Of a stretch of 64,000 bases of DNA, positions 1 to 64,000 are shown piece by piece. Position 1 is the stretch's first letter. The number at the start of each line of letters is the position of its first letter. The position numbers were made by a program, and so were the translations under genes. The notes under the pieces are model-generated. The model searched no databases. It worked only from the letters and a program-made list of their open reading frames with translations, and was not told the origin of the DNA. Location of the stretch: contig JAFDVJ010000005.1 of the NCBI GenBank assembly GCA_018269075.1, positions 1 to 64,000 on the forward strand, written 5' to 3'. This DNA comes from Acidobacteriota bacterium (lineage in GTDB: Bacteria > Acidobacteriota > Blastocatellia > Pyrinomonadales > Pyrinomonadaceae).

Positions 1-68
1 TCGTGTTTTTAGTGTTTTTAGCAGCTCGTACAAAAAGCGTTACCGACTCTAAAGCAAATTACCGAAAA

Positions 69-1124
69 TCAGATCAACGATAATTCCACGTCTTTGACCG
101 GATGGCCGTTCGTCAATCGGATCGCTTCCGTTTCGGCTTCATTGACGGCCTCGACGACGGCGGCGACGATCTGCTTTTCGGATTCGTCCCAATCGCCTTC
201 GATCCGCAGGCCGGCGGCATTTTTATGGCCGCCGCCGCCGAATTTCTCGGCGATCCGGGCGACGTTGATGTTGCCCTTCGACCGCAGGCTGACGCGGTAG
301 AAACGCGGCCGGACCTCACGCATATAGATCGAGGCGATCACTTCCCGGGCGGCGAGCGGGATGTTGACGAAACCGTTGTTGTCGCCGTCGACCATTCCCG
401 AAGACTCGCGCATATCGAGCGTCTGCCGCATCCACGCGACTTTTCCGCTCGGGTCGCGGCGGACGGTCGCGAGCACCTGGCTCATCAGCTCGATCCGCGA
501 CCACGGGTAGGAATTGTAGACTGCTTCCGAGATCTGCGCCGGTTTGACGCCGGCCTTGACCAGCTCGGAGGCGACTTTTAAGGTCCGTTCGGTGGTGTTG
601 GGAAAATGAAAGCTGCCGGTGTCGGTGACGAGCGCCATATACAGGCATTCGGCGATCTCGCGGCTGATCCGGCCGCCGATCGCCTTGCAGAGATTATAGA
701 TCATCTCGCCGCAGGCCGAGGCCGTCGCGTCGATCCAGTTGATCGTCCCGAAATGCTCGCAGGTCGTGTGATGATCGATGTTGACGGTAAACTCGTTTTC
801 GAGATTGCCGATGTTCGGACGCGACACGTCGGAGCATTCGATCACGAAGATCGCGTCGTATTGGTAAGGTTTCACTTCCGCGACCCGGACGATCTCGGCC
901 GCACCGGGCAAAGCGTAATAGGTCGGCGGAATGCCGTCGCTGACGATGACTTCCGCCCGTTTGCCGAGCGACCGCAAAAGCCAGCAAAGCCCGAGCGATG
1001 AACCGATTCCGTCGCCGTCCGGGCGAACGTGCGTCGTAATCGCAAAGCTCTGTTTATTTTCAATTAACTCAACTACTTGACTTAACACTTTATCAAAAGC
1101 CCCGAGGCCCGATTCGCCGCGCAC
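69..1124 (-). CDS. nrnA: DHH/DHHA1 phosphoesterase, NrnA-like (nanoRNase / pAp phosphatase)
   Basis: Predicted cytoplasmic phosphoesterase that degrades very short RNAs and dephosphorylates 3'-phosphoadenosine 5'-phosphate. The DHH domain is visible as THVRPDGD (about residues 31-38), ECSD (95-98) and NIDHH (114-118), metal-binding motifs of the family; the DHHA1 domain carries GGGGHKNAAG near residue 300. The length (351 aa) is close to the usual 310-330. The furthest start is GTG at 1124; another GTG at 1088 would give an N-terminus closer to typical homologues, so the start is uncertain. It follows rbfA by 27 bp, the usual rbfA-nrnA order at the end of a nusA-infB operon. Confidence 0.9.
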   Translation of the reverse strand: MRGESGLGAFDKVLSQVVELIENKQSFAITTHVRPDGDGIGSSLGLCWLLRSLGKRAEVIVSDGIPPTYYALPGAAEIVRVAEVKPYQYDAIFVIECSDVSRPNIGNLENEFTVNIDHHTTCEHFGTINWIDATASACGEMIYNLCKAIGGRISREIAECLYMALVTDTGSFHFPNTTERTLKVASELVKAGVKPAQISEAVYNSYPWSRIELMSQVLATVRRDPSGKVAWMRQTLDMRESSGMVDGDNNGFVNIPLAAREVIASIYMREVRPRFYRVSLRSKGNINVARIAEKFGGGGHKNAAGLRIEGDWDESEKQIVAAVVEAVNEAETEAIRLTNGHPVKDVELSLI

Positions 1125-1151
1125 CCGGTCTTCGCGACCGGGAGCCGGAAA

Positions 1152-1523
1152 TCAGGACTCCAGGCCGTTTTCCTTTTCTAAATTTTCACCCTGCGCGATT
1201 TCCCCTAACAGCTCTTCGACCCGCGAGGCGTTTTCCTCGGCCAGATCGCGAACGAAATGCAGATGCGGGGCGTGGTGGAGATTCAAATTCAGCGCAACCT
1301 GCTGCTTGACGAAAGTCGCGGCGTGCTGAAGAGCCTTCATCGTTTCCCTGATCTCTTCATCGGTGCCTTCGACCAGCGCAAAAACCTTGGCGTCACGGAG
1401 ATTTTCCGTCACGACCACGTCGGTCACGGTGACGCTCGCGAGACGGGGATCTTCGAGCTCGTAACCGACGATTTCCATTATTTCTTCACGTAAAACTTCC
1501 GCTAATCTTTCCGGTCTTCTCAT
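1152..1523 (-). CDS. rbfA: 30S ribosome-binding factor RbfA
   Basis: Small KH-fold protein needed for late maturation of the 30S subunit and processing of the 16S 5' end. The start MRRPERLAEVLREEI, the ELEDPRLASVTVTDV segment and the final HHAPHLHFVRD region match the family, and 123 aa is a normal length. ATG at 1523 is preceded only by a CGAAAAA stretch and the arm of a repeat hairpin; no Shine-Dalgarno sequence is visible, so initiation may depend on coupling with infB or on the hairpin. Lies between infB and nrnA on the same strand. Confidence 0.95.
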   Translation of the reverse strand: MRRPERLAEVLREEIMEIVGYELEDPRLASVTVTDVVVTENLRDAKVFALVEGTDEEIRETMKALQHAATFVKQQVALNLNLHHAPHLHFVRDLAEENASRVEELLGEIAQGENLEKENGLES

Positions 1524-1530
1524 TTTTTCG

Positions 1531-1605
1531 AGTTTCAGGTTTCAGGTTTTAGGTTTCAAGTTCTCCGGCATTTAACCTGAATCTTGAAACCTGAAACCTG
1601 AAACT
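1531..1605 (-). repeat. Inverted heptamer array between infB and rbfA
   Basis: Two arms of a tandem 7-mer. The left arm (1531-1560) has about four copies of TTTCAGG and one TTTTAGG variant; the right arm (1581-1605) has about three copies of CTGAAAC. They are reverse complements around a loop of roughly 20 nt. The right arm ends at the base before the infB stop codon (1606-1608), and the left arm ends 7 nt before the rbfA start. In the mRNA this would be a long stem filling the whole intergenic space. Confidence 0.9.
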
Positions 1606-4446
1606 TTAGAGTTCGGTCGCCGCGATGCTTTCGATCACGTAGGCCTCGATCTCGTCATCGACCTTGATGTCGTTGAAATTGACGAGGCTGATGCCGCACT
1701 CGAAGCCCTGCCGGACCTCGTTGACATCGTCCTTAAAGCGCTTGAGCGACGAGATGTCCCCTTCCCAGATCACGACGCCGTCGCGGATCAGCCGGGCCTT
1801 GGCCTGCCGCCGGACGATGCCGTCGGTCACGCGGCAGCCCGCGATCGTGCCGACCTTCGACACCTTGAAGACCTCCTGCACGAGCGCCTTGCCGAGAATG
1901 TTCTCCTTCTCGATCCGGTCGAGCATTCCGATCATCGCCGCCTTGATCTCTTCCTCGACCTTGTAAATGATCGAGTGGAGACGGATATCGACGTCCTCCT
2001 GTTTGGCGACCTCGGCCGCCCGGGCTTCGGGCCGGACGTTGAAGCCGATGATCACGACCGCCGTCTGCGAATTGTCGGCCTGCGTCGCCGAGGCGAGCAG
2101 CACGTCGGATTCGGCGATCGCGCCGACGCCGGCGCGGATCACGCGGACCTTGACCTTGTCGGTCGAAAGTTTTTCGAGCGTCGCGCGGAGCACCTCGACC
2201 GAGCCCTGAACGTCGGCCTTGAGGACGACGAGCAGTTCCTTGACCTCGGCCTGACCGAGCGATTCGATACCGCGTTTCGTGGTCTTGAGCAGCGCCGCCT
2301 GACGCGCCTTCATCTGCCGCTGGTTGGCGATCGAAACGGCCTGTTCGATGTCGGCGACGACCTGGAAGGTATCGCCCGCGCCGGGCACGCCCTGGAGGCC
2401 GAGCACCTCGACCGGCGTCGCCGGCGGCGCTTCGGCGACGGTTTCGCCGCGGTCGCCGAACATCGCGCGCACCTTGCCGTGAACCTGTCCGACGATGAAC
2501 GGATCGCCGACGCGGAGCGTTCCCTGCTGGACGAGGACGGTCGCGACCGAGCCGCGGCCCTTGTCGAGCTTGGCTTCGAGCACGACGCCCGAAGCGCGCC
2601 GCGTCGGGCTCGCCTTGAGCTCCATAATATCGGCCTGCAGCAGCACGGTTTCGAGCAGCGTGTCGAGATTCTCCCGTTTCTTGGCCGAAACCGGCACCAT
2701 TTCGACGTCGCCGCCCCAGTCGAGCGGCTGGACGCCGAGCGCCGAAAGGCCCTGTTTGACCTTGTCCGGATTGGCGTCGGGTTTGTCGATCTTGTTGATG
2801 GCGACGATGATCGGGACGCCGGCGGCCTTCGAATGCTCGACGGCTTCGATCGTCTGCGGCATCACGCCGTCGTCGGCGGCGACCACCAGAATGACGATGT
2901 CGGTCGCCTTCGCGCCGCGCGCGCGCATCATCGTGAACGCTTCGTGACCGGGCGTGTCGAGGAAAACGACGCGGCGCTTCTCTTCCGGATTGTCCGGGTT
3001 GTTGACGAAAACGCTGTAGGCGCCGATATGCTGGGTGATGCCGCCGGCCTCGCCCTCGGCGACGTTCGCGTGGCGGATCGCGTCGAGCAGGCTGGTTTTG
3101 CCGTGGTCGACGTGGCCCATCACGGTGACGACCGGCGCGCGCGAAGTTTCGACGTCGTCGGCGTCGGCCGCGATCAGCTCCTCGAACTCCTGTTCGATGA
3201 CCATTTCCTCGAACGGCACGAAATTGACGTCGAAGCCGAGCGATTTGCCGACTTCCTTCGCCATTTTTTCGCCGATCGGCTGGTTGAGCGTCGCGAAAAC
3301 TCCCTTCTTGACAAGGAGCTGCACGATGTCGCGCGGCGTCACGCCGAGCGCCTCGGAAAATTCGCGGACGGTCGCGCCCTCGGTCAGACGAATGAATTTG
3401 AGCTGGTCGTTCGGAACCGCGCCGACCTGATCCTTGATCCGTTCCTCGATCGATCTCGGCCGCTGGATGCTGAAATCCTTTTCCTCGAACCGGCCGCCCT
3501 TGTCGCCGTAGGTCTTCTCGCCCTTCTTGCCGCTCGAACGGCCCGGTTTGCGGCGATTGTCGGCCGGCGGCGTGTAAACGGTGAGCGGCGTCGAGCTCTC
3601 GCCGGGCGTGCCGCGGAATTCCGGTTTGCGGCCGGTGCCGCGCGGGTCGCCGCGCCGCGGGTCGCGGCCCCGGCGGTCTTTTTCCTTTTCCTGCTCGCGG
3701 ATATGTTCTTCGCTGAGCTTGCCGGTTTTGGTCGGAGCGTTCGAAACCAGCCGATCGCCGGGTTTGATGCCCTTCTGGATGGCGTCCTTGTTGAGCGTCA
3801 GCCGCTTGACCTGAACGCCCGTCACCGGCACGACCTTTTTCACCAACTCCTTGACCTTGACCGGTTCGGGCGCCGGCTGTTCGACCGGTTTCGGCTGTTC
3901 GACGACCTCGACGGGTTCCGGCTGTTCGACGACCTCGACCGGTTCCGGCTGTTCGATGACCTCGACCGGTTCGGGCTGTTCGACGACCTCGACCGGTTCC
4001 GGCTGTTCGACGACCGGCTCGTGGATTTCCTCGTCGACGACCGGCTCTTCTTCCGGCTGGGCGACGACTTTCTTGGTCAGGATCTTGATCTTGTTCTGGT
4101 CGGCGCGCGGCGTTTCCTCGACGAGCGTCGGGGCCGTGTAGCGCGGTTCTTCGACCGGCGGCGTTTCGATTTCCGGCGCGGTGTGGAGCGGTTCGTGATG
4201 GTCTTCGAGCGCCGGCGAGTCGCTCGACGGCTTGCGCTTGATGACTTTGATCGTCCGTTTGGGGGCGGCTTCGACTTTGGGAAAATATTTATTCCGAATT
4301 TTGTCGGCAAGCTCCTTGTTAACGGAATTCGAGGGCACATCGATATCCGCGCCTTCGCGCCGCAGGTCCTCGATGATGCGCTTGGTATCTTGTTTTAATT
4401 CTCGGGCAAGGTCGTAAACCCTTACTTTGTTGCCAACTACGGACAT
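1606..4446 (-). CDS. infB: Translation initiation factor IF-2
   Basis: GTPase that places initiator tRNA on the 30S subunit and promotes subunit joining. The N-terminal IF2_N motif ([18 protein letters not shown]) is at residues 8-25. A long charged linker follows, containing a repeated EQPEPVEVV unit (about 147-182), and then a second IF2_N-type motif near 355. The G domain has GHVDHGKT (about 443), LDTPGHE (about 494) and NKID (about 548). Domains II-IV complete the C-terminus, ending in the usual [11 protein letters not shown] region. 946 aa is normal for a long-form IF-2. The gene lies 153 bp after nusA; the small ylxR/rnpM gene often found between them is absent. Confidence 0.98.
3901..4008 (-). 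repeat. 27-bp tandem repeat inside infB linker
   Basis: Four full 27-bp units in frame, each coding for nine residues of the pattern EQPEPVEVV, with degenerate partial units on both sides. Third-base and single-residue differences (VV versus VI) show that the copies are slightly diverged. It lies in the poorly conserved linker between the N-terminal motif and the G domain, so copy number changes would alter only linker length. Confidence 0.9.
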
Positions 4447-4599
4447 AATTTATTTTTATTCACCATTCGGCGGCCTCCCAGGGAACTCCGCCGGAAACCA
4501 AATGTAACCGATAAATCAGAACCGTAGAATCAGCCAACGGGTAGAATCACTTCATCGCCAAAACTCCTTGTTCCGATAATCCAACCATTCAAACCTGCC

Positions 4600-6018
4600 T
4601 TATTTCTCATCTTCGTCAGCGGCTTCTTCAACCGCCTCTCCAGCAGATTCCTCAACCGGATTCTCCGTTTCCTCGGCGGAAACTTCGTCCGGCTCGGCGG
4701 CTTCCCCGTCCTCGTCCGAAGACTGGTCGCCGCTCGCTTCGACGACGGCCTGCGCCGCCCCCAGAATTCTCTCGGCCTCGTCGAGACTGATGTCGAGAAC
4801 ATCGACCAAATCGTCGACGGTCATCGCCGCCAGCGATTCGACGTCGGTCACGCCCTTCGACTTCAGCTCGGCCGCCTGACCGGCCGAAACGCCCTGCAGC
4901 GCGGAGATCGGAACCGCTTCGCCCGAAGCCATCATCCGGCCCATCTGCTGGGCGATTTCCTTCTTGATGATGTCTTCGCTGATGATGTTGATCTCCCAGC
5001 CGACGAGCCGCGTCGCGAGCCGCACGTTCTGGCCTTTTTTACCGATCGCCAGCGAAAGCTGGTCCTCGGTGACGATGACCTCCATCACGCGGCGGTTGAT
5101 GTCGATGATCCGCACCTGCGAGACCTTCGCCGGCGAGAGCGCGTTGGCCGCGAACACCGACGGCTCTTCCGACCATTCGATGATGTCGATCTTTTCGCCG
5201 CGCAGTTCCTTGATGATCGACTGCACGCGCGAGCCTTTCATACCGACGCAGGCGCCGACCGGATCGACGTCCTTCTCGTTCGACGCGACGGCGATCTTGG
5301 CGCGGTCGCCCGGCTCGCGGACCGCCGATTTAATGACGACCGTGTCGTCGTAGATTTCCGGCACTTCCATTTCGAAGAGCCGTTTGAGCAGTTCGGCCGA
5401 CGTCCGCGAGACGATGATCTGCTGGCCCTTCAAATCCTTCGAGACATCGACGATGACGAGACGGATGCGTTCGCCCTGCGACCAGTTTTCGCTGCGGACG
5501 AGCTCGCGCTTCGGCGCGATCGCTTCGAGATTGTTGCCGAGGTCGATGATCATATCGCCGCGCTCGAAACGCTTGACGGTGCCGTTGATGAGCTCGCCCT
5601 TGCGGTCGATATATTCCTCGTAAACCTTTTCGCGGACGGCCTCGCGAACCTTCTGGACGAGAATCTGCTTGGCGGTCTGGGCGGCGATGCGGCCGAGCTC
5701 CTCGGTCGGCAGCGGGATCAGCAGCGTGTCGCCGATTTCGATCTCGTCGCTTTCGGTCAGCTCGATCGCTTCGTCGAGCGACAGTTCGATCGACGGATTT
5801 TCGACGACCTCGACGACCGTCTTCTGCGCCGAGATCTCGACGATTCCTTCCTCGTCGTTCCAATCGACCTCGATGCCTTCGCCGGTTTTGTCGTAGTTTT
5901 TAAACTGCTTCTTGGCGGCCGCCTTGACGGCGTCCTTCATCGCTTCAATGATCAATTCGCGATCGAGCCCGTGCTCGCTGCATAAAGCCTCGATGTTCTG
6001 TCCAATGGTTGATGTCAT
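4600..6018 (-). CDS. nusA: Transcription termination/antitermination factor NusA
   Basis: RNA polymerase-associated factor that modulates pausing, termination and antitermination. The order is the NusA N-terminal domain (1-125), S1 RNA-binding domain (about 135-200, RKGELINGTVKRFERGDMI), two KH domains (about 230-345, with GMKGSRVQSI and AIGKKGQNVRLA), and a helix-hairpin-helix-like stretch near 385-420. The tail (about 425-472) is almost entirely acidic, a feature of many long NusA proteins. ATG at 6018 has no clear Shine-Dalgarno sequence, and a repeat hairpin separates it from rimP. Second gene of the rimP-nusA-infB-rbfA-nrnA operon. Confidence 0.97.
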   Translation of the reverse strand: MTSTIGQNIEALCSEHGLDRELIIEAMKDAVKAAAKKQFKNYDKTGEGIEVDWNDEEGIVEISAQKTVVEVVENPSIELSLDEAIELTESDEIEIGDTLLIPLPTEELGRIAAQTAKQILVQKVREAVREKVYEEYIDRKGELINGTVKRFERGDMIIDLGNNLEAIAPKRELVRSENWSQGERIRLVIVDVSKDLKGQQIIVSRTSAELLKRLFEMEVPEIYDDTVVIKSAVREPGDRAKIAVASNEKDVDPVGACVGMKGSRVQSIIKELRGEKIDIIEWSEEPSVFAANALSPAKVSQVRIIDINRRVMEVIVTEDQLSLAIGKKGQNVRLATRLVGWEINIISEDIIKKEIAQQMGRMMASGEAVPISALQGVSAGQAAELKSKGVTDVESLAAMTVDDLVDVLDISLDEAERILGAAQAVVEASGDQSSDEDGEAAEPDEVSAEETENPVEESAGEAVEEAADEDEK

Positions 6019-6028
6019 ATTTGCTGTC

Positions 6029-6111
6029 TGTTCGTGGTTCGTCGTTCGTCGTTCGTCGAAAATCGTTAAAAACCCTCATTTACGAACGGCCGCGAACCAC
6101 GAGGCACGAAC
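6029..6111 (-). repeat. Inverted heptamer array between rimP and nusA
   Basis: The left arm (6030-6058) is four copies of the 7-mer GTTCGTS; the right arm (6082-6111) is a more diverged reverse complement built from ACGAACG, CCACGAG and GCACGAA. The right arm runs into the rimP stop codon (6111-6113), so the stop shares a base with the repeat. The arms can pair imperfectly around a loop of about 20 nt. Confidence 0.8.
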
Positions 6112-6596
6112 TACTTTCTTTTCAATTCCGCTTCCAGATCAAATTCCAGATTCGCTTTCAGAACGATGTCGTACGGGAAGCTCAGCTTTCCGTTCGTCCG
6201 GTCGTCGAAAAAAATCAGGCCGTTTTCGACGCTCAGGATCCGGCCGCGAAAATTCTTCTGGCCGTCGACCGGCGTTTTCGTCTTCACCCGCGCCGGGCTT
6301 CCGCTGAACTTTTCAAAATCCCGCAGGCTGTAAAGCTCGCGTTCGAGGCCGGGCGAGGAAACCTCCAGAATATATTCCGCATCGATCAGGTCTTCCGCGT
6401 CGAGCAGGTCGCCGAAGCGGCGGCTGACCTCGGAACAATCTTCGACCGAAACGCCGCCGGGTTTGTCGATGAACAGCCGGAGCGTTCGCTCGCTGCCCGC
6501 GCCCTTTTCCTCGATATGCACGAGTTCGAGGCCGCTGTCGGCGGCGACCTGCGCGGCGATTTCGCGAATTCGCTCGTTGATCAAGGGCCTGCCCAT
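6111..6596 (-). CDS. rimP: Ribosome maturation factor RimP
   Basis: Cytoplasmic factor for 30S subunit assembly. The start is taken at ATG 6596 (MGRPLINERIREIAAQVAAD), giving 161 aa, the usual size. The open frame continues upstream to 6698, but that segment contains a promoter and a terminator-like hairpin and is unlikely to be translated. The conserved LRLFIDKPGGVSVEDCSEVSR segment (about residues 35-55) and the LEVSSPGLERELYSLRDF segment identify the family. First gene of the nusA-infB operon. Confidence 0.95.
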   Translation of the reverse strand: MGRPLINERIREIAAQVAADSGLELVHIEEKGAGSERTLRLFIDKPGGVSVEDCSEVSRRFGDLLDAEDLIDAEYILEVSSPGLERELYSLRDFEKFSGSPARVKTKTPVDGQKNFRGRILSVENGLIFFDDRTNGKLSFPYDIVLKANLEFDLEAELKRK

Positions 6597-6608
6597 AAAA
6601 TAAACCCC

Positions 6609-6650
6609 AAAATAAAAAGTGGGCGCGAGACCCACCGGATACGCTCCCAC
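6609..6650 (-). promoter_or_regulatory. Terminator-like leader hairpin with alternative pairing before rimP
   Basis: Read on the minus strand, GTGGG-TCTCGCG-CCCAC (6635-6619) is followed directly by TTTTTATTTT (6618-6609), the form of an intrinsic terminator, only 12 nt before the rimP ATG. A second upstream copy, GTGGGAGCG (6650-6642), can pair instead with the 3' arm CGCGCCCAC (6627-6619) with one mismatch, giving an antiterminator. This suggests attenuation of the whole rimP-nusA-infB operon. The hairpin is seen in the sequence; the regulatory role is inferred. Confidence 0.6.
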
Positions 6651-6668
6651 GCATCGCAGGAAACGATT

Positions 6669-6698
6669 ATCATACACGAAAACGAAAGTTCTTGGCAA
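6669..6698 (-). promoter_or_regulatory. Sigma70-type promoter of the rimP operon
   Basis: On the minus strand a -35 box TTGCCA (6698-6693) and a -10 box TATGAT (6674-6669) are separated by 18 bp. The predicted transcript would begin near 6662, giving a leader of about 65 nt that contains the terminator-like hairpin. This placement also rules out the upstream rimP start codon at 6698, which lies in the -35 box. Confidence 0.65.
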
Positions 6699-6707
6699 GC
6701 GTAATGC

Positions 6708-7115
6708 TTAGACGCCGTTTTTTAATTTTTGGATGGCCGAGCTGATTTCGGCGGCTTTTTTTTCGGCGCGGACGATGTTGTCGGACGAGGCGTCGGCCGC
6801 AAGTTCTTCAAAAATCCGGATCAATTCGCGCGTTTCGGCGACCAGCCGGTTGATTTCCCGGCGGACCGTCATCACGTTGCCGGCGTCCGAAGGCTGCGTA
6901 TTTTTTGCCTCCTTGACGCCCCAGTGCGTGATTTTGACGGTTCCCGGCCGCGGCGTCTCGGTGATCCAGCTCTGCCGGCTGAGATGCTGGTGGATCTCCG
7001 GATAAGCGCCCAGAAAGCCCTCTTTTTTGACCAGCTCCTTCAAATCGACGGTTTCGTTTTCCCGGCCGCCGGTCACTTCGTAAAGTTTTATCAAAACGCG
7101 GTGATAAACATCCAT
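6708..7115 (-). CDS. Conserved hypothetical protein, helical C-terminus
   Basis: 135 aa, not recognised with certainty. The first 70 residues (MDVYHRVLIKLYEVTGGRE, then LKELVKKEGFLGAYPEIHQHLSRQ) look like a winged-helix or small DNA-binding fold: helices followed by SWITETPRPGTVKITHWGVKEA, which could be a beta-wing. The last 50 residues (EINRLVAETRELIRIFEEL onward) are predicted helical and could form a coiled coil. No signal peptide or membrane segment. It ends just upstream of the rimP promoter and starts about 115 bp after glk, so it may be the last gene of the sugar cluster or a separate unit. Confidence 0.7.
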   Translation of the reverse strand: MDVYHRVLIKLYEVTGGRENETVDLKELVKKEGFLGAYPEIHQHLSRQSWITETPRPGTVKITHWGVKEAKNTQPSDAGNVMTVRREINRLVAETRELIRIFEELAADASSDNIVRAEKKAAEISSAIQKLKNGV

Positions 7116-7230
7116 ATTAATTTTCGCTGTTTTCGGGGGAACGGACTCCGGATCAATACTTCGGATTCAATTTAGTGTTTTATCGGAAAAATTGCAAATC
7201 AAGGGCTTCCGGGGGAAAAACGGGCCGGCC

Positions 7231-8169
7231 TCAATCGAAGGCGAGACGGGCCGCGCCGAGAATTCCGGCGTCGTCGCCGAGCACCGCCCGGACGAGCTTT
7301 GCCCGCAGTCCGGGCTCGCGAAACGCGCGGCTCCGGATCTGCTCTTCGACGTGATGGATGAACAGGTCCCAGCCGGCCGCCGCGCCGCCGCCGATGACGA
7401 TCACTTCCGGGTTCAGCGTGTTGACCAGATCGGCCATCGAAATCCCGAGATAAAATCCCATCTGCCGGAAAACCTCGAGCGCCAGCTCGTCGCCATTCTT
7501 GCCGGCGTCGTAAACGTCGGCCGAAGACAGACGCGGCTTGTTCTGCAAAACGGATTTCGGATACTGCGGCTCCATCAGATGCGTCAGCCGGACGATCGCC
7601 GAGGCCGACGAATACTGTTCGACGCAGCCGCGCGAGCCGCAGCCGCAGGGCGCGCCGAACGGCTCGACGCAGATATGGCCGATCTCGCCGGCCGTCCCGT
7701 CGACGCCGCGCAGCACCTCGCCGTTGAGGATGATGCCGCCGCCGACGCCGGTGCCGAGCGTGACCATTATCGAGTTTCTGAATCCCTTCGACGCGCCGAG
7801 CCAGTTTTCGCCGACCGCCGCCGCGTTGGCGTCGTTTTCGATCATCGCCTTGATGCTGAGCTCGCTTTCGAGCGCGGCGACCATCCGGAACCCGTCGAGA
7901 CACGGGACGTTCGGCGATTTCAGCAGCATTCCCCGCTCGACGCTGACCGTCGCCGGGACGGCCGCCGCGATCGCTTCGACGCAGCCGCTCGTCCGGACGG
8001 CCTCGCGACATTCGCCGGCCTGTTCGACGATCGTCCGGACGATTTCGTCGGCGCGATCGGACTTCGGGGTGTCGCGCTTCGTCCGGTACAAAATGTTTCC
8101 CTCGCGGTCGATCGCCGCCATTCGTAAATTGGTTCCGCCTAAATCGCAAGCCAGGACGATTTTATTCAT
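7231..8169 (-). CDS. glk: ROK-family glucokinase
   Basis: Phosphorylates glucose (or a related hexose) with ATP in the cytoplasm. The ATP-binding motif DLGGTN is at residues 9-14, the sugar-binding END segment (IENDANAAAVGE) near 115, the GTGVGGGII phosphate motif near 140, and the ROK zinc motif CGCGSRGC followed by VEQY near 173-184. No N-terminal DNA-binding domain is present, so it is a kinase and not a repressor. 312 aa is typical. It lies downstream of the glucoamylase fusion and the ABC transporter genes, fitting a role in trapping imported glucose. Confidence 0.93.
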   Translation of the reverse strand: MNKIVLACDLGGTNLRMAAIDREGNILYRTKRDTPKSDRADEIVRTIVEQAGECREAVRTSGCVEAIAAAVPATVSVERGMLLKSPNVPCLDGFRMVAALESELSIKAMIENDANAAAVGENWLGASKGFRNSIMVTLGTGVGGGIILNGEVLRGVDGTAGEIGHICVEPFGAPCGCGSRGCVEQYSSASAIVRLTHLMEPQYPKSVLQNKPRLSSADVYDAGKNGDELALEVFRQMGFYLGISMADLVNTLNPEVIVIGGGAAAGWDLFIHHVEEQIRSRAFREPGLRAKLVRAVLGDDAGILGAARLAFD

Positions 8170-8258
8170 TTCAAATTTGTTTCGTTAAATTGTTGTTGTA
8201 TTCGAAAATCCGCCGGGCAATCTTCAAATCCGGCAGATCCGCACAAGTGATTTTATAC

Positions 8259-11200
8259 TTAATTCAGAAAAGCAACAAAGGCGGCGGCCAATCTGTCGCG
8301 CCACGCCGTCCAATTATGCCCGGTCGGGCCTTCGAAATAAGTCACGGAATATCCCTTCGCACGCAGTAAAACATTGACGCGGCGCGTGTCTTCGGTGCCT
8401 TCGAACGCGCCGTCGTCGAGATAAAATTTGAACTTGTCGGGCGCGGCGTCGAGTTTTTCGAGCGCCTTTACGACCCGCTCGTCGTCGACCCAGAACGACG
8501 GGCTCTGACCGCCGATCCGCGAAAAAACCTCCGGATATTGCAGTCCGACCCAGACGCTCGTCACGCCGCCGAGCGAAGCGCCGATGATCGCGCGGCCTTC
8601 GCGGTCGCGGATCGTCCGGTATTTTTCGTCGATCGCGGGCACGACCTCGGTCGCGACGAACCGCGCGTAATCGTCCGACGCCCAGTATTCCTTCATCCGG
8701 TCTTTATAATCGATGAAAACCATTATAAACGGCCGGACCCTGCCGGCGGCGACGAGATTTTCCTGAATCTCGACGGCCTTCGCGCGGTTCAGATAATCGC
8801 TGCCGTCCTGAAAATAGACGACCGGGTAAAACGGGTTGGATTTTTTGAGCGAGAGCTGGACCTTGCCCTGCACCTGCGGGACGTAAACCTGTATTTTGCG
8901 GGTTTCGTTCCAGACTTTGGATTCGATCTCGACGGTTTCGAGCCGGCCGCGCGTCATCGCGCCCCGGTCCCACGGCGTCGGTTCGTATGAGGGCATCGCG
9001 AGCACCGAGTTTTCGCTGCCGACGCCGTTGTCGAGTTTATTCGGATTGAATTCGTCCGTCATCCATTTTCCGTCCACGATCAGTTTGTATTCCGTCCGCG
9101 CCGCCGGCGGCAGATCGAGCCGGACGGCAAACAGATCGGCCGCCGGCTTTTGCATAAAAATCCGGCCCGGGCTCCAGCTCGTCAGATCGCCGGCGACCAT
9201 CACGCTCTGTGCCGCGCCGCGGTAAAACAGGATCGGCTTACCGTCTTCGAACAGCGGGCTGGTTTTCGCGTTTTTGAGCTTTTCGATCGTTTCGGCCGAA
9301 AACCCGGGCGTTGCCGCTTTGCCGAGCGAGATCAGTTTGACGCGCTCGAAAGCGGTCGCGCCGCCGGGCAGCGCGGCCGCGACGATGCCGGTTTCTTCCT
9401 TTTCCGGCGCGTTGATTTCGAGCGTGAACCGGCCGTTTTCGTCGACCGGGACGAATTCCGTCCGGCCCTCGTAGAAAACGACGACCTTCGCGCCTTTGAC
9501 CGTTTGCCGATCGAGACGGAATTTTTCGCCGGCCCGCACCGGCAGCGTCACGCTTTGATCCGAAGTCCCGAAATTGGCGGCCTGCGGCGGAATGCCGTTT
9601 TTCACGTAACGGTCGTAGACGACGTCCGGCGTATCGAGATTTTTCCCGGCTTTGAGATTGACCGCGAGCCGGATAAACTGCGCCATCGACCACGCGAGCG
9701 GCGTCGCCGAGCCGGTTCCTTCGCCGAATTTGAGTTCCGGAACGAACTGCGAATCGGCCTTCGGCGTTTCGGGTTTGTCCCAGATCTGCTCGGGGATCAT
9801 CAGGCCTTCGTTGGCGAAACCGAGCATCGCGTCGAGCCGGCGGCGGGCGGCGGCTTCGACTTCGGCGATCGATCTTTCGGCCGGCGTCAGATTTCGCGGC
9901 AGCGATTTTTCGGCGGCATAAAATTTCTCGCGGCGGGCGCCGTAAAGCGCCAGCTCATACTGGCCGCGCTCGCCCGACAGCAGCGCCCACAAACGGCCCT
10001 TGCCGGTGTATTTCCCGTCCCAGTTCCAGCGGCGGCCGTCGTCCATCTCGCCGTAACCGTCGTGGTTGTAGCGGTAAAACGCCGCGCCGTTCGGCGTCTC
10101 GACCTTGATGACCTGATCGACGACTCTGAGAGATTTGACGATCAGCGGATCGTCGGGCGCTTTGATGCCGAGCCGGACGAGCTCGAGAAAACCGGCGTCG
10201 ACGATCTCGTTTTCCGGAAACGCGCCGGCGTTGTTGTTCAAAACCGTCTTCTCGCCGGCGTCAGGCCGGCCCTTTTCGCTCAGCCGGATATAATAATTGC
10301 CGTCGCCGTATTTCCCGTTCGTCGTCGCCGTCCACATCTCGACTTTCCGCGCCCAGTCGTCGGCCGCCGCGAGATAGACGGTCGCCGACGCTTCGTCCTT
10401 ATTCCGGCGCGCGATCTCGGCCGCGCAGACGAGGCCGGCGATCTCGGCAGCGATCGTCGACGGCGAGTAGCCGGATTTTTCCTCCCACCGTTCCTGCGGC
10501 GTCCACGGCCCGTTTCTGACGAGAAAATCGGCCGCTTTTTTGAGATGGTTCTCGTAGGTCGGGCGGTCGAAGCGATCGAGCTGCCAGGCGAGAATGAGCG
10601 GATAAGCGACCTCGTCCAGCTGGAGCGAGTTCCAGAACGGCCGGCCGTCGAGCCACGAATTCTGCGGAAAACTGCCGTCCGGTTTTTGCTGAATGTTCAG
10701 CAGGAAATCGAGCGCGCGGCTCGCGGCCGCCCTGTCGCCGAGCGCGATGTAGGCGGTCGCGACCTGATACAGATCGCGCGACCAGACGAGATGATAACCG
10801 CCGACGTTGTTCTCGTTGGCGTTGTCGCCGCCGCCCCACGGCACGGTCAGGGAGGCGATGTTCGCGCCGCGATGCGTTTTGTCTTCGAGCGCTTTGAGCT
10901 GCATCGCCGCCATATTGAACTGCGCCTGATATTTGGGTTCGACTTTCGGGAGCCCTTTCAAGTAGCTGATCCAACCTACCTGATATTCCTGATAGTTTTT
11001 TTCAAAACCTTTAACTAAAGATTCCTGCGCGGTTTTCAATGCTTCATCGGCAGTATTTCCGAACCCCAAAGAGATTTCAAAATTATAGCCTTTCGAATAA
11101 ACGGTCTTAATTTTGCCAGTTTGAATGACAATGCCATTTCCCAGGTCAAAAGAGTTCGAAAAAACAGGCGTTATCTTCGCCATTTGGACGACATTGCCAT

Positions 11201-11969
11201 TCTCCGCCCTGGCAAAAGCATCGAGAATTTTCCCGTCTTTTTTTAATTGGACTAAACCGTCTCCCGGCGTGCCGAGAAAACCATTCGTCAATTCCTCGAA
11301 TTTGCATTTACGACAGGTTAAAGCCGACGATTTATCTTTATCGGAGGACACCAGCGCATTGCCTTGCGACCAGGCCGAATCGCCCATTCCGCTGTTGGCG
11401 AGCGAAGGATCATAATAAACATAAAGTTGGTTATCGGGATTGTTGGTGATGAATTTTACGGAAATCACGACCGAATTATTCTTCGGATTTGTTACATATA
11501 TTTTTTCAATGCTCCAATCGCCGTTTTTTGACGAATTGGTCTGTTTGTAGGAAAGTGAGCTCGGACTTGAATAATTTTTATAAATGTCAAGGTCCGAAAT
11601 CGGGGAAATATCGTTCCTTAGGTTGATACTTAATGATTCGATTTTATGATTTGCATCGTCTTTTTCAGTTTCGACCCTTTTCGTTTTCGGGTTAACGACG
11701 ACGAACTGCAGGAGATGGACGTTGGCCTGCGTCACGTCCGGGTAATAGACCTCGGTCATCACGCCCTCGGCGAGCGTGAACCAGACCTTGCTCTCGAGCG
11801 TCGCGCTCGTGCCGACGCCCTGTTTGCCGGCGGTCGCCCACTGCGCGTCCTGACCCGGCCCGCCCGGCGCGAGCGTTTGGGCAATCGAGGAGGAAAATAA
11901 AATAAACCCAAAGACGCAAAGACGCAAAGGCGCAAAGATTTTCAAAATAAAACCATAAAACTGTTTCAC
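8259..11969 (-). CDS. Secreted GH15 glucoamylase/glucodextranase fused to CBM48-like and esterase domains
   Basis: Predicted 1236-aa exported enzyme starting at GTG 11969; the reading frame runs 222 bp further upstream, but only through a low-complexity array and the xylH gene. Residues 1-31 form a signal peptide. A glucodextranase-type N domain (about 40-310) precedes the GH15 alpha/alpha barrel (about 320-740, with LVWSRDLYQVAT near 391 and RRWNWDGKYTGKGRLWALL). A glycogen-binding CBM48-like segment (GDLTSWSPG, about 905-985) follows, then an esterase-D/enterochelin-esterase alpha/beta hydrolase (about 1010-1236) with nucleophile motif GASLGG near 1128 and a histidine in GHNW near 1217. GH15 releases glucose from alpha-glucan ends; the esterase substrate is unknown. 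Typical glucoamylases stop at about 800 aa, so this is a fusion. Confidence 0.88.
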   Translation of the reverse strand: MKQFYGFILKIFAPLRLCVFGFILFSSSIAQTLAPGGPGQDAQWATAGKQGVGTSATLESKVWFTLAEGVMTEVYYPDVTQANVHLLQFVVVNPKTKRVETEKDDANHKIESLSINLRNDISPISDLDIYKNYSSPSSLSYKQTNSSKNGDWSIEKIYVTNPKNNSVVISVKFITNNPDNQLYVYYDPSLANSGMGDSAWSQGNALVSSDKDKSSALTCRKCKFEELTNGFLGTPGDGLVQLKKDGKILDAFARAENGNVVQMAKITPVFSNSFDLGNGIVIQTGKIKTVYSKGYNFEISLGFGNTADEALKTAQESLVKGFEKNYQEYQVGWISYLKGLPKVEPKYQAQFNMAAMQLKALEDKTHRGANIASLTVPWGGGDNANENNVGGYHLVWSRDLYQVATAYIALGDRAAASRALDFLLNIQQKPDGSFPQNSWLDGRPFWNSLQLDEVAYPLILAWQLDRFDRPTYENHLKKAADFLVRNGPWTPQERWEEKSGYSPSTIAAEIAGLVCAAEIARRNKDEASATVYLAAADDWARKVEMWTATTNGKYGDGNYYIRLSEKGRPDAGEKTVLNNNAGAFPENEIVDAGFLELVRLGIKAPDDPLIVKSLRVVDQVIKVETPNGAAFYRYNHDGYGEMDDGRRWNWDGKYTGKGRLWALLSGERGQYELALYGARREKFYAAEKSLPRNLTPAERSIAEVEAAARRRLDAMLGFANEGLMIPEQIWDKPETPKADSQFVPELKFGEGTGSATPLAWSMAQFIRLAVNLKAGKNLDTPDVVYDRYVKNGIPPQAANFGTSDQSVTLPVRAGEKFRLDRQTVKGAKVVVFYEGRTEFVPVDENGRFTLEINAPEKEETGIVAAALPGGATAFERVKLISLGKAATPGFSAETIEKLKNAKTSPLFEDGKPILFYRGAAQSVMVAGDLTSWSPGRIFMQKPAADLFAVRLDLPPAARTEYKLIVDGKWMTDEFNPNKLDNGVGSENSVLAMPSYEPTPWDRGAMTRGRLETVEIESKVWNETRKIQVYVPQVQGKVQLSLKKSNPFYPVVYFQDGSDYLNRAKAVEIQENLVAAGRVRPFIMVFIDYKDRMKEYWASDDYARFVATEVVPAIDEKYRTIRDREGRAIIGASLGGVTSVWVGLQYPEVFSRIGGQSPSFWVDDERVVKALEKLDAAPDKFKFYLDDGAFEGTEDTRRVNVLLRAKGYSVTYFEGPTGHNWTAWRDRLAAAFVAFLN
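11907..11940 (-). repeat. Nonamer (GCAAAGACG-type) array inside a signal-peptide coding region
   Basis: On the plus strand AAGACGCAAAGACGC then AAAGGCGCAAAGA repeats with a 9-bp period. On the coding (minus) strand it encodes FAPLRLCVFGF, the hydrophobic core of the glucoamylase signal peptide. A related nonamer sequence occurs as an intergenic inverted repeat at 52990-53140, so a dispersed repeat appears to have been used as secretory signal sequence. Confidence 0.75.
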
Positions 11970-11974
11970 AAAAT

Positions 11975-12050
11975 CTCCCCTTCTCCTTTTCTCCTTTTCT
12001 CCTCTTCTCCCCTTCTCCCCTTCTCCCCTTCTCCCTTTCTCCTCTTCTCC
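11975..12050 (-). repeat. Octamer array of ten Shine-Dalgarno-like GGAG motifs
   Basis: CTCC on the plus strand recurs at 11975, 11983, 11991, 11999, 12007, 12015, 12023, 12031, 12039 and 12047, an exact 8-bp period. The mRNA sense strand therefore reads as ten purine-only units of the type GGAGAAGG. The last GGAG is 5 nt before the GTG start of the glucoamylase fusion, an ideal ribosome-binding distance. The array fills the gap after the xylH stop codon. Confidence 0.93.
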
Positions 12051-12052
12051 CG

Positions 12053-13201
12053 CTAACTCTTCCGTCCCGCCATATCCGCGCCGACCGCCGCGACGAGAAT
12101 CGCGCCCTTGACGATTTCCTGAACGAAATCGCGGATGTTCAGAAGCGACATCCCGTTGTCGAGACTCGCCATAATCAGCGCCCCGAGACACGCGCCGAAG
12201 ACCGTGCCGCGGCCGCCCATCAGGCTCGCGCCGCCGATCACGCAGGCGGCGATCGCTTCGAGTTCCTTCAAGGTTCCGGCATCCGGCGTCGCGCTGCCCT
12301 GCCGCGCCGTGAAGACGATCGCGGCGATCCCCGTCAACACGCCGAGCAGCATATAAACCTTGAGAATATTGCGTTTCGTGTCGATGCCCGAAAGCCGCGC
12401 GGCGTCCGAGTTGCCGCCGATCGCGTAGAGATACCGGCCGAAGGTCGTCGAGTTGGTAACGAACGTCCCGAATATCGCGACCGCGAGAAAGATCAGCACC
12501 GGCACCGGCACGCCGCCCGACGAGTTCATCGCGACGACGAAGGCGACGATCGCGATGATCGGCAGGATCGTCTTGAGCAGCTCCTTTTTGTAGTCGGCTT
12601 CGCCCAACCCGTAGTCCTTCTGCGATTTGGCGCGCTGAAAGGCGAAGAACAGGAGCGCCGCGATCGCCAGTGCGCCGAGACCCCAGCCGGTTCCGAGCGT
12701 CATCAGACCCTGACCGAAGGTTTTAAATGTCTGGTCGGCGACCGAGACCGTTTCGCTGTGCGAAACGCCCTTGATCGCCCCGCGCCACGCGAGCAGACCG
12801 CCGAGCGTCACGATAAAGGCCGGGATCTTGCCGTAGGCGACGAGCGTGCCGTGGATGATGCCGATCGCGACGCCGACGGCGATCGCGAGCAGGATCGAAA
12901 CACCCAGGCCGTAACCCCAGTTGGTCAGCGCGATCGCCGCGACGCCGCCGGCAAGCGCGAGCACCGACCCGACCGACAGATCGATCTGCCCGGCGACGAT
13001 CAGCATCAGCATCCCGACCGCCAGAATGCCCGTCACCGACGTCTGGAGCATCAGGTTCGACAGATTGCCCGACGACAGAAACGTGCCGCCGGTCTGCCAG
13101 TGGAAAAACAGCCAGATCAGGATCAGCGCCCCGAGCATCGTGTACGCCCGGAGCGACGACGTTTCGATTTTAAAACCTTTCGATTGTTCTTGTTCACTCA
13201 T
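12053..13201 (-). CDS. xylH: Sugar ABC transporter permease, XylH-like
   Basis: Inner-membrane permease of a CUT2-type monosaccharide importer (xylose/ribose/glucose group). About ten hydrophobic segments are visible from residue 20 onward. The family motif GQIDLSVGSVLALAGGVAA lies near 70-90, and the EELEAIAACVIGGASLMGGRG-like segment near 315-335 marks the BPD_transp_2 fold (this copy reads LKELEAIAACVIGG). 382 aa matches XylH rather than the shorter RbsC. It follows xylG by about 90 bp and precedes the glucoamylase fusion. The exact sugar cannot be told from the sequence. Confidence 0.9.
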   Translation of the reverse strand: MSEQEQSKGFKIETSSLRAYTMLGALILIWLFFHWQTGGTFLSSGNLSNLMLQTSVTGILAVGMLMLIVAGQIDLSVGSVLALAGGVAAIALTNWGYGLGVSILLAIAVGVAIGIIHGTLVAYGKIPAFIVTLGGLLAWRGAIKGVSHSETVSVADQTFKTFGQGLMTLGTGWGLGALAIAALLFFAFQRAKSQKDYGLGEADYKKELLKTILPIIAIVAFVVAMNSSGGVPVPVLIFLAVAIFGTFVTNSTTFGRYLYAIGGNSDAARLSGIDTKRNILKVYMLLGVLTGIAAIVFTARQGSATPDAGTLKELEAIAACVIGGASLMGGRGTVFGACLGALIMASLDNGMSLLNIRDFVQEIVKGAILVAAVGADMAGRKS

Positions 13202-13269
13202 ATTTTTTTGATTTGATTTGTTTCAATCACAGGGACGACATTTTTTTTACGGATTCTCCCGCACCCTTA

Positions 13270-13296
13270 AAAATCCGAAATCCGAAATCCGAAATC
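13270..13296 (-). repeat. Single-arm ATCCGAA heptamer array after xylG
   Basis: Three and a half copies of AAATCCG lie directly at the xylG stop codon (13295-13297), which overlaps the repeat end. No second arm of comparable length is present on the other side of the gap; only a short GAATCCG complement is nearby. The same 7-mer recurs at 47069, 48584, 52134 and 60690. Confidence 0.85.
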
Positions 13297-14809
13297 AACC
13301 ATTGCCCGTCGCCGCCGCCATCACCTTTTCGGGCGTCGCTTCGGTCTTCGTAAACTCGCCGGTCAGCTTGCCTTCGTGAAGCACGATCACGCGGTCGGAA
13401 AGCCCGAGCACCTCGGGCAGCTCGGACGAGACCATCACGATCGCGAGGCCTTCCTTGGCGAGCTTGTTGATCTCCGAATAAATCTCCTGCTTGGCGCCGA
13501 CGTCGATGCCGCGCGTCGGTTCGTCGAGAAACAGGACCTTCGGATGCGTCAGCAGCCATTTGCCGAGCACGACCTTCTGCTGGTTGCCGCCCGAGAGCGT
13601 GCCGGCGACCGTCATCGGCGAATTGGCCTTGACCTTGAGCGACTGCATCGCGCCCTTCGCGGCGACGGTTTCGCGCGAACGGTGCGTCAGAAACGCGCCG
13701 GAAATCTTCTTGAGCCCGGCGAGACTCATATTGTCGACGATCGGCTGTTCGAGCAGCAGGCCGAACCGTTTGCGGTCCTCGGTCACGAAGCCGATCCCGT
13801 TTTTGATCGCCTCCGACGGCGAACCGATCGACACCGGCCGGCCCTCGACGAGCACTTCGCCCGACGAGCGGCTCTGCCACGCGCCGAAGATCGACATCAG
13901 CAATTCGCTCCGGCCGGCACCCATCAGACCGGCGATGCCGAGAACCTCGCCCTTGCGGACCTTGAACGAAACGTCGTCGACGATCTTTTTGTCCGGGTTG
14001 TCGAGATCGTAGGCCGTCAGATTCCTGACCTCCATCGCGGTTTCGCCGAATTCGTGCGACGTTTTCGGGAAGATGTCGCCGACTTCGCGGCCGACCATCC
14101 GGGCGATGACCTTGTCCTTGGTCAGATTTTTCGCGTCTTCGGTGCCGATCGTCTTGCCGTCGCGCAGAACCGTGATCCGGTCGGACATCTGAAAAACCTC
14201 GTCGAGCTTGTGCGAGATGTAGATCATCCCGACGCCGCGTTCCTTGAGGTCGCGGAGGATCGAAAACAGCGTTTCGACCTCGGACTCGGTGAGCGCCGCG
14301 GTCGGTTCGTCGAGGACGAGAATCTTCGCGTTCTGCGAGAGCGCCTTGGCGATCTCGACGAGCTGCTGCTGGCCGATGCCGAGGTTGCCGACCGGCACCC
14401 GCGGGTCGATCGGCAGCCGCAGGTCCTTGAGAAGCCGGGTCGCTTTCTGGTAAAGCGCCGACCAGTTGATCAGGCCGAATTTGCTCGGTTCGCGGCCGAG
14501 AAAGATGTTTTCGCCGACGGTCAGCTCCTTGACCAGCGAAAGCTCCTGAAAGATGATCGCGACGCCCGCTTTTTCCGAATCGCGGATCGTCTTAAACTGC
14601 CGCGTCTCGCCGTCGATGACGATGTCGCCGCCGTAAGTGCCGTACGGGTAAACGCCCGACAGCGTCTTCATCAGCGTCGATTTTCCGGCCCCGTTTTCGC
14701 CGACGAGCGAATGGAATTCGCCCTCGTAAAGATCGAACGTCACGCCGTCCAGAGCCTTGACGCCCGGAAACTCCTTGACGATCGAACGCATTTCAAGAAT
14801 TGGCTTCAT
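13295..14809 (-). CDS. xylG: Sugar ABC transporter ATP-binding protein, XylG-like
   Basis: Double-ABC ATPase that powers a CUT2 monosaccharide importer. The first nucleotide-binding domain has Walker A GENGAGKST (37-45), LGIGQQQLVEIAKAL and LDEPTAAL. The second has the degenerate GLMGAGRSEL near 290, signature LSGGNQQKV near 395 and LDEPTRGID. The degenerate second P-loop is normal for this family, where one site is weak. 504 aa is typical. ATG at 14809 is preceded by TCGAAAAT and a repeat hairpin with no Shine-Dalgarno sequence, like rbfA. Confidence 0.94.
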   Translation of the reverse strand: MKPILEMRSIVKEFPGVKALDGVTFDLYEGEFHSLVGENGAGKSTLMKTLSGVYPYGTYGGDIVIDGETRQFKTIRDSEKAGVAIIFQELSLVKELTVGENIFLGREPSKFGLINWSALYQKATRLLKDLRLPIDPRVPVGNLGIGQQQLVEIAKALSQNAKILVLDEPTAALTESEVETLFSILRDLKERGVGMIYISHKLDEVFQMSDRITVLRDGKTIGTEDAKNLTKDKVIARMVGREVGDIFPKTSHEFGETAMEVRNLTAYDLDNPDKKIVDDVSFKVRKGEVLGIAGLMGAGRSELLMSIFGAWQSRSSGEVLVEGRPVSIGSPSEAIKNGIGFVTEDRKRFGLLLEQPIVDNMSLAGLKKISGAFLTHRSRETVAAKGAMQSLKVKANSPMTVAGTLSGGNQQKVVLGKWLLTHPKVLFLDEPTRGIDVGAKQEIYSEINKLAKEGLAIVMVSSELPEVLGLSDRVIVLHEGKLTGEFTKTEATPEKVMAAATGNG

Positions 14810-14815
14810 ATTTTC

Positions 14816-14880
14816 GAGTGGAGAGTGGAGAGTAGAGAGTGGAGAGTCAAATGAATCTCTCCACTCTTCACTCTCTACTC
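14816..14880 (-). repeat. Inverted GTGGAGA heptamer array between xylF and xylG
   Basis: The left arm (14816-14847) has four copies of GTGGAGA/GTAGAGA and the right arm (14857-14880) three reverse-complement copies, with a 9-nt loop. The right arm ends one base before the xylF stop codon and the left arm ends 7 nt before the xylG ATG. The same 7-mer builds the arrays at 57210-57257 and 57923-58003. Confidence 0.92.
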
Positions 14881-14881
14881 A

Positions 14882-15979
14882 TTACGGTTTCGGCGGTCGC
14901 TGTTCGGCCGGCACGTTTTTGTAGACGTCGTCGTAGGACGCGTAGCCGTCCTTGATGACGGTCGCCATCAGGTTGTCCTTGTCGACGACCATCACTTCGA
15001 GCAGGATCGCCGGGATTTCCTTTTTGATGTTGTCGTTCATAAAGGGCTTGGCTTCGGTCAGCGGCTCTTTTTTCGCGAGCTTGATCGCGGCGTCGACGGC
15101 CGCATTCGCGAGCGGGATGATCGGTTTGTAAACGGTCATCGTCTGCTTGCCCTCGGCGATCCGCTGGAGGGCCGCTTTTTCGGCGTCCTGGCCGGTGACG
15201 AGGATCTTGCCGGTCAGGTTCTTGCTTTCGAGCGCCGAGATCACGCCGCTCGCCATTCCGTCGTTCGAGACGACGAAGGCGTCGATCTTGTCACCGTTCT
15301 GGGTGAGCGCGTTTTCGGCGAATTTCAGAGCTTCTTCCGGCTTCCAGTCGGTGATGAACTGATCGGCGACGATCTTGATGTCGCCCTTGTCGATCGACGG
15401 CTGGAGCACGGCCAGCTGTTCTTTCTTCATAATGACCGCGTTGTTGTCGGTCGAAGCGCCGTAAACCATCACGTATTTGCCGCTCGGCACTTTTTTGAGC
15501 GCGTATTCCGCGATTTTGCGGCCGATCACGGGAACCTGGTGCGAGATGTAGACGTCGATCTTGTCGGAGTTGATCAGCCGGTCGTAGCTGATGACGGGAA
15601 CGCCCTTGGCCTTCGCCTTCTCGACCATCTGCGCCGCCTGGGTCGCTTCCTGCGGGGCGATGACCAGCACGTTGACGCCGTTCGTCAGAAGCTGTTCGAC
15701 GTCGCTCAGCTGCTTGTCGGTTTTATTGTCGGCGACCGTGATGCTGCATTCGACCTGATCCTTAAGTTCGTCGCAGTGTTTCTGAAAGGCCGCCTGATCG
15801 CGCTGCCAGCGCTCTTCCTTGACGGTCGCCATCGCGAATCCGATCTTGATCTTGCCGCTCGGCGGGGCCGAATTGCTGCCGGCGGTCGTCGTATTGCCCG
15901 TCGGCGGCGACTGCACGCAGCCCGACAATATGAACGTCGCTAAAATCAACAGACCTAAAAGTTTCGAACCGATTTTCAT
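14882..15979 (-). CDS. xylF: Sugar ABC transporter substrate-binding lipoprotein, XylF-like
   Basis: Captures a monosaccharide outside the inner membrane and delivers it to XylGH. A lipoprotein signal peptide ends in the lipobox ILSGC (17-21), followed by a Ser/Thr/Pro-rich linker. The periplasmic-binding fold begins at KIKIGFAMATVKEERWQRD (about 43-61), and the VLVIAPQEATQAAQMVEKA and YGASTDNNAV segments match the D-xylose-binding branch. 365 aa is typical. CTCCTT on the plus strand (15992-15997) is an AAGGAG ribosome-binding site. First gene of xylFGH, with its own promoter and a palindromic operator candidate upstream. Confidence 0.92.
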   Translation of the reverse strand: MKIGSKLLGLLILATFILSGCVQSPPTGNTTTAGSNSAPPSGKIKIGFAMATVKEERWQRDQAAFQKHCDELKDQVECSITVADNKTDKQLSDVEQLLTNGVNVLVIAPQEATQAAQMVEKAKAKGVPVISYDRLINSDKIDVYISHQVPVIGRKIAEYALKKVPSGKYVMVYGASTDNNAVIMKKEQLAVLQPSIDKGDIKIVADQFITDWKPEEALKFAENALTQNGDKIDAFVVSNDGMASGVISALESKNLTGKILVTGQDAEKAALQRIAEGKQTMTVYKPIIPLANAAVDAAIKLAKKEPLTEAKPFMNDNIKKEIPAILLEVMVVDKDNLMATVIKDGYASYDDVYKNVPAEQRPPKP

Positions 15980-16024
15980 CGTGGTATATGTCTCCTTATA
16001 ATTTGAAAAAAAGATGTTGCTTAG

Positions 16025-16070
16025 AAAGTATTACGAAAATAGCTGTTCGTCAATACTAAATCGTTTTAGT
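16025..16070 (-). promoter_or_regulatory. xylF promoter with palindromic operator candidate
   Basis: On the minus strand TTGACG (16053-16048) and TACTTT (16030-16025) are spaced by 17 bp. Directly upstream is a perfect inverted repeat ACTAAA-TCGT-TTTAGT (16055-16070). The extended half TCCAACTAAA on the minus strand also occurs over the -10 box of the TonB-dependent receptor promoter (35592-35602), suggesting a shared regulator, perhaps the ROK protein at 35646. Confidence 0.55.
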
Positions 16071-16150
16071 TGGATTTTTGCAGTCAAAAGCGCTGACCGT
16101 AATTTCGTCCGAACTACGATTGAATAAACTGGGACTAAAAATGACCGCAC

Positions 16151-16690
16151 TTATCTTTTTACCGAAAATTTCCCGTTTTTCCAAACGAGGTCGTAAAGTT
16201 TTTCGCCTTTTTCCTCGGCCGCGTCCGATTTATTGCGGGCGAAGACCTCGACGGTCGTGCCTTCGCGCGGCAGCTCGTAGATGTTGTTTCTGGAAAATTT
16301 CGGCACCGACTGCGCGCCGATGTCGGTCCAGCGGCCGTTTTTGTATTCGAGAAAATAATTGGTCGAAAGGTCCTCGTTTTCGACCTTCAGGGCGACGATG
16401 TAAGTCCGATCGGGACGTTTGAAAAGCGCCATCGTCAGACAGCTCTGCGCGCCGTCGCAGCCCGATTTCCAGTAGCCGTTCGATTTGTCCTCGACCTCCA
16501 GATAATTCTCGACATACTCGCGCCGCGCCTTCTCGCAGTTTCGGTCCTTCGCCGGCTCGCAGCCCTCGAGCGCGAAATATTTCTGCGGCAGAAGATTGAA
16601 AAACTCGCGCACCGTCCGCGGCTGTCCGGTCTGCGCGCCGGCCGCGAGCGCCGAAAGACAGATCAGCAGAATCAGCAGTTTTATCCTCAT
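16151..16690 (-). CDS. Secreted hypothetical protein
   Basis: About 179 aa starting at ATG 16690, which shares one base with the stop codon of the upstream GH13 gene (TGATG), so translation is likely coupled; a TTG one codon earlier is the alternative start. Residues 1-20 form a signal peptide ending AAGAQ. Four cysteines in the first half (EGCEPAKDRNCEK and SGCDGAQSC) could form two disulfides in the periplasm. The rest looks beta-rich, with aromatic pairs such as YFLEYKNGRW. No catalytic motif is visible and I do not recognise the family. It is probably co-expressed with the amylase. Confidence 0.75.
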   Translation of the reverse strand: MRIKLLILLICLSALAAGAQTGQPRTVREFFNLLPQKYFALEGCEPAKDRNCEKARREYVENYLEVEDKSNGYWKSGCDGAQSCLTMALFKRPDRTYIVALKVENEDLSTNYFLEYKNGRWTDIGAQSVPKFSRNNIYELPREGTTVEVFARNKSDAAEEKGEKLYDLVWKNGKFSVKR

Positions 16691-18063
16691 CAATTTTTCC
16701 TCCTGAAAATCCGGTAGCCGAAACCGTCGAGCGCGAGCGCCGGCAGCCCGGCCGCCGTCTTCGCGCCCGGCGTGATCTCATCGAAGCTGCCCGCCGCTTC
16801 GACCGACCCGAAAAACGGCGCGCTCGTCATATTGATCGCGACGACCAGCTCCTCGTTCCCGCTTTTTCTCGCAAACGTCAGGACGCGCGCCTCGTCGGAA
16901 TTCCGGAGCCACGTCAGACTTCCCCGCCGGAGCGCGGCCGAGTTTTTCCGCAGTTCGATCATGCCTTTATAAAACGCCGGAAATTCGGGCCGCCGCTCGG
17001 CAAACTGCCAGAAGATCGGCATCTTTTCGAAAAGCGCCGGCGCGCCGGATTCGGTCGAATCGCCGACCTCCATCCCGTTGTAGACGAGCGGCACGCCGTC
17101 GAGTGTAAACGCGAGCGCCTCGGCCGCGAGCGCGCCCTTTTCGCCGAACCGGACGATCGCGCGGCGCTCGTCGTGGTTGTCGGAAAACCGCATCCGCAAA
17201 GCGCCCTTCGGGAATTTGGCGTTCTGCGCCTCCCAGACGCGGCGAATCTCGGACGCCGGGCGCGCGCCCTGCAAAACCTGCGTCAGCATCGCGTGATTCT
17301 CCCACGAATAATCGAGATCGAACGCTTTGACGAGCAGATCGGGCGATTCCCACTCGGCGAGCCAGAGCGTGTCGGGCTTGACTTTATCGACCTCGGCGCG
17401 CGCCGTTTCCCAGAAATCGACGGGGACGAAGCCGGCGACGTCGCAGCGGAAACCGTCGAGATCGAAATCGCGCGCCCAGTATTTGAGCATCTCGATCATA
17501 TATTTCCGCAGTTCGGGATTGTCGTAATTCAAATCCGCGACGTCGGCCCAGTCCGGCACCGGCGGGATGATCTCGCCTTGTGCGTTATGCGTGTAAAAGG
17601 CCGGCGTCTTCATCAGGACCGAATCCCACGACGTATGGTTCAAAACGACGTCGACGACGACTTTGAGCCCGCGCTTGTGCGCCTCGGCGACGAGCCGTTT
17701 GAGATCGTCCTTCGTCCCGTAATCGGGATTGACGCCGTAATAATCCTGCACCGCGTAGGGCGAACCGATCGTGCCCTTCGATTTCAATTTCCCGATCGGA
17801 TTGACCGGCATCAGCCACAAAACGGTGACGCCCAGATTTTTCAGCCGGTCGAGATCGCTGGTGATCGAATTGAAATCGCCCTTTTGGGAATAATTCCGCT
17901 CGAAGATCTGGTAGATCACGGCGTCTTTGACCCAATCGGCCGACGGCCGCGCGTTCTCCTTCGAAAAATCGCGCGCCGGCGTCTGTGAAAAAATCTGGCT
18001 CGCCAGCAATAAAACCGTGCCGACGGCCGCAAACAACGGATTTCTTAAAATTTTTCGGCTCAT
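16690..18063 (-). CDS. Secreted GH13 alpha-amylase-family enzyme
   Basis: Predicted exported alpha-glucan hydrolase, 457 aa from ATG 18063. Upstream in-frame codons overlap the preceding gene and are not used here. Signal peptide 1-27 (SQIFSQT). The four GH13 conserved regions are visible: DVVLNH (137-142), GFRCDVA with the nucleophile Asp near 208, EWES with the acid/base Glu near 234, and FSDNHDE near 292-298. A short C-terminal beta domain ends the protein. The overall size suggests a simple alpha-amylase or maltogenic enzyme. It starts 4 nt after the second stop of the carboxypeptidase-regulatory-like gene and overlaps the next gene by one base, so all three form one operon. Confidence 0.92.
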   Translation of the reverse strand: MSRKILRNPLFAAVGTVLLLASQIFSQTPARDFSKENARPSADWVKDAVIYQIFERNYSQKGDFNSITSDLDRLKNLGVTVLWLMPVNPIGKLKSKGTIGSPYAVQDYYGVNPDYGTKDDLKRLVAEAHKRGLKVVVDVVLNHTSWDSVLMKTPAFYTHNAQGEIIPPVPDWADVADLNYDNPELRKYMIEMLKYWARDFDLDGFRCDVAGFVPVDFWETARAEVDKVKPDTLWLAEWESPDLLVKAFDLDYSWENHAMLTQVLQGARPASEIRRVWEAQNAKFPKGALRMRFSDNHDERRAIVRFGEKGALAAEALAFTLDGVPLVYNGMEVGDSTESGAPALFEKMPIFWQFAERRPEFPAFYKGMIELRKNSAALRRGSLTWLRNSDEARVLTFARKSGNEELVVAINMTSAPFFGSVEAAGSFDEITPGAKTAAGLPALALDGFGYRIFRRKN

Positions 18064-18067
18064 AAAC

Positions 18068-18208
18068 TTATTTCGCTTTTTTGTCCAAAACCAGAGTGAC
18101 CGGTTTAATATTTTCATCGACCTCAATGACGATATCATCGCCTTCCAACAAATCTTTGCCCGATTTTTTTTCTTCCAGAAAAGAATTCAGGCGGTATTTA
18201 TTGCCTTT
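18068..18208 (-). other. In-frame coding-like extension beyond a TAA stop
   Basis: After the TAA at 18211-18209 the same frame stays open for 46 codons (KGNKYRLNSFLEEKK, later GDDIVIEVDENIKPVTLVL) to TAA at 18070-18068, only 4 nt before the GH13 start. The segment looks like the end of the upstream protein: a beta-strand continuation and a sensible operon junction. It could be a recent nonsense mutation, a sequencing error or stop-codon readthrough. Confidence 0.75.
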
Positions 18209-19507
18209 TTAGAGCATTAAGGTAAATTCCCCATTCTCGTCGGTTTCCACCCGGCCTTCAAAAGTCGGCTGCAGAATGTTTTGCATACTATAATCGTCGC
18301 TTTCACGCCATTCCCGGCTGTACAAACCGTATCTCTCGACAATCGCTCCGCTGACGGGTTTACCTTCGGCATCCACAACCCGGCCTCGAACCTTTATTTC
18401 CTCGACCTTTTTCGGTAAATTCAGAACCAGTCCCTCGGCGGCGTCTCCCTTCCCGAGAACGATTATTTTCGCTTTTTCGACTTCGGGCGTCCCCGGGTAG
18501 TAGGTTCTCGGATACGGAAAATCTTTGCCGGGCCTCGTTTCCAAATTGAATCCGACATAATATTCGCCCGGCGGAATGCCGTAAAACTCGAAGTTCCCGC
18601 TGCCATCCGTCGAAGTCGGCATATATTTTATGTCGCCGACCTCTTTTTCCGCCGTTTCGCGGCTGATCAACGAAACCCGCACTCCCTTTCCGACCGGTTT
18701 GCCCGATTCGGCAACAACCCGGCCCCTGATCCGTCCGTTGATTCGCGTTTCGATAGTAATGAAATCCGGCGAATCCGAAGCCGTCACTTCATAAACGAAA
18801 TCGGTGCCGGTTTTACTGACAAAATTCCAGGAATCATCACGAAGCTTATAGGTGGACGGAAGTTTGACGTCAAGCCGGTAAATTCCCTTTCTGATATTGA
18901 TGAAACTGAAATTTCCGCCAAGATCGGTTCGCGTTCGATATACGTTTTCACCGTTGCTGGCAGTTACCAAAACGTCATACATCGGAACATTTCGCAAATC
19001 ATCGAGCAGATAAATTCCGCGGATGATCTCTTCAACACGACCGTAAATACGCGGTATAAACGCCCCATTCGAAATCGAACGCAGAACGGCGATCTCATCT
19101 TTTCTCGATCCCGCATCTCTCGACCGGCTGCAAATGCTCGTACTCAGATATTTAATTTTGCTGCCCTCTTCGTAGGCATAAATCAGGTATTGTTCGCCCG
19201 GCTCAAACTCGATCCCGCAAGCCGTTCCCTGGCTGCTCGTGTAAATATCTATTTCCTTGCTTTTGACGCCCTTGAGCGGTTCGTCGATATAAAACGTCGT
19301 CTGCAGATCGTTGAAGTTGTATTCGTCGCCGAATTTGCGGCTGTCCGCCGATTTTACCGATTTGACCGTGCCGACGAAAACCACCGGAGTTTTTCTGAAT
19401 TCGGCGCTCGGTTTATCCGTCCCCATACATTCGCACGCCGTCGCGTTCTCGATTCCGGCGCCCCAAAGGGTTAACAAAATCGCTAAACCGAAAAAACCTC
19501 TATTCAT
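18209..19507 (-). CDS. Secreted protein with TIMP/NTR-like N-domain and carboxypeptidase-regulatory-like repeats
   Basis: 432 aa before an in-frame TAA, 479 positions if that stop is ignored. The signal peptide ends at TACEC; the mature protein then begins with a CxC pair followed by PVVFVGTV and ACGIEFEPGEQYLIYA, the layout of TIMP/netrin-like domains. At least three carboxypeptidase-regulatory-like beta-sandwich repeats follow (IYGRVEEIIRG; GRIRGRVVAESGKPV; VRGRVVDAEGKPVSGA), each with a TDxxGNFxF-type ending. The last repeat is cut in mid-strand at GEFTLML. This domain type is usually structural or sugar/protein-binding at the cell surface. GGAG lies 10 nt before ATG 19507. In the operon with the SLC45-like transporter and GH13. 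Confidence 0.8.
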   Translation of the reverse strand: MNRGFFGLAILLTLWGAGIENATACECMGTDKPSAEFRKTPVVFVGTVKSVKSADSRKFGDEYNFNDLQTTFYIDEPLKGVKSKEIDIYTSSQGTACGIEFEPGEQYLIYAYEEGSKIKYLSTSICSRSRDAGSRKDEIAVLRSISNGAFIPRIYGRVEEIIRGIYLLDDLRNVPMYDVLVTASNGENVYRTRTDLGGNFSFINIRKGIYRLDVKLPSTYKLRDDSWNFVSKTGTDFVYEVTASDSPDFITIETRINGRIRGRVVAESGKPVGKGVRVSLISRETAEKEVGDIKYMPTSTDGSGNFEFYGIPPGEYYVGFNLETRPGKDFPYPRTYYPGTPEVEKAKIIVLGKGDAAEGLVLNLPKKVEEIKVRGRVVDAEGKPVSGAIVERYGLYSREWRESDDYSMQNILQPTFEGRVETDENGEFTLML

Positions 19508-19533
19508 TCTGCCAACTCCGTAAGTCTATCTCG

Positions 19534-19587
19534 TTACTCGATCAAACCGCTGTCGGGAAACGGCTGCGCGTTCTGCGGCAGCGTCAG
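19534..19587 (-). other. In-frame coding-like tail beyond the TAG stop of the MFS gene
   Basis: After the TAG at 19590-19588 the frame continues for 17 codons (LTLPQNAQPFPDSGLIE) to TAA at 19536-19534. Fifteen of the 17 third positions are G or C, as in neighbouring real genes, and the second stop leaves a normal 26-nt gap with a GGAG motif before the next start. The adjacent downstream gene shows the same kind of premature stop. Confidence 0.6.
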
Positions 19588-20925
19588 CTACTCGTCGGTC
19601 GTGACAACGTTTTCGCCGACGTCGTTGACGACCAGCAGACAGACCAGCGCCGCGACGATGAAGAAGACGCCGCCGGCCATCACGACGTAAAGCGGCGCGC
19701 CGGTGCTGTTTTCGCCGAACAGCCGCTTGATGATCGGGCCGAACGTGAACGACGCGATGATCTCGGGAATGACGATAAAGAAATTGAAGATTCCCATATA
19801 CACGCCCATCCGCGCCGCCGGGATCGCGCCCGAGAGGATCGCGTAGGGCATCGCGAGGATCGAGGCCCACGCGATGCCGACGCCGACCATCGACAAATAA
19901 AGGAAGTTCGGCGAGCCGCCCGCGAAATAGACCGACAGGAGACCGAGACCGCCGCAGACGAGCGCGACGAAATGGACGAATTTGCGGCTCGTCTTTTTGG
20001 CGAAGCCGGGCAGGAAAAAGGCGATCAGAAAACAGACGATCGAATAGATCGCGAACATCCAGCCGCCGTGCTCGCCGCCCTGATTAAAGAGCGCGCTGTC
20101 CTTGTTCGGCGCCCCGAAAACGTGATACGACGTCATCAGGCCGTAAAACATCCACATACAAAACAGCCCGAGCCACGTAAAAAACTGGACGACGGCGAGC
20201 TGCTTCATCGTCGACGGCATCTCGCGCAAAGCGTCGAAAATCTCGCCGAAGAAATTTCCCAAACCCTTCTTTTCACTGCGCAGGCGGTTGAATTCCTCCA
20301 TATCTTCGGGCGGATATTCACGGGTCGTCGCGACCGTCCACAACACGGCGAGCAGAAAGACGACCGCGCCGATCTTGAACGAATACTGAACGGTCAGCGG
20401 CACGCCGTTGGCGGCGTTGCCGGTCACGCCGAAATACGAGAAGATCTTCGGCAGCGCGTTGGCGATCGAGGCGCCGACGCCGATGAAGAACGACTGCATC
20501 AGAAAACCGAACGTCCGCTGATCGACGCGCAGTTTGTCGCCGACGAACGCGCGAAACGGCTCCATCGAAACGTTAATCGAGGCGTCGAGAATCCACAACA
20601 GCCCGGCCGCCGTCCAGAGCAGCGGCGAATCCGGCATAAAAAACAGGGCGACGCTCGCGAGGATCGCGCCGGTCAGAAAATACGGCCGGCGGCGTCCGAG
20701 CCAGTTCCAGGTCCGGTCGGACATCGAACCGATGATCGGCTGGATCAAAAGACCGGTCACCGGCCCGGCCAGCCAGAGAATCGGAATCTCGTCCGGGTTC
20801 GCGCCGAGCTTGGTGTAAATCGCGCTCATATTGGCGAGCTGCAAGCCCCACCCGAACTGAATTCCGAGAAAGCCGAAACTCATATTCCAGATCTGCCAGA
20901 AACTTAAACGTGGTTTTTCCTGCAT
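19588..20925 (-). CDS. MFS sugar transporter, SLC45/GPH-like
   Basis: 445-aa inner-membrane carrier with about 12 hydrophobic segments. The N-terminal [23 protein letters not shown], the [29 protein letters not shown] loop (about 54-82, the MFS loop 2-3 signature) and the [15 protein letters not shown] segment are characteristic of the SLC45-like maltose/sucrose transporters often found in bacterial starch clusters. Probably imports maltose or short maltodextrins for MalQ and the phosphorylase. A premature TAG may remove 17 C-terminal residues, which lie outside the membrane core. ATG at 20925, 21 bp after the small membrane gene. Confidence 0.88.
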
Positions 20926-20946
20926 AAAACTATTCAGGGCAAGATG

Positions 20947-21135
20947 TTACTTCTCTTTTTCCCTTTTCTCCTTGACGTACAAAATTATCCAGACGACGAA
21001 AACGAAAACGGCGATCAGAATGCCGCCGATGACGATCGCGTTTCCGAGCACCGCGCCCGAAGCCTGTCTCGACGAGATGCCGAGAAAGATCAGAAACGCC
21101 GCGAAAACCAACCCGATCAATGACAATGCTTTCAT
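20947..21135 (-). CDS. Small two-helix membrane protein
   Basis: 62 aa, not recognised. Two hydrophobic segments (about 5-22 and 30-53) are joined by a short SRQASGAV loop, and the C-terminus KEKREKEK is strongly basic and likely cytoplasmic. The ATG at 21135 overlaps the stop of the upstream GH13 gene (TAATG), a sign of coupled translation, and the gene precedes the SLC45-like transporter by 21 bp. Its place inside the operon makes it a real gene, possibly an accessory subunit of the transporter, but this is only a guess from position. Confidence 0.7.
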   Translation of the reverse strand: MKALSLIGLVFAAFLIFLGISSRQASGAVLGNAIVIGGILIAVFVFVVWIILYVKEKREKEK

Positions 21136-23012
21136 TATTTCACCGTAAAAACCCCGGCCGCGCGCGCCGGCATCGTAAATTTCACCTTCCCGTTAGTAAT
21201 CGTGATATCCGGCAGCTTGCCGAGCCGGTCGGCGAGCACCGCGTTCATCCCCAAAGGCTTGACCATCGAGACGTCGAACGCGACCTCGGCCGGTTTCGAA
21301 TCGTTGTTGAAGACGACCAGCACGGCCTGTTTTTCGGTCGTCCGGACATAGGCCGACTGCTGTTCCGCGTCGAGCAGATCGAGCGTTTTGCCGCGCCGCA
21401 AAGCCGCGAAACCGGCGCGCAGCTTGCCGAGATTGGCAACGTGGCTCCAGACGTCGTTTTCCGCGTCGGTGCGGCCCGCGAACGCGAAGGCGTTCTGCTG
21501 ATCGCCCGGAAAACCGCCCGGAAAATCGCGCCGGTTGTCGGGATCGCCGCCGCCCGGCATCGCGATCTCGTCGCCGTAGTAAAGGAGCGGCGTCCCGCGC
21601 GACGTCATAATCAGCGTCTGCGCGAGCTTGAGCCCTTCGATCGTCGCGCCCTTTTCGTTCATAAACCGTTCCATATCGTGGAGCCCGATAAAGGTCGTCA
21701 GGACGTTCGGATTCGGGTAGAGCCAGTCGCGCGCGAACATCTGCGAGACGTCGCGGATCGGCCCGCCGCGCGCGAAGGCGCTGCGGATCGGGTAAAAGAG
21801 CGCGTAATCGTAAAGCGTGTCGATCTGCGTGTCGAGCCCGTCGTGACCTTTGCGGCCGGCCTGAAAATACGCGACCAGCGCCGGATCGCCGTCGAACAAT
21901 TCGCCCAAAATATTGACCTTCGGATATTCCTTATGGATCGCCGCGCCCCATTTCGCCCAGAACGAGCGCGGGACGTGCGGCAGCGTGTCCATCCTGATCG
22001 AGTCGAACCCGTACATCTCGACCCACCACAGCGAATTCTGGATCAGATATTTTTCGACTTCCGGGTCGGACTGGTTGAAATCCGGCAGGATGTCGATAAA
22101 CCAGCCGTCGATGTTGCGCTGCTGCGTCTGGTAGGTCGCGCGCGGGTTCATCGTCGTCCATTTCTGCCAGTTGTTCGAGAGGTGATTCTCCAATGTCCCG
22201 TTCCACCAGGTCGGCGTCGGCGGATCGGCGGCCCAGCGATGATACGGGCCGGTGTGGTTGGCGACCTGATCCTGAATGACCTTGAGCCCCGCCGCGTGCG
22301 CCTTGTCGATCAGCTCGCGCAGTTTGGCCGCGTCGCCCAAATGCTCGTCGATCGCGTACATATCGGTCGCGCCGTAGCCGTGATAGCCGGTCGTGAACGG
22401 CATTCCCGGATAGGTTTCCTTGGTGTCGGGCTTGTCGTTGTTGTCGTAGACCGGCGTCGTCCAGATCGCCGTCACGCCGAGCGATTTCAGATAATCGAGC
22501 TTGTCGATGACGCCCTGCAGATCGCCGCCGTGATAGAGCCGGCCCTGTTTGCGGTCGTAAAGGCCTTTCGATTTCGGCGGATCGTCGTTCGTCACGTCGC
22601 CGTCGGCGAACCGGTCGGGGATCAGAAAATAAATGACGTCGTCCGGCGTGTAGCCCTGATTGCGCCCGGTCTGGGCGGATTTGGCGACGACCTCGAAATC
22701 GAATTCGGTCGTCGCGCCGCCGCTTGTCAGACCGATTTTGTAAAGTCCCGGTTTGGCGTTCGGCTTGATCGCGAGATCGAAAAACAGGTAATGCCCGTTG
22801 TCGCTCCAATGCAGCGCCGAGGCCGAAAGCGCGGCGTTTTTGGTAATCACCTTGACGTTTTTCAGATCGGTCCCCGTGACGAGCACGCGAACCGGATTGA
22901 TTGTCGCGTTCGTCCACCAGTTCGGCGGCTCGACCTTTTCGACCGTCGGCGCGGCCGCGGCGGTCAGCGCCAGCATCATCATAATCGGCAGCAGCAATAA
23001 ATAATTTCTCAT
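21135..23012 (-). CDS. GH13 cyclomaltodextrinase/neopullulanase-like enzyme
   Basis: 625 aa from ATG 23012; the open frame runs 680 bp further upstream, but only as an antisense-type shadow of two other genes. Signal peptide 1-21 (ALTAAAA). The N-terminal domain VEKVEPPNWWTNATINPVR is typical of Cyc-maltodext_N. The GH13 barrel shows DQVANH (about 247), GFDSIRMD with the nucleophile near 341, GELFDGD with the acid/base Glu near 366, and LHDMER near 442. This group degrades cyclodextrins, pullulan or linear maltodextrins in the periplasm. A paralogue lies at 29888-31927. Its stop overlaps the start of the small membrane protein gene. Confidence 0.93.
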   Translation of the reverse strand: MRNYLLLLPIMMMLALTAAAAPTVEKVEPPNWWTNATINPVRVLVTGTDLKNVKVITKNAALSASALHWSDNGHYLFFDLAIKPNAKPGLYKIGLTSGGATTEFDFEVVAKSAQTGRNQGYTPDDVIYFLIPDRFADGDVTNDDPPKSKGLYDRKQGRLYHGGDLQGVIDKLDYLKSLGVTAIWTTPVYDNNDKPDTKETYPGMPFTTGYHGYGATDMYAIDEHLGDAAKLRELIDKAHAAGLKVIQDQVANHTGPYHRWAADPPTPTWWNGTLENHLSNNWQKWTTMNPRATYQTQQRNIDGWFIDILPDFNQSDPEVEKYLIQNSLWWVEMYGFDSIRMDTLPHVPRSFWAKWGAAIHKEYPKVNILGELFDGDPALVAYFQAGRKGHDGLDTQIDTLYDYALFYPIRSAFARGGPIRDVSQMFARDWLYPNPNVLTTFIGLHDMERFMNEKGATIEGLKLAQTLIMTSRGTPLLYYGDEIAMPGGGDPDNRRDFPGGFPGDQQNAFAFAGRTDAENDVWSHVANLGKLRAGFAALRRGKTLDLLDAEQQSAYVRTTEKQAVLVVFNNDSKPAEVAFDVSMVKPLGMNAVLADRLGKLPDITITNGKVKFTMPARAAGVFTVK

Positions 23013-23029
23013 AAATTCATCGTCCCAAT

Positions 23030-23578
23030 TCAAACGTTTCCGCCGGCCGCGCTTTTCAGACGGGTAAAGAGCCGGCTCAGGGCGAGCAGCAGATAGCCGA
23101 GCGCCACGTATTCCAGAAACCGGATCCCGAAATGCTCGAAGCCCGAAATCTGTCTGACGACCTGTTCCGTCCCGCGGGCGACGCAGGCGAAGTCCTGGGT
23201 CAGCGAAACGCCGCCGCCGCGCAGACCGCGCCGGATCGTCTCGCGGACGAGCTCCGCGTCGGGCGGGCAGAAAAGCCACTCCAGCGGCCGGTTGTAAATG
23301 AAATTTCCCGGCTGATCGAGCGCCATCCCCATCATCGCGAAAAACGTGATCCCGAGCGCGACCGCGAAACCCCGGCTTTCGATGCCGTCCGAGCGGTTGC
23401 CGATCCGGAAACCGATCCAGCCGAGTACGAGCAGGATCAGCGAGCCGAAGCCCTCGACGTAGCCGATGCCGTAGAAAAAGATCCAGATCGCGCCGATCGA
23501 GAGCGCCACCGCGCCAACGATCAGCGGAATCCACAAAAAGGAAGGGATCTTTCCGGTCAGTTTGCCCATCGCGATCAA
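23030..23578 (-). CDS. Hypothetical multi-pass membrane protein
   Basis: 182 aa, family not recognised. Hydrophobic segments are near 14-35, 38-57, 68-86 and 155-172. Between the third and fourth is a hydrophilic stretch of about 65 residues with two cysteines (FCPPDAEL and FACVARG) that may lie on one side of the membrane. ATG at 23578, or a second ATG three codons later. It sits 42 bp downstream of malQ and 17 bp upstream of the GH13 gene on the same strand, so it is probably in the same transcript. Confidence 0.7.
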   Translation of the reverse strand: MIAMGKLTGKIPSFLWIPLIVGAVALSIGAIWIFFYGIGYVEGFGSLILLVLGWIGFRIGNRSDGIESRGFAVALGITFFAMMGMALDQPGNFIYNRPLEWLFCPPDAELVRETIRRGLRGGGVSLTQDFACVARGTEQVVRQISGFEHFGIRFLEYVALGYLLLALSRLFTRLKSAAGGNV

Positions 23579-23620
23579 AAAAAATTCGAAACGCCCCGTC
23601 GAAGCCCGCCCGGCGCAGGT

Positions 23621-25141
23621 TCAGCGCCCGTAAATCTCGGTCAGTTCGCGCAGTCTTTCGGCGATCTCCTCGGAGAAATCGCCCGTTTTGCACTGCCAGC
23701 TCCAGTTGCCCGAAGTCGTCGCCGGCAGGTTCATCCGCGCCGGATTGCCCAGTCCGAGCAGATCCTGCATCGGCGCGATCGCCGTGTCGGCGACGCTCGC
23801 CCAGACGCCGCGGACGAAATCCCAGTGGATCTCGGCGCCGTCCGTGTTCAGATATTTCAAGCAGAAATCGCGCTCTTTGGCGATCTGTTCGGCGTCGCGG
23901 CCCGAGCCCTTGCCGGCGACGGAGTTGAACCAGCCGACGGTCGTGTCGTTGTCGTGCGTGCCGGTAAACGCGACGCAGTTTTTGATGTAGTTATGCGGCA
24001 GATCGATGTTTTTCGTGTCGCCCCCGAAGCCGAACTGGAGAATCCGCATCCCCGGAAAACCGAACGAATCGCGGAGCTCGACGACGTCGGGCGTGATCAC
24101 GCCGAGATCCTCGGCCCAGAACGGCAGCTCGCCGAGCGCGAGCCTGAGCGTTCGGAACAGCTCCATTCCCGGCACGTCGACCCACTCGCCGTTTTCCGCC
24201 GTTTCGTCGCCGCCCGGCACTTCCCAGCTCGCCGCGAAGCCGCGAAAATGATCGACGCGGACGATGTCGACCAGCTTGAGCGTGAACCTGACGCGGCTGA
24301 TCCACCAGCCGTAGCCGTCGCGGCGCATATTTTCCCAGTTGTAGATCGGATTGCCCCAGAGCTGGCCGGTCTTCGAAAAATAATCGGGCGGGACGCCGGC
24401 GACCTTGCGCGGCGAGCCGTCCTCGTTTAATTTGAACTGCGACGGGCTGCACCAGACGTCGGATGAGTCGAGCGCGACGAAGATCGGCACGTCGCCGACG
24501 ATCAGCAGACCCTGTTCGTTGGCGTAAGTCTTGAGCGCGTCCCACTGCTTGAAAAAGACGAACTGATAAAACTTCTGGGCGAAGATCTCCTCGTCGAGCT
24601 CGCGGCTCGCCCGCCGCAGCGCGTCCGGATCGCGGAGTTTTAAGGGTTCGTCCCATTCCTGCCACGATTTCTGATCCTGCGACAGCTTGATCGCCCGGAA
24701 CAATGCGTAATCCTCGAGCCAGAACGCGTTGAACTGGCAGAACAGCCGAAAGAGCTCGGCGAGCTCCTCGTCCTCGGTCTGCCGGAAATTCTCGAACGCC
24801 CGGCGCAGGAGCGGCAGTTTGTAGTCGATCATCGCCGAGAAATCGACCTTGCCCTCCGGAAACACGGGCGGATCGGCGAGATCGTCCGCCGACAAAAAGC
24901 CGTCGGCGACGAGCTTCGCCGGCGAAATCAGATAAATATTGCCGGCAAAGGCCGAAAAACACTGGTACGGCGAATCGCCGAAACCGGTCTGGCCGAGCGG
25001 CAAGACCTGCCAGTAGGTCTGTTTCGCCGACACCAGAAAATCCACGAATTCGTAAGCCTCGTCGCCGAAATCGCCGATGCCGTAATTTGACGGCAGGCTG
25101 GTCGGGTGAAGCAAAACTCCCGCTGCTCTCGAAAATTTCAT
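23621..25141 (-). CDS. malQ: 4-alpha-glucanotransferase (amylomaltase)
   Basis: Cytoplasmic GH77 enzyme that transfers alpha-1,4-glucan segments between maltodextrins and releases glucose. The N-terminus AAGVLLHPTSLPSNYGIGDFG is diagnostic. GH77 regions seen are DVPIFVALDSSDVW, RVDHFRGFAASWEVP (nucleophile Asp), WAEDLGVITPDV (acid/base Glu), FPGMRILQFGF and GTHDNDTTVGW. 506 aa is the usual size. With glucan phosphorylase (53858) and glucokinase (7231) it forms a standard route for maltodextrin breakdown. ATG at 25141; an inverted repeat array separates it from the upstream dioxygenase gene. Confidence 0.97.
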   Translation of the reverse strand: MKFSRAAGVLLHPTSLPSNYGIGDFGDEAYEFVDFLVSAKQTYWQVLPLGQTGFGDSPYQCFSAFAGNIYLISPAKLVADGFLSADDLADPPVFPEGKVDFSAMIDYKLPLLRRAFENFRQTEDEELAELFRLFCQFNAFWLEDYALFRAIKLSQDQKSWQEWDEPLKLRDPDALRRASRELDEEIFAQKFYQFVFFKQWDALKTYANEQGLLIVGDVPIFVALDSSDVWCSPSQFKLNEDGSPRKVAGVPPDYFSKTGQLWGNPIYNWENMRRDGYGWWISRVRFTLKLVDIVRVDHFRGFAASWEVPGGDETAENGEWVDVPGMELFRTLRLALGELPFWAEDLGVITPDVVELRDSFGFPGMRILQFGFGGDTKNIDLPHNYIKNCVAFTGTHDNDTTVGWFNSVAGKGSGRDAEQIAKERDFCLKYLNTDGAEIHWDFVRGVWASVADTAIAPMQDLLGLGNPARMNLPATTSGNWSWQCKTGDFSEEIAERLRELTEIYGR

Positions 25142-25176
25142 AAAATGTTGTAAAAGTTGACGTTTAGTAAAATTTT

Positions 25177-25257
25177 AGGTCTTTGAACTTTGGTCTTTGG
25201 CCTTTGATCTTTGACAACAAAAGTCAAAGACCAAAGATCCAAGATCAAAGACCGATC
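25177..25257 (-). repeat. Inverted GTCTTTG heptamer array between phyH-like gene and malQ
   Basis: The left arm (25178-25214) has five copies of NNCTTTG and the right arm (25222-25253) has four to five of the reverse complement, around a very short ACAAA loop. The right arm ends just before the stop codon of the dioxygenase gene (25258-25260). Unit variants (GCCTTTG, ATCTTTG, GTCTTTG) keep the CTTTG core. Confidence 0.9.
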
Positions 25258-26070
25258 TTAATAGTTCAAAATCGGGTTCAGCTCGCCGTCGGCCGGCTCG
25301 CCCGGTTCTCTGCCGCCGAGCCACGCGTCGAGATCGGCCTGCTGGTGCGCGCTTTGCGGGGGCGCGACGCGCGCGCCGTCGGCGAAATAGATGATCGTCA
25401 TCGCTTCGCGCGTTTTGTCGGGCGAACGGTTCGCGCCCGCGCTGTGGATCGTCCAGCCGAGATGAAACGTCGCGTCGCCGGCCGCCATTCGCTCGGCCGC
25501 GACGACCGGAAACTCCCGTTCGGCAATGTGACGGCCGTAAAATTCCTCGCTCTCGTCGGAGATCGCGAGGTTGTCGAGCGCGCCGTTCCGGTGCGAGCCG
25601 GAAGCGAAGGTCAGCATTCCCATCTCGCGGTCGATCGCGACCAGCGGCATCCAGAGCGTGACCGTCCGGTCGGTGTCGAGCGGCCAGTAATACTGGTCCT
25701 GATGCCACGGCGTCGGGCCGCCGCCCGGCTCCTTGAACAGCGCCTGATCGTGATACAGCCGGACCCGCTCGACGCCGAGCAGGCGGGCCGCGACCGCCGC
25801 GAATTTCCGGGCGAAGACGAATTCCCTGACCCTTTCATCGTACCGCCAAAGGTTCGTGATCTGCAAAAACGCGCGGCCGTAAGTATCGCGCTCGTCGAGA
25901 CTTCGGGTTTCCCGATTGTATTTGTACGCGGCCTCGCAGATGGCCGGCCGAAACCGTTCGAGCTCCGCCGCGGTCGCCAGATTCTCAACCAGAATATGAC
26001 CATTTTCGGCGAATTCCGCGACCTGCGCCGCCGTTATCGGATATTCGTTTGTCGATTGTTCGGGTCTCAT
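25258..26070 (-). CDS. Phytanoyl-CoA dioxygenase-family protein
   Basis: 270-aa Fe(II)/2-oxoglutarate-dependent oxygenase of the PhyH type. The iron-binding facial triad is visible as HQD in WHQDQYYWPLD (about 119-129) and a distal histidine in WTIHSAGANRS near 210; the arginine-rich REAMTIIYF segment would bind 2-oxoglutarate. No signal peptide, so probably cytoplasmic. The substrate cannot be predicted: family members hydroxylate lipids, ectoine or small natural products. Lies between the M14 peptidase and malQ genes in the same direction, each junction holding a heptamer array. Confidence 0.88.
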   Translation of the reverse strand: MRPEQSTNEYPITAAQVAEFAENGHILVENLATAAELERFRPAICEAAYKYNRETRSLDERDTYGRAFLQITNLWRYDERVREFVFARKFAAVAARLLGVERVRLYHDQALFKEPGGGPTPWHQDQYYWPLDTDRTVTLWMPLVAIDREMGMLTFASGSHRNGALDNLAISDESEEFYGRHIAEREFPVVAAERMAAGDATFHLGWTIHSAGANRSPDKTREAMTIIYFADGARVAPPQSAHQQADLDAWLGGREPGEPADGELNPILNY

Positions 26071-26162
26071 CCGTCTTTCTCTTCAAAAATTTGCTTTCGG
26101 AAAAAATCCCCTGCCGCCCTTTAAAACTCCTTCAAAAACCACACCGTCGCTCCTCGAAACCA

Positions 26163-26200
26163 ATCCGACATCCGACATCCGACATCCGACATCCGACATC
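26163..26200 (-). repeat. Single-arm ATCCGAC heptamer array
   Basis: Five perfect copies of ATCCGAC run into the stop codon of the M14 peptidase gene (26199-26201), which overlaps the last unit. No inverted partner is seen in the 90-bp gap before the dioxygenase gene. The same 7-mer recurs at 60673-60693. Confidence 0.9.
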
Positions 26201-27992
26201 ACCTGATTTTCCCGATGATTCGCCCGACCGGATAGACGCCGAGCCGCTTGTCGGCGTAGGGCGAGCGCTCGTAGAAAAACTGAAGCCGCGCGCGCGGGCT
26301 TTTGGCGAATTTTTCGTCCTTGAGTTTTTCCTCGAATTCCCTGCGCAGCTTCTCGTCCCTGGCGAGCATATCGGCGGCGATCTTCTCCATAACGTAGTCG
26401 CTGAAATATTCCTTCATCTCGAAGATCGAGTTGAAAAAGCCCCAGTAAACGAGCGAATCCGGCGAGCCGGGTTCGAGCAGGTGGATCGCGACGTTGGCCG
26501 TTTCCTGATTCAAAGGGATCAGAGCCGAATTCGCCGGATAGGTTCGCGTCTCGGTGATCGGATTCGTTTTAAAACTGACCGGCAGCCGGTTTTCGTAGGC
26601 GTTCGCCGCCCATTTCGGCTCGGTCAGGCGGTAGCTTTCGACCTCGACCGTCAGCGGTTTGGCGAGCCGCTCGAACCGGATGCCGTGCGCTTCCAATCGT
26701 TCGATCGCCTCGCGCCACTGCGGCGGCACGATGTAGTAAAGCGGCGGCGCGACGCCGACGAGCGTTTTGCCCTCGTCGAATTTTTTGACCGTGATTTCCT
26801 GCGGCTCCGTTTCGTAGACCAGCTTTTTCCCGCCCGAGACAGTGCTGTCCTCGAAATGATATTTGACGGCCTTTAATTTGAACGGCGCGCTCTTGTCCGA
26901 AAGACCGATCTGGAGCGGGAATTGTCGATTCGCATCGTAGGCGCCGCCGCGCGCGACCGTTTCGGCGTCGGCGTTTTTGTTGGCTTCGAAGAGGCTGGCT
27001 TTTTCGCGGTTGATCTCTTCGAGCGTCTTCCAGACGGTGTCGTAAGTGGCGCGAACACGTGATTTATAGGGTTTAAGCGAATGCGTCTCGATGAGCAGGC
27101 CGGGCCGGTTCCGGAGCGCCGCGTAGCCGGTCGCGAAGCGCGGCGTCGCGATGAACGTGTAGATCCCGCTCGTCACCTCGCGGCCGCCGAATTCGAGATA
27201 ATGCGTCAAGAGATTGCCCTCTTTTTCGACCTCGGGGACGATCCTGCCGTCGAAATGCGCGTCCATCCAGTTTTTGATAAACGGCGAAACCTCGCCGAAA
27301 TGCGCGTATTCATACGTCACGTTGTACTGAAAATCGGCGCCGTCGGTGACGTGCAGGTCGAAAAAGAAATCCGGCTTCCACTCGTTCCAGAGCCGCAGAA
27401 AAGCGCGCGTTTCCGGCGCGTCGGCCTTCATATAATCGCGGTTCAGATTCAATCCCGCGCTGGTCGCGCGCCAGCCCATCTCGTCGGGGCCGTTCTGGTT
27501 GATCCGGTTGTAGGGCGACGCCATCTCGTGGCCGTCGACGTTGTAGATCGGCACGAACAGCAGGATACAGTTTTTCAAAAGGTCGGCGCGCGTTTTCGTG
27601 ATCGCGATGTCGCGCACGAGCGCGAAGCCGGCGTCCTTGCCGTCGATCTCGCCGGAATGGATGCCGGCCTGGATCAGGACGATCGCCCTGCCGCTTTTCT
27701 TCGCCTTTTCGGGCGTGAATTCCCGGCCGTCGGCGACGATCAGCAGCGGCAGATCGCGGCCCTCGCCGCTTTTGCCGAACGTCGTGTAGACGATCTTGTC
27801 CGACGCCCGGTCGAGCTTCTGCGCGAAGGCGACCGTGTCGGCGTAATTCCAGCTTTTATGATAATCCGTCCGCTCGGCGAGCGTCTGCCAGTCCTGCGGG
27901 ACATTCGATGATTCGCTTTGCGCACCGGCGGTCATAATAAATAAAAAAACGGCGACGAAAACTTGTAAAAACCAACCCTTGTGTAAGTTCAT
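26199..27992 (-). CDS. Secreted M14-family zinc carboxypeptidase
   Basis: 597 aa with a signal peptide (1-24, TAGAQ). The zinc ligands appear as HSGE (112-115, HxxE) with the third histidine in FFFDLHVTD near 215. The putative catalytic Glu is in LLIETHSLKPYKSRVRATYD near 315. The C-terminal 270 residues form an extra region common in large bacterial M14 proteins annotated as DUF2817-like or succinylglutamate-type peptidases. Likely cleaves C-terminal residues from peptides in the periplasm. Not obviously part of starch metabolism; it sits between the MBL-fold and dioxygenase genes. Confidence 0.9.
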   Translation of the reverse strand: MNLHKGWFLQVFVAVFLFIMTAGAQSESSNVPQDWQTLAERTDYHKSWNYADTVAFAQKLDRASDKIVYTTFGKSGEGRDLPLLIVADGREFTPEKAKKSGRAIVLIQAGIHSGEIDGKDAGFALVRDIAITKTRADLLKNCILLFVPIYNVDGHEMASPYNRINQNGPDEMGWRATSAGLNLNRDYMKADAPETRAFLRLWNEWKPDFFFDLHVTDGADFQYNVTYEYAHFGEVSPFIKNWMDAHFDGRIVPEVEKEGNLLTHYLEFGGREVTSGIYTFIATPRFATGYAALRNRPGLLIETHSLKPYKSRVRATYDTVWKTLEEINREKASLFEANKNADAETVARGGAYDANRQFPLQIGLSDKSAPFKLKAVKYHFEDSTVSGGKKLVYETEPQEITVKKFDEGKTLVGVAPPLYYIVPPQWREAIERLEAHGIRFERLAKPLTVEVESYRLTEPKWAANAYENRLPVSFKTNPITETRTYPANSALIPLNQETANVAIHLLEPGSPDSLVYWGFFNSIFEMKEYFSDYVMEKIAADMLARDEKLRREFEEKLKDEKFAKSPRARLQFFYERSPYADKRLGVYPVGRIIGKIR

Positions 27993-28072
27993 GCAATCAA
28001 TTAAATCATAAACAAACGGAAAAACTTAGCGGCGAAAACGGCCAGTCGGGGCAGCCGCCGAATTCGATTTTT

Positions 28073-29170
28073 TCAATCCTCGAAATAAAAGCCTTCGTTG
28101 AGGCTGAGCGGCTTCAGATGCTCGCTCAGACCTTTTTCGAGCGCGGCTTCCTTCAGCAGTCTGAGCGGCTCGCTCGGCGGCTCGTCGGCCATATCGAACC
28201 GGCCGTAATGCATCGGCACGAGAATCCGGGCCCGCGCGTCGACGAAGGCCGCGAGCGCTTCTTCCGGCGTATTATGAACCTCTTTCATCATATACTGCGG
28301 CTTGTACGCGCCGATCCCGATCAGAAAATAATCGATCGAGGGAAAAAGTTCGCCCGTTTCGCGGTAATGCGAGCCAAAGCCGGAATCGCCGCTGAAATAG
28401 ATCGTCCGCCCCGAGCCCTCGATCACGTAGCCGCCCCACAAAATATGGTTCGTGTCGAAAAGCCCGCGCCGGCACCAGTGGCGCACCGGCAGGAACGTGA
28501 TCTTCACGTTTTCGTCCGGCAGCGCGAACTGTTGAAACCAGCCCGCCGTCTGGATCTCGTTGGCGGGGCCGACCCAGTCTTTCAAAAGATCTTCGAGCCG
28601 TAAGCCTCCGAGGAATTTCGCCGCCGGAAATTTCCGGGCGAGCGCGCGGATCGAGTCCTCGTCGGCGTGGTCGCGGTGATCGTGCGACAGCAGCACGTAA
28701 TCGACCTGTTTGATCCGGTCGATCGGCGACGGCATCGCGACGAGCGGCCGCAGCAACCGCGGCTCGCCGAAGACCGGATCGAGGAGAATCGTTTTGCCGG
28801 CGAGCCGGATATAAAACGACGCGTGGCCGAGCCACAGAATCCCATCGCACCCGCTCTCGAAAAACGCCGTCGGATCGAGCACCGGCAGCCGCGCGGTGTC
28901 GCGGAGCTTTTCCTCTCTCTGCGGGTTCCGGCTCAGCATCCACCGCAGGATCTTCGAATATTTCGGCAGATACGGAAATTCGTGATTGACGAACCTTCCT
29001 TTTTCATCGACCGGCGTCCCGCGCCAATCCGCCCTGACGGTTTTCAATTTTTCGTTGCTGACGTATTTTTCGATCACTGCCCCGTCCGTTTCGTCCCCCA
29101 AAATCACGGCCGCCAGTATGATGCCGAGCAGCCCGACGGCGGCGGCGAGTATTTTGAGAAACGTTTTCAT
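28073..29170 (-). CDS. Metallo-beta-lactamase-fold hydrolase, UlaG/NAPE-PLD-like
   Basis: 365 aa with an N-terminal hydrophobic segment (residues 5-24) that may anchor it in the inner membrane. The metal-binding motif SHDHRDHAD is near 160-168, with downstream ligands in LPVRHWCRRG and YFSGDSGFG; LGHASFYIRLAGKTILLDPVF is the usual start of the MBL domain in the NAPE-PLD/UlaG group. The C-terminal VPMHYGRFD supplies a further metal histidine. Such proteins act as lipid phosphodiesterases or lactonases; which one cannot be decided. Next to the IS200-like element. Confidence 0.88.
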   Translation of the reverse strand: MKTFLKILAAAVGLLGIILAAVILGDETDGAVIEKYVSNEKLKTVRADWRGTPVDEKGRFVNHEFPYLPKYSKILRWMLSRNPQREEKLRDTARLPVLDPTAFFESGCDGILWLGHASFYIRLAGKTILLDPVFGEPRLLRPLVAMPSPIDRIKQVDYVLLSHDHRDHADEDSIRALARKFPAAKFLGGLRLEDLLKDWVGPANEIQTAGWFQQFALPDENVKITFLPVRHWCRRGLFDTNHILWGGYVIEGSGRTIYFSGDSGFGSHYRETGELFPSIDYFLIGIGAYKPQYMMKEVHNTPEEALAAFVDARARILVPMHYGRFDMADEPPSEPLRLLKEAALEKGLSEHLKPLSLNEGFYFED

Positions 29171-29195
29171 ACCCCTTGTTTACCCTTGATCTTTT

Positions 29196-29280
29196 TTCTC
29201 CGAAGGAGAACGACAACATAGCGTAGGGTGAAACCCTACGAGCATTCGTCGATACCCATCCGTCGCCGAAGGTGACGAAC
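29196..29280. repeat. Left REP-like triple palindrome
   Basis: TTCTCC-GAA-GGAGAA (29196-29210), then CGTAGGGT-GAA-ACCCTACG (29222-29240), then CGTCGCC-GAA-GGTGACG (29261-29277), all with GAA triloops. Linkers are 11 nt and 20 nt. The last palindrome ends 4 nt before the transposase stop codon. Confidence 0.85.
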
Positions 29281-29281
29281 A

Positions 29282-29734
29282 TCAATCCCAAACATATCGT
29301 TCGTCATACGGAATCCGGTATTTTTTCAAAAACCCGCGAAATTCAGTTTGATAATCCTTCGTTCGATGATGCTCTTTTTGGTTGGCGATGTATTTGATCA
29401 CCGTTTGGTCTTCCGTTTGCCCGACCGAAAAGGCACCGTAACCTTCCTGCCAGTAAAAACCGGCGTTGTTTTTGCCCTGTTCCTTGATCCACGCCGAGCT
29501 GTCGCGTTTGATGTCGCCGACCAGCTCGCTGATCGAAACGACCTTTCCGATCGAAATCAGCAGATGAACGTGATCGGCCGTGCCGTTCGCGGCGATCAGC
29601 TTCGATTTGTTATTTTCGACGATTCCGTGAATATAACCAAACAGCCTCTCTTCGATCTCCGGTTTGATCATAGCGACGCGATTTTTAGTTGAAAACACGA
29701 CGTGGATCAAATTTCTGACTAACGATTGCGGCAT
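29282..29734 (-). CDS. IS200-like / REP-associated tyrosine transposase (Y1 family)
   Basis: 150-aa HUH-type transposase that cuts and rejoins single-stranded DNA at hairpins. The HUH motif is HVH (55-57) in ADHVHLLISI, and the catalytic tyrosine is most likely Y115 in VIKYIANQKEHH. The N-terminus SLVRNLIHVVFSTKNR is typical of stand-alone Y1 transposases without TnpB. The frame is intact, so the element could be active or domesticated. Palindromes flank it at both ends, as for REP-associated transposases. It lies between the MBL-fold and GH13 genes, which read in the same direction. Confidence 0.93.
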   Translation of the reverse strand: MPQSLVRNLIHVVFSTKNRVAMIKPEIEERLFGYIHGIVENNKSKLIAANGTADHVHLLISIGKVVSISELVGDIKRDSSAWIKEQGKNNAGFYWQEGYGAFSVGQTEDQTVIKYIANQKEHHRTKDYQTEFRGFLKKYRIPYDERYVWD

Positions 29735-29765
29735 AATTTATCAATTTTTTTCCTATCGTCCGGTT

Positions 29766-29850
29766 GTTCGTCACCTTCGGCGACGGTTCGTTTTCCGTTC
29801 CTTGACGTAGGGTTTCACCCTACGCTATGTTGTCGGTCGCCGTTGGCGAC
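29766..29850. repeat. Right REP-like triple palindrome
   Basis: CGTCACC-TTC-GGCGACG (29769-29785), CGTAGGGT-TTC-ACCCTACG (29806-29824) and GTCGCC-GTT-GGCGAC (29836-29850). Spacers are again 20 and 11 nt. The outermost palindrome has a different sequence from the left-side one but the same 15-nt size. Confidence 0.85.
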
Positions 29851-29887
29851 AAAACCAACGTCCCTTTCATTGAGAATTGTTTACATT

Positions 29888-31927
29888 CTACGGATTATCC
29901 TTTCTACATGGAGTTGCCATCATAACATTCGAGGCATTTGCCCCGTAGGCAACAACCGATTTCGGCGGAATCATTAATTGAAAACTTCCGTCCTTCTCAG
30001 CTTTTAATTGTTTATTATTATCTAGTAGAGACAATAAATAACTATTATTTTTATCCGGTTCGAGTCCCTTGAAATTCCTTTCAATCTGTTTTTCGATCTC
30101 TTCGTCTGAAAGCCCTTTTTCTTTAAGCTTTCGCCGAAATAAATCTTTCACCGAATCATAATCAAAAAAGGCGTATATCTTTTTAATCGATATTGTTTTA
30201 GCAGCATCTGAATTGTTGAAGGCTAAAACAACCGATGTTTGCTGACCAGTAATACCGAAAACCGGATGCGGCGTAATTCGTTCAAAGGCGTAAACATTAT
30301 TGTCATAAAATAAATCAATCGTTTTCCCTTGTCTAAGGGCGACATAATTACATCTTAAATTGATCCATTTGCTTGTCCAATCGAACATTTTCTGCTCGTC
30401 GGCCGTTCTGCCCGCCGTCGTGAATTTGTTCGCTTGGTCGCCCGGGAAGCCGCCCGGAAAATCTTTGCGGTTGTCGGGGTCGTGGCCGCCGGTCATCGCC
30501 AATTCCTCGCCGTAGTAAAGCTGCGGGATGCCGCGCGTCGTGAGGACGAACGCGGTGTGGAGCATCGCGCCCTCGAGCGTCGCGCCGGGCAGCGACATAA
30601 ACCGGTCGGTGTCGTGGTTGTTCGCCAGCAGCGTGACGTTGTCGACGTTCGGATAAAACCCGTCGTACTTCATCACGTCGCGCAGCGCGCGCATCGGTTT
30701 TTTGCCGGTGAAAACTTCCTGCGAAGTCCGCCAGAGCTTGAAGTCGAAGACCGACGGAAGATGCGTATCGATGCCGTCCCAGCCGGTCTTGCCGCCCTGA
30801 AAAAACGCGGTGTGGACGCTGTCTTCCTCAAAAACCTCGCCGACCATCCAAAAGCGCGGATACTGGCGCAGAATCGCGTCCGACCAGTCGCGGATGAATT
30901 TTCGCGGCATATACTGGATCGTGTCCTGACGGATGCCGTCGATGCCGGTCGCGCCGATCCACCAGAGCGCGTTCTGGATCTCGTAGCGGGCGACCTCGGG
31001 CTCGTCCTGGTTGAGATCCGGGAGCGAGAAATCGAACCAGCCGCGCAGCAGATTGTCGCGCTCGGCTTTTGAAGAATTCGGCGACAGCAGGACGGAATTG
31101 TTGAACGTGTTCTGGACAAAGGGCGGAAACCAGTCGTCGAGCGGCGGCGCGGCGGCCCACGGGTGGCGGTAGCCGACGTGGTTGGCGACCTGATCCTGAA
31201 TGACCTTGATCCCCATCCGATGCGCTTTTTCGACCAGCTCGCGGACGTCGGCGAGCGAGCCGAAATGGTTTTCGACGCCGTAATAATCGGTCGCGCCGTA
31301 GCCGTGATAGCTCGCCATCGGGCACCACGGCTTGTCGCAGGCGGTGATCTCGTCGGTGTTGTCGTACCACGGCGTCAGCCAGACGGCCGTCACGCCGAGC
31401 TCCTTTAAGTAATCGAGATGATCGATGACGCCGCGCAGGTCGCCGCCGTGCCAGAGACGGGGATTCGAACGGACCGCGCCGGCGTCGTTCGACGGATCGC
31501 CGTTCGCGAACCGGTCGGTCATAATCAGATAGACGACATCATTGTTCGTGATCCCCTGAAAATTTGACTTCGGATCGAGCGGCGGGCGGATCGCGAACGG
31601 GACGCGCGTCTTCCCGGCGGGCGTCGAGACTTCGAACTCGTAGCTGCCCGGTTTCGCGTTCGGCGCGATCGCGACGTCGAAAAACAGGTAATCGCCGCGC
31701 GCGTTGACGCGCGGGTTCGACGGTTTCAGCGCCGGATTTTTCGAAGCGATTCGGGCGTTGCTGAAGTTTGCCCCGCGGACGAGCAGACGCACCGGATTGA
31801 TCGTGTGATTGGCCCACCAGTCGGGCGGCTCGACCTTCGAGACGGTCGGTGGCTGATTTTGAGACAGGACGGAAAACGCGGAAACGAGTAAAATGACGGC
31901 GGTTAAATATAATTTTCTGCTTTCCAT
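29888..31927 (-). CDS. GH13 cyclomaltodextrinase/neopullulanase-like enzyme, larger paralogue
   Basis: 679-aa exported glucan hydrolase; signal peptide 1-22 (SVLSQ). The N-terminal Cyc-maltodext_N domain VSKVEPPDWWANHTINPVR closely resembles the paralogue at 21135-23012. GH13 regions: DQVANH (about 244), GIDGIRQD with the nucleophile near 333, GEVFEED near 361 and NNHDTDRF near 433. A C-terminal beta domain is followed by a lysine/glutamate-rich insertion (LFRRKLKEKGLSDEEIEKQIE) that the paralogue lacks. The last 13 residues (NVMMATPCRKDNP) look unlike a normal GH13 end; the IS200-like element begins about 40 bp beyond, so the original 3' end may have been altered. Confidence 0.93.
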   Translation of the reverse strand: MESRKLYLTAVILLVSAFSVLSQNQPPTVSKVEPPDWWANHTINPVRLLVRGANFSNARIASKNPALKPSNPRVNARGDYLFFDVAIAPNAKPGSYEFEVSTPAGKTRVPFAIRPPLDPKSNFQGITNNDVVYLIMTDRFANGDPSNDAGAVRSNPRLWHGGDLRGVIDHLDYLKELGVTAVWLTPWYDNTDEITACDKPWCPMASYHGYGATDYYGVENHFGSLADVRELVEKAHRMGIKVIQDQVANHVGYRHPWAAAPPLDDWFPPFVQNTFNNSVLLSPNSSKAERDNLLRGWFDFSLPDLNQDEPEVARYEIQNALWWIGATGIDGIRQDTIQYMPRKFIRDWSDAILRQYPRFWMVGEVFEEDSVHTAFFQGGKTGWDGIDTHLPSVFDFKLWRTSQEVFTGKKPMRALRDVMKYDGFYPNVDNVTLLANNHDTDRFMSLPGATLEGAMLHTAFVLTTRGIPQLYYGEELAMTGGHDPDNRKDFPGGFPGDQANKFTTAGRTADEQKMFDWTSKWINLRCNYVALRQGKTIDLFYDNNVYAFERITPHPVFGITGQQTSVVLAFNNSDAAKTISIKKIYAFFDYDSVKDLFRRKLKEKGLSDEEIEKQIERNFKGLEPDKNNSYLLSLLDNNKQLKAEKDGSFQLMIPPKSVVAYGANASNVMMATPCRKDNP

Positions 31928-31979
31928 CGGGCCGCGAAAGTTCGTTCAGAAGGAGCGGTTTTAGAATTCGATCGTTGAT

Positions 31980-32022
31980 TTATTAAACAAAACGGCCGCC
32001 GATTCTGCAACCGGCGGCCGTT
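31980..32022 (-). terminator. Intrinsic terminator after the TonB-dependent receptor gene
   Basis: On the minus strand AACGGCCGCCG (32022-32012) and CGGCGGCCGTT (32001-31991) form an 11-bp GC-rich stem with a 10-nt loop, followed by TTGTTTAAT. It separates the receptor transcript from the downstream GH13 gene. Confidence 0.85.
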
Positions 32023-32035
32023 CTGGTCTTCTCAA

Positions 32036-35000
32036 TTAAAATTCAAGCCGGAGTCCGAATTGAATTTGTCTGTTGGTGTAGGGAGCGGTTCCGCGGATCG
32101 TTCCGAAACCGTTGAACGTCGAAGAATTGTTCAGGTCCGTGTTCGGCGTTCCCCACTGAATGTTGTTCAGGATGTTGAAAGCCTCGGTCCGGAACTGAAT
32201 CTTGAACAGTTCGGCGATTTTGAAGTCCTTGGAAATTCCGAGATTCCACTGGTAGGTCGCCGGCGAACGCAGCGAGTTGCGTTCGAGGGTTCCGAGACCG
32301 GTCGAAACCGGAGTAAACGCGCTCCGGTTCAGATACGGGGTGTGGTTGCTGTTGCCCGTATAAGGATCGCCCGTCAGATTGACCAGCCGGTTGTTGTTGC
32401 GAACGTCGAACGGATTGCCGCTCTGCGCGCGGAAGATGCTGTTGAGCGTCCAGCCGCCGATCACGTAATCGAGCGCCTTCGGGATGTCCGAACCGAACTG
32501 ACGGCCGCGGCCGTACGGGAGCTCGTAAACGGTTTCGAACGAGAAGACGTGCGGGTAGTCGAGACGCGACGTGCCGTACGGCTCGACGTAGTTGATGCCG
32601 CCCGAAGCGCGGTCGAACGCGCCCTCGCCGTTGTCCTTAGTCTTCGAGTAGGTGTACGACGCGATATATTGCCAGCCCTTCGAGAAGCGTCTTTCGAGCT
32701 GAACCTGGAGCGAGTCGTACTGCGCCCGGCCGCCGTCGGCGCGGACGTTGACCGCTCCGAGTCCCGGGTAGCAGTTGCCGAGCGTCCGGCCGCTGATCGG
32801 GCACGGCACGGCCGTTCCGGTGGTGATGACCGAACCGTTCAGGTTGTAGTAGATCACGAGGTTGCGGCCGCGAGTGCCGACATAGCCGACGCTCAATGCC
32901 GTATCCTTGGTCAGCTGCTGCTGGTACTGGATGTTGAACTGGTGAACGTTGGAAATCTTGTTGCTCGGGATGACCGCCAGAACGTCCGCATTGAGCGGGT
33001 TGTTCAGGAAGGTCGAGCTCGTGTTGACGGTCGGCAGCGGAAGCGCGGCCGTCGCGAGCGTGTTGTTGTTGTTGTTGAGCGGGCCCTGACCGGTGAAGGT
33101 GAACCGGTAGCCGTCGTTGAAGCTGTAGCTCGAACTGCCGGAGAACGGCGGGTTCTGCGCGAGCTGGTTGTTGATGCCGCCGCGATCGAGGAAGTAGAAG
33201 AGGCCGTAGCCGCCGCGGATCACGCGTTTGCCCTCGCCCGACAGATCGTAAGCGAAACCGACGCGCGGGCTGAAGTTGTTCTTATCGGTCTTCGTCAGCG
33301 AGTCGCTGCTGTTTTGCGCGAGCACCAGATGGCCGGTCGAGAGTTCGAAGTTCGCCTGCCGTCCGTACTGCTCGGCCGGGTTCGTCAGGTATTCGTAACG
33401 CAGACCGTAGTTGATCGTCAATTTGCTGTTGACGCGGTAATCGTCCTGAGCGAAGACGGCGTTTTCCCAGTTGGTCGTGCCGACGAGGCCGTTCTGGATA
33501 CCGATCTGATAGCTGCACATAAAGCCGATCAGGAGGTCGGCCTGTTCGAAGCCGGTCGTGCCCGACTGCGCCAGCGTCGGCGCGCCGGCCGCGCCCGGAC
33601 ACTGCGTGTAATCGCCGTTTCCGTAGATCCGGAAATAGCCTTTGCCGGCGATCGGCCGGAAGAGCTCGACGACGCGCTTCAAAACCGTGCCGCCGAATTT
33701 GACGGTGTGGTTGCCCTTGACCCAGCTGATGCTGTCGACGATCTGGAAGGTGTTCTGCGGCACGCGGTACGGGCCGTAGTCGCCGGTGTATTCGAGCTGG
33801 CCGTTGTAGCCGCCGATCAGCGCGCCGCCGCCGAGCGACGAATCGCGGTTGGCGTTGACGATGCCGAGGCCCTGCGAAAGCGCCTGATCGCCGAACGGCG
33901 GTTCATAACCGTAACGCAGACGGTTGGCCTGCGCGCGGAATTCGTTGAACAGCGTCGGCGTGATCGTGTAGTCCCAGCTGACGGTCAGCCGCTTGGTGCG
34001 GGTCGGGTTCGAGCCCGAGCCGAAACCGGCCGGCAGCGTCGTCAGCCGCGAGGTCACGACCTGATTGTAACGGCCGTAGTTGCCCTTGACCGAGATCTGG
34101 TTCTTTTCGTTCAGGTTGTAATTGACGTTGAAATCGACGACGTCCTGATCGTCGATCTCGACGCGGGTGTTGGTATAGTTGCCCAAAAGCTGACCGTTGG
34201 TCGGCAGCGGATAGGCTCTCAGATAAGCCAGACCGGCGGCATTCAGGCGGCCCGCCGGCAGCAGATCGAGCCGGTTGAAGGCGACGCCGTTGCCGTTGAC
34301 GCAGAGAATGCCGTTGGTGGTCGTTCCCGTGACGCAGATGTTCTGACCGGTCAGCGGGTCGCGGAGCTGGGTCGCGAGGGCCGAAAAATTGCCCGTGCGG
34401 AACGCGGCGGTCGGAACCGTCGCGGTTTCGGTCGCGCGCGGCAGAAACTGGCGAAGGCCTTCGTAGCTCGCGAAGAAGAACATTTTGTCCTTTTTGAGGA
34501 CGCCCGGAATATAGACCGGTCCGCCGACCGTGCCGCCGAACTGGCCGCGCCGGAATTCGCTCTTCGAATCGTTGAAGGCCGGGCGCGCGTCGAGGTTGTC
34601 GTTGCGGATAAAGGTATACGCCGATCCGTGGAACTTCTGGCCGCCGGAACGGGTCACCGAGTTGATGATCGCGCCGCCGCCGCGGCCGAATTCGGCCGTC
34701 GCGACGCTCGTCTGAACGCGGAATTCCTGAACGGCGTCGGCCGACGGAAAGATGTTGATGGTGTTGACGAGCGATTCGTTGTTGTCGACGCCGTCAAGCA
34801 GAAAGTTGTTGGCCTGCGTGCGCTGGCCGTTGACCGAAAGCGCCGCGCCGCCGGTGTTGCCGCCGCGGTAGGTTTCGGCATCGCCGCCCGCGCCGGTCGC
34901 GAAACCGCCGACCACGCCCTGCGTCACGCCGGGCGTCAGGCGGGCCAGTTCGAGAACGTTGCGGCCGTTCAGAGGCAGTTCGGTGATCTGGCGGCCCTGA

Positions 35001-35425
35001 ACGACCTGACCGATCGAGGAGGTCGCCGATTCGACGAGCGGCGCGTCGTTGTTGATCGTCACGACCTCGCTCACCTGCCCGGCTTCGAGCACGAACGGCA
35101 GAACAGCAACCTGTTGAACCTCAAGCGAAATTTCCTGCTGACTGGTTTTAAAATTCGATTGAGTAACCTCAACCTTGTAGCGTCCCGGCGACAGCGAAAG
35201 CACGGTAAAGCTGCCGTCCTCATTGGTCTGCACGGTCGAAACGCGGTTGGTCGAGATTTCGATAACTTTAACGGTCGCGCCGGCAATCGCCGCTCCCGCC
35301 GAATCCGTTACGGTTCCCTGGATTCTGGCCGATTCCGTCTGGGCAAGCAAAGGAAAAACCATTGCCAGAACGGTGATCGTCAAAATCAGAATTCGTTTAA
35401 TATTGAAATTAATATCTCTGCACAT
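32036..35425 (-). CDS. Oar-like TonB-dependent receptor
   Basis: 1129-aa outer-membrane transporter from ATG 35425, chosen because GGGGAA lies 6 nt upstream; an earlier in-frame ATG at 35467 precedes the ribosome-binding sites. Signal peptide 1-29 (FPLLAQ). A carboxypeptidase-regulatory-like domain (RIQGTVTDSAGAAIAGATV, about 33-115) is followed by a plug domain (about 120-230, LPLNGRNVLELARLTPGV) and a barrel with aromatic-rich strands up to the C-terminal QFGLRLEF. This is the Oar-type receptor expanded in Acidobacteriota. It sits between the ROK repressor and GH13 genes with no SusD gene, so the ligand is inferred to be a maltodextrin. Confidence 0.92.
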   Translation of the reverse strand: MCRDINFNIKRILILTITVLAMVFPLLAQTESARIQGTVTDSAGAAIAGATVKVIEISTNRVSTVQTNEDGSFTVLSLSPGRYKVEVTQSNFKTSQQEISLEVQQVAVLPFVLEAGQVSEVVTINNDAPLVESATSSIGQVVQGRQITELPLNGRNVLELARLTPGVTQGVVGGFATGAGGDAETYRGGNTGGAALSVNGQRTQANNFLLDGVDNNESLVNTINIFPSADAVQEFRVQTSVATAEFGRGGGAIINSVTRSGGQKFHGSAYTFIRNDNLDARPAFNDSKSEFRRGQFGGTVGGPVYIPGVLKKDKMFFFASYEGLRQFLPRATETATVPTAAFRTGNFSALATQLRDPLTGQNICVTGTTTNGILCVNGNGVAFNRLDLLPAGRLNAAGLAYLRAYPLPTNGQLLGNYTNTRVEIDDQDVVDFNVNYNLNEKNQISVKGNYGRYNQVVTSRLTTLPAGFGSGSNPTRTKRLTVSWDYTITPTLFNEFRAQANRLRYGYEPPFGDQALSQGLGIVNANRDSSLGGGALIGGYNGQLEYTGDYGPYRVPQNTFQIVDSISWVKGNHTVKFGGTVLKRVVELFRPIAGKGYFRIYGNGDYTQCPGAAGAPTLAQSGTTGFEQADLLIGFMCSYQIGIQNGLVGTTNWENAVFAQDDYRVNSKLTINYGLRYEYLTNPAEQYGRQANFELSTGHLVLAQNSSDSLTKTDKNNFSPRVGFAYDLSGEGKRVIRGGYGLFYFLDRGGINNQLAQNPPFSGSSSYSFNDGYRFTFTGQGPLNNNNNTLATAALPLPTVNTSSTFLNNPLNADVLAVIPSNKISNVHQFNIQYQQQLTKDTALSVGYVGTRGRNLVIYYNLNGSVITTGTAVPCPISGRTLGNCYPGLGAVNVRADGGRAQYDSLQVQLERRFSKGWQYIASYTYSKTKDNGEGAFDRASGGINYVEPYGTSRLDYPHVFSFETVYELPYGRGRQFGSDIPKALDYVIGGWTLNSIFRAQSGNPFDVRNNNRLVNLTGDPYTGNSNHTPYLNRSAFTPVSTGLGTLERNSLRSPATYQWNLGISKDFKIAELFKIQFRTEAFNILNNIQWGTPNTDLNNSSTFNGFGTIRGTAPYTNRQIQFGLRLEF

Positions 35426-35569
35426 TTTCAATTCCCCAAATTTTACTCCTTGAAATATAAATTCCACGGTAAAAAATTAAAAAGATTTAACTGAATTCCG
35501 CCGGGTAAAAAACGCGTTTTCGGCAGAAGTCCTGATGTTTTAACTAGCAAATTTTCGGTTTCAAAACGT

Positions 35570-35620
35570 AGTTTGTTGGTATCCAAAACAAAGTTTAGTT
35601 GGAATCGGGATCGAAGTCAA
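35570..35620 (-). promoter_or_regulatory. TonB-dependent receptor promoter with overlapping operator candidate
   Basis: On the minus strand TTGACT (35620-35615), 17 bp, then TAAACT (35597-35592). The -10 region overlaps TCCAACTAAA, shared with the xylF upstream palindrome. Directly downstream lies an imperfect inverted repeat, TTTGTTGG-TAT-CCAAAACAAA (35572-35592 on the plus strand). AACTTTGTT is also shared with the ROK gene's own promoter. A repressor bound here would block transcription; the ROK protein encoded just upstream is the obvious candidate. Confidence 0.6.
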
Positions 35621-35645
35621 GAAAAACCGCGGGTATTTTAAAATT

Positions 35646-36845
35646 TCAGCTGGCCGAAGCGAATTTTTTGGCCAGTACGAGACTCAGCGAGCCGATCAGC
35701 GTCGGCGAGTCGCCGAGCGAGGAGGCGATGATCGAGGTTTTCGGGAGGCCGCCGCGGACGCTTCGCTCGGCGATCGAATAAAGCTCGTCGGCGATGATGT
35801 CCCACGCCTCGACGATGATGCCGCTGACGATGACCGCCTGCGGGCTCAGACCGACGATCAGGTTGGAGATGCCGATGCCGAGAAAGCGGGCCGTTTCGCG
35901 CAGCGCCCGGACGGCCTGCGTTTCGCCGTTTTTGGCGAGCGTCACGAGATGCTTGATGTCGACGGCCTGCTGGGTGAGATTTTCATCCTCGAGCAGTTTC
36001 TGGTAGCGGCGGATGATCGCCTTTTCCGAAGCGTGGGCTTCCCAGCAGTCGCGGCTCCCGCACGAACACTGGACGGGCGCGTCGACGCCGACGATCATAT
36101 GCCCGAACTCGCCGGCCGCGCCTTTCTCGCCGCGGTAGATCTGACCGTCGAAAATGATCCCGGTGCCGATCCCCTCGCCGACCAGAACCGTTATGAAATT
36201 GCGGGTTTTACGGATTTTATCGTGTCCGAACCAGAGCTCGGCGAGGGCGATCGCGTTGGCGTCGTTTTCGATCGTCGCCGGAAAACCGGTGACCTCCGTG
36301 ATCTGGGCGGCGATGTTCCAGTCGCGCCAGTTGAAATAAGGAATATAAAGGACTTTGCCGAGCGTCTGGTCGGCGATTCCGGGGACGCTGATGCCGACCT
36401 CGAAATCGGATTCGGGATGCTTCGCGGCCAGTTCCCTGATCTTTTCGATGATCTGCCCGGTCATAAAGGCCATATTGGCCGAGGTCGGAAACGTCTCCTT
36501 TTCGAGCACCTGGCCGGCCAGATCGGCGATGGCGACGGTGGTCTTCTGCGGCGTCACGTCGACGCCGATCGCGATCGGGCTGCCGGTTTTCAGCCGCAGC
36601 AGCGTCGGTTTGCGCCCGCCCGTCGAATCGCCGGTGCCGATGTCCTCGATCAGGCCGGCTTCCTGCAGATCGTCGACGATCGCCGACACCGTCGACCGCT
36701 GGAGCGCGGTTTCGCGCGCGATTTCGGCCCGTGAAATAGGCGAGCGGTCACGGACGTAATTAAGAACTATCTGTTTGTTGATGTCCCGGATCGTGTTCGG
36801 ACGGGCAATCTGGGTCTTCGCTTTTTGCAAATAAATTCTTTTCAT
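35646..36845 (-). CDS. ROK-family transcriptional repressor (NagC/XylR/Mlc type)
   Basis: 399 aa from ATG 36845; the frame extends to 36902, but upstream residues overlap the promoter. The N-terminal winged helix-turn-helix (about 20-70: IVLNYVRDRSPISRAEIARETAL then STVSAIVDDLQEAGLI) is followed by the ROK sugar-binding domain with IGVDVTPQKTTVAI, IENDANAIALAE, GEGIGTGIIF and the zinc motif CSCGSRDCWEAH. Such regulators leave their operators when a sugar is bound. It lies upstream of the receptor gene on the same strand; palindromes resembling each other occur at three promoters in this window. Confidence 0.92.
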   Translation of the reverse strand: MKRIYLQKAKTQIARPNTIRDINKQIVLNYVRDRSPISRAEIARETALQRSTVSAIVDDLQEAGLIEDIGTGDSTGGRKPTLLRLKTGSPIAIGVDVTPQKTTVAIADLAGQVLEKETFPTSANMAFMTGQIIEKIRELAAKHPESDFEVGISVPGIADQTLGKVLYIPYFNWRDWNIAAQITEVTGFPATIENDANAIALAELWFGHDKIRKTRNFITVLVGEGIGTGIIFDGQIYRGEKGAAGEFGHMIVGVDAPVQCSCGSRDCWEAHASEKAIIRRYQKLLEDENLTQQAVDIKHLVTLAKNGETQAVRALRETARFLGIGISNLIVGLSPQAVIVSGIIVEAWDIIADELYSIAERSVRGGLPKTSIIASSLGDSPTLIGSLSLVLAKKFASAS

Positions 36846-36875
36846 CTGTCTCGTCGCTCGATAATTATGGTTAAT

Positions 36876-36903
36876 ATTATGACAACTTTGTTGCAAAGCC
36901 AAA
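36876..36903 (-). promoter_or_regulatory. ROK gene promoter with palindrome in the spacer
   Basis: On the minus strand TTTGGC (36903-36898), 16 bp, CATAAT (36881-36876). The spacer contains the perfect inverted repeat CTTTG-TTG-CAAAG (36886-36898), the right position for autoregulation. Its AACTTTGTT core matches the receptor promoter region. Confidence 0.5.
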
Positions 36904-37075
36904 CGAACATTTGAAAGAATTCCTTTTTTTCACCAAAATCCGGTCAAAAAGGTCTTACCAATTATCAATCTGCCGATATTTTTTTTCGCCCGCCGACCAA
37001 CCATCTGAATGCGGTCGAATAAAAAAAAGAGGCCGGCGCCCCTATAATATATTATGCGAGTGAGATTTAGGAAAA

Positions 37076-37108
37076 CGGCCGGGCCTTTTTTAGGGGAAGG
37101 CCCGGCCG
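37076..37108 (-). terminator. Hairpin downstream of the CRTAC1-like gene
   Basis: CGGCCGGGCCTT (37076-37087) and AAGGCCCGGCCG (37097-37108) form a perfect 12-bp stem with a 9-nt loop, 18 bp after the stop codon of the minus-strand gene. The following T tract is short (GTTTTCC), so it may act as a weak intrinsic terminator or as 3'-end protection. Confidence 0.7.
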
Positions 37109-37126
37109 AACTTGGTCAGCCCAATT

Positions 37127-38935
37127 TTATTTCGAAGGCTCGGGTCCCTGTCTGACGGTCATCAGGACGTTGATTTTATCGACCGCGATTTTTTCGCGCT
37201 CGCCGCCGGGCCAGACGATCTCGAGCGCGTCGACCTTCGTCGCCTCGCCGAGCCCGATGTGAACGGTCTGATCGTTCTGCGAGGCATAGCCCGCGCCGCT
37301 CGTCAGATCGAACCGCTGGCGCAGTTTGCCGGTCGTCACAAAGACTTTCGCGCCGATCGCGTCGCGCGGCGATTTTTTCGCCGGGTCGCCGACCAGTTTG
37401 AGGGCCAGCCAGTTGTTCTTGTCGCCGCCGACATTTTTCAGCAGCGCCGGGGCCGCATCCATATTCGACGTGATGAAATCGAGATTTCCGTCGCCGTCGA
37501 AATCGGCCACCGCCAGCCCGCGCGCGCAGAACGCCTCGGCGAGCCCGCTGTTCGGCGCGGCCCCGACGCGTTCGAAGCGGAGCTGCCCGTTCGCCTGTTG
37601 TTTCCCGTTTTTGAAAAGCAGGACCTGCTGCGCAAAGCTCGTCCCCCATTGATATTTATCGACGACCGGATAAACGTGGCCGTTGACGACCAAAACGTCC
37701 TTCCAGCCGTCGTTGTCGAAATCGAGAAAGGACGTGCCCCAGCCGAGAAACGGAATCGTCGGCTCGCCGAGCCCGGCCTGAAAGGTGATGTCCGTGAAAT
37801 TGGCGTCGCCGTCGTTGCGGTAGAGCGTGTTCGAATCGTCCGAGAAATTGGTGATGTGGAAATCGACGCGCCCGTCGTTGTCGTAATCGCCGACGCCGAG
37901 CCCCATCCCGGCCTGTTCGCGGCCGTTTTCGCTGAGCGCGATGCCCGACGGATAGCCCGATTCCTCGAAGGTGCCGTCGCCCTTGTTGATATAAAGCTGT
38001 TTCGGGGTCGAATCGTTGACGACGATCAGATCAAGATCGCCGTCGTCGTCGATGTCCGCGAAAACCGATGACAGCCCGTAAAAATTGCCCTCGTCGCGAA
38101 CGCCCGCCCGATCGCTGACGTCCTCGAACTTGCCGTCCTCACGTTGGCGGAACAGATGATCCTTGGCGCCCTTCAGGCCGCGCGGCCCGCACATCACCGG
38201 CTGCCCGCGAAACTGGCAGAAGTTCCGGCCGATCGTTTTGCCCTTGTCGACGTCGAGCGGCGACGGCGGCAGGTTTTTTAAGTCGAATTCGAGATAGCCC
38301 GGCACGAACAGATCGAGCCGGCCGTCGCGGTCGTAATCGCCGAAGGTCGCGCCGGTCGACCAGTTCCTGAAATCGAGATTGACCTTCGGGGCGACGTCGG
38401 TAAACGTCCCGTCGCCGTTGTTTTTGTAAAGCCGCGAAACGCCGTAATTGCTGACCCAGAGATCGGCGAAACCGTCGTTGTTGTAATCGCCGACGGCGAC
38501 GCCCATCCCCCAGCGTTCGTTGGCGACGCCGGCTTTTTCGGTGACGTCTTCGAACTTCCAGTCGCCGAGATTATGATAGAGCGCCGACCGCGGGGCCTTT
38601 TCCCTGCCGAGCTCGGCGTTGATCGTCGAGCCGTTGAGCAGAAAGATGTCGGGCCGGCCGTCGTTGTCGTAATCGAAAACGGCGACCACGCAGGCCGTCG
38701 TCTCGAGAATGTATTCCTTTTCCCGGCCGCCGGACACGCACTGAAAATCCTTGAGCGCCGTCAGGGCCGTGACGTTCTCGTAAACCTTCGGCGCTTTGGG
38801 ATCGACGATGCCGGCCGTCCGCCGCGAAGTGTAAACCTTCGCCTCGCCGGTCGAAACGCCGCCCATCTGCTCATCCTGCGCGGGGGCGCTCGTCAGAAAA
38901 CACAATACGAATGCGATTAAAGCTAATTTTCTCAT
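37127..38935 (-). CDS. CRTAC1/ASPIC-UnbV family FG-GAP repeat protein
   Basis: 602-aa secreted protein with a signal peptide (1-19, TSAPAQ). From about residue 85 to 480 there are at least seven FG-GAP/VCBS-type repeats with calcium-loop sequences such as DYDNDGRPDIFLLNG, DYNNDGFADLWVSN, DYDRDGRLDLFV and DFDGDGNLDFITSN, predicting a beta-propeller. The C-terminal 100 residues are an ASPIC/UnbV domain (WLALKLVGDPAKKSPRDAIGAKV, VDALEIVWPGG). Very common in Acidobacteriota and Planctomycetes; role in surface adhesion or carbohydrate interaction is suspected but unproven. Followed at a distance by cytochrome genes in the same direction. Confidence 0.93.
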   Translation of the reverse strand: MRKLALIAFVLCFLTSAPAQDEQMGGVSTGEAKVYTSRRTAGIVDPKAPKVYENVTALTALKDFQCVSGGREKEYILETTACVVAVFDYDNDGRPDIFLLNGSTINAELGREKAPRSALYHNLGDWKFEDVTEKAGVANERWGMGVAVGDYNNDGFADLWVSNYGVSRLYKNNGDGTFTDVAPKVNLDFRNWSTGATFGDYDRDGRLDLFVPGYLEFDLKNLPPSPLDVDKGKTIGRNFCQFRGQPVMCGPRGLKGAKDHLFRQREDGKFEDVSDRAGVRDEGNFYGLSSVFADIDDDGDLDLIVVNDSTPKQLYINKGDGTFEESGYPSGIALSENGREQAGMGLGVGDYDNDGRVDFHITNFSDDSNTLYRNDGDANFTDITFQAGLGEPTIPFLGWGTSFLDFDNDGWKDVLVVNGHVYPVVDKYQWGTSFAQQVLLFKNGKQQANGQLRFERVGAAPNSGLAEAFCARGLAVADFDGDGNLDFITSNMDAAPALLKNVGGDKNNWLALKLVGDPAKKSPRDAIGAKVFVTTGKLRQRFDLTSGAGYASQNDQTVHIGLGEATKVDALEIVWPGGEREKIAVDKINVLMTVRQGPEPSK

Positions 38936-39028
38936 CTGGATACCAATACCGTTTCATTTGAAAAACAGGTCGTCCGGGAGGCGGTCGACGCCAATGTCAG
39001 GCATCCGAAAGCGGTATCAAAAATCGTC

Positions 39029-39397
39029 TTACAGGCCGCGCACGTAGCCGATCACGCTGGTGATCTGGGCCTTGGTCAGTTTTTTACCGAAGGCCGGCAT
39101 CTTTTCCGCGCCCTTGGTCACGATCCGGTTCAGCCGCGAGGCGCTCATCCGGGCCGCGCGTCCGCCCGAAAGGTCGGGCACTTCATTCTGCCGGCCGAGC
39201 GCCGTGTCGCCCTTGCCGTCGGCTCCGTGACAGCGCGCGCAGTTGTTCAGAAAAATGGACCGGGGCGATTCCCTCAGGGATGATTTGACGGTGTTAACGG
39301 CGGCCGTCCCGGTTTTGGCCTCCGAGCGGCCGGCGAGCCAGAAACCGGCGCCGGCCAGAAAGATCAGGATCAGAGTTATTTTCAGTTTGGTTTTCAT
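39029..39397 (-). CDS. Monoheme cytochrome c
   Basis: 122-aa periplasmic or membrane-anchored electron carrier. A hydrophobic segment at residues 7-22 exports or anchors it. The heme-attachment motif CARCH is at 53-57, and the distal methionine ligand is likely the one in EKMPAFGKKLT near 101. The fold ends in the helix ITSVIGYVRGL, typical of cytochrome c class I / cbb3-type domains. It starts 3 bp after the stop of the pentaheme cytochrome gene, so the two are translationally coupled and probably form one electron-transfer module. Confidence 0.92.
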   Translation of the reverse strand: MKTKLKITLILIFLAGAGFWLAGRSEAKTGTAAVNTVKSSLRESPRSIFLNNCARCHGADGKGDTALGRQNEVPDLSGGRAARMSASRLNRIVTKGAEKMPAFGKKLTKAQITSVIGYVRGL

Positions 39398-39400
39398 AAT

Positions 39401-41653
39401 TTATTGTAAAAGCGCTAAATACTCGGTTTTCTGCTGTCCCGGATTGAACGGAAGCAGATCGTGGGTGTGAAACGGCAGCGATTCGTTGCCGGCCGCCGGA
39501 TTCGCCTGCAGGAAATTGCCGGCGAGCGCGGTTACCTGCGGATCGTCCTTGAGATCCTTGAAGATCACCGCTTCCTTTTTGGCCTCGTCGCGCATACCGA
39601 GCTTCTGGTAAAGAATCATCAGATTATAGTGCGAGCCGACGTCCTCGGGGTCGATCGCGAGGATCTGCAGATAGTAGTTCTTCGCGATTTCGAGCTGCGC
39701 GCCGCGCTGTTCTTTGGGAACGCTGTCGCTCTTGATCTTCGCGAGCTCGCCGAGCTGCTGGAGCGTGACGCGGTCGCGCGGGTATTTTTCGAGCACCTTC
39801 TTAAAGTCGGCCTCGGCTTCGTCGAGCCGGCTCTGAACCCGCGAGATGCGGCCCGACTGAAACAGCGCCCGCATATTCTGCGCATCGATCGCGAGCGCCT
39901 TGTCGACCAGTTTTTCGGCCTCCTTCCAGCCGCCCATCTCCATCAGCGCGAGCGCCTTGTTCGTGTAGGCAAAGGCCTTATAATCCTTGAAATCGTAATC
40001 GACGACCGCGTCGAAGGCGTCGGCCGCCTGCGGAAACTGGCGCTGATCAAGGAGCGCGATCCCGTAATTGTTCCACCGCCGCCAGTCGGGCATCGCCTTC
40101 GGATCGACCGGCTGCGATTTGTTTTCCTCACCGACGAGCAGGACGCGTTCGGATTTCGCCATCATCACGACCGGCAGGTCGCGCGATTTGCCGAGCGCGT
40201 AATCGCTGAAGACGCGGGTAAAGCGCCGGTACTGGAGCTTGGCGGTCAGCTTGAGCTGGCCGCCGATGTTCTGCGGGACGACGAATTTGTAGCGGGCCAG
40301 ATCCGAGCGGCCCGAGGGAATCGCCAGATTCTGCGCGACGACGCGCGTTTTCCAGATGTGATGGAGGTCGTTGAACGAGCCGTCGCCCTTGACGAGATAG
40401 GTCTTGTAGCAGTGCGCCTTGTCGTCGAGGTCGCCGTCGGGCCGGATGTAGCCTGATTTGAACAGGACCTTGTCGGCCGCGTCGGTGACTGTGAATTCGA
40501 CGTAGGCCTCGTAAAAATCGCGGAGCTCGGGCGGAAAGCTGTGGCCGATGTTTTTATTCGTGATGACGACGTCGGCCGTCAGCGTGTCGCCTTCCTTTAT
40601 TTTAAAGTCCTTCCGGTTGAGCGGCGCGATCAGTTTTTCCTTCGATTTCTTTTCCGACTGGACGTGGAGCGCGAAGATGTCGACGCCCATCTTATCGTCC
40701 TGCAGGAACTTCTGGACGGCTTCGAGCTGGTCAGTGTAATTATAAAAGGAAGGGATCGCCGTGTTGGCCGAGGCCCAGCGGTGCGACGCGATGTTGCCGT
40801 CCTTGGCCGAAACGTCGAAATATTTGGTCGGCACGTCGGTCATATGACAGGTGTTGCAGGTCTCCTTGTTGCGCACGTAAAAAGGATGCGGCGACTCTTT
40901 CGAGAAGGAAGACTGCTGCAATTCGTCGGCGAGCGCGAAGGCCCGCATAAATTTGTAGTCGTTCAGCTCCTGCGGAACCTGCGATTTATGACAGGCGCCG
41001 CAGAACTCGGGCTGTTTTAGAAGCGGCCGCATCATCGCCCGCTTGTGATCCGGAACGTTGTTGAGAATCTCCTGATCGGTCGCCTCGAGGGTTTTCGTGC
41101 CGTCGGGCTTTTCGAGCAGCGCCGGCTGGCCCATCACGTAGCCGCCGATGCCGCGGCCGTTGACCGATTGGATCGAGTGGCAGGCGATGCAGGAGACGCC
41201 CTCGTCGTCGTAGGGCCGGTTTTTGAACTGCGGTTTGTCGGTCAGAGCGCCCGCAAACAGCGCCGCCGGATTATGGCAGGACTCGCAGTGCCGGGTAAAG
41301 GCGATGTTCTTCTGTTTGATCAGATCCTTGACGTTTTTCTGGTAGAACGGCTCGCGAAAACTGTTGGCGTGGGCCGATTCGCGCCATTGCGGGTGGGCGT
41401 CGGTGTGACATTTTCCGCACCTGGCCGAGGCGATGAAATCCTCGCCGTTGATAAACTGACCGTCGAAGGTCGTCGCGTTGCTCGGGCCGAAGGGTTTTTC
41501 CCGGCCGAAACGATAGTCGTAGCTCTCTGAAATCCACTTATTGTATTCCTCGGGCGACATCTTTCCGCTCTTGACGATACTGCCGGTCAAAAAGCAGGCC
41601 GCCACCGCAAACCACACGGTTAAAACTGAAAATTTCACGAACTTAGTCTTCAT
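39401..41653 (-). CDS. Pentaheme cytochrome c-554-like protein with TPR tail
   Basis: 750 aa from ATG 41653; a TTG four codons earlier is the alternative. N-terminal signal/anchor segment (about 8-27). Five CxxCH heme motifs are visible: CGKCH, CESCH, CIACH, CGACH and CNTCH, all in the first 280 residues, as in the cytochrome c554 / octaheme-related group. Residues about 330-470 form a beta domain (KEGDTLTADVVITNKNIGHSFP). The C-terminal third has TPR-like helices (YGIALLDQRQFPQAADAFDAVVDY). A periplasmic multiheme electron-transfer protein; its donors and acceptors are unknown. Forms an operon with the monoheme cytochrome. Confidence 0.9.
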   Translation of the reverse strand: MKTKFVKFSVLTVWFAVAACFLTGSIVKSGKMSPEEYNKWISESYDYRFGREKPFGPSNATTFDGQFINGEDFIASARCGKCHTDAHPQWRESAHANSFREPFYQKNVKDLIKQKNIAFTRHCESCHNPAALFAGALTDKPQFKNRPYDDEGVSCIACHSIQSVNGRGIGGYVMGQPALLEKPDGTKTLEATDQEILNNVPDHKRAMMRPLLKQPEFCGACHKSQVPQELNDYKFMRAFALADELQQSSFSKESPHPFYVRNKETCNTCHMTDVPTKYFDVSAKDGNIASHRWASANTAIPSFYNYTDQLEAVQKFLQDDKMGVDIFALHVQSEKKSKEKLIAPLNRKDFKIKEGDTLTADVVITNKNIGHSFPPELRDFYEAYVEFTVTDAADKVLFKSGYIRPDGDLDDKAHCYKTYLVKGDGSFNDLHHIWKTRVVAQNLAIPSGRSDLARYKFVVPQNIGGQLKLTAKLQYRRFTRVFSDYALGKSRDLPVVMMAKSERVLLVGEENKSQPVDPKAMPDWRRWNNYGIALLDQRQFPQAADAFDAVVDYDFKDYKAFAYTNKALALMEMGGWKEAEKLVDKALAIDAQNMRALFQSGRISRVQSRLDEAEADFKKVLEKYPRDRVTLQQLGELAKIKSDSVPKEQRGAQLEIAKNYYLQILAIDPEDVGSHYNLMILYQKLGMRDEAKKEAVIFKDLKDDPQVTALAGNFLQANPAAGNESLPFHTHDLLPFNPGQQKTEYLALLQ

Positions 41654-42078
41654 CTCAAACCACAACTCCCGTTCCTTTTTCTGGTTTTATCTAAATTGTA
41701 TATGGCAAAATTGATGGTATCTGATTGAATTTAACGCATTGAAAGGCCGCTTCGCAAGTTATTTGCGCCAAAATTGTTCCGGCTTTCGGCCGAAACGCTC
41801 CCCGATTCTCTTTTTTTTTGAACAATTCCTTTATATGCTGCATTTAGAGATTATTTTCTTTTCCTCAGACGGAAATCGGTCAGAGCCTGTTCCGACCGCC
41901 GCGCGGGCTTTTGAAGGGCCGTTTTTCGACCTTCCCGACGGAGTCGTGAATTTTTTTGTTCAAGGGACTTTCAAAACCCGAATAAGTGTGATATAAATGT
42001 TGCAAATTTAGCTTTTACCGAATTTTACCGATGCAGTAAGACATTGAGTTATTTTTTTGTATTTTTTCCCAGTTTTTA
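41654..42078. other. AT-rich divergent intergenic region
   Basis: About 425 bp between the minus-strand cytochrome operon and the plus-strand FecR-like genes. It holds a CGCAA-GTTAT-TTGCG hairpin (41753-41767). An 85-codon plus-strand frame at 41739-41996 has no ribosome-binding site or recognisable product and is probably not a gene. No confident promoter for the cytochrome operon could be assigned. Confidence 0.6.
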
Positions 42079-42107
42079 TTGACATAGCTAAATAATTCGT
42101 GTAAAAA
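42079..42107 (+). promoter_or_regulatory. Sigma70-type promoter of the FecR-like gene pair
   Basis: Perfect -35 box TTGACA (42079-42084), 17-bp spacer, -10 box TAAAAA (42102-42107). The transcript would start near 42114, leaving a leader of about 50 nt with AGAGGAG (42155-42161) before the ATG at 42166. Confidence 0.7.
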
Positions 42108-42165
42108 ATCTAAAGGTTTGATTTTTTTGAAATTATTGACTTAACGGGATACAAAGAGGAGAAAT

Positions 42166-42807
42166 ATGAATAGCAAAACATTGATTCGCAAGGCACTTTC
42201 GTTATGCTTGGTGGTGACAGTCTACGCAGCCTACTCGATGGTTGCCTTCGCCAGCAGCGAAAAAGTTGCCGGAGAACTTTTAATTTCGGGGAAAGATTCC
42301 AGTGTGAGAGTTAATGGCGAAGCGGCGCAGAACGGCCGGACGATTTTTTCCGCCAGCTCGATCTCCACTCCTGAAAATTCCACCGCGATTATTGACCTTG
42401 GAAAAATCGGCAAACTCCAACTTGCTCCGAACACTACGATCAACGTAGCCTTTACCGATAAAGCCATCAGCGGCGATTTAATGACCGGCCGCGTCACGGT
42501 GCTGGGATCGGCCGAAGCCGTCAGCATCAAAACCACCGAAGGAAAAACCGTTAAACTCAATGCCGGTGAATCGGTGTCCGCCGGTCTGCCCGATGACAAA
42601 GATTATCGCGACAGCAACGGAAATTGTGTCGATGCCGACAAAGACGGCAAATTAGAATGTGACGACGCCAAAGTCGGCGGGCTCGTCTGGTGGGGCTGGA
42701 CGGCCATTCTGGGCGGCGCCGTTGCCGCCGTCGTGATCGCCGCCACCACGGACAACAACCGGATCGCTCTCGGCGGCGGAACCACGGTTGTCAGTCCGAG
42801 TCGCTAA
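42166..42807 (+). CDS. Secreted FecR-like domain protein with C-terminal membrane segment, copy 1
   Basis: 213 aa. Signal peptide 1-29 (YSMVAFA). Residues about 35-145 resemble a FecR-type beta domain (SVRVNGEAAQNGRTIFSASSI, STAIIDLGKIGKLQLAPNTTI, GRVTVLGSAEAVSIKTTEGKTV). A loop DADKDGKLECDD (about 155-166) has the residue spacing of a calcium EF-hand loop. A tryptophan-rich hydrophobic segment (WWGWTAILGGAVAAVVIAA) near 175-195 precedes a glycine/valine tail ending VVSPSR. The next gene is a paralogue with the same order of parts. Not related to a sigma factor here, so this is not a FecIR signalling pair; likely a structural cell-surface protein. Followed by a terminator. Confidence 0.8.
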   Translation: MNSKTLIRKALSLCLVVTVYAAYSMVAFASSEKVAGELLISGKDSSVRVNGEAAQNGRTIFSASSISTPENSTAIIDLGKIGKLQLAPNTTINVAFTDKAISGDLMTGRVTVLGSAEAVSIKTTEGKTVKLNAGESVSAGLPDDKDYRDSNGNCVDADKDGKLECDDAKVGGLVWWGWTAILGGAVAAVVIAATTDNNRIALGGGTTVVSPSR

Positions 42808-42816
42808 AATTATTGC

Positions 42817-42855
42817 AATCTTCCGCCGCGTTTTGGCGGAAGATTTTATCTTTTT
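42817..42855 (+). terminator. Intrinsic terminator between the FecR-like paralogues
   Basis: AATCTTCCGCC (42817-42827) and GGCGGAAGATT (42835-42845) form a perfect 11-bp stem with a 7-nt loop, followed by TTATCTTTTT. It lies 10 bp after the first paralogue's stop and 40 bp before the second's start, so expression of copy 2 may be lower or separately controlled. Confidence 0.88.
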
Positions 42856-42884
42856 CAAGATTGACATTAGGAGGAATTTTTTAA

Positions 42885-43601
42885 ATGCTCAGCAAAAATT
42901 TGATTCATAAATCATTCACACTACTGACCGCGGTCGCGGTTATGTGTGTGTATTCGATGGTGGCTCTGGCTGCGCCGAAAGATATTACAGGTGACATTAC
43001 CGTTTCCGGGCAGGTCTCGGTTAACGGACAATCAATTGTTTCAAATTCGACTGTCGTTTCCGGAAGCACGATCGTGACGGGCGACAATTCGACGGCTGTG
43101 ATCAGCCTTGGAAAAACCGGCCGCGTCGAACTCTTGGCTAATTCCAACATTTCGTTAAGATTTTCCGATACCGGCATTACCGGCATCCTTTCCGAGGGTA
43201 AAGTTCGGGTTTCCAACGCCGCCGGCGTGGCGACGACGATCACCACGAAAGATGCCGCCGTCATCGCCGATGCCGGACAGAGCAACAGCTTTGCCGTCGA
43301 AGTCGAATGCTCGCACACGCACGTTGACACGATCAGCGGTCTGGTGACGATGCGCACCGGCAACACCGACAAACAGGTCGCCGCCGGAACCGATGGCGTC
43401 GCCGGAAATCTTTCGCAGGCCGGCTGCAAGCCCTGCGTCCGTCCGGGTCCGGGCGTTCCGGTTGCCAATATCGGCGCGCTGCCGCTCTTCGCGATCCTGC
43501 TGGCCGCGGCCGGCGGTATCGGCACCGCGGTGCTCGTCGGAACGTCGAACGACACCTCGACCACCGGCGGCGGAGTCGTCGTGGTCAGCAACATTCGCTA
43601 A
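42885..43601 (+). CDS. Secreted FecR-like domain protein with C-terminal membrane segment, copy 2
   Basis: 238 aa, paralogous to the preceding gene. Signal peptide 1-30 with the shared YSMVALA end. The FecR-like domain (about 35-150) includes STAVISLGKTGRVELLANSNI and GKVRVSNAAGVATTITTKDA. In place of the calcium-type loop it has a cysteine/histidine-rich stretch (VECSHTHVD near 143 and AGCKPCVRPGPG near 185). A hydrophobic segment (ALPLFAILLAAAGGIGTAVLV) precedes a tail ending VVVVSNIR, close to the first copy's ending. AGGAGG lies 8 nt before the ATG. The pair is followed by UDP-glucose dehydrogenase and epimerase genes. Confidence 0.8.
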   Translation: MLSKNLIHKSFTLLTAVAVMCVYSMVALAAPKDITGDITVSGQVSVNGQSIVSNSTVVSGSTIVTGDNSTAVISLGKTGRVELLANSNISLRFSDTGITGILSEGKVRVSNAAGVATTITTKDAAVIADAGQSNSFAVEVECSHTHVDTISGLVTMRTGNTDKQVAAGTDGVAGNLSQAGCKPCVRPGPGVPVANIGALPLFAILLAAAGGIGTAVLVGTSNDTSTTGGGVVVVSNIR

Positions 43602-43629
43602 GCGAATCAGTAATTTCTGAAAAACTAAC

Positions 43630-43656
43630 GCGGGTCAAGTTATCAAACTGGCCCGC
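43630..43656 (+). terminator. Hairpin after the second FecR-like gene
   Basis: GCGGG (43630-43634) pairs with CCCGC (43652-43656), with an inner AGTT/AACT stem. TTAACTTTGCTTT follows, a weak T tract. Probable terminator of the gene pair. Confidence 0.6.
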
Positions 43657-43666
43657 TTAACTTTGC

Positions 43667-43696
43667 TTTAGTTTGTGAATTATTTAACAATATAAT
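43667..43696 (+). promoter_or_regulatory. Candidate promoter of ugd
   Basis: A perfect -10 box TATAAT (43691-43696) has a poor -35 match (TTTAGT, 43667-43672) at 18 bp. The resulting leader would be about 135 nt with no obvious riboswitch fold. AAAAAGG near 43815 is a weak ribosome-binding site for ugd. Confidence 0.45.
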
Positions 43697-43836
43697 TTGT
43701 CGAACCGTTGTAAATCGGTTTCCCGACCGGCTGATTTGACGGCCCGGATCATTACTTTCCCGCTTCCTCCGGCGTTTGGAAAAGCTGATTTGCGACGTAA
43801 TTTAGAAAAAATAATAAAAAGGTATATTAAATAAGT

Positions 43837-45135
43837 ATGCATATCGCAGTTATCGGAACAGGTTATGTGGGATTGGTGACGGGCGCTTGTTTCGCCGAAT
43901 TCGGCGTCGAAGTGACCTGCGTGGACGTGGACGAGAAAAAGATCGAGGGCCTGAAAAACAATATAATGCCGATTTACGAGCCCGGTCTCGACACGATCGT
44001 CGAAAAAAATTATAAGGCCGGCCGGCTGCATTTCACGACCGACATCAAATCGGCCGTCGAACAGGCGCTGGTCATCTTTCTCGCCGTCGGAACGCCGCCG
44101 AAAGAAGACGGGTCGCCCGATATGAGCTATTACGAACAGGCCGCGAAAAATATCGCCGAGGCGATGAACGGCTATAAAGTGCTCGTCACGAAGTCGACCG
44201 TGCCCGTCGGCACCGGCAAATGGCTCCGCGAATTCGTCACCCGGCACCAGACCACGAAGACCAATTTCGGCGTCGCCTCGAATCCGGAATTCCTTCGCGA
44301 AGGCGCGGCGATCGACGATTTTATGCGGCCCGACCGGGTCGTCGTCGGCAGCAACGAAGAGGACGCGATCGCCATTATGAAGGATCTTTATCGCCCGCTT
44401 TACCTGATCGAAACCCCGATCGTCATCACCTCGCTCGAAGCGGCCGAGCTTATCAAATACGCGGCCAACGCCTTTCTCGCAACCAAAATCACGTTCATCA
44501 ACGAGATCGCCAATCTTTGCGACGCGATCGGCTGCGACGTTCACGACGTCGCCCGCGGAATGGGAATGGACAACCGGATCGGCCGGAAATTCCTGCATCC
44601 GGGCCCGGGTTACGGCGGTTCCTGCTTTCCGAAGGACACGAAAGCCTTCACCAAGGTCGGCGACAAATACGGTGTCGACACCTCGGTTGTCGACGCGGTC
44701 ATCAGCGCCAACGACCGCCAGCGCCAGATGATGCTGCCGAAAATCGAAAAGCTCGTCGGCGATCTCGGCGGCAAGCATATCGGCGTCCTCGGCCTGTCGT
44801 TCAAACCGGAAACCGACGATATGCGCGAATCGCCGGCCACCGACATCATCAAAGAGATGCAGAAGCGCGGCGCGACCGTCAAAGCCTACGATCCGGTCGC
44901 GATGGACGAAGCCAGACACAGCCTGCCCGACATCGAATACGCGACCGATGAATACGACGCGATCAAAGACGCCGACGCGCTCGTCATCATCACGGAATGG
45001 AATCAGTTCCGGGCGCTCGATATGGAAAAGGTCAAGTCTCTGCTCAAAGCGCCGAAGATCGCCGATCTCCGCAACATCTACGAACCGAAGGATATGCGCG
45101 AGCTCGGCTTCGAATATGTCGGCGTCGGCCGGTAA
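43837..45135 (+). CDS. ugd: UDP-glucose 6-dehydrogenase
   Basis: 432-aa cytoplasmic enzyme that oxidises UDP-glucose to UDP-glucuronate with two NAD+. The N-terminal Rossmann motif GTGYVG is at 7-12, followed by the Asp of CVDVDEKKI. The catalytic cysteine lies in GPGYGGSCFPKDT near 258-270, and the C-terminal domain has GLSFKPETDDMRESPA. Full length for the family. Supplies sugar acid precursors for capsule or exopolysaccharide; the following epimerase gene supports that role. It starts a new transcript after the FecR-like pair. Confidence 0.96.
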   Translation: MHIAVIGTGYVGLVTGACFAEFGVEVTCVDVDEKKIEGLKNNIMPIYEPGLDTIVEKNYKAGRLHFTTDIKSAVEQALVIFLAVGTPPKEDGSPDMSYYEQAAKNIAEAMNGYKVLVTKSTVPVGTGKWLREFVTRHQTTKTNFGVASNPEFLREGAAIDDFMRPDRVVVGSNEEDAIAIMKDLYRPLYLIETPIVITSLEAAELIKYAANAFLATKITFINEIANLCDAIGCDVHDVARGMGMDNRIGRKFLHPGPGYGGSCFPKDTKAFTKVGDKYGVDTSVVDAVISANDRQRQMMLPKIEKLVGDLGGKHIGVLGLSFKPETDDMRESPATDIIKEMQKRGATVKAYDPVAMDEARHSLPDIEYATDEYDAIKDADALVIITEWNQFRALDMEKVKSLLKAPKIADLRNIYEPKDMRELGFEYVGVGR

Positions 45136-45247
45136 CCGAAAAATCACATCGATCCGCGGATGAGGGGCGAATTTTTCGCTCCTCATCTTTTTTATCTTTG
45201 GAAAATCTATGGTAATCTGTGTCTTCTCCTATTTCCGATAAAAAATT

Positions 45248-46204
45248 ATGGCAATCACGACAAAAATGCTCGTCACGGGCGGGGCGGGTTTTATCGGTTC
45301 GAACCTCGCGGACGAACTTATCAGACAAGGCGCAAAAGTTTCGATTCTGGATAACCTCTCGACCGGGTTTCGCGAAAATCTCGAGGAAATCCGGGGAGAT
45401 TTCGATTTTATCGAGGGCGATCTGAATGACGACGACGCGCTGCGGAAATCATTGGAAGGCGTCGAGATCGTCTTTCATCAGGCCGCGCTGCCGTCGGTTC
45501 CCCGTTCGGTCGAAGCACCCGTCGAAACGCATCAGGCCTGCGTCAACGGGACATTCAACCTTCTGCTGAAAGCCAAAGAAGCCGGCGCACGGCGCGTGAT
45601 CTACGCGGCCTCGAGCAGCGCCTACGGAGAAACGCTCGTCCTTCCCAAAGTCGAAACGATGCGGCCCGAACCGCTTTCGCCGTATGCCGGCGCCAAGCTG
45701 ATGGGCGAATACTACTGCCAGATCTTCAGCCGCGTTTACGGGCTTGAAACGGTCGCGCTCCGCTATTTCAACGTCTTCGGCCCGCGCCAGAACCCGTCGT
45801 CGCAGTATTCGGGCGTGATCTCGCGGTTTGTCGATGCGCTGATGGGCGGAAAGACGCCGGTGATCTACGGCGACGGCGAAACGTCGCGCGATTTCACCTA
45901 TATCGCCAACGTCGTCGACGCCAACATCAAGGCGTCGCAAACGGCGAACGGCATCGGCGAGGTGATGAACTGCGCCAACGGCGAACGGATCACGCTCAAC
46001 GAGCTGCTCGAAGTCCTCAAAAAAATCACGGGCAAACAGGATGTGAACGCGATCTACGAGCCCGAGCGCGCGGGCGACGTCAAACATTCGCAGGCCGACA
46101 ATTCGCGGGCCGTCGAATGCTTCGGCTACGAAAAGCTCGTCGGTCTCGAAGAAGGACTGATCAAAACGATCGACTGGTGGAAGCAAAGCCGCTTCGCCGC
46201 CTGA
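45248..46204 (+). CDS. NAD-dependent nucleotide-sugar epimerase (GalE/WbpP-like SDR)
   Basis: 318-aa extended short-chain dehydrogenase. The NAD-binding GGAGFIG is at 11-17; the catalytic SSSAYGE serine lies near 120, and Y-x3-K in SPYAGAKLMGEYY near 145-149. NVFGPRQNPSSQYSGVI is typical of the WbpP/GalE branch acting on UDP-N-acetylglucosamine or UDP-glucose and UDP-glucuronate. Together with ugd it could make UDP-galacturonate or related precursors for surface polysaccharide. ATG at 45248 lies 112 bp after ugd. A strong bidirectional terminator follows. Confidence 0.92.
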   Translation: MAITTKMLVTGGAGFIGSNLADELIRQGAKVSILDNLSTGFRENLEEIRGDFDFIEGDLNDDDALRKSLEGVEIVFHQAALPSVPRSVEAPVETHQACVNGTFNLLLKAKEAGARRVIYAASSSAYGETLVLPKVETMRPEPLSPYAGAKLMGEYYCQIFSRVYGLETVALRYFNVFGPRQNPSSQYSGVISRFVDALMGGKTPVIYGDGETSRDFTYIANVVDANIKASQTANGIGEVMNCANGERITLNELLEVLKKITGKQDVNAIYEPERAGDVKHSQADNSRAVECFGYEKLVGLEEGLIKTIDWWKQSRFAA

Positions 46205-46213
46205 AAATGAGCG

Positions 46214-46251
46214 AAAAAAAACGACGGGTCGCGGGCCCGTCGTTTTTTTTT
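46214..46251. terminator. Bidirectional intrinsic terminator
   Basis: ACGACGGG (46221-46228) and CCCGTCGT (46236-46243) form the stem with a 7-nt loop, flanked by an A tract on the left and a run of eight or more T on the right. It serves the epimerase gene on the plus strand and the converging padR gene on the minus strand. Confidence 0.92.
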
Positions 46252-46269
46252 GTTTCCGATCGAGAAAAA

Positions 46270-46764
46270 TCAGGATTCGGCGAGGATCGAGTAAATCTCG
46301 CGCCGGGCCCGGTTGACGATCTCGGCGATCCGCCGGATCGTCTCTTCGTCGCCGTCGCGCACGCCGTCCATCGCGGCCGCGCCGAGCTTCATCAGCGATT
46401 TGCGCATCTCGAAAGCCTGGACCATTTTCGGCGGCGCTTCGAACGGCGTTCCGCCGCGTTCTTCGAGCAGTCTGAGGCCCTCCTCGGTGATCGTGTAAAC
46501 CTTTTTGCCCTCGATCTGCTCGCTCGTCAGAAAACCGCCTTCTTCGAGCATCTGAAGCGTCGGGTAGACCGATCCCGGGCTCGGCCGGTAGCCGCCGCTC
46601 CTTTTCTCAAGTTCGCTGATGATCTCGTATCCGTGCCGCGGAGTCTCCTTTAAGATCTCCAACAGATGATACTTGATATCGCCGCGCCGCATCCGCATAA
46701 ATTCACCTCTTCCGCCCGGGCCGCAGCCGCCGCGTCCCATTTTCATAAAATGTCTTCCGAACAT
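46270..46764 (-). CDS. PadR-family transcriptional regulator
   Basis: 164 aa. A glycine/arginine-rich N-terminal tail (MGRGGCGPGGRGEF) precedes the PadR winged helix (about 28-105: LLEILKETPRHGYEIISELE, GSVYPTLQMLEEGGFL, KKVYTITEEGLRLLEE). A helical C-terminal segment forms the dimer arm. GTGAGG precedes ATG 46764. The MATE efflux gene is divergent, 366 bp away; PadR proteins commonly control neighbouring drug exporters, so repression of the MATE gene and of itself is inferred. Confidence 0.93.
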   Translation of the reverse strand: MFGRHFMKMGRGGCGPGGRGEFMRMRRGDIKYHLLEILKETPRHGYEIISELEKRSGGYRPSPGSVYPTLQMLEEGGFLTSEQIEGKKVYTITEEGLRLLEERGGTPFEAPPKMVQAFEMRKSLMKLGAAAMDGVRDGDEETIRRIAEIVNRARREIYSILAES

Positions 46765-46828
46765 ATATTTTTACCTCACAATAATTCTTTTTTCAATGAA
46801 AACGATTTTTCATCTCGTTATCTTAATA

Positions 46829-46856
46829 AGTATCACGATATATCGGAATAGGTCAA
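46829..46856 (-). promoter_or_regulatory. padR promoter with palindrome in the spacer
   Basis: On the minus strand TTGACC (46856-46851), 16 bp, GATACT (46834-46829). The spacer contains the perfect palindrome CGATATATCG (46836-46845), within the wider TATC-ACGATATATCGGAATA frame. This is a natural autoregulatory site. No clear -35/-10 pair was found for the divergent MATE gene. Confidence 0.55.
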
Positions 46857-47068
46857 GTAAAGTTTTGTAAAGCCGTTTTCGGCCGATCGGCCCATCCGCC
46901 GGCACCTTTTGAAACCCTGTTATTTTTTCGATTCTGCCGATTTTCTTTCGCCCCCGAATACGAGATAATGGAATCACAAAAACCGTTTTGAATAAATATA
47001 GGTGCAGTAAGATTTCCTGCTCGACTGGTTTAATTGTGGCAGTCAAACAATTTGTTTTAATTTCGAGC

Positions 47069-47101
47069 AATCCGAAATCCGAAATCCGAAATCCGAAATC
47101 G
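47069..47101 (+). repeat. ATCCGAA heptamer array upstream of MATE gene
   Basis: Four and a half copies of ATCCGAA, 30 bp before the MATE start codon. The reverse-complement array lies just after the MATE stop codon (48584-48610), so the gene is bracketed by inverted copies about 1.5 kb apart. Confidence 0.92.
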
Positions 47102-47130
47102 GCATAGTTCGGTTTATCAACAGCATAATT

Positions 47131-48567
47131 ATGGCTTTCCCGAAAACGAAAGCGGCCGACGAGAAATCCGCCGGGCCGAAGTACGACCGTTCGATCATCG
47201 AGGGCTCGCTCGGCAAGGCGGTCTGGAAGATCGCCGCGCCGACGGTGATCGCGAACATCTTTGCCGGGATGCAGGGGCTGATCGACCATATCATCGTCGG
47301 CAACGTCGTCGGCTATCAGGGCAACGCGGCGATCGGCGTGAGCTGGCAGATTTTTCTCGTCGTCGTCGTTTTCATCTCCTCGATCGACATCGGCAAAAAC
47401 ATTCTCGTCGCCCGGTTCGTCGGCGCGGGCGAGACCGACAAGGTCAACCGGACGGTTTATCAGGGATTGCTGACGACCGTCTTCATCGCGCTCGCCGTCA
47501 TCGCGCCGCTCGGTTTTCTGATCGCTCCGCTGCTTCTGAATCTCGTCAACGCTGCGCCGGGCGTGCAGGCGCAGGCGCTTCCCTACCTGCGGATAATGTT
47601 CTCCTTCAGCCTCGGCATAATGATCTATTTTCTGTGCAGCGGCGCGCTCCGGGCGGCCGGCGACGCCAAGACGCCGATGGTGCTCGGGCTGGTGATGACG
47701 GGGCTCAACATCATTTTTAATCTCGTCCTGATCCGCGGGCTCGGGCCGATTCCGGGTTTCGGCGTGATGGGCTCGGCGATGGGTTTCTGTCTCGCTTCGG
47801 GTTCGGTGGCGATCTATTCGCTTTACAAATTATGGAGCGGCGGCTGGGTCGTCACGATCCGCAACCGCAACGGCTACGCGCCCGACTGGAAGACGATCCG
47901 CCAGCTTTTCAAGTTCGGCCTGCCGGCGGGCTTTCAGGGCATCGCGATGAACGTCGGCGGCGTCCTGCTGCTCTCGTTCATCGGTTCGCTGGCGGCGAGC
48001 GCGGCGGCGCAGGCGGCTTATGCCGTCGCCTATTCGCAGCTTTTCTCGCTGATCACCTGGACCTCGGTCGGGCTGCTCGGCGCGGCCGCCGCCGTCGCCG
48101 GCCAGAATCTCGGCGCCGAACAGCCCGAACGCGCCCGCGAAGCCGTCCAGACCGCCGCCCGTTACGGATTTTTCGGGGCCGCCTTCGTCGGTTTCTTTTT
48201 CTTCTTTTTTCCCGAACCGCTGCTCGGTCTTTTCGGGATGAACGACGCGAACGCCGTCGCGATCGGAGTTTCGCTCCTGCGGGTGCTGAGCGTCTCGGGC
48301 ATCTTCGTCTCGGTCGCGATGACCTACACCGGCGGACTGCAGGGCACCGGCGACACGAAAAGCCCGCTTTTCATCTCGCTCGTTTCGCAGCTCGCCGTCC
48401 CGCTCGGAATCTGTTTCTTGGTCCGGCAGACGATCGGGCTCGAACCGCTGTATATCTGGCTCGCGATTCTGGCCGGCCACGTCACGCGCTGCCTGCTCAG
48501 CGTCTGGCGCTTCCGGCAGGGCAAATGGCGGCACATCAAAGTCGACCTCGAGACGACGCAGAGCTGA
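47131..48567 (+). CDS. MATE-family efflux transporter
   Basis: 478-aa inner-membrane antiporter with about 12 hydrophobic segments in two halves (residues about 28-240 and 260-460). The first half begins LGKAVWKIAAPTVIANIFAGMQGLIDHIIVG, and the GALRAAGDAKTPM and GTGDTKSPLFISL segments after helices 5 and 11 are the typical MATE repeats. Exports cationic drugs or toxic metabolites using a sodium or proton gradient. Divergent from padR. Heptamer arrays stand at both ends of the gene. No clear ribosome-binding site is seen before ATG 47131. Confidence 0.93.
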   Translation: MAFPKTKAADEKSAGPKYDRSIIEGSLGKAVWKIAAPTVIANIFAGMQGLIDHIIVGNVVGYQGNAAIGVSWQIFLVVVVFISSIDIGKNILVARFVGAGETDKVNRTVYQGLLTTVFIALAVIAPLGFLIAPLLLNLVNAAPGVQAQALPYLRIMFSFSLGIMIYFLCSGALRAAGDAKTPMVLGLVMTGLNIIFNLVLIRGLGPIPGFGVMGSAMGFCLASGSVAIYSLYKLWSGGWVVTIRNRNGYAPDWKTIRQLFKFGLPAGFQGIAMNVGGVLLLSFIGSLAASAAAQAAYAVAYSQLFSLITWTSVGLLGAAAAVAGQNLGAEQPERAREAVQTAARYGFFGAAFVGFFFFFFPEPLLGLFGMNDANAVAIGVSLLRVLSVSGIFVSVAMTYTGGLQGTGDTKSPLFISLVSQLAVPLGICFLVRQTIGLEPLYIWLAILAGHVTRCLLSVWRFRQGKWRHIKVDLETTQS

Positions 48568-48583
48568 CGAACCGAAACGATTG

Positions 48584-48610
48584 CGGATTTCGGATTTCGG
48601 ATTTCGGATT
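48584..48610 (+). repeat. CGGATTT heptamer array downstream of MATE gene
   Basis: Four copies of CGGATTT, 17 bp after the MATE stop codon. Exact reverse complement of the array at 47069-47101. A shared transcript would allow long-range pairing of its ends. Confidence 0.92.
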
Positions 48611-48739
48611 GGTCCGGACAACTGAGGGGTAATCTTCCCCGAAAACTGCATCACCACCCAAACGGACGGTGATCGCCGCCTTTTTTTCGGGTTTAATGTT
48701 AACTATCCGCCGGCCGCGAAATTCATTTTTCGAAAGCTG

Positions 48740-49111
48740 ATGGGGCTGATTGTTGAGAAAACTATGATTTTACGTTTTGAATGTGAAGGAATTTTTATCG
48801 AAGAGACCGATCTCGACGTTTTGATCGTCGGTTTTCACGCCGATGAGGAATATTTCGTGATCCAGCAGAGTCTCGATATCGAAAACGCGGTTTACCATAT
48901 CGAACGCGACGACCAGTCGTACGGCGGTTACGGCGGCGTCGACCGGATCGCGCTGACCCGCGACCGGCTGGAAGTAACTTTGAACGAAACCGGCAGGAAA
49001 AATCTGCAGCGCGACGGCGTCGAGATCGATTTCGAAACCGACGACGAAACCTATCGACAGCTGGTCGAAAAACTGGTCCTGATTTTCGGGGAGAGGCTGT
49101 CCGTCGATTAA
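48740..49111 (+). CDS. Imm10-like immunity-family protein
   Basis: 123 aa, or 115 if the second ATG at 48764 is used. The pattern YFVIQQSLD, then SYGGYGGVDRIALTRDRLEVTL, an acidic VEIDFETDDETYRQL and a final hydrophobic LVLIFGERL resembles the Imm10 family of small immunity proteins. No signal peptide or membrane segment. No polymorphic toxin gene is visible next to it, so it would be an orphan, or a household member of a wider fold family. Assignment rests on pattern recall only. Confidence 0.55.
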   Translation: MGLIVEKTMILRFECEGIFIEETDLDVLIVGFHADEEYFVIQQSLDIENAVYHIERDDQSYGGYGGVDRIALTRDRLEVTLNETGRKNLQRDGVEIDFETDDETYRQLVEKLVLIFGERLSVD

Positions 49112-49186
49112 CCCGACCGTTGCCGGCCGGAAAACGGTTTGCCGATATGGTTCACCGCCGAAGCGAACCGCGCGATTTTCGGAACA

Positions 49187-50683
49187 TCAGGGCGCCGGTT
49201 TTAATTTCACATCTTTCAGAATCACCCGCCAGCCGTCTTCCGGAATCGATCCGACCGGCATTTCCCGGCCGAAAAGCGGCAGACCGTCGGTCGTGAGAAC
49301 GAGCAGGCCGCGCCGCTGGTTGGCGCGTTTCGCCCGGCGCTCGAGAAAGTAAACCCCGCCGTAGTAAAGACGGTCGAACCGGAAACCGCCGAGCGAGTTC
49401 GCGATCCGGCCCGTCCGGACGTTATCCGCCGCGTCGGTCAGCAGCAGCAGCTGCCCGCTCGAACGATTGGTGTTTTCAAAGCCGCCGAAGCCGATTTCGG
49501 CGATAAAACCCGATGCCGCATACTCGTAGGCCCCGACGTCGACGGTTGTCCCGGCGAGCCGGAGGCTGTTGCCGCGCTGATCGACGATCAGCCGCGGAAG
49601 CAGCGGGATCGGCGACGGGCAGCTTCCGTCATAAACGCATCGATTGCCGTGGTCGATCGCCGGGCTGCCGTCGAGCAGAGCGCGCGTTTCGGTCGGGCCG
49701 CCGTTCGGCGAAAGCGGCCCGAGACGCGGGTCGATCGCGTTGTTGAGGCTGACCTGATCGTTGTTGACGCCGTTCGTCAGGCCGGTCGTATTGCGCGCGT
49801 CGGCGATCAGATTGCTGCCGTAGGAGGTGAAAGCGCCGGCAAGCGAGCCGGAAACGGGAGCGTCGTCGGGTCCGACGAGCGTGTTCAGAAGCGCGCTCGT
49901 CGCGCCGCCTGCGCCGACGAGGCTCGCGCCGGAATTGGCGGCCGTGTTGTGGCTGATCGTGGCGTTGACGAGCAGCAGACTGCCGGCGTTATAGACCGCG
50001 CCGCCGGCGGCCGCCGAATTTTCCGTGAGGGTCGAATTCTCGAACGAAACGCTGCCGGACGGATCCGCGTAAACGCCGCCGCCGTTGGCGAGCGCCGTGT
50101 TGCCCCGGATCAACGTGCGCGACGCTTTGACCGTGCCCGCGGTAAAGATGCCGCCGCCGCGCGCGGCCGAATTGTTCGCGACGACGAGTTCCAAGAGCGC
50201 CAGCGTGTTGCCGGCACTATTGTAGATCGCGCCGCCGTCGCCGTCGGGCAGATTTCCGTTTTCGATACGCATTCCCCGCAGCGTCAGAAGCGGGCCGGCG
50301 TTCGACGCGAAATTGAAAACCCGGAAGTTCGGCGTCCCCGGAGCCGGACTGCGGCGGACGGTCAGCCGCTGCGCGCCCGGCCCGGCGATGTAAACGGCCG
50401 ACGTCACCGGAAGCTCGCCGAGCGTCAGATCGATCGTCGAAAACGAGCCGAGCGCGAAATTCACCCCGTCCATCAGCGGCGCGGCGCCGGACTCTTCGAG
50501 CGCCGCCCGGAGCGTACACCGGCCGGCCGCGTCGGCACAGAAGCCGTCGCCGGCGTTCGCGTCGTGAGTGTCGCCGTTGTCATTGACGGTCAGGAGCTTC
50601 GCATCCTGTGCGCGGACGCCGAGGACGATCGAAAGAGTAAGAAAAATCAGGATCAAAATGATCGGACGGTTTGAGTTTTTCAT
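49187..50683 (-). CDS. CSLREA-domain secreted protein, parallel beta-helix, choice-of-anchor Q
   Basis: 498 aa with a signal peptide (1-25, GVRAQ). A CSLREA-type motif follows (VNDNGDTHDANAGDGFC then GRCTLRAALEES, about 33-67). Then come right-handed beta-helix repeats (about 110-290: GGAIYNSAGN, GGGIFTAGT, GGGVYADPSG, GGAVYNAGS). The choice-of-anchor Q segment GPLSPNGGPTETRALLDGSPAIDHGN is near 320-345, ending INGAYE-like DVGAYEYA. The last 100 residues form a separate beta domain. Likely a surface-exposed adhesin or polysaccharide-binding protein. Converges with the Imm10-like gene. Confidence 0.88.
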   Translation of the reverse strand: MKNSNRPIILILIFLTLSIVLGVRAQDAKLLTVNDNGDTHDANAGDGFCADAAGRCTLRAALEESGAAPLMDGVNFALGSFSTIDLTLGELPVTSAVYIAGPGAQRLTVRRSPAPGTPNFRVFNFASNAGPLLTLRGMRIENGNLPDGDGGAIYNSAGNTLALLELVVANNSAARGGGIFTAGTVKASRTLIRGNTALANGGGVYADPSGSVSFENSTLTENSAAAGGAVYNAGSLLLVNATISHNTAANSGASLVGAGGATSALLNTLVGPDDAPVSGSLAGAFTSYGSNLIADARNTTGLTNGVNNDQVSLNNAIDPRLGPLSPNGGPTETRALLDGSPAIDHGNRCVYDGSCPSPIPLLPRLIVDQRGNSLRLAGTTVDVGAYEYAASGFIAEIGFGGFENTNRSSGQLLLLTDAADNVRTGRIANSLGGFRFDRLYYGGVYFLERRAKRANQRRGLLVLTTDGLPLFGREMPVGSIPEDGWRVILKDVKLKPAP

Positions 50684-50968
50684 AAATTATGAGAATCGCT
50701 TTCTGAGTGTTCATCAACCGGCGGCCCGATGTTTCCGGGCTTTGCCGAACCAAACTCGATCGGCCGGCTCCAAAGACTTCGAGCCGCTCGAAAATTCGTT
50801 TTTTCACTTACCGTTTTTTTAGTTGCCGCTTTCCGGGCGTGAGTTGCCGGACGGGAAAAATTAAATTGGCGGCGGAATTTTACTTAAATGGCGAACCGGC
50901 ACGGATGAGTTCATAAGAATCTTCCGCGCGGTCCGCCGCATCTTTGGCTCTTGTCGAAACCGCCGCTT
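50684..50968 (-). other. Intergenic region with a two-part hairpin upstream of the CSLREA gene
   Basis: 285 bp. CGGC (50719-50722) pairs with GCCG (50744-50747) and GCCCG (50724-50728) with CGGGC (50736-50740), forming a stacked hairpin about 35 nt before the CSLREA start codon. The minus strand contains GGCAAAGCCC, reminiscent of part of a c-di-GMP-I riboswitch, but other required elements are not seen. No gene is supported here. Confidence 0.4.
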
Positions 50969-52015
50969 TTAGTCTTCGAACTGCTTTCGCAGGCTTTCCG
51001 TGTAGGGCGCGCGGGCGACGCCTTTTTCGGTGATGATCGCCGTCACGAGCTCGTTCGGCGTGACGTCGAACGCGTAATTCGTGACGCTGATGCCCTCGGG
51101 CGCGAGCCGGACGTCCTTGACGTGCGTGATCTCACGCTCGTCGCGCTCCTCGATCGGGATCGAATCGCCGGTCGGGCAGTCGAGATCGACCGTCGACAGC
51201 GGCGCGGCGACGTAGAACGGGATGTTGTGACGCCGCGCGAGCACGGCGACCATATAGGTGCCGATCTTGTTGGCGACGTCGCCGTTGGCGGCGATCCGGT
51301 CCGAACCGACGACGACCGCCTGGATCTGGCCTTTTTTCATCAGATGGCCGCTCATATTGTCGGTGATCAGCGTCACCGGGATGTCGTCCTCGTGAAGTTC
51401 CCACGCGGTCAGCCGCGCGCCCTGCAGGTAGGGCCGCGTCTCGTCGGCGACGACCGCGACCGATTTGCCCTGTTTGACCGCGCCGCGGATGACGCCGAGC
51501 GCCGTTCCCCAGACGCCGCCGGTCGCGAGCGCGCCGGCGTTGCAGTGGGTCAGCACGGTCGAATCGTTCTCGATCAGCTCGCCGCCGAATTCGGCGATCA
51601 GGCGCTGCGATTCGATGTCTTCGTCGTGGATCGCCTTCGCGTCGTCGAGCAGGATCTGTTTGATCTCCTCGATCGATTTCCCGTCCGCCTTCGCCCGCTG
51701 AAACGTGCGCTTCATCCGGTCGATCGCCCAGAACAAGTTGACGGCCGTCGGGCGAGTTTTCGCCAGCACTTCGCCGATATAATCGATCTCGTCCTCGAAA
51801 TCGGTCAGGTCCATCCCGACGAACTGCCGCGCGCCGAGCGCGACGCCGTAGGCCGCCGAAACGCCGATCGCCGGCGCACCGCGGACGACCATCTCCTTGA
51901 TGCCCATCGCGACATCGTTATAAGTCCTCAAAGTCAGCCATTTTTCCTCGGTCGGCAGCAGCCGCTGATCGAGCATCAGGACGCCCTCGTCCGACCATTT
52001 CACGGGTATAATCAT
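50969..52015 (-). CDS. mtnA: S-methyl-5-thioribose-1-phosphate isomerase
   Basis: 348-aa cytoplasmic enzyme of the methionine salvage pathway, converting methylthioribose-1-phosphate to methylthioribulose-1-phosphate. The catalytic cysteine lies in THCNAGALATGG near 157 and the catalytic aspartate in VVGSDRIAANGDVANKIGTY near 238; VVRGAPAIGVSAAYG and TGDSIPIEER are further family hallmarks separating it from eIF2B subunits. Full length. No other methionine salvage genes are in this window, so it stands alone. Heptamer arrays occupy the region upstream of its start. Confidence 0.95.
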   Translation of the reverse strand: MIIPVKWSDEGVLMLDQRLLPTEEKWLTLRTYNDVAMGIKEMVVRGAPAIGVSAAYGVALGARQFVGMDLTDFEDEIDYIGEVLAKTRPTAVNLFWAIDRMKRTFQRAKADGKSIEEIKQILLDDAKAIHDEDIESQRLIAEFGGELIENDSTVLTHCNAGALATGGVWGTALGVIRGAVKQGKSVAVVADETRPYLQGARLTAWELHEDDIPVTLITDNMSGHLMKKGQIQAVVVGSDRIAANGDVANKIGTYMVAVLARRHNIPFYVAAPLSTVDLDCPTGDSIPIEERDEREITHVKDVRLAPEGISVTNYAFDVTPNELVTAIITEKGVARAPYTESLRKQFED

Positions 52016-52040
52016 TTGCTAATCGTTCCTCTTGGTAAAA

Positions 52041-52087
52041 AAGTCTTGAGTCTTAAGTCTTTAGTCTTAAGACTTAAGTCTTGAGTC
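52041..52087 (-). repeat. AGTCTTR heptamer array upstream of mtnA
   Basis: Four copies of AGTCTTN followed immediately by ACTTAAG-TCTTGAG, so the array is self-complementary around AGTCTTAAGACTT. It begins 25 bp upstream of the mtnA ATG. The same 7-mer builds the arrays at 59337 and 61623. Confidence 0.88.
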
Positions 52088-52133
52088 GTCGGAATCGTCT
52101 ATCGAATACCGAAAGTTCGCCCCTTCGAAAAAC

Positions 52134-52186
52134 AATCCGAAATCCGAAATCCGAAATCCGAAATCGACATAATCCGAAATCGACAT
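52134..52186. repeat. ATCCGAA heptamer array in the mtnA/DoxX-like divergent region
   Basis: Five copies of ATCCGAA, then ATCGACAT-AATCCGAA-ATCGACAT, a nested direct repeat of AATCCGAAATCGACAT. No inverted arm nearby. It shares its unit with arrays at 13270, 47069, 48584 and 60690. Confidence 0.9.
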
Positions 52187-52295
52187 GAAATAGAATCTTA
52201 CGGAAAAACGGCGCGGCAAACAAGATTGGTGAAACTATTTTCCCTCGATTGCGCGTTAAATAACGGGAAGATCAAAAACGGGAGCCTGAAATTTA

Positions 52296-52979
52296 ATGAA
52301 AATCGAAAAAACGCTTGACGCGATCCACGAAAAAATAACGACCATCAGACTGCTGCAGATTTTTACGGCTTTTACGCGGCTGCTGCTCTTTGTCGGCTTT
52401 ACGCCGCCGAGCATCATCAAGATTCTGAACAAGCCGTTTACGGTGCTGCCGGATTCGAACCCGGTCGGCCATTATTTCAACGCGCTCTACCAGACCGGTT
52501 TTTATTACCAGTTTATCGGCTGGGCGCAGCTGACGGCGGCCGTCCTGCTGCTTTTCCCGCGGACCGCGCATCTCGGCGCGCTGATGTTTCTGCCGATCAT
52601 CGCGAACATCGCCGTCCTGACGACATCGGTCGGATTTCAGGGAACGTGGGTCGTGACGATCCTGATGACGCTCGCGGCCACCTATCTCGTGGCGTGGGAC
52701 TACGACCGGCTGAAGCCGATTCTTTTCAACCGGCGCCGGACAAACGCCGGTTTTCTGAAATTCGAATATCTCTGGCTGCCGTTTCTGTTCGCCATCGGCG
52801 GCGCGGCGGCCTCGGTTTTTGCGTGGTCGATCCGGCTCGGCAACGCTTCGGATTATTTTCGGATCGGCATTCTGATGACGTTCGCCGGTCTGATCTTCGG
52901 CGCTTTAGTGACGCTCCATCACCGGTTCATGAAAATCGGCGAGCTGGAAAACCCGCCGGAAATTCGGGTAGAATCGTGA
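52296..52979 (+). CDS. DoxX-like small membrane protein
   Basis: 227 aa with a GGGAG ribosome-binding site about 10 nt before ATG 52296. Four or five hydrophobic segments are near 22-42, 68-95, 98-120, 155-180 and 185-210. The order TRLLLFVGFTPPSIIKILNKPF, YQFIGWAQLTAAVLLLFPRTAHLGALMFLPIIANIAVLT suggests a DoxX/DoxD-like fold, often linked to redox or quinone-related functions, but the match is only general. Single gene; downstream of it lies an elaborate inverted repeat and then the macrodomain gene. Confidence 0.65.
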   Translation: MKIEKTLDAIHEKITTIRLLQIFTAFTRLLLFVGFTPPSIIKILNKPFTVLPDSNPVGHYFNALYQTGFYYQFIGWAQLTAAVLLLFPRTAHLGALMFLPIIANIAVLTTSVGFQGTWVVTILMTLAATYLVAWDYDRLKPILFNRRRTNAGFLKFEYLWLPFLFAIGGAAASVFAWSIRLGNASDYFRIGILMTFAGLIFGALVTLHHRFMKIGELENPPEIRVES

Positions 52980-52989
52980 CGGTGTGAGA

Positions 52990-53140
52990 ACTTAACCCAA
53001 AGGCGCAATGGCGCGAAGACGCAAAGGGTTTTCGGCCGGGTTTTCATCACGGCGGGCTCAGGTTCGGGTAAAACCTGAAGCCGCCGCAACGCAAAATACA
53101 TTAAAGATCTTTGTGCCTTCGCGCCTTCGCGTTAAATTCC
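52990..53140. repeat. Nested inverted repeat with nonamer arms
   Basis: Outer arms (52990-53030 and 53101-53139) are imperfect reverse complements built from a 9-bp unit of the type GGCGCGAAG. Inside is a separate hairpin, GGCGGGCTCAGGTT (53051-53064) with AACCTGAAGCCGCC (53072-53085) around a 7-nt loop. The whole fills the DoxX-like/macrodomain gap. The outer unit is related to the nonamer inside the glucoamylase signal peptide region (11907-11940). Confidence 0.8.
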
Positions 53141-53152
53141 CCCGATCAAACT

Positions 53153-53716
53153 ATGACGACGAATTTTCTCGACGGACGGGTGATCGTCGCGGTCGGCGAC
53201 ATCACCGAACAGGACACCCACGCGATCGTCAACGCGGCGAATTCGACGCTGCTCGGCGGGGGCGGCGTCGACGACGCGATTCACGGGAAAGGCGGCCGCG
53301 CGATCTACGACGAATGCCTGAAAATCCGGCAGACCGTTTATCCGGGCGGTCTCCCGACCGGAAAGGCTGTCATCACGCCGGGCGGCGATTTGAAAGCCCG
53401 GTTCGTGATCCACACGGTCGGGCCGGTTTACGGGATGAACGGCGGCCGCGACGCCGAGCTGCTCGCCGATTGCTATTTCAATTCCCTCGCCCTCGCCGCG
53501 GAAAAAAATCTCCGTTCGGTCGCCTTCCCGTCGATCTCGACCGGCGCGTTTCACTATCCGAAACACGAGGCGGCGCGGATTTCTTCGCGGGCGATTAATG
53601 ATTTTCTCGATCTTGACGATATTGTAAGTGAGGTTCGGCTTGTTTTTTTCTCCGAATCCGACGCCCGAATGTTTCTCAAACATCAAAACTTTATTGCCGG
53701 CCCCAAAACTGCGTAA
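53153..53716 (+). CDS. Macrodomain protein (ADP-ribose/O-acetyl-ADP-ribose deacylase type)
   Basis: 187 aa from ATG 53153; codons upstream to 53111 lie in the repeat and are not used. The macro domain has GDITEQDTHAIVNAANSTLLGGGGVDDAIHG at about 17-47 in pieces typical of the MacroD/YmdB group: NAAN at 29-32 and GGGGVD near 36-41. PSISTGAFHYP near 130 forms the second phosphate-binding loop. Removes acetyl or ADP-ribosyl groups from ADP-ribose adducts in the cytoplasm. Stand-alone gene. Confidence 0.92.
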   Translation: MTTNFLDGRVIVAVGDITEQDTHAIVNAANSTLLGGGGVDDAIHGKGGRAIYDECLKIRQTVYPGGLPTGKAVITPGGDLKARFVIHTVGPVYGMNGGRDAELLADCYFNSLALAAEKNLRSVAFPSISTGAFHYPKHEAARISSRAINDFLDLDDIVSEVRLVFFSESDARMFLKHQNFIAGPKTA

Positions 53717-53783
53717 AGCCAATAGATGCATCGATTTTAAGGAATTTTCAAAGCGGCCTCGACGGTTTCGATTCGAAACTAAT

Positions 53784-53812
53784 TTGCCGTTTTTCTCCCG
53801 ATGGTTTATAGT
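53784..53812 (+). promoter_or_regulatory. Sigma70-type promoter of the glucan phosphorylase gene
   Basis: TTGCCG (53784-53789), 17 bp, TATAGT (53807-53812), predicted start near 53819, about 40 nt before ATG 53858. No ribosome-binding site precedes that ATG; AAGGAG instead lies just after it. Confidence 0.6.
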
Positions 53813-53857
53813 TTTTGAATCTCTTCTAGTTTAAAGCCAAACATTAATTTTAGTGCT

Positions 53858-56053
53858 ATGAAGGAGTTTTCAACAGAAGCCTTAGAAACAATGCAGTCAG
53901 CAGTTAGTTTACAGCCCGAACAAAGTTTCCGGGCCAATTTCGATTATCCGAAAAAATTCCCCGACAATCTGCAGGCCCTCGAAACGATCGCGTGGAATTA
54001 TTACTGGTCGTGGGCGGGCGGCACCGACATTTTTCGCGAGCTCGATCCCACGCTCTGGGAAAAATGCGAGCAGAATCCGCGTCTTTTATTGAAAAACGTC
54101 GAGGAAATCAGGCTCTGGCAGAGATCTCTCGACGCCGATTACGTCGCCAAAGTTAACCGGTTCGCCCTCAAAATGGAGCGCTATCTCGGTCAGGAGCCGC
54201 AGCCGTCGGGCCGCGTCACGAATGAAAATCCGGCCGCTTATTTCTGCGCCGAGTTCGGCGTTCACAATTCGCTGCCGAATTATTCGGGCGGCCTCGGCAT
54301 TCTCGCCGGCGACCATCTGAAATCGGCGTCCGACCTGAACGTCCCGCTTGTCGCAATCGGGCTGCTCTACCGCTACGGCTATTTCCGGCAGAAAATCGCG
54401 CACGACGGCTGGCAGGAAGAACGCTATTACGACAATTTCGACACCGAGCTCGCCCTCAAACCGGTGATGGGCGAACGCGGCGAGCGCGTCCTGATCTCGG
54501 TCAAGATTCGCGGCCGCCGGGTCTTTGCGCAGGGCTGGCTGGCCGAGGTCGGCCGCATCAAGCTGTATCTGCTCGACACGAACCTGCCGGTCAACAACGA
54601 GGTCGACCGGCTGATCACCGGCCATCTTTACGGCGGCGACACCGAAACGCGCATCGTCCAGGAAAAAATTCTCGGGATGGGCGGCGTCCGTTTTCTCCGC
54701 AAGCTCAATTACGCGCCGTCGGTCTTTCATCTGAACGAGGGACACTCGGCCTTTCTGACGCTCGAGCTCGCCCGCGAGTATCTCGAAGCGAACCCCGAAG
54801 CGACCTTCGAGGAAGCCGTCGCCAATGTCCGCGAGCAGTGCGTTTTCACGACGCACACGCCGGTCGAGGCCGGCAACGACGTCTTTCCGATCGGCACGCT
54901 CTGCGGCTGTTTCTCGACCGACTACATCGAATCGCTGAAGCTCACGCCCGAACAGTTCTTCGCGCTCGGCCGGACCAATCCGGACGACGAAAACGAGGGC
55001 TTCGGAATGACGCCGCTCGCGCTCCGGATGGCCCGCTCGGCCAACGGCGTCAGCGAAAAACACGGCGAAGTCTCGCGCGACCTCTGGCTCAAGATGTTTC
55101 CCGAAGGCACCAAAAACGAGGACGTGCCGATCACCCACATCACGAACGGCGTCCACGCGCCGACCTGGATCGCGCCGACGCTCAAGGACATTTACGAAAA
55201 ACATATCGGCGAAAACTGGTTCGAGACGCTGCGCGACGGCGAGGCCTGGCGCGCGGCCGTCGAACGGATTCCCGACGCCGAGATCTGGAACGCCCACTGC
55301 CGGCTCAAAGAGCTTTTGATCGCCTTTATCCGGTACAAGACGCTCGTTCACGACACCGGCTCGCACAACACGATCAACGAGCATTCGGACACGCGCCAGC
55401 TTTTCGACCCGAAGCTGCTGACGATCGGATTTGCGCGCCGCGTTGCCGCCTACAAACGCTGGAATCTTCTGATGACCGATCTCGAACGGCTGCTCCGGCT
55501 CGTCGACAATTCGGAACATCCGGTCCAGTTCGTCTTCGCCGGCAAGGCGCACCCGCAGGACCGCGTCGGCAAACAGCTGCTCCAGAACCTGATGCGGATC
55601 AACCATAACTCGAACTGGCAGAACCGCGCCGTCTTTGTCGAGGATTACGATCAGGAAGTCGCGCGCTATCTCGTGCAGGGCGTCGACGTCTGGATGAACG
55701 TCCCGCGCCGCCCGCTCGAAGCCTCGGGCACGAGCGGCCAGAAATCGGCGATGAACGGCGGGCTGAACTTCTCGATTCTCGACGGCTGGTGGATCGAGGG
55801 CTACAACGGCACGAACGGTTTTTCGATCGGCGAGCTGAACGTCGGCGACGATCAGGCGGAGATCGATTTCGAAGACGCCGAATCGCTGTATTCGGTGCTC
55901 GAAAAAGAGATCGTGCCCGATTACTACACGAAAAACGAGGACGGGCTGCCGGTCAACTGGATCCGCCGGATGAAAAACGCGCTCGTCACGCTGACACCGC
56001 AGTTTTCGAGCGACCGGATGGTCCGCGACTACCTCGAAAAGATTTATTGCTGA
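53858..56053 (+). CDS. glgP: Alpha-glucan (glycogen/maltodextrin) phosphorylase
   Basis: 731-aa GT35 enzyme releasing glucose-1-phosphate from alpha-1,4-glucans, with pyridoxal phosphate cofactor. The N-terminal DUF3417-like part (NLQALETIAWNYYWSWAGG) and AAYFCAEFGVHNSLPNYSGGLGILAGDHLKSASD (cited in parts: FCAEFG, GGLGILAGDH) mark the short bacterial subfamily. VFHLNEGHSAF near 290 and SGTSGQKSAMNGG near 625-637 hold substrate-binding residues and the probable PLP lysine. Works with MalQ (23621) although the two genes are 30 kb apart. Followed by an intrinsic terminator. Confidence 0.95.
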   Translation: MKEFSTEALETMQSAVSLQPEQSFRANFDYPKKFPDNLQALETIAWNYYWSWAGGTDIFRELDPTLWEKCEQNPRLLLKNVEEIRLWQRSLDADYVAKVNRFALKMERYLGQEPQPSGRVTNENPAAYFCAEFGVHNSLPNYSGGLGILAGDHLKSASDLNVPLVAIGLLYRYGYFRQKIAHDGWQEERYYDNFDTELALKPVMGERGERVLISVKIRGRRVFAQGWLAEVGRIKLYLLDTNLPVNNEVDRLITGHLYGGDTETRIVQEKILGMGGVRFLRKLNYAPSVFHLNEGHSAFLTLELAREYLEANPEATFEEAVANVREQCVFTTHTPVEAGNDVFPIGTLCGCFSTDYIESLKLTPEQFFALGRTNPDDENEGFGMTPLALRMARSANGVSEKHGEVSRDLWLKMFPEGTKNEDVPITHITNGVHAPTWIAPTLKDIYEKHIGENWFETLRDGEAWRAAVERIPDAEIWNAHCRLKELLIAFIRYKTLVHDTGSHNTINEHSDTRQLFDPKLLTIGFARRVAAYKRWNLLMTDLERLLRLVDNSEHPVQFVFAGKAHPQDRVGKQLLQNLMRINHNSNWQNRAVFVEDYDQEVARYLVQGVDVWMNVPRRPLEASGTSGQKSAMNGGLNFSILDGWWIEGYNGTNGFSIGELNVGDDQAEIDFEDAESLYSVLEKEIVPDYYTKNEDGLPVNWIRRMKNALVTLTPQFSSDRMVRDYLEKIYC

Positions 56054-56073
56054 AGCCGATCCAATGGTATGAT

Positions 56074-56116
56074 GGATAACTGATGCGGCAGCGCATCGGT
56101 TATCCTTTTAATTTGG
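56074..56116 (+). terminator. Strong intrinsic terminator after glgP
   Basis: GGATAACTGATGCG (56074-56087) pairs with CGCATCGGTTATCC (56092-56105) over 14 bp with one G-T pair and a GCAG tetraloop, followed by TTTTAATTT. It ends only 7 nt before the next gene's start, and its tail overlaps GGGAGG (56115-56120), the next ribosome-binding site, so it may also act as a leader attenuator for that gene. Confidence 0.88.
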
Positions 56117-56123
56117 GAGGCGT

Positions 56124-56840
56124 ATGGAACCAACTGAATTCAGAACCGGCGTCATTAAGGCGATCGACTGCTACAAGGAAGCGTGGGAAATAATGAAGCC
56201 GCAATACTGGCTGCTCTTTGCGGTCGTGCTGGTCGGCGCGATGATCGGCGGTTTTACCCTTTACATCCTTTTCGGCGCGATGGCCTGCGGAATGTATTAC
56301 TGCTTTTTAAGGGTCATCGACGGCCGCGAGTTTAAGTTCGAGGATCTTTTCAAGGGTTTTCGCTACTGGCTGCCGGGTCTGATCGTCGGCTTTTTCATCT
56401 TCGTCCCGCTGATCATCATTTACGGGATCATCTATGTTCCGACGCTCGTCACGATCGCCCGGAATCCGAATATCAAGCCGGATCAACTGATGACCGTGAT
56501 GGGGACGAGCTTTATCATCGACATCATCTTCTCGATCGGGATGGTCTGCCTGCACACGCTGATTATGTTCGCCTTTCCGCTGATCGTCGACCGCAATCTT
56601 TCGGGCGTCAAGGCGATGACGACCAGCGCGCGGGCGGTCTGGGCCAATCTGAGCGGCGTCGCCGGTCTGTTCGGCGTCGGATTTCTCGTCTCGCTGGTCA
56701 GTATGATGGCCTGCGGCGTCGGGATATATTTCTCGATCCCGCTGGTTTTCGGGGCGACCGCGCTGGCCTACCGGAAGATTTTTCCGGCGCTCGAGCTTAG
56801 TTTGGATTCGCCGGCGCCGGAATTTTATCGCACTACATAA
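56124..56840 (+). CDS. Hypothetical integral membrane protein
   Basis: 238 aa, family not recognised. GGGAGG lies 3 nt before the ATG. About five hydrophobic segments: 30-50, 52-65, 85-110, 130-160 and 180-215. The N-terminal helix ECYKEAWEIMKPQYWLL-like start (AIDCYKEAWEIMKPQYW) and glycine-rich transmembrane pairs recall proteins annotated as glycerophosphodiesterase-like membrane domains or YciC-type integral membrane proteins. The gene follows glgP after a terminator and is 12 bp from ytxJ. Confidence 0.7.
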   Translation: MEPTEFRTGVIKAIDCYKEAWEIMKPQYWLLFAVVLVGAMIGGFTLYILFGAMACGMYYCFLRVIDGREFKFEDLFKGFRYWLPGLIVGFFIFVPLIIIYGIIYVPTLVTIARNPNIKPDQLMTVMGTSFIIDIIFSIGMVCLHTLIMFAFPLIVDRNLSGVKAMTTSARAVWANLSGVAGLFGVGFLVSLVSMMACGVGIYFSIPLVFGATALAYRKIFPALELSLDSPAPEFYRTT

Positions 56841-56852
56841 GTTTTATCTGAA

Positions 56853-57179
56853 ATGGCAAATTTTATTGAAATTGAAACTCTCGAAGATCTCGAACGGATT
56901 TTTGAAAAATCGAAACATCAGTCGGTCGTATTGTTCAAACACTCGGTCACCTGTCCGATCAGCACGGGCGTATATTACGAGATGAACGCCGTCGACGGCG
57001 ACGTCAATCTCGTCGTCGTCCAGGCGGCGCGCGCGATCTCCAACGAGATCGCCGCGAAAACCGGCATTCGCCACGAATCGCCGCAGGCGATCGTCCTGAA
57101 AGGCGGCCGCGCCGTTTTTCACGCCTCGCATTACGACATCACGGCCAACGACATCAAACGGGTGACGAGTAACGAGTAA
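56853..57179 (+). CDS. ytxJ: YtxJ-like thioredoxin-fold redox protein
   Basis: 108-aa monothiol bacilliredoxin-type protein (YtxJ/DUF2847). The redox motif HSVTCPIS is at 30-37 with Cys34 as the likely active site, followed by a thioredoxin-like beta strand VNLVVVQAARAISNEIAAKTG. The family reduces protein-bacillithiol mixed disulfides, so the organism may make bacillithiol. The last residues TSNE and the stop codon are encoded by the first units of a heptamer array, so the 3' end has probably been replaced or extended by repeat sequence. Confidence 0.88.
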   Translation: MANFIEIETLEDLERIFEKSKHQSVVLFKHSVTCPISTGVYYEMNAVDGDVNLVVVQAARAISNEIAAKTGIRHESPQAIVLKGGRAVFHASHYDITANDIKRVTSNE

Positions 57180-57257
57180 CGAGTCGAGAGTCGAGAGTCG
57201 AGAGCCAAAGGAAAAAAGTCAATCGGACTCTCCACTCTCCACTCTCCACTCTCCACT
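57165..57257 (+). repeat. Inverted heptamer array overlapping the ytxJ stop codon
   Basis: The left arm (57165-57205) has three units of ACGAGTA/C and three of GAGAGTC. The right arm (57226-57257) has four and a half units of ACTCTCC. The left arm includes the last codons and stop of ytxJ. The right arm ends 6 nt before the DUF971 start. The arms match partly, left units being GAGAGTC rather than GGAGAGT. Confidence 0.9.
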
Positions 57258-57263
57258 AATTTT

Positions 57264-57554
57264 ATGGTAGAACCGGTTCAAATCATCGAAGAAAGCGACC
57301 GCGAATTGGCGATCAAATGGTCGGACGACGCGGAAACGAATTACAATGCGCCGCAGCTGCGGCGGGCCTGCCCGTGCGCCTCGTGCGTCAACGAATGGAC
57401 GGGCGAAAAAATTCTGCGCGAAGACAGCGTTCCGGACGACATTTTCGTCTCCTCGATCTCGGTCGTCGGCCGCTACGCGCTCAATTTTCACTTTTCCGAC
57501 GGCCACAACACGGGAATTTTTACTTTTCAGTATTTGAGAAAACTTGCGGAATGA
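57264..57554 (+). CDS. DUF971 domain protein
   Basis: 96 aa, the size of stand-alone DUF971 proteins, which resemble the N-terminal domain of gamma-butyrobetaine hydroxylase. Residues ELAIKWSDDAETNYNAPQLRRACPCASC: cysteines at 36, 38 and 41 are the conserved cluster that may bind a metal; LNFHFSDGHNTGIFTFQYLR is the usual ending. Some family members are linked to iron-sulfur protein maturation (ApbC neighbourhood), which cannot be shown here. Start at 57264 has no Shine-Dalgarno sequence, only the repeat arm and AATTTT. Confidence 0.88.
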   Translation: MVEPVQIIEESDRELAIKWSDDAETNYNAPQLRRACPCASCVNEWTGEKILREDSVPDDIFVSSISVVGRYALNFHFSDGHNTGIFTFQYLRKLAE

Positions 57555-57556
57555 GA

Positions 57557-57632
57557 GTTTCGGAAGTTCAGGAAGTTCAGGAAGTTCAGGATGAAATCAA
57601 CCAACTTCCCAAACTTCCCAAACTTCCCGAAC
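57557..57632 (+). repeat. Inverted nonamer array after the DUF971 gene
   Basis: The left arm (57559-57592) has three copies of GGAAGTTCA; the right arm (57602-57632) has three of ACTTCCCAA. They pair with regular G-T or mismatch positions around a loop of about 10 nt. The unit AACTTCCC recurs at 63542-63572. The array fills the gap to the next gene. Confidence 0.9.
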
Positions 57633-57644
57633 TAAAAAAGAAGT

Positions 57645-57920
57645 ATGATGCAGGAAAAAGATATTTTCGACGAAAAAACCGAGGTCAAAAAGGCGACTTA
57701 TGCGTGCCCGAACTGCCGCGAGCGCAACGAGTACGACGTGCGCTGGATGAAGCGCACCAAAAAGAAGAACCCGCCGCGCCACCTGAACCAGCAGGATCAG
57801 GCGCGCTTTCAGAAATCCCGCGATTATATGGTGCGGATCGACGATATGCTGGTCTGCAAAAATATGCGCTGCCGCCGGCGTTTCGACATTCCGTCCTCGC
57901 AGACGGTCGTCTTTATTTGA
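57645..57920 (+). CDS. Small zinc-ribbon protein
   Basis: 91 aa, family not recognised. Two cysteine pairs, CPNC (21-24) and CKNMRC (71-76), could bind one zinc ion. Between them lies a strongly basic stretch (RWMKRTKKKNPPRH) suited to nucleic-acid contact. No signal peptide. Start at 57645, or the second ATG directly after it. Lies in a series of four short co-directional genes separated by inverted repeat arrays. Function unknown; RNA or DNA binding is only inferred from charge and zinc sites. Confidence 0.72.
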   Translation: MMQEKDIFDEKTEVKKATYACPNCRERNEYDVRWMKRTKKKNPPRHLNQQDQARFQKSRDYMVRIDDMLVCKNMRCRRRFDIPSSQTVVFI

Positions 57921-57922
57921 GC

Positions 57923-58003
57923 GGAGAGTAGAGAGTGGAGAGTGGAGAGTCCGATTGGTTTATTTTCCTCAGACTCTCCACTCTCCACTCTCCACTCTCT
58001 ACT
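57923..58003 (+). repeat. Inverted GTGGAGA heptamer array after the zinc-ribbon gene
   Basis: The left arm (57923-57950) has AGTAGAG then three GTGGAGA-type units. The right arm (57973-58003) is its reverse complement with one more unit, and the odd outer unit AGTAGAG is matched by CTCTACT at the outer right end. Loop about 22 nt. The shared variant suggests that one arm was copied from the other. Confidence 0.93.
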
Positions 58004-58052
58004 ATTTACCCTCCCGATATGGTATCCTTTTGATATGAACAAGGAGGGCAAA

Positions 58053-58463
58053 ATGGACAATCAAGAGGATAAAGATATGATTTCAGGGAAAGATTTGGAA
58101 TTTTACGAAAACGAAGATCCCCCCGACGAAGAAATCAAGGAATTTATGGACGAAGAGATCGCTCACGCGCCGCAGGCTCCGAGCGAACTGAACGAACGGC
58201 TTCACGTTCATCATTCGTCCTCGCCGGCCGATTCGGGCGGCGACATCGACGCCGAATGGGAAGAAGTGAATTCGAGCGGGTCGGAAGCGTTTTCCGGTCA
58301 TAACCCGACGCCCGATCAATCCGACGTCGAAGAAAACGCACACGCGATGGGGATCGATTTCGAGGACAACGAGCCGCTTGATTTTCTCGAAAAGATGGAA
58401 AAACGCGACCGCGAGCGCTTCGAGCTCAACCAGAACTCAAAAACCGGCAGCGATATGATCTGA
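58053..58463 (+). CDS. DUF6335-like acidic protein
   Basis: 136 aa from ATG 58053, chosen because AAGGAGGG lies at the ideal distance before it; the ATG at 58035 lies upstream of that site. Very acidic, predicted mostly disordered. The segment GGDIDAEWEEVNSSGSEAF, then NPTPDQSDVEENAHAMGIDFEDNEPL matches my recollection of DUF6335, a small cyanobacterial/acidobacterial family of unknown function, ending in a KMEKRDRERFEL-type helix. The first half has no recognisable domain. Last gene of the short-protein series; convergent with the slipin gene. Confidence 0.75.
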   Translation: MDNQEDKDMISGKDLEFYENEDPPDEEIKEFMDEEIAHAPQAPSELNERLHVHHSSSPADSGGDIDAEWEEVNSSGSEAFSGHNPTPDQSDVEENAHAMGIDFEDNEPLDFLEKMEKRDRERFELNQNSKTGSDMI

Positions 58464-58485
58464 CGCCGCCGCCGACCGACCACGG

Positions 58486-58557
58486 ATCACAGATTACAAA
58501 TTTCCGGTCACGAAGACTTTCTTCCTTATCGGATATCTGTAATCTGTGATTTTTTTA
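58486..58557. terminator. Inverted repeat with T tract between convergent genes
   Basis: ATCACAGATTACA (58486-58498) and TGTAATCTGTGAT (58538-58550) are perfect reverse complements with a 39-nt loop, followed by TTTTTTT. The right arm is made of ATCTGTA/ATCTGTG heptads, so it belongs to the same array type while serving as a terminator for the DUF6335 gene. Confidence 0.75.
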
Positions 58558-59325
58558 CTCCGGATTTTCCTTTTTCGCCATCATTTCGGCAAAGCTCCTC
58601 GCCGCGCTCGAAAACTCCGACGGGATCAGGATGACGGTCGTCGTGTTGTTGTCGATGCCGATCTCGGACAGCATCTGCATCCGCCGCAGTTCGAGCGCGA
58701 GCGGGCTTTCCTCCATCTGGCGCGCGCCCTGCGTGAGTTTGATCGAGGCGTCGAGCTCGGCTTCGGCCTTGATCAGGCGCGCCCGTTTCTCGCGGATCGC
58801 CTCGGCCTCGCGGGCCATCGCGCGCTGCATCGATTCGGGAATCTCGACGTCCTTCATCTCGACCATCTCGATCTTGATGCCCCACGGCTGGGTCGCCGCA
58901 TCGACGATCTTCTGCAGCGTCTGGTTGATCTTCTCGCGCTCTTTCAAAACCTCGTCCAATAAATGCTGGCCGATGATGTTTCGGAGAGCCGTCACCGAAA
59001 ACTGGTAGACCGCCTGATTGTAATTCGCGACTTCGAGAATCGACTTCGCCGAATCGACGATCCGGAACCACAAAACGGCGTTGACCTTGATCGTCACGCT
59101 GTCCTTGGTGATCGTCTCCTGCTGTTCGAGATCGACGGTCTTGGTGCGAATATCGACTTTTTGCTGCGTATCGAGGATCGGGATCAGATAGTAAAGCCCC
59201 GGCCCCTTGATGCCGATAAAACGGCCGAGCCGGAAGACGATCGCCCGCTCGTACTCCTGCGCGACGCGCAGTCCCGAAAGCAGGAAAACGACGATCAAAA
59301 GCGGAAAAATCAAGATATACGGCAT
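58555..59325 (-). CDS. Slipin (SPFH/stomatin-family membrane protein)
   Basis: 256 aa. An N-terminal membrane anchor (2-18) is followed by the SPFH domain beginning VAQEYERAIVFRLGRFIGIKGPGLYYLIP (cited by parts) at about 21-50, with the typical YNQAVYQFSVTALRNIIGQHLLDEVL segment. A coiled-coil region near 175-220 (EAEAIREKRARLIKAEAELD) leads to a short C-terminus. Slipins form ring-like oligomers on the inner membrane and are often paired with an NfeD protease partner, which is absent here. ATG at 59325. Confidence 0.95.
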   Translation of the reverse strand: MPYILIFPLLIVVFLLSGLRVAQEYERAIVFRLGRFIGIKGPGLYYLIPILDTQQKVDIRTKTVDLEQQETITKDSVTIKVNAVLWFRIVDSAKSILEVANYNQAVYQFSVTALRNIIGQHLLDEVLKEREKINQTLQKIVDAATQPWGIKIEMVEMKDVEIPESMQRAMAREAEAIREKRARLIKAEAELDASIKLTQGARQMEESPLALELRRMQMLSEIGIDNNTTTVILIPSEFSSAARSFAEMMAKKENPE

Positions 59326-59336
59326 AGTTTTGTAAA

Positions 59337-59464
59337 AGTCCTGAGTCTTGAGTCTTAAGTCTTGAGTCCTCGTTTCTGACTTTGATCATTGCTGTTGATC
59401 CTGGATTTCGACCCAAGACTCAAGACTCAAGACTCAAGACTTAAGACTCAAGACTCAAGACTCA
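59337..59464 (-). repeat. Inverted AGTCTTG heptamer array between asparaginase and slipin genes
   Basis: The left arm (59337-59370) has five units AGTCYTR; the right arm (59415-59464) has seven units of AGACTYA. The AGTCTTA variant on the left has a matching TAAGACT-type unit on the right. The right arm ends inside the stop codon of the upstream gene (59462-59464). The left arm and start of the loop are almost identical to those at 61623-61655. Confidence 0.93.
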
Positions 59465-60577
59465 CTCCTTGTAGATTTCAACGACGGGCTTGCCCTCCGA
59501 ATTGATGTAGGCGCGATACATTCCGTCCGTATTGAACGAGATGCCGATGTTGCCGAATTTGTCGATCGCGATGACGCCGCCGTCGCCGCCGAGATTGCCG
59601 ACCTTTTTGATTTCGGCGTCGACCGCCTGCTGAACGGGGAGGGCGCGGTATTCCATCATTGCCGAAATGTCGCGCGCGACGCCGAGCCGGATGAAGAATT
59701 CGCCCCAGCCGGTCGCCGAGACCGCGCAGGTGTTGTTGTTGGCGTAGGTGCCCGCGCCGATGATCGGGGCGTCGCCGACGCGGCCGTATTTTTTGTAGGT
59801 CATTCCGCCGGTCGAAGTGCCGGCCGCGAGATTGCCGTTCTTGTCGAGCGCGACCGCGCCGACCGTCCCGAATTTATTTCGCGGCAGCTTCTGCGCGTCG
59901 GTCATCCCGGCGTAATATTCTTCGCGCGTCAGCGGTTTATTTTCGGTATTCTGGCTTTTCGGCTTGTCGTTTTTCTTCTGTTCCCTTTCCTTTTCCTCTT
60001 TGATGACCTGCTGCAGGTCGTCCCAGCGCTGCTGCGTCCAGAAATATTTCTCGTCGACGAGCTCGATGTTCATTTCCTTCGCGAATTTTTCGGCGCCGTC
60101 GCCGATCATCATCACGTGCGGCGATTTTTCCATCACGGCCCGCGCGAGCGTGATCGGGTTTTTGACGTGATGGAGCCCGGCGACCGCGCCGGCGGCGAGC
60201 GTTTTGCCGTCCATCATCGAGGCGTCGAGCTCGTTTTTCCCGTCGGCCGTGAAGACCGCACCCTTGCCGGCGTTAAACAGCGGCGAATCTTCGAGAATCC
60301 GAATCGCGATCTCGACCGCGTCGAGCGCCGTTTTGCCGTCCTGCAAGGCTTTATAACCGGCCGTCACGGCCTCTTCGAGCTTTTTCCGGTATTCGGCCTC
60401 CTGTTCGGGCGTCATCGAGCCCTTCCGGATCACGCCCGCGCCGCCGTGGATGACGAAGCCGAGCCGCGGGTTCTGCGGCGATTGCAGCTGTTTCATATCG
60501 GCGTAGCTTCCCTTCTGCGCGAAAACCGGAAGCGCCAGCAGGACGGCGATCAAAAAAGCGGAAAGAATTTTTTTCAT
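59462..60577 (-). CDS. Isoaspartyl peptidase / L-asparaginase (plant-type Ntn hydrolase), secreted
   Basis: 371 aa from ATG 60577; upstream codons to 60700 overlap a repeat. Signal peptide 1-22 (PVFAQ). FVIHGGAGVI near 40-50 is the family start, and the catalytic threonine is in KFGTVGAVALD near 240, exposed after autocleavage; GGMTYKKYGRVGDAPIIGAGTYAN is the substrate-binding region. Between them is a lysine-rich linker (KEEKEREQKKNDKPKSQN) removed or flexible on maturation. Degrades isoaspartyl peptides or asparagine in the periplasm. Downstream of the phytoene-synthase-like gene. Confidence 0.94.
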   Translation of the reverse strand: MKKILSAFLIAVLLALPVFAQKGSYADMKQLQSPQNPRLGFVIHGGAGVIRKGSMTPEQEAEYRKKLEEAVTAGYKALQDGKTALDAVEIAIRILEDSPLFNAGKGAVFTADGKNELDASMMDGKTLAAGAVAGLHHVKNPITLARAVMEKSPHVMMIGDGAEKFAKEMNIELVDEKYFWTQQRWDDLQQVIKEEKEREQKKNDKPKSQNTENKPLTREEYYAGMTDAQKLPRNKFGTVGAVALDKNGNLAAGTSTGGMTYKKYGRVGDAPIIGAGTYANNNTCAVSATGWGEFFIRLGVARDISAMMEYRALPVQQAVDAEIKKVGNLGGDGGVIAIDKFGNIGISFNTDGMYRAYINSEGKPVVEIYKE

Positions 60578-60671
60578 ACTGTTTCGGTTAAGTCGTTGTT
60601 TGAATTCAAGTTGTTTTACGATTTCGACATTGATAGTTTCATTTTCGAGAAAAGCGTTTCGCCGGCCGACA

Positions 60672-60711
60672 AATCCGACATCCGACATCCGACACCCCAA
60701 ATCCGAAATCG
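60672..60711 (-). repeat. ATCCGAC/ATCCGAA heptamer array after the prenyl synthase-like gene
   Basis: Three copies of ATCCGAC, then CACCCCAA and an ATCCGAA unit, ending at the stop codon of the phytoene/squalene synthase gene (60712-60714). Both 7-mers occur as pure arrays elsewhere (26163; 47069), so this copy is mixed. Confidence 0.85.
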
Positions 60712-61611
60712 CTACAGTTTTCGCGCTTCGAGCCAGATGCCCGGAACGGCGAGCAGTTTCTGCGTTCGGGACGTGTGCGCGCGGCGAATAAAGACATTGT
60801 AGTGCTGTTTTTCGATTTCGTCCAAAATTTTCGCATACACCCGCGCCGCGAGCAGCACCGTGAACCGCGAATCCTTTTCGAGCAGCGCGATGCCCTTTTC
60901 GCCTTCGCGGTAGTATGACCGCGCCCGTTCGAGCTCGAATTTCACCAATTCTTCAAAATTGCGGTCGAAACGCCGCTCGAAAATCTGTTCGGTAGTCACG
61001 CCGAATCTTCGCAGATCCTCCTGCGGCAGATAGATCCGGCCTTTTTCGGCGTCTTCGCCGACGTCGCGGAGGATGTTCGTGAGCTGCATCCCGATGCCCA
61101 TCGCCTCGGCGTAGGCGAGCGCCTTCGGTTCACGGTAGCCGAGAATTTCCGACGACATCAGACCGACCGTCGAGGCGACGCGGTAACAGTAGACGTAAAG
61201 CTCGTCGAAAGTTTCGTAGCGCTTGATCCGCGTGTCCATCAGCACGCCTTCGACCAGCTCGCGCGGGAGATCGGGCGGAATCCGGTAGTTTTCCAGAAGA
61301 TCGCGCCAGGCCGTCAAAACTTCGGTTTGTTCGTCGTTCGCCGGTCGTTCTTCGTCGATTTTCCCGTCGTAAACCATCTGCAGATTCGCCTGCCAGCGTT
61401 CGACGGCGCGGATCGCCGCCGCTTCGTCGCGCAGGCCGAGCTCGTCGATCTCGTCGTCGACGTGCCGGCAGAAGGCATAGATCGGGAACACGGCCCGCCG
61501 TTTCGCCGCCGGCAGAAAACCGGCCGCGAAATAAAAGCTTTTGGCGTGAAGCCGGGTGACCTCCTCGCAGTAGCGATAGGCCTTTTCGATTGTCGATTCC
61601 GGTAAACCCAT
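60712..61611 (-). CDS. Phytoene/squalene synthase family protein
   Basis: 299 aa from ATG 61611; earlier in-frame codons lie in a repeat array. Head-to-head prenyl transferase joining two C15 or C20 diphosphates. The first metal motif is HVDDEID (50-56) and the second NILRDVGEDAEKGRIYLP near 180; YRVASTVGLMSSEI near 150 is also typical. It could make phytoene (CrtB) or presqualene diphosphate (HpnD); sequence alone does not decide. It follows the prenyl diphosphate synthase gene, which would supply its substrate. Confidence 0.93.
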   Translation of the reverse strand: MGLPESTIEKAYRYCEEVTRLHAKSFYFAAGFLPAAKRRAVFPIYAFCRHVDDEIDELGLRDEAAAIRAVERWQANLQMVYDGKIDEERPANDEQTEVLTAWRDLLENYRIPPDLPRELVEGVLMDTRIKRYETFDELYVYCYRVASTVGLMSSEILGYREPKALAYAEAMGIGMQLTNILRDVGEDAEKGRIYLPQEDLRRFGVTTEQIFERRFDRNFEELVKFELERARSYYREGEKGIALLEKDSRFTVLLAARVYAKILDEIEKQHYNVFIRRAHTSRTQKLLAVPGIWLEARKL

Positions 61612-61622
61612 TGGCAAAATCC

Positions 61623-61741
61623 AGTCTTGAGTCTTAAGTCTTGAGTCCTCGTTTTCGACGAAAATCATTCAGAACCGAAACGTTAGAGGGACGGCTGAAT
61701 TTCCCGCGACTCAAGACTCAAGACTCAAGACTCAGGACTTT
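61623..61741 (-). repeat. Inverted AGTCTTG heptamer array between prenyl diphosphate synthase and phytoene synthase genes
   Basis: The left arm (61623-61650) has AGTCTTG, AGTCTTA, AGTCTTG, AGTCCTC; the right arm (61707-61740) has four AGACTCA-type units and AGGACTT. The loop is about 55 nt, and its first bases are shared with the array at 59337. The right arm ends directly before the stop codon of the upstream gene. Confidence 0.92.
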
Positions 61742-62641
61742 TCAAGCCCGTCTTTCGGCCAGATAATCGGTCAGCTGGATCAGACAGCTGCGCGCTTCGG
61801 AGGGGGGAAAATTGTCGATCAGGATCAGCTTCGCTTCGTCGATAAACTTGCGGAGCTGCATCCGGGCGCGCTCGCGGCCCTGCGCGAGGGCGAAGGTTTT
61901 CTGCTCGTCGGCGAAGATCGCGTCGTCCTCTTCGAGATCGAGCAGATCGTCGCCGAGCTGGTAGGCGTCGCCCAAAAGCTCGGCAAAGCGCGAAAGCCGG
62001 ACGAGATCGAGATGGCTCGCGCCGGCGAGGATCGCGCCGACGCGCAGGCAGAGCCGCATCAGCGCCGAGGTTTTCAGGTTGCGGACCGCTTCGAATTCCT
62101 CGCTGCCGGCGTCGCCCGCGCCCTTCGCGAGCGCGAGATCGACCGACTGGCCGCCGATCATCCCCGACGCGCCGATGCATTCGACGAGCTCGGCGTGCGC
62201 GAGCATCGCGCGTTCGGGCAGACCCGCGTGGTTGACGAAAACGAGCGCGTACGAGGCGTTGAGAAACCCGATCGCGACGAGGACGGCGAGCCCTTCGCCG
62301 AATTTTTCGTGGACCGAGGTTTTGCCGCGCCGTTCGCGGGCGTTGTCCATACACGGCAGATCGTCGAAGATGAGCGACGAGGTGTGGATGAACTCGACCG
62401 CCGCCGCCGCCGGCAGCAGCGTCTCGGCCCGGCCGCCGAACAGTTCCGCGCCGAGCAGCGTCAACACCGGCCGCAGCCTTTTGCCGCCCGAAAAGAGCGC
62501 GTAATCGACGGCCTCGTTAAAACGCGTCTCGATCTCGGCCGGCGCGAGCGGCCGGTATTCGCGCAGCGCCTCTTCGATCGACGGCCGCTTGTTTTCGATA
62601 TACTGCCAGAATTCGGCAAATTTTTCCGTATTTTCTTCCAT
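61742..62641 (-). CDS. ispA: Polyprenyl (farnesyl/geranylgeranyl) diphosphate synthase
   Basis: 299 aa from ATG 62641, which shares its A with the stop codon of the upstream gene (TGATG). Chain-elongating prenyl transferase in the cytoplasm. SGGKRLRPVL near 51-60, the first aspartate-rich motif DDLPCMD (93-99) followed by ERRGKTSVHEKFG, and the second motif DDLLDLEED near 222. The four-residue insertion type DDxxxxD of motif one is typical of type II FPP/GGPP synthases in bacteria. Product length cannot be assigned. Supplies the neighbouring phytoene/squalene synthase. Confidence 0.94.
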   Translation of the reverse strand: MEENTEKFAEFWQYIENKRPSIEEALREYRPLAPAEIETRFNEAVDYALFSGGKRLRPVLTLLGAELFGGRAETLLPAAAAVEFIHTSSLIFDDLPCMDNARERRGKTSVHEKFGEGLAVLVAIGFLNASYALVFVNHAGLPERAMLAHAELVECIGASGMIGGQSVDLALAKGAGDAGSEEFEAVRNLKTSALMRLCLRVGAILAGASHLDLVRLSRFAELLGDAYQLGDDLLDLEEDDAIFADEQKTFALAQGRERARMQLRKFIDEAKLILIDNFPPSEARSCLIQLTDYLAERRA

Positions 62642-63522
62642 CAGCAACCCGCCGTAAAAAAGTCGGCGGCCTTTTTCAAAAGTTGTCCCTTACCGGCCGG
62701 TGAAGAAAGAAAAAGGCTCGAATAAAAAAATCCTTTTTCCCAATCGTTCGCTTTTATGTAAAGATCGAGCTTTCCGTCGCTGTCGAGGTCGCCGGCCCAG
62801 AGCAGAACACCGAGATAATCGTCATCGAAATAGGCTTCGTGGGCGATCACCTGGCGAACGCCGCCGCTTTCGAGAACCAGCGCCAAGGCCTTTTTCCCCG
62901 ATTTCGTCAGACCGTCTTCGATCGTCATCACGTATTTTGTTTCGCCGATCCGATATTCCCGCCGAAAACCGCGCCGCATCACATCCGCGTCGTCCGAGTC
63001 TTCCGATTCCATATATTGAAAAAGGGTCAGGACTTTCGATTCCCGAAGTAGACCAACATTTTTGAATAACAACAGCGGTTTGCTCCGGCGGTCGAATTTG
63101 ATCGTAAAATCGAAACCCAACTCATCGGGCGGTTCGTTATTGCGGACGACCCGGACACGGGTGTTTTTCAAAAAGTATTCCCCGTTCTCGAAAAACAATC
63201 CGAGCCACCGCTCGCCGGTTCGGGCGACGGCTTCCTCGCGACGGTAGTTCGGGCCGTTAAACTCGACGTCGACCATTCCTTTTTTGAATTTCGTGGCGTC
63301 ATATTCGTCAAACTCCGGAAGATCTTTGATCTTCGGAGAAAAGTCGGATGTCGAGGAAACCGGCTGAGCGGCGGTCGGCGAAGCCGCAGGCTTTTCGATG
63401 AGGACGGCTTTCTCGATTTCGGCCGCCGGAAAAGCCGCTTTTTTCACCAACAACACGACCGCCGCGCAGCCGATGAGAAAAGCCGTCAAAAAAATACCGA
63501 TCAAATGCTTTCGTATTTTCAT
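62641..63522 (-). CDS. Hypothetical lipoprotein-like protein
   Basis: 293 aa from ATG 63522; the open frame upstream to 63834 overlaps another gene. Residues 7-27 are a signal peptide or anchor (FLTAFLIGCAAVVLLV), with a possible lipobox at LIGC, then a Ala/Pro/Ser-rich linker. The mature part looks beta-rich, with the segment WAGDLDSDGKLDLYIKANDWEKG near 255-275, a calcium-binding loop of the dockerin/FG-GAP type. Ends in translational overlap with the prenyl diphosphate synthase gene. Function unknown. Confidence 0.75.
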   Translation of the reverse strand: MKIRKHLIGIFLTAFLIGCAAVVLLVKKAAFPAAEIEKAVLIEKPAASPTAAQPVSSTSDFSPKIKDLPEFDEYDATKFKKGMVDVEFNGPNYRREEAVARTGERWLGLFFENGEYFLKNTRVRVVRNNEPPDELGFDFTIKFDRRSKPLLLFKNVGLLRESKVLTLFQYMESEDSDDADVMRRGFRREYRIGETKYVMTIEDGLTKSGKKALALVLESGGVRQVIAHEAYFDDDYLGVLLWAGDLDSDGKLDLYIKANDWEKGFFYSSLFLSSPAGKGQLLKKAADFFTAGC

Positions 63523-63541
63523 AATTCCCTCAAAACCCTCG

Positions 63542-63572
63542 CCAAACTTCCCAAACTTCCTAAACTTCCCCA
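63542..63572 (-). repeat. Single-arm AACTTCCC nonamer array
   Basis: Three and a half units of AACTTCCCA between two minus-strand genes. The stop codon of the upstream gene (63560-63562) lies inside the array, so its last codons (EV) are read from repeat sequence. Same unit as the right arm at 57602-57632. Confidence 0.85.
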
Positions 63573-63898
63573 TCCTTGAGCTCATCGTAAAACCGCCTTG
63601 CGCGAACGGCCGTTTCGACCGGGACGGTGACGCGGTACGGGTGTTTGGCGACGAAGCTCGGGACTTCGACGACGCGCGCGCCGAGTTTTCGCAGGGTTTC
63701 GGCGAGCTTTTCGTCCGGCAGCTCAGCGACACCGAATTTTTCGGCCGCCCGTTTGAACGCGCCGCGCAGGCGGTCGAGCGGCAGCTCGCGGTCGGCGAGC
63801 TGTTTTTTGCGCGACTGAAAATCGCCCAGCGCAAAGAGCAGAATCCGTTCGGTTTCCGCGGTTTCGGCCGGTTGTTCGAAAAGCGTCGGTTGATCCAT
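63560..63898 (-). CDS. Conserved hypothetical protein
   Basis: 112 aa, not recognised. It begins MDQPTLFEQPAETAETERILLFALGDFQ, then a basic helical region (SRKKQLADRELPLDRLRGAFKRAAEKFG) and a short alpha/beta segment with LRKLGARVVEVPSFVAKHPYRVTV. No signal peptide or membrane segment, so probably cytoplasmic. The stop codon lies within a nonamer repeat array. The sequence upstream has an extended -10-like TGTGATAAA (about 63925-63935 on the minus strand) that could be its promoter. Real gene status rests on codon-like composition and the neighbouring operon direction. Confidence 0.6.
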   Translation of the reverse strand: MDQPTLFEQPAETAETERILLFALGDFQSRKKQLADRELPLDRLRGAFKRAAEKFGVAELPDEKLAETLRKLGARVVEVPSFVAKHPYRVTVPVETAVRARRFYDELKDGEV

Positions 63899-64000
63899 AT
63901 CTATTGCACGACAAACACTTCTGGAATTTTATCACAGCCGGCGGGAATTTTTCTCCAGTTTTTCGGCGCAATTTTGGCCGATCGCGACGAAATGCTAAAC

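Follow-up and report, generated by a model that had tools for sequence, protein, structure and literature searches.

The ten GGAG motifs that form the leader of a predicted glucoamylase gene are a copy of a dispersed tandem repeat, in which, in our judgement, the Shine-Dalgarno (SD) sequence next to the start codon quite probably works and the nine upstream copies are mostly neutral for translation. The array was found in a stretch of 64,000 nucleotides from an Acidobacteriota genome (hereafter the window), for which the closest named relatives were draft genomes of Pyrinomonadaceae and other Acidobacteriota. The gene that follows the array (8259–11969, minus strand) encodes a secreted protein of 1236 aa with Glucodextran_N, GH15, AMPK1_CBM (CBM48-like) and esterase parts, as indicated by Pfam and NCBIfam, and the gene upstream of it (12053–13201, minus strand) encodes an ABC permease (Pfam, BPD_transp_2). 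The genes for an ABC ATPase and a binding protein before the permease, and a ROK-family gene after the enzyme gene, all lie on the same strand, which suggests that the permease, the enzyme gene and these neighbours form a sugar-uptake operon.

The leader array and its start-proximal unit

On the minus strand, from 12050 down to 11975, GGAG occurs ten times with an exact period of 8 nt, and the nearest copy ends 5 nt upstream of a GTG start codon (11969–11967). Read 5ʹ to 3ʹ, the leader consists of the TAG stop codon of the permease gene (2 nt before the first GGAG), C, GGGAGAAG AGGAGAAA GGGAGAAG GGGAGAAG GGGAGAAG GGGAGAAG AGGAGAAA AGGAGAAA AGGAGAAG GGGAGATTTT and GTG. The array of GGAGAAGR/GGAGAAAR units (11975–12050, minus strand) thus takes up the whole 83-nt gap between the permease stop codon and the enzyme gene. 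TRF called it at 11974–12051, with a period of 8 and 9.8 copies. When 100 first-order Markov versions of the window were generated, GGAG at 8-nt spacing never ran to more than 3 copies, and therefore a run of ten is not a product of chance. The layout described in an earlier sequence-only reading, ten GGAG every 8 nt with the last one 5 nt before a GTG, was in this way borne out by the sequence, by TRF and by the Markov versions.

Relative to the start, the units are positioned every 8 nt from −9 (the second at −17) out to −81, the upstream nine being 17–81 nt away. For all ten, the duplex energy with a generic anti-SD was between −7.4 and −9.4 kcal/mol; the generic sequence was used here, as the pattern searched did not locate the 3ʹ end of the genome's own 16S. 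Several units can therefore pair with this anti-SD in a leader of no unusual structure, since the predicted RNA folding showed no excess over shuffled sequences (z = +1.13). A search of the leader in Rfam gave no match, and a consensus scan of 1500 nt revealed no sigma-70-like promoter in or beside the array and no terminator within it.

To see which parts of the leader are conserved, we aligned the junction with two congeneric orthologues, L047 (genome G031) and L062 (genome G029). The end of the permease gene was conserved, and was followed by a variable stretch and then by GGGGAGATTTTGTG, GGGGAGATTTTATG and GGGAGAATTTTATG. GGGAGA, a TTTT spacer and RTG were retained in all three sequences. 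GTG (11967–11969, minus strand) is replaced by ATG at the aligned place in both L047 and L062, which supports the earlier assignment of translation start to this codon and makes it the likely start of the glucoamylase gene. The start-proximal GGAG (11975–11978, minus strand, −9 to −6) was the only copy conserved in both orthologues, and, on the evidence of the alignment and the duplex energies, it is probably the working SD sequence of the gene. It is nearer to the start than the favoured position, as SD-like 4-mers in the same genome peak near −12 (the gene caller applied a small SD bonus), yet it is still within range. Given this short distance, the second copy, at −17, could share the SD work.

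In the variable stretch, the leader of L047 contains four GGAG units in the same 8-nt register as in the window, so that two species of the genus have arrays of unequal length (10 units against 4), and the leader of L062 contains an unrelated AAGGCAAA-type array and keeps no upstream GGAG copies. Ten copies are therefore not needed. The four in-register units of L047 nevertheless speak against neutrality of the upstream copies: a short tandem SD array predates the split between the window's species and that of L047, and some function might maintain it.

A dispersed octamer family at gene borders

The array pattern was present at 304 places in the window's own genome when up to two mismatches were allowed, and at 75 places in exact form; the exact pattern occurred 0, 1 and 0 times in three congeneric genomes, and the pattern was present in 8 of the 118 genomes of the order. 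This dispersal does not figure in the sequence-only reading. In 1.55 Mb sampled from the own genome we found 1288 tandem arrays of period 5–12, including 63 GGAG octamer arrays. These absolute counts are inflated, because the sample was partly picked for holding arrays, and comparisons of orientation and position are less affected. Arrays covered 16% of bases 0–25 nt after stop codons, where their density peaked, 5.6% of the last 25 nt before starts, and 0.2–0.9% inside coding sequences. All 55 octamer arrays of the sample located 0–30 nt after stops were purine-rich in sense. Two or more GGAG in sense were seen in 56 arrays after stops; within 30 nt before starts they were seen in one array and in that of the window, versus 21 arrays with CTCC. 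The window array had escaped the start-side count, as the gene caller set the start too far downstream, and was added separately. Many arrays per genome, a bias to gene borders and an abundance specific to the lineage are all features of a dispersed intergenic short tandem repeat (6–9-nt unit), and the array of the window, directly after a stop codon and with its purine strand in sense, has the common arrangement of the octamer family. The purine bias on the stop side and the scarcity of GGAG in sense before starts indicate that position and orientation of the array follow the habit of the repeat and not selection for ribosome loading. The family also occurs as inverted pairs, of which 18 were found, with the purine arm first in 18/18 and with spacers mostly of 60–68 nt, the cores of which group into several homologous families.

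We propose that the array is an unpaired purine arm of this lineage-expanded octamer family, placed directly after the permease stop codon, and that, the gap to the next operon gene being short, it came to form the entire glucoamylase leader. The last unit (GGGGAGA, TTTT spacer, GTG) would be the conserved SD that starts translation at GTG 11969. The upstream nine copies would have arisen by repeat expansion; they can bind the anti-SD, but at 17–81 nt from the start they would provide at best an unstructured standby region of modest aid. The data show membership of the repeat family, its habit of position and orientation, and conservation restricted to the proximal SD and the start; that translation uses the proximal SD and that the remaining copies are near-neutral is inferred.

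As a repeat, the GGAG array resembles the G-rich heptamers that form arrays in Xanthomonas (GGGAATC) and Nostoc (GGGGAYT), which likewise tend to follow stop codons (PMC4692102). It differs from them in being an octamer, GGAGAAGR, from another phylum, one copy of which lies directly against a start codon and provides the probable SD. The TAACTGA direct repeats of marine Beggiatoaceae are located directly upstream of starts, and a translational role has been proposed for them (PMC4679880). Both these repeats and the window array are short tandem repeats immediately before a start codon; however, TAACTGA repeats are as a class associated with starts and replace the SD, whereas GGAG arrays are as a class associated with stops and contain SD-like sequence. 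Most TAACTGA-type arrays would be expected before starts in one orientation, which is the reverse of the GGAG distribution given above.

Several other features of the repeats were noticed. The paired GGAG elements with a core of ~66 nt fall into at least three homologous families (L109, L111, L126 and L129; L110, L131 and L139; L116 and L132); several of them are able to form a long hairpin and they are also found inside predicted genes, so that they look like composite non-autonomous elements. Facing pairs of heptamer or nonamer arrays, made of other units in the same architecture, stand a short distance apart in the window (57174–57257, 57562–57633, 59337–59464 and 1526–1604). CTCC-sense (anti-SD-like) arrays were located 4–27 nt before starts in 21 cases in the sample, for example in the window at 57227, at 14816 and in other ACTCTCC arrays. 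The earlier contrast between the GGAG array and other arrays said to lack any SD is mostly right near starts: an SD 4-mer of any kind was present in sense in 11 of 131 start-abutting arrays. The commonest array unit of the sampled genome was AAATCCG (207 arrays). Close to the N terminus of some predicted proteins, in-frame AATCCGA arrays are translated as (KSEIRNP)n (L084:12447, L094:3425, L105:15904 and L146:12722), and these stretches may be mis-called starts or real N-terminal extensions.

Possible functions of the upstream copies

The sequence-only reading had offered the array as a possible ribosome-loading platform. In such a platform, upstream GGAG copies would bind 30S subunits in an unstructured leader and hand them over to the GTG, thereby raising or buffering translation of the enzyme. 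Such an effect is physically plausible, as high translation has been reported in some cases for E. coli leaders and reporter libraries (PMC9844084). Every unit equals the proximal one in its pairing with the generic anti-SD and the leader is no more structured than its shuffles, but L062 has an unrelated repeat in place of the upstream copies, and, the four units of L047 notwithstanding, GGAG-sense arrays in this genome seldom precede starts but often follow stops. Moreover, when 30 loci with four GGAG plus ATG from the 118 related genomes were examined, only the G031 orthologue had a convincing real start; at L214 the candidate leader was rejected, as its array follows a stop codon and the real start is likely further down. 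As the reason for the existence of the array, a platform is thus unsupported, since the family is dispersed on the stop side and the upstream copies are poorly kept in orthologues (four of ten units in L047, no upstream ones in L062), and we consider it unlikely. If it were a platform, the array would offer a rare chance to test tandem SD sites in nature; the evidence points instead to an accident of the repeat, with a single SD at work.

The same reading had also suggested a phase-variable switch. Switching of the frame is excluded, because the array stops short of the start codon; what stands is that copy number can vary without a frame change, as in the two species with 10 and 4 units. A change in length would affect neither the frame nor, in the lack of a sigma-70-like promoter match, promoter spacing. 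A copy-number contingency locus, where octamer slippage would alter leader length and tune expression between cells, would find a near-perfect octamer array to act on, yet the mixed unit variants speak against very rapid homogenising slippage, and a change of spacing upstream of a fixed SD is expected to matter little. Simple repeats in mRNA leaders do tune expression in other bacteria, as the G-repeat of Helicobacter pylori tlpB does together with the sRNA RepG (PMC8295292), and as do the leader repeats of the Streptococcus gallolyticus pilus operon pil1 (PMC3894217). Those repeats are phase-variable, whereas the length difference of the window array is one between species, the window's own species being represented by one genome. 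We regard a contingency locus as very improbable.

Least probable of all, by a small margin in our estimate, is a platform for an RNA-binding protein or RNA structure, in which CsrA on the repeated GGA, or a G-quadruplex, would repress or modulate translation: csrA is present in the genome, a potential G-quadruplex motif, GGGAGAAGGGGAGAAGGGGAGAAGGGG, lies within the array (12009–12035, minus strand; maximum G4Hunter window 2.16), and the G-rich repeats of Xanthomonas and Nostoc form G-quadruplexes (PMC4692102), but the L047 leader lacks the four runs of at least three G, the array is absent in L062, ANGGA occurs in only 3 of the 10 units, and nothing links CsrA to the glucoamylase gene, so that either role is weakly supported.

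The signal-peptide array and paired repeat elements

Besides the leader copy of the dispersed repeat, the 5ʹ end of the gene contains a second octamer array, CTTTGCGY (11909–11938, minus strand), recognised by TRF, translation and tandem score, which encodes the hydrophobic core of the signal peptide (...IFAPLRLCVFGFILF...). Its tandem score was above those of all 200 shuffles, and CTTTGCGY is itself a dispersed repeat, which 41 of the 118 related genomes contain. We compared the 5ʹ regions of orthologues, 33 of them distinct, and called signal peptides by eye and hydrophobicity; the signal-peptide stretch was more tandem-repetitive than expected in 15 (p < 0.05), and in 8 of them at < 0.01, and the tandem unit differed between species. 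Eight orthologues (L015, L018, L024, L031, L037, L062, L064 and L066) had a long inverted copy of the signal-peptide repeat upstream, near or after the stop codon of the previous gene, with the start codon between the two arms and the second arm coding for the signal peptide. This paired inverted element was present in 8/33 orthologues versus 1/110 control genes from the same loci (Fisher p = 3e-5); the one positive control is probably a mis-called start, and the controls included genes other than those for secreted proteins. L062, one of the eight, has a full inverted pair and is a direct orthologue from a congeneric genome. The window also has both arms, yet they are not complementary: the best inverted match scored 7.8, which did not exceed shuffled sequences.

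These comparisons suggest that paired repeat elements have repeatedly provided secreted enzymes with a leader, a start context and a signal peptide. For the glucoamylase gene itself, we hold it as a serious but tentative possibility, a little less probable than its opposite, that the 5ʹ end derives from the domestication of a paired tandem-repeat element, whose purine arm, set behind the permease stop codon, would have given the SD, whose spacer would hold the start and whose pyrimidine arm would have given the core of the signal peptide, with different units refilling the site across species. A likeness exists to bacterial MITE and palindromic elements, which are also dispersed inverted-repeat DNA that gives rise to coding sequence by in-frame fusion, one Yersinia element partly forming a signal peptide (reviewed in PMC2229807). 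Here, by contrast, the arms are tandem 7–10-mers, a single orthologous site hosts several unrelated units, and the two arms flank the start codon. Our literature search yielded no account of signal peptides encoded by repeats in Acidobacteriota. This wider pattern, in which dispersed tandem repeats of Pyrinomonadaceae would repeatedly become the leader and signal peptide of secreted enzymes, is weightier than the single array; if true, it offers a simple route from non-coding repeats to translation-initiation and secretion signals.

CTTTGCGY was also seen to encode signal-peptide-like hydrophobic N termini (LRLCVFA-type) in several unrelated putative secreted proteins, in the window (11909–11938) and at L190, L199, L188 and L182.
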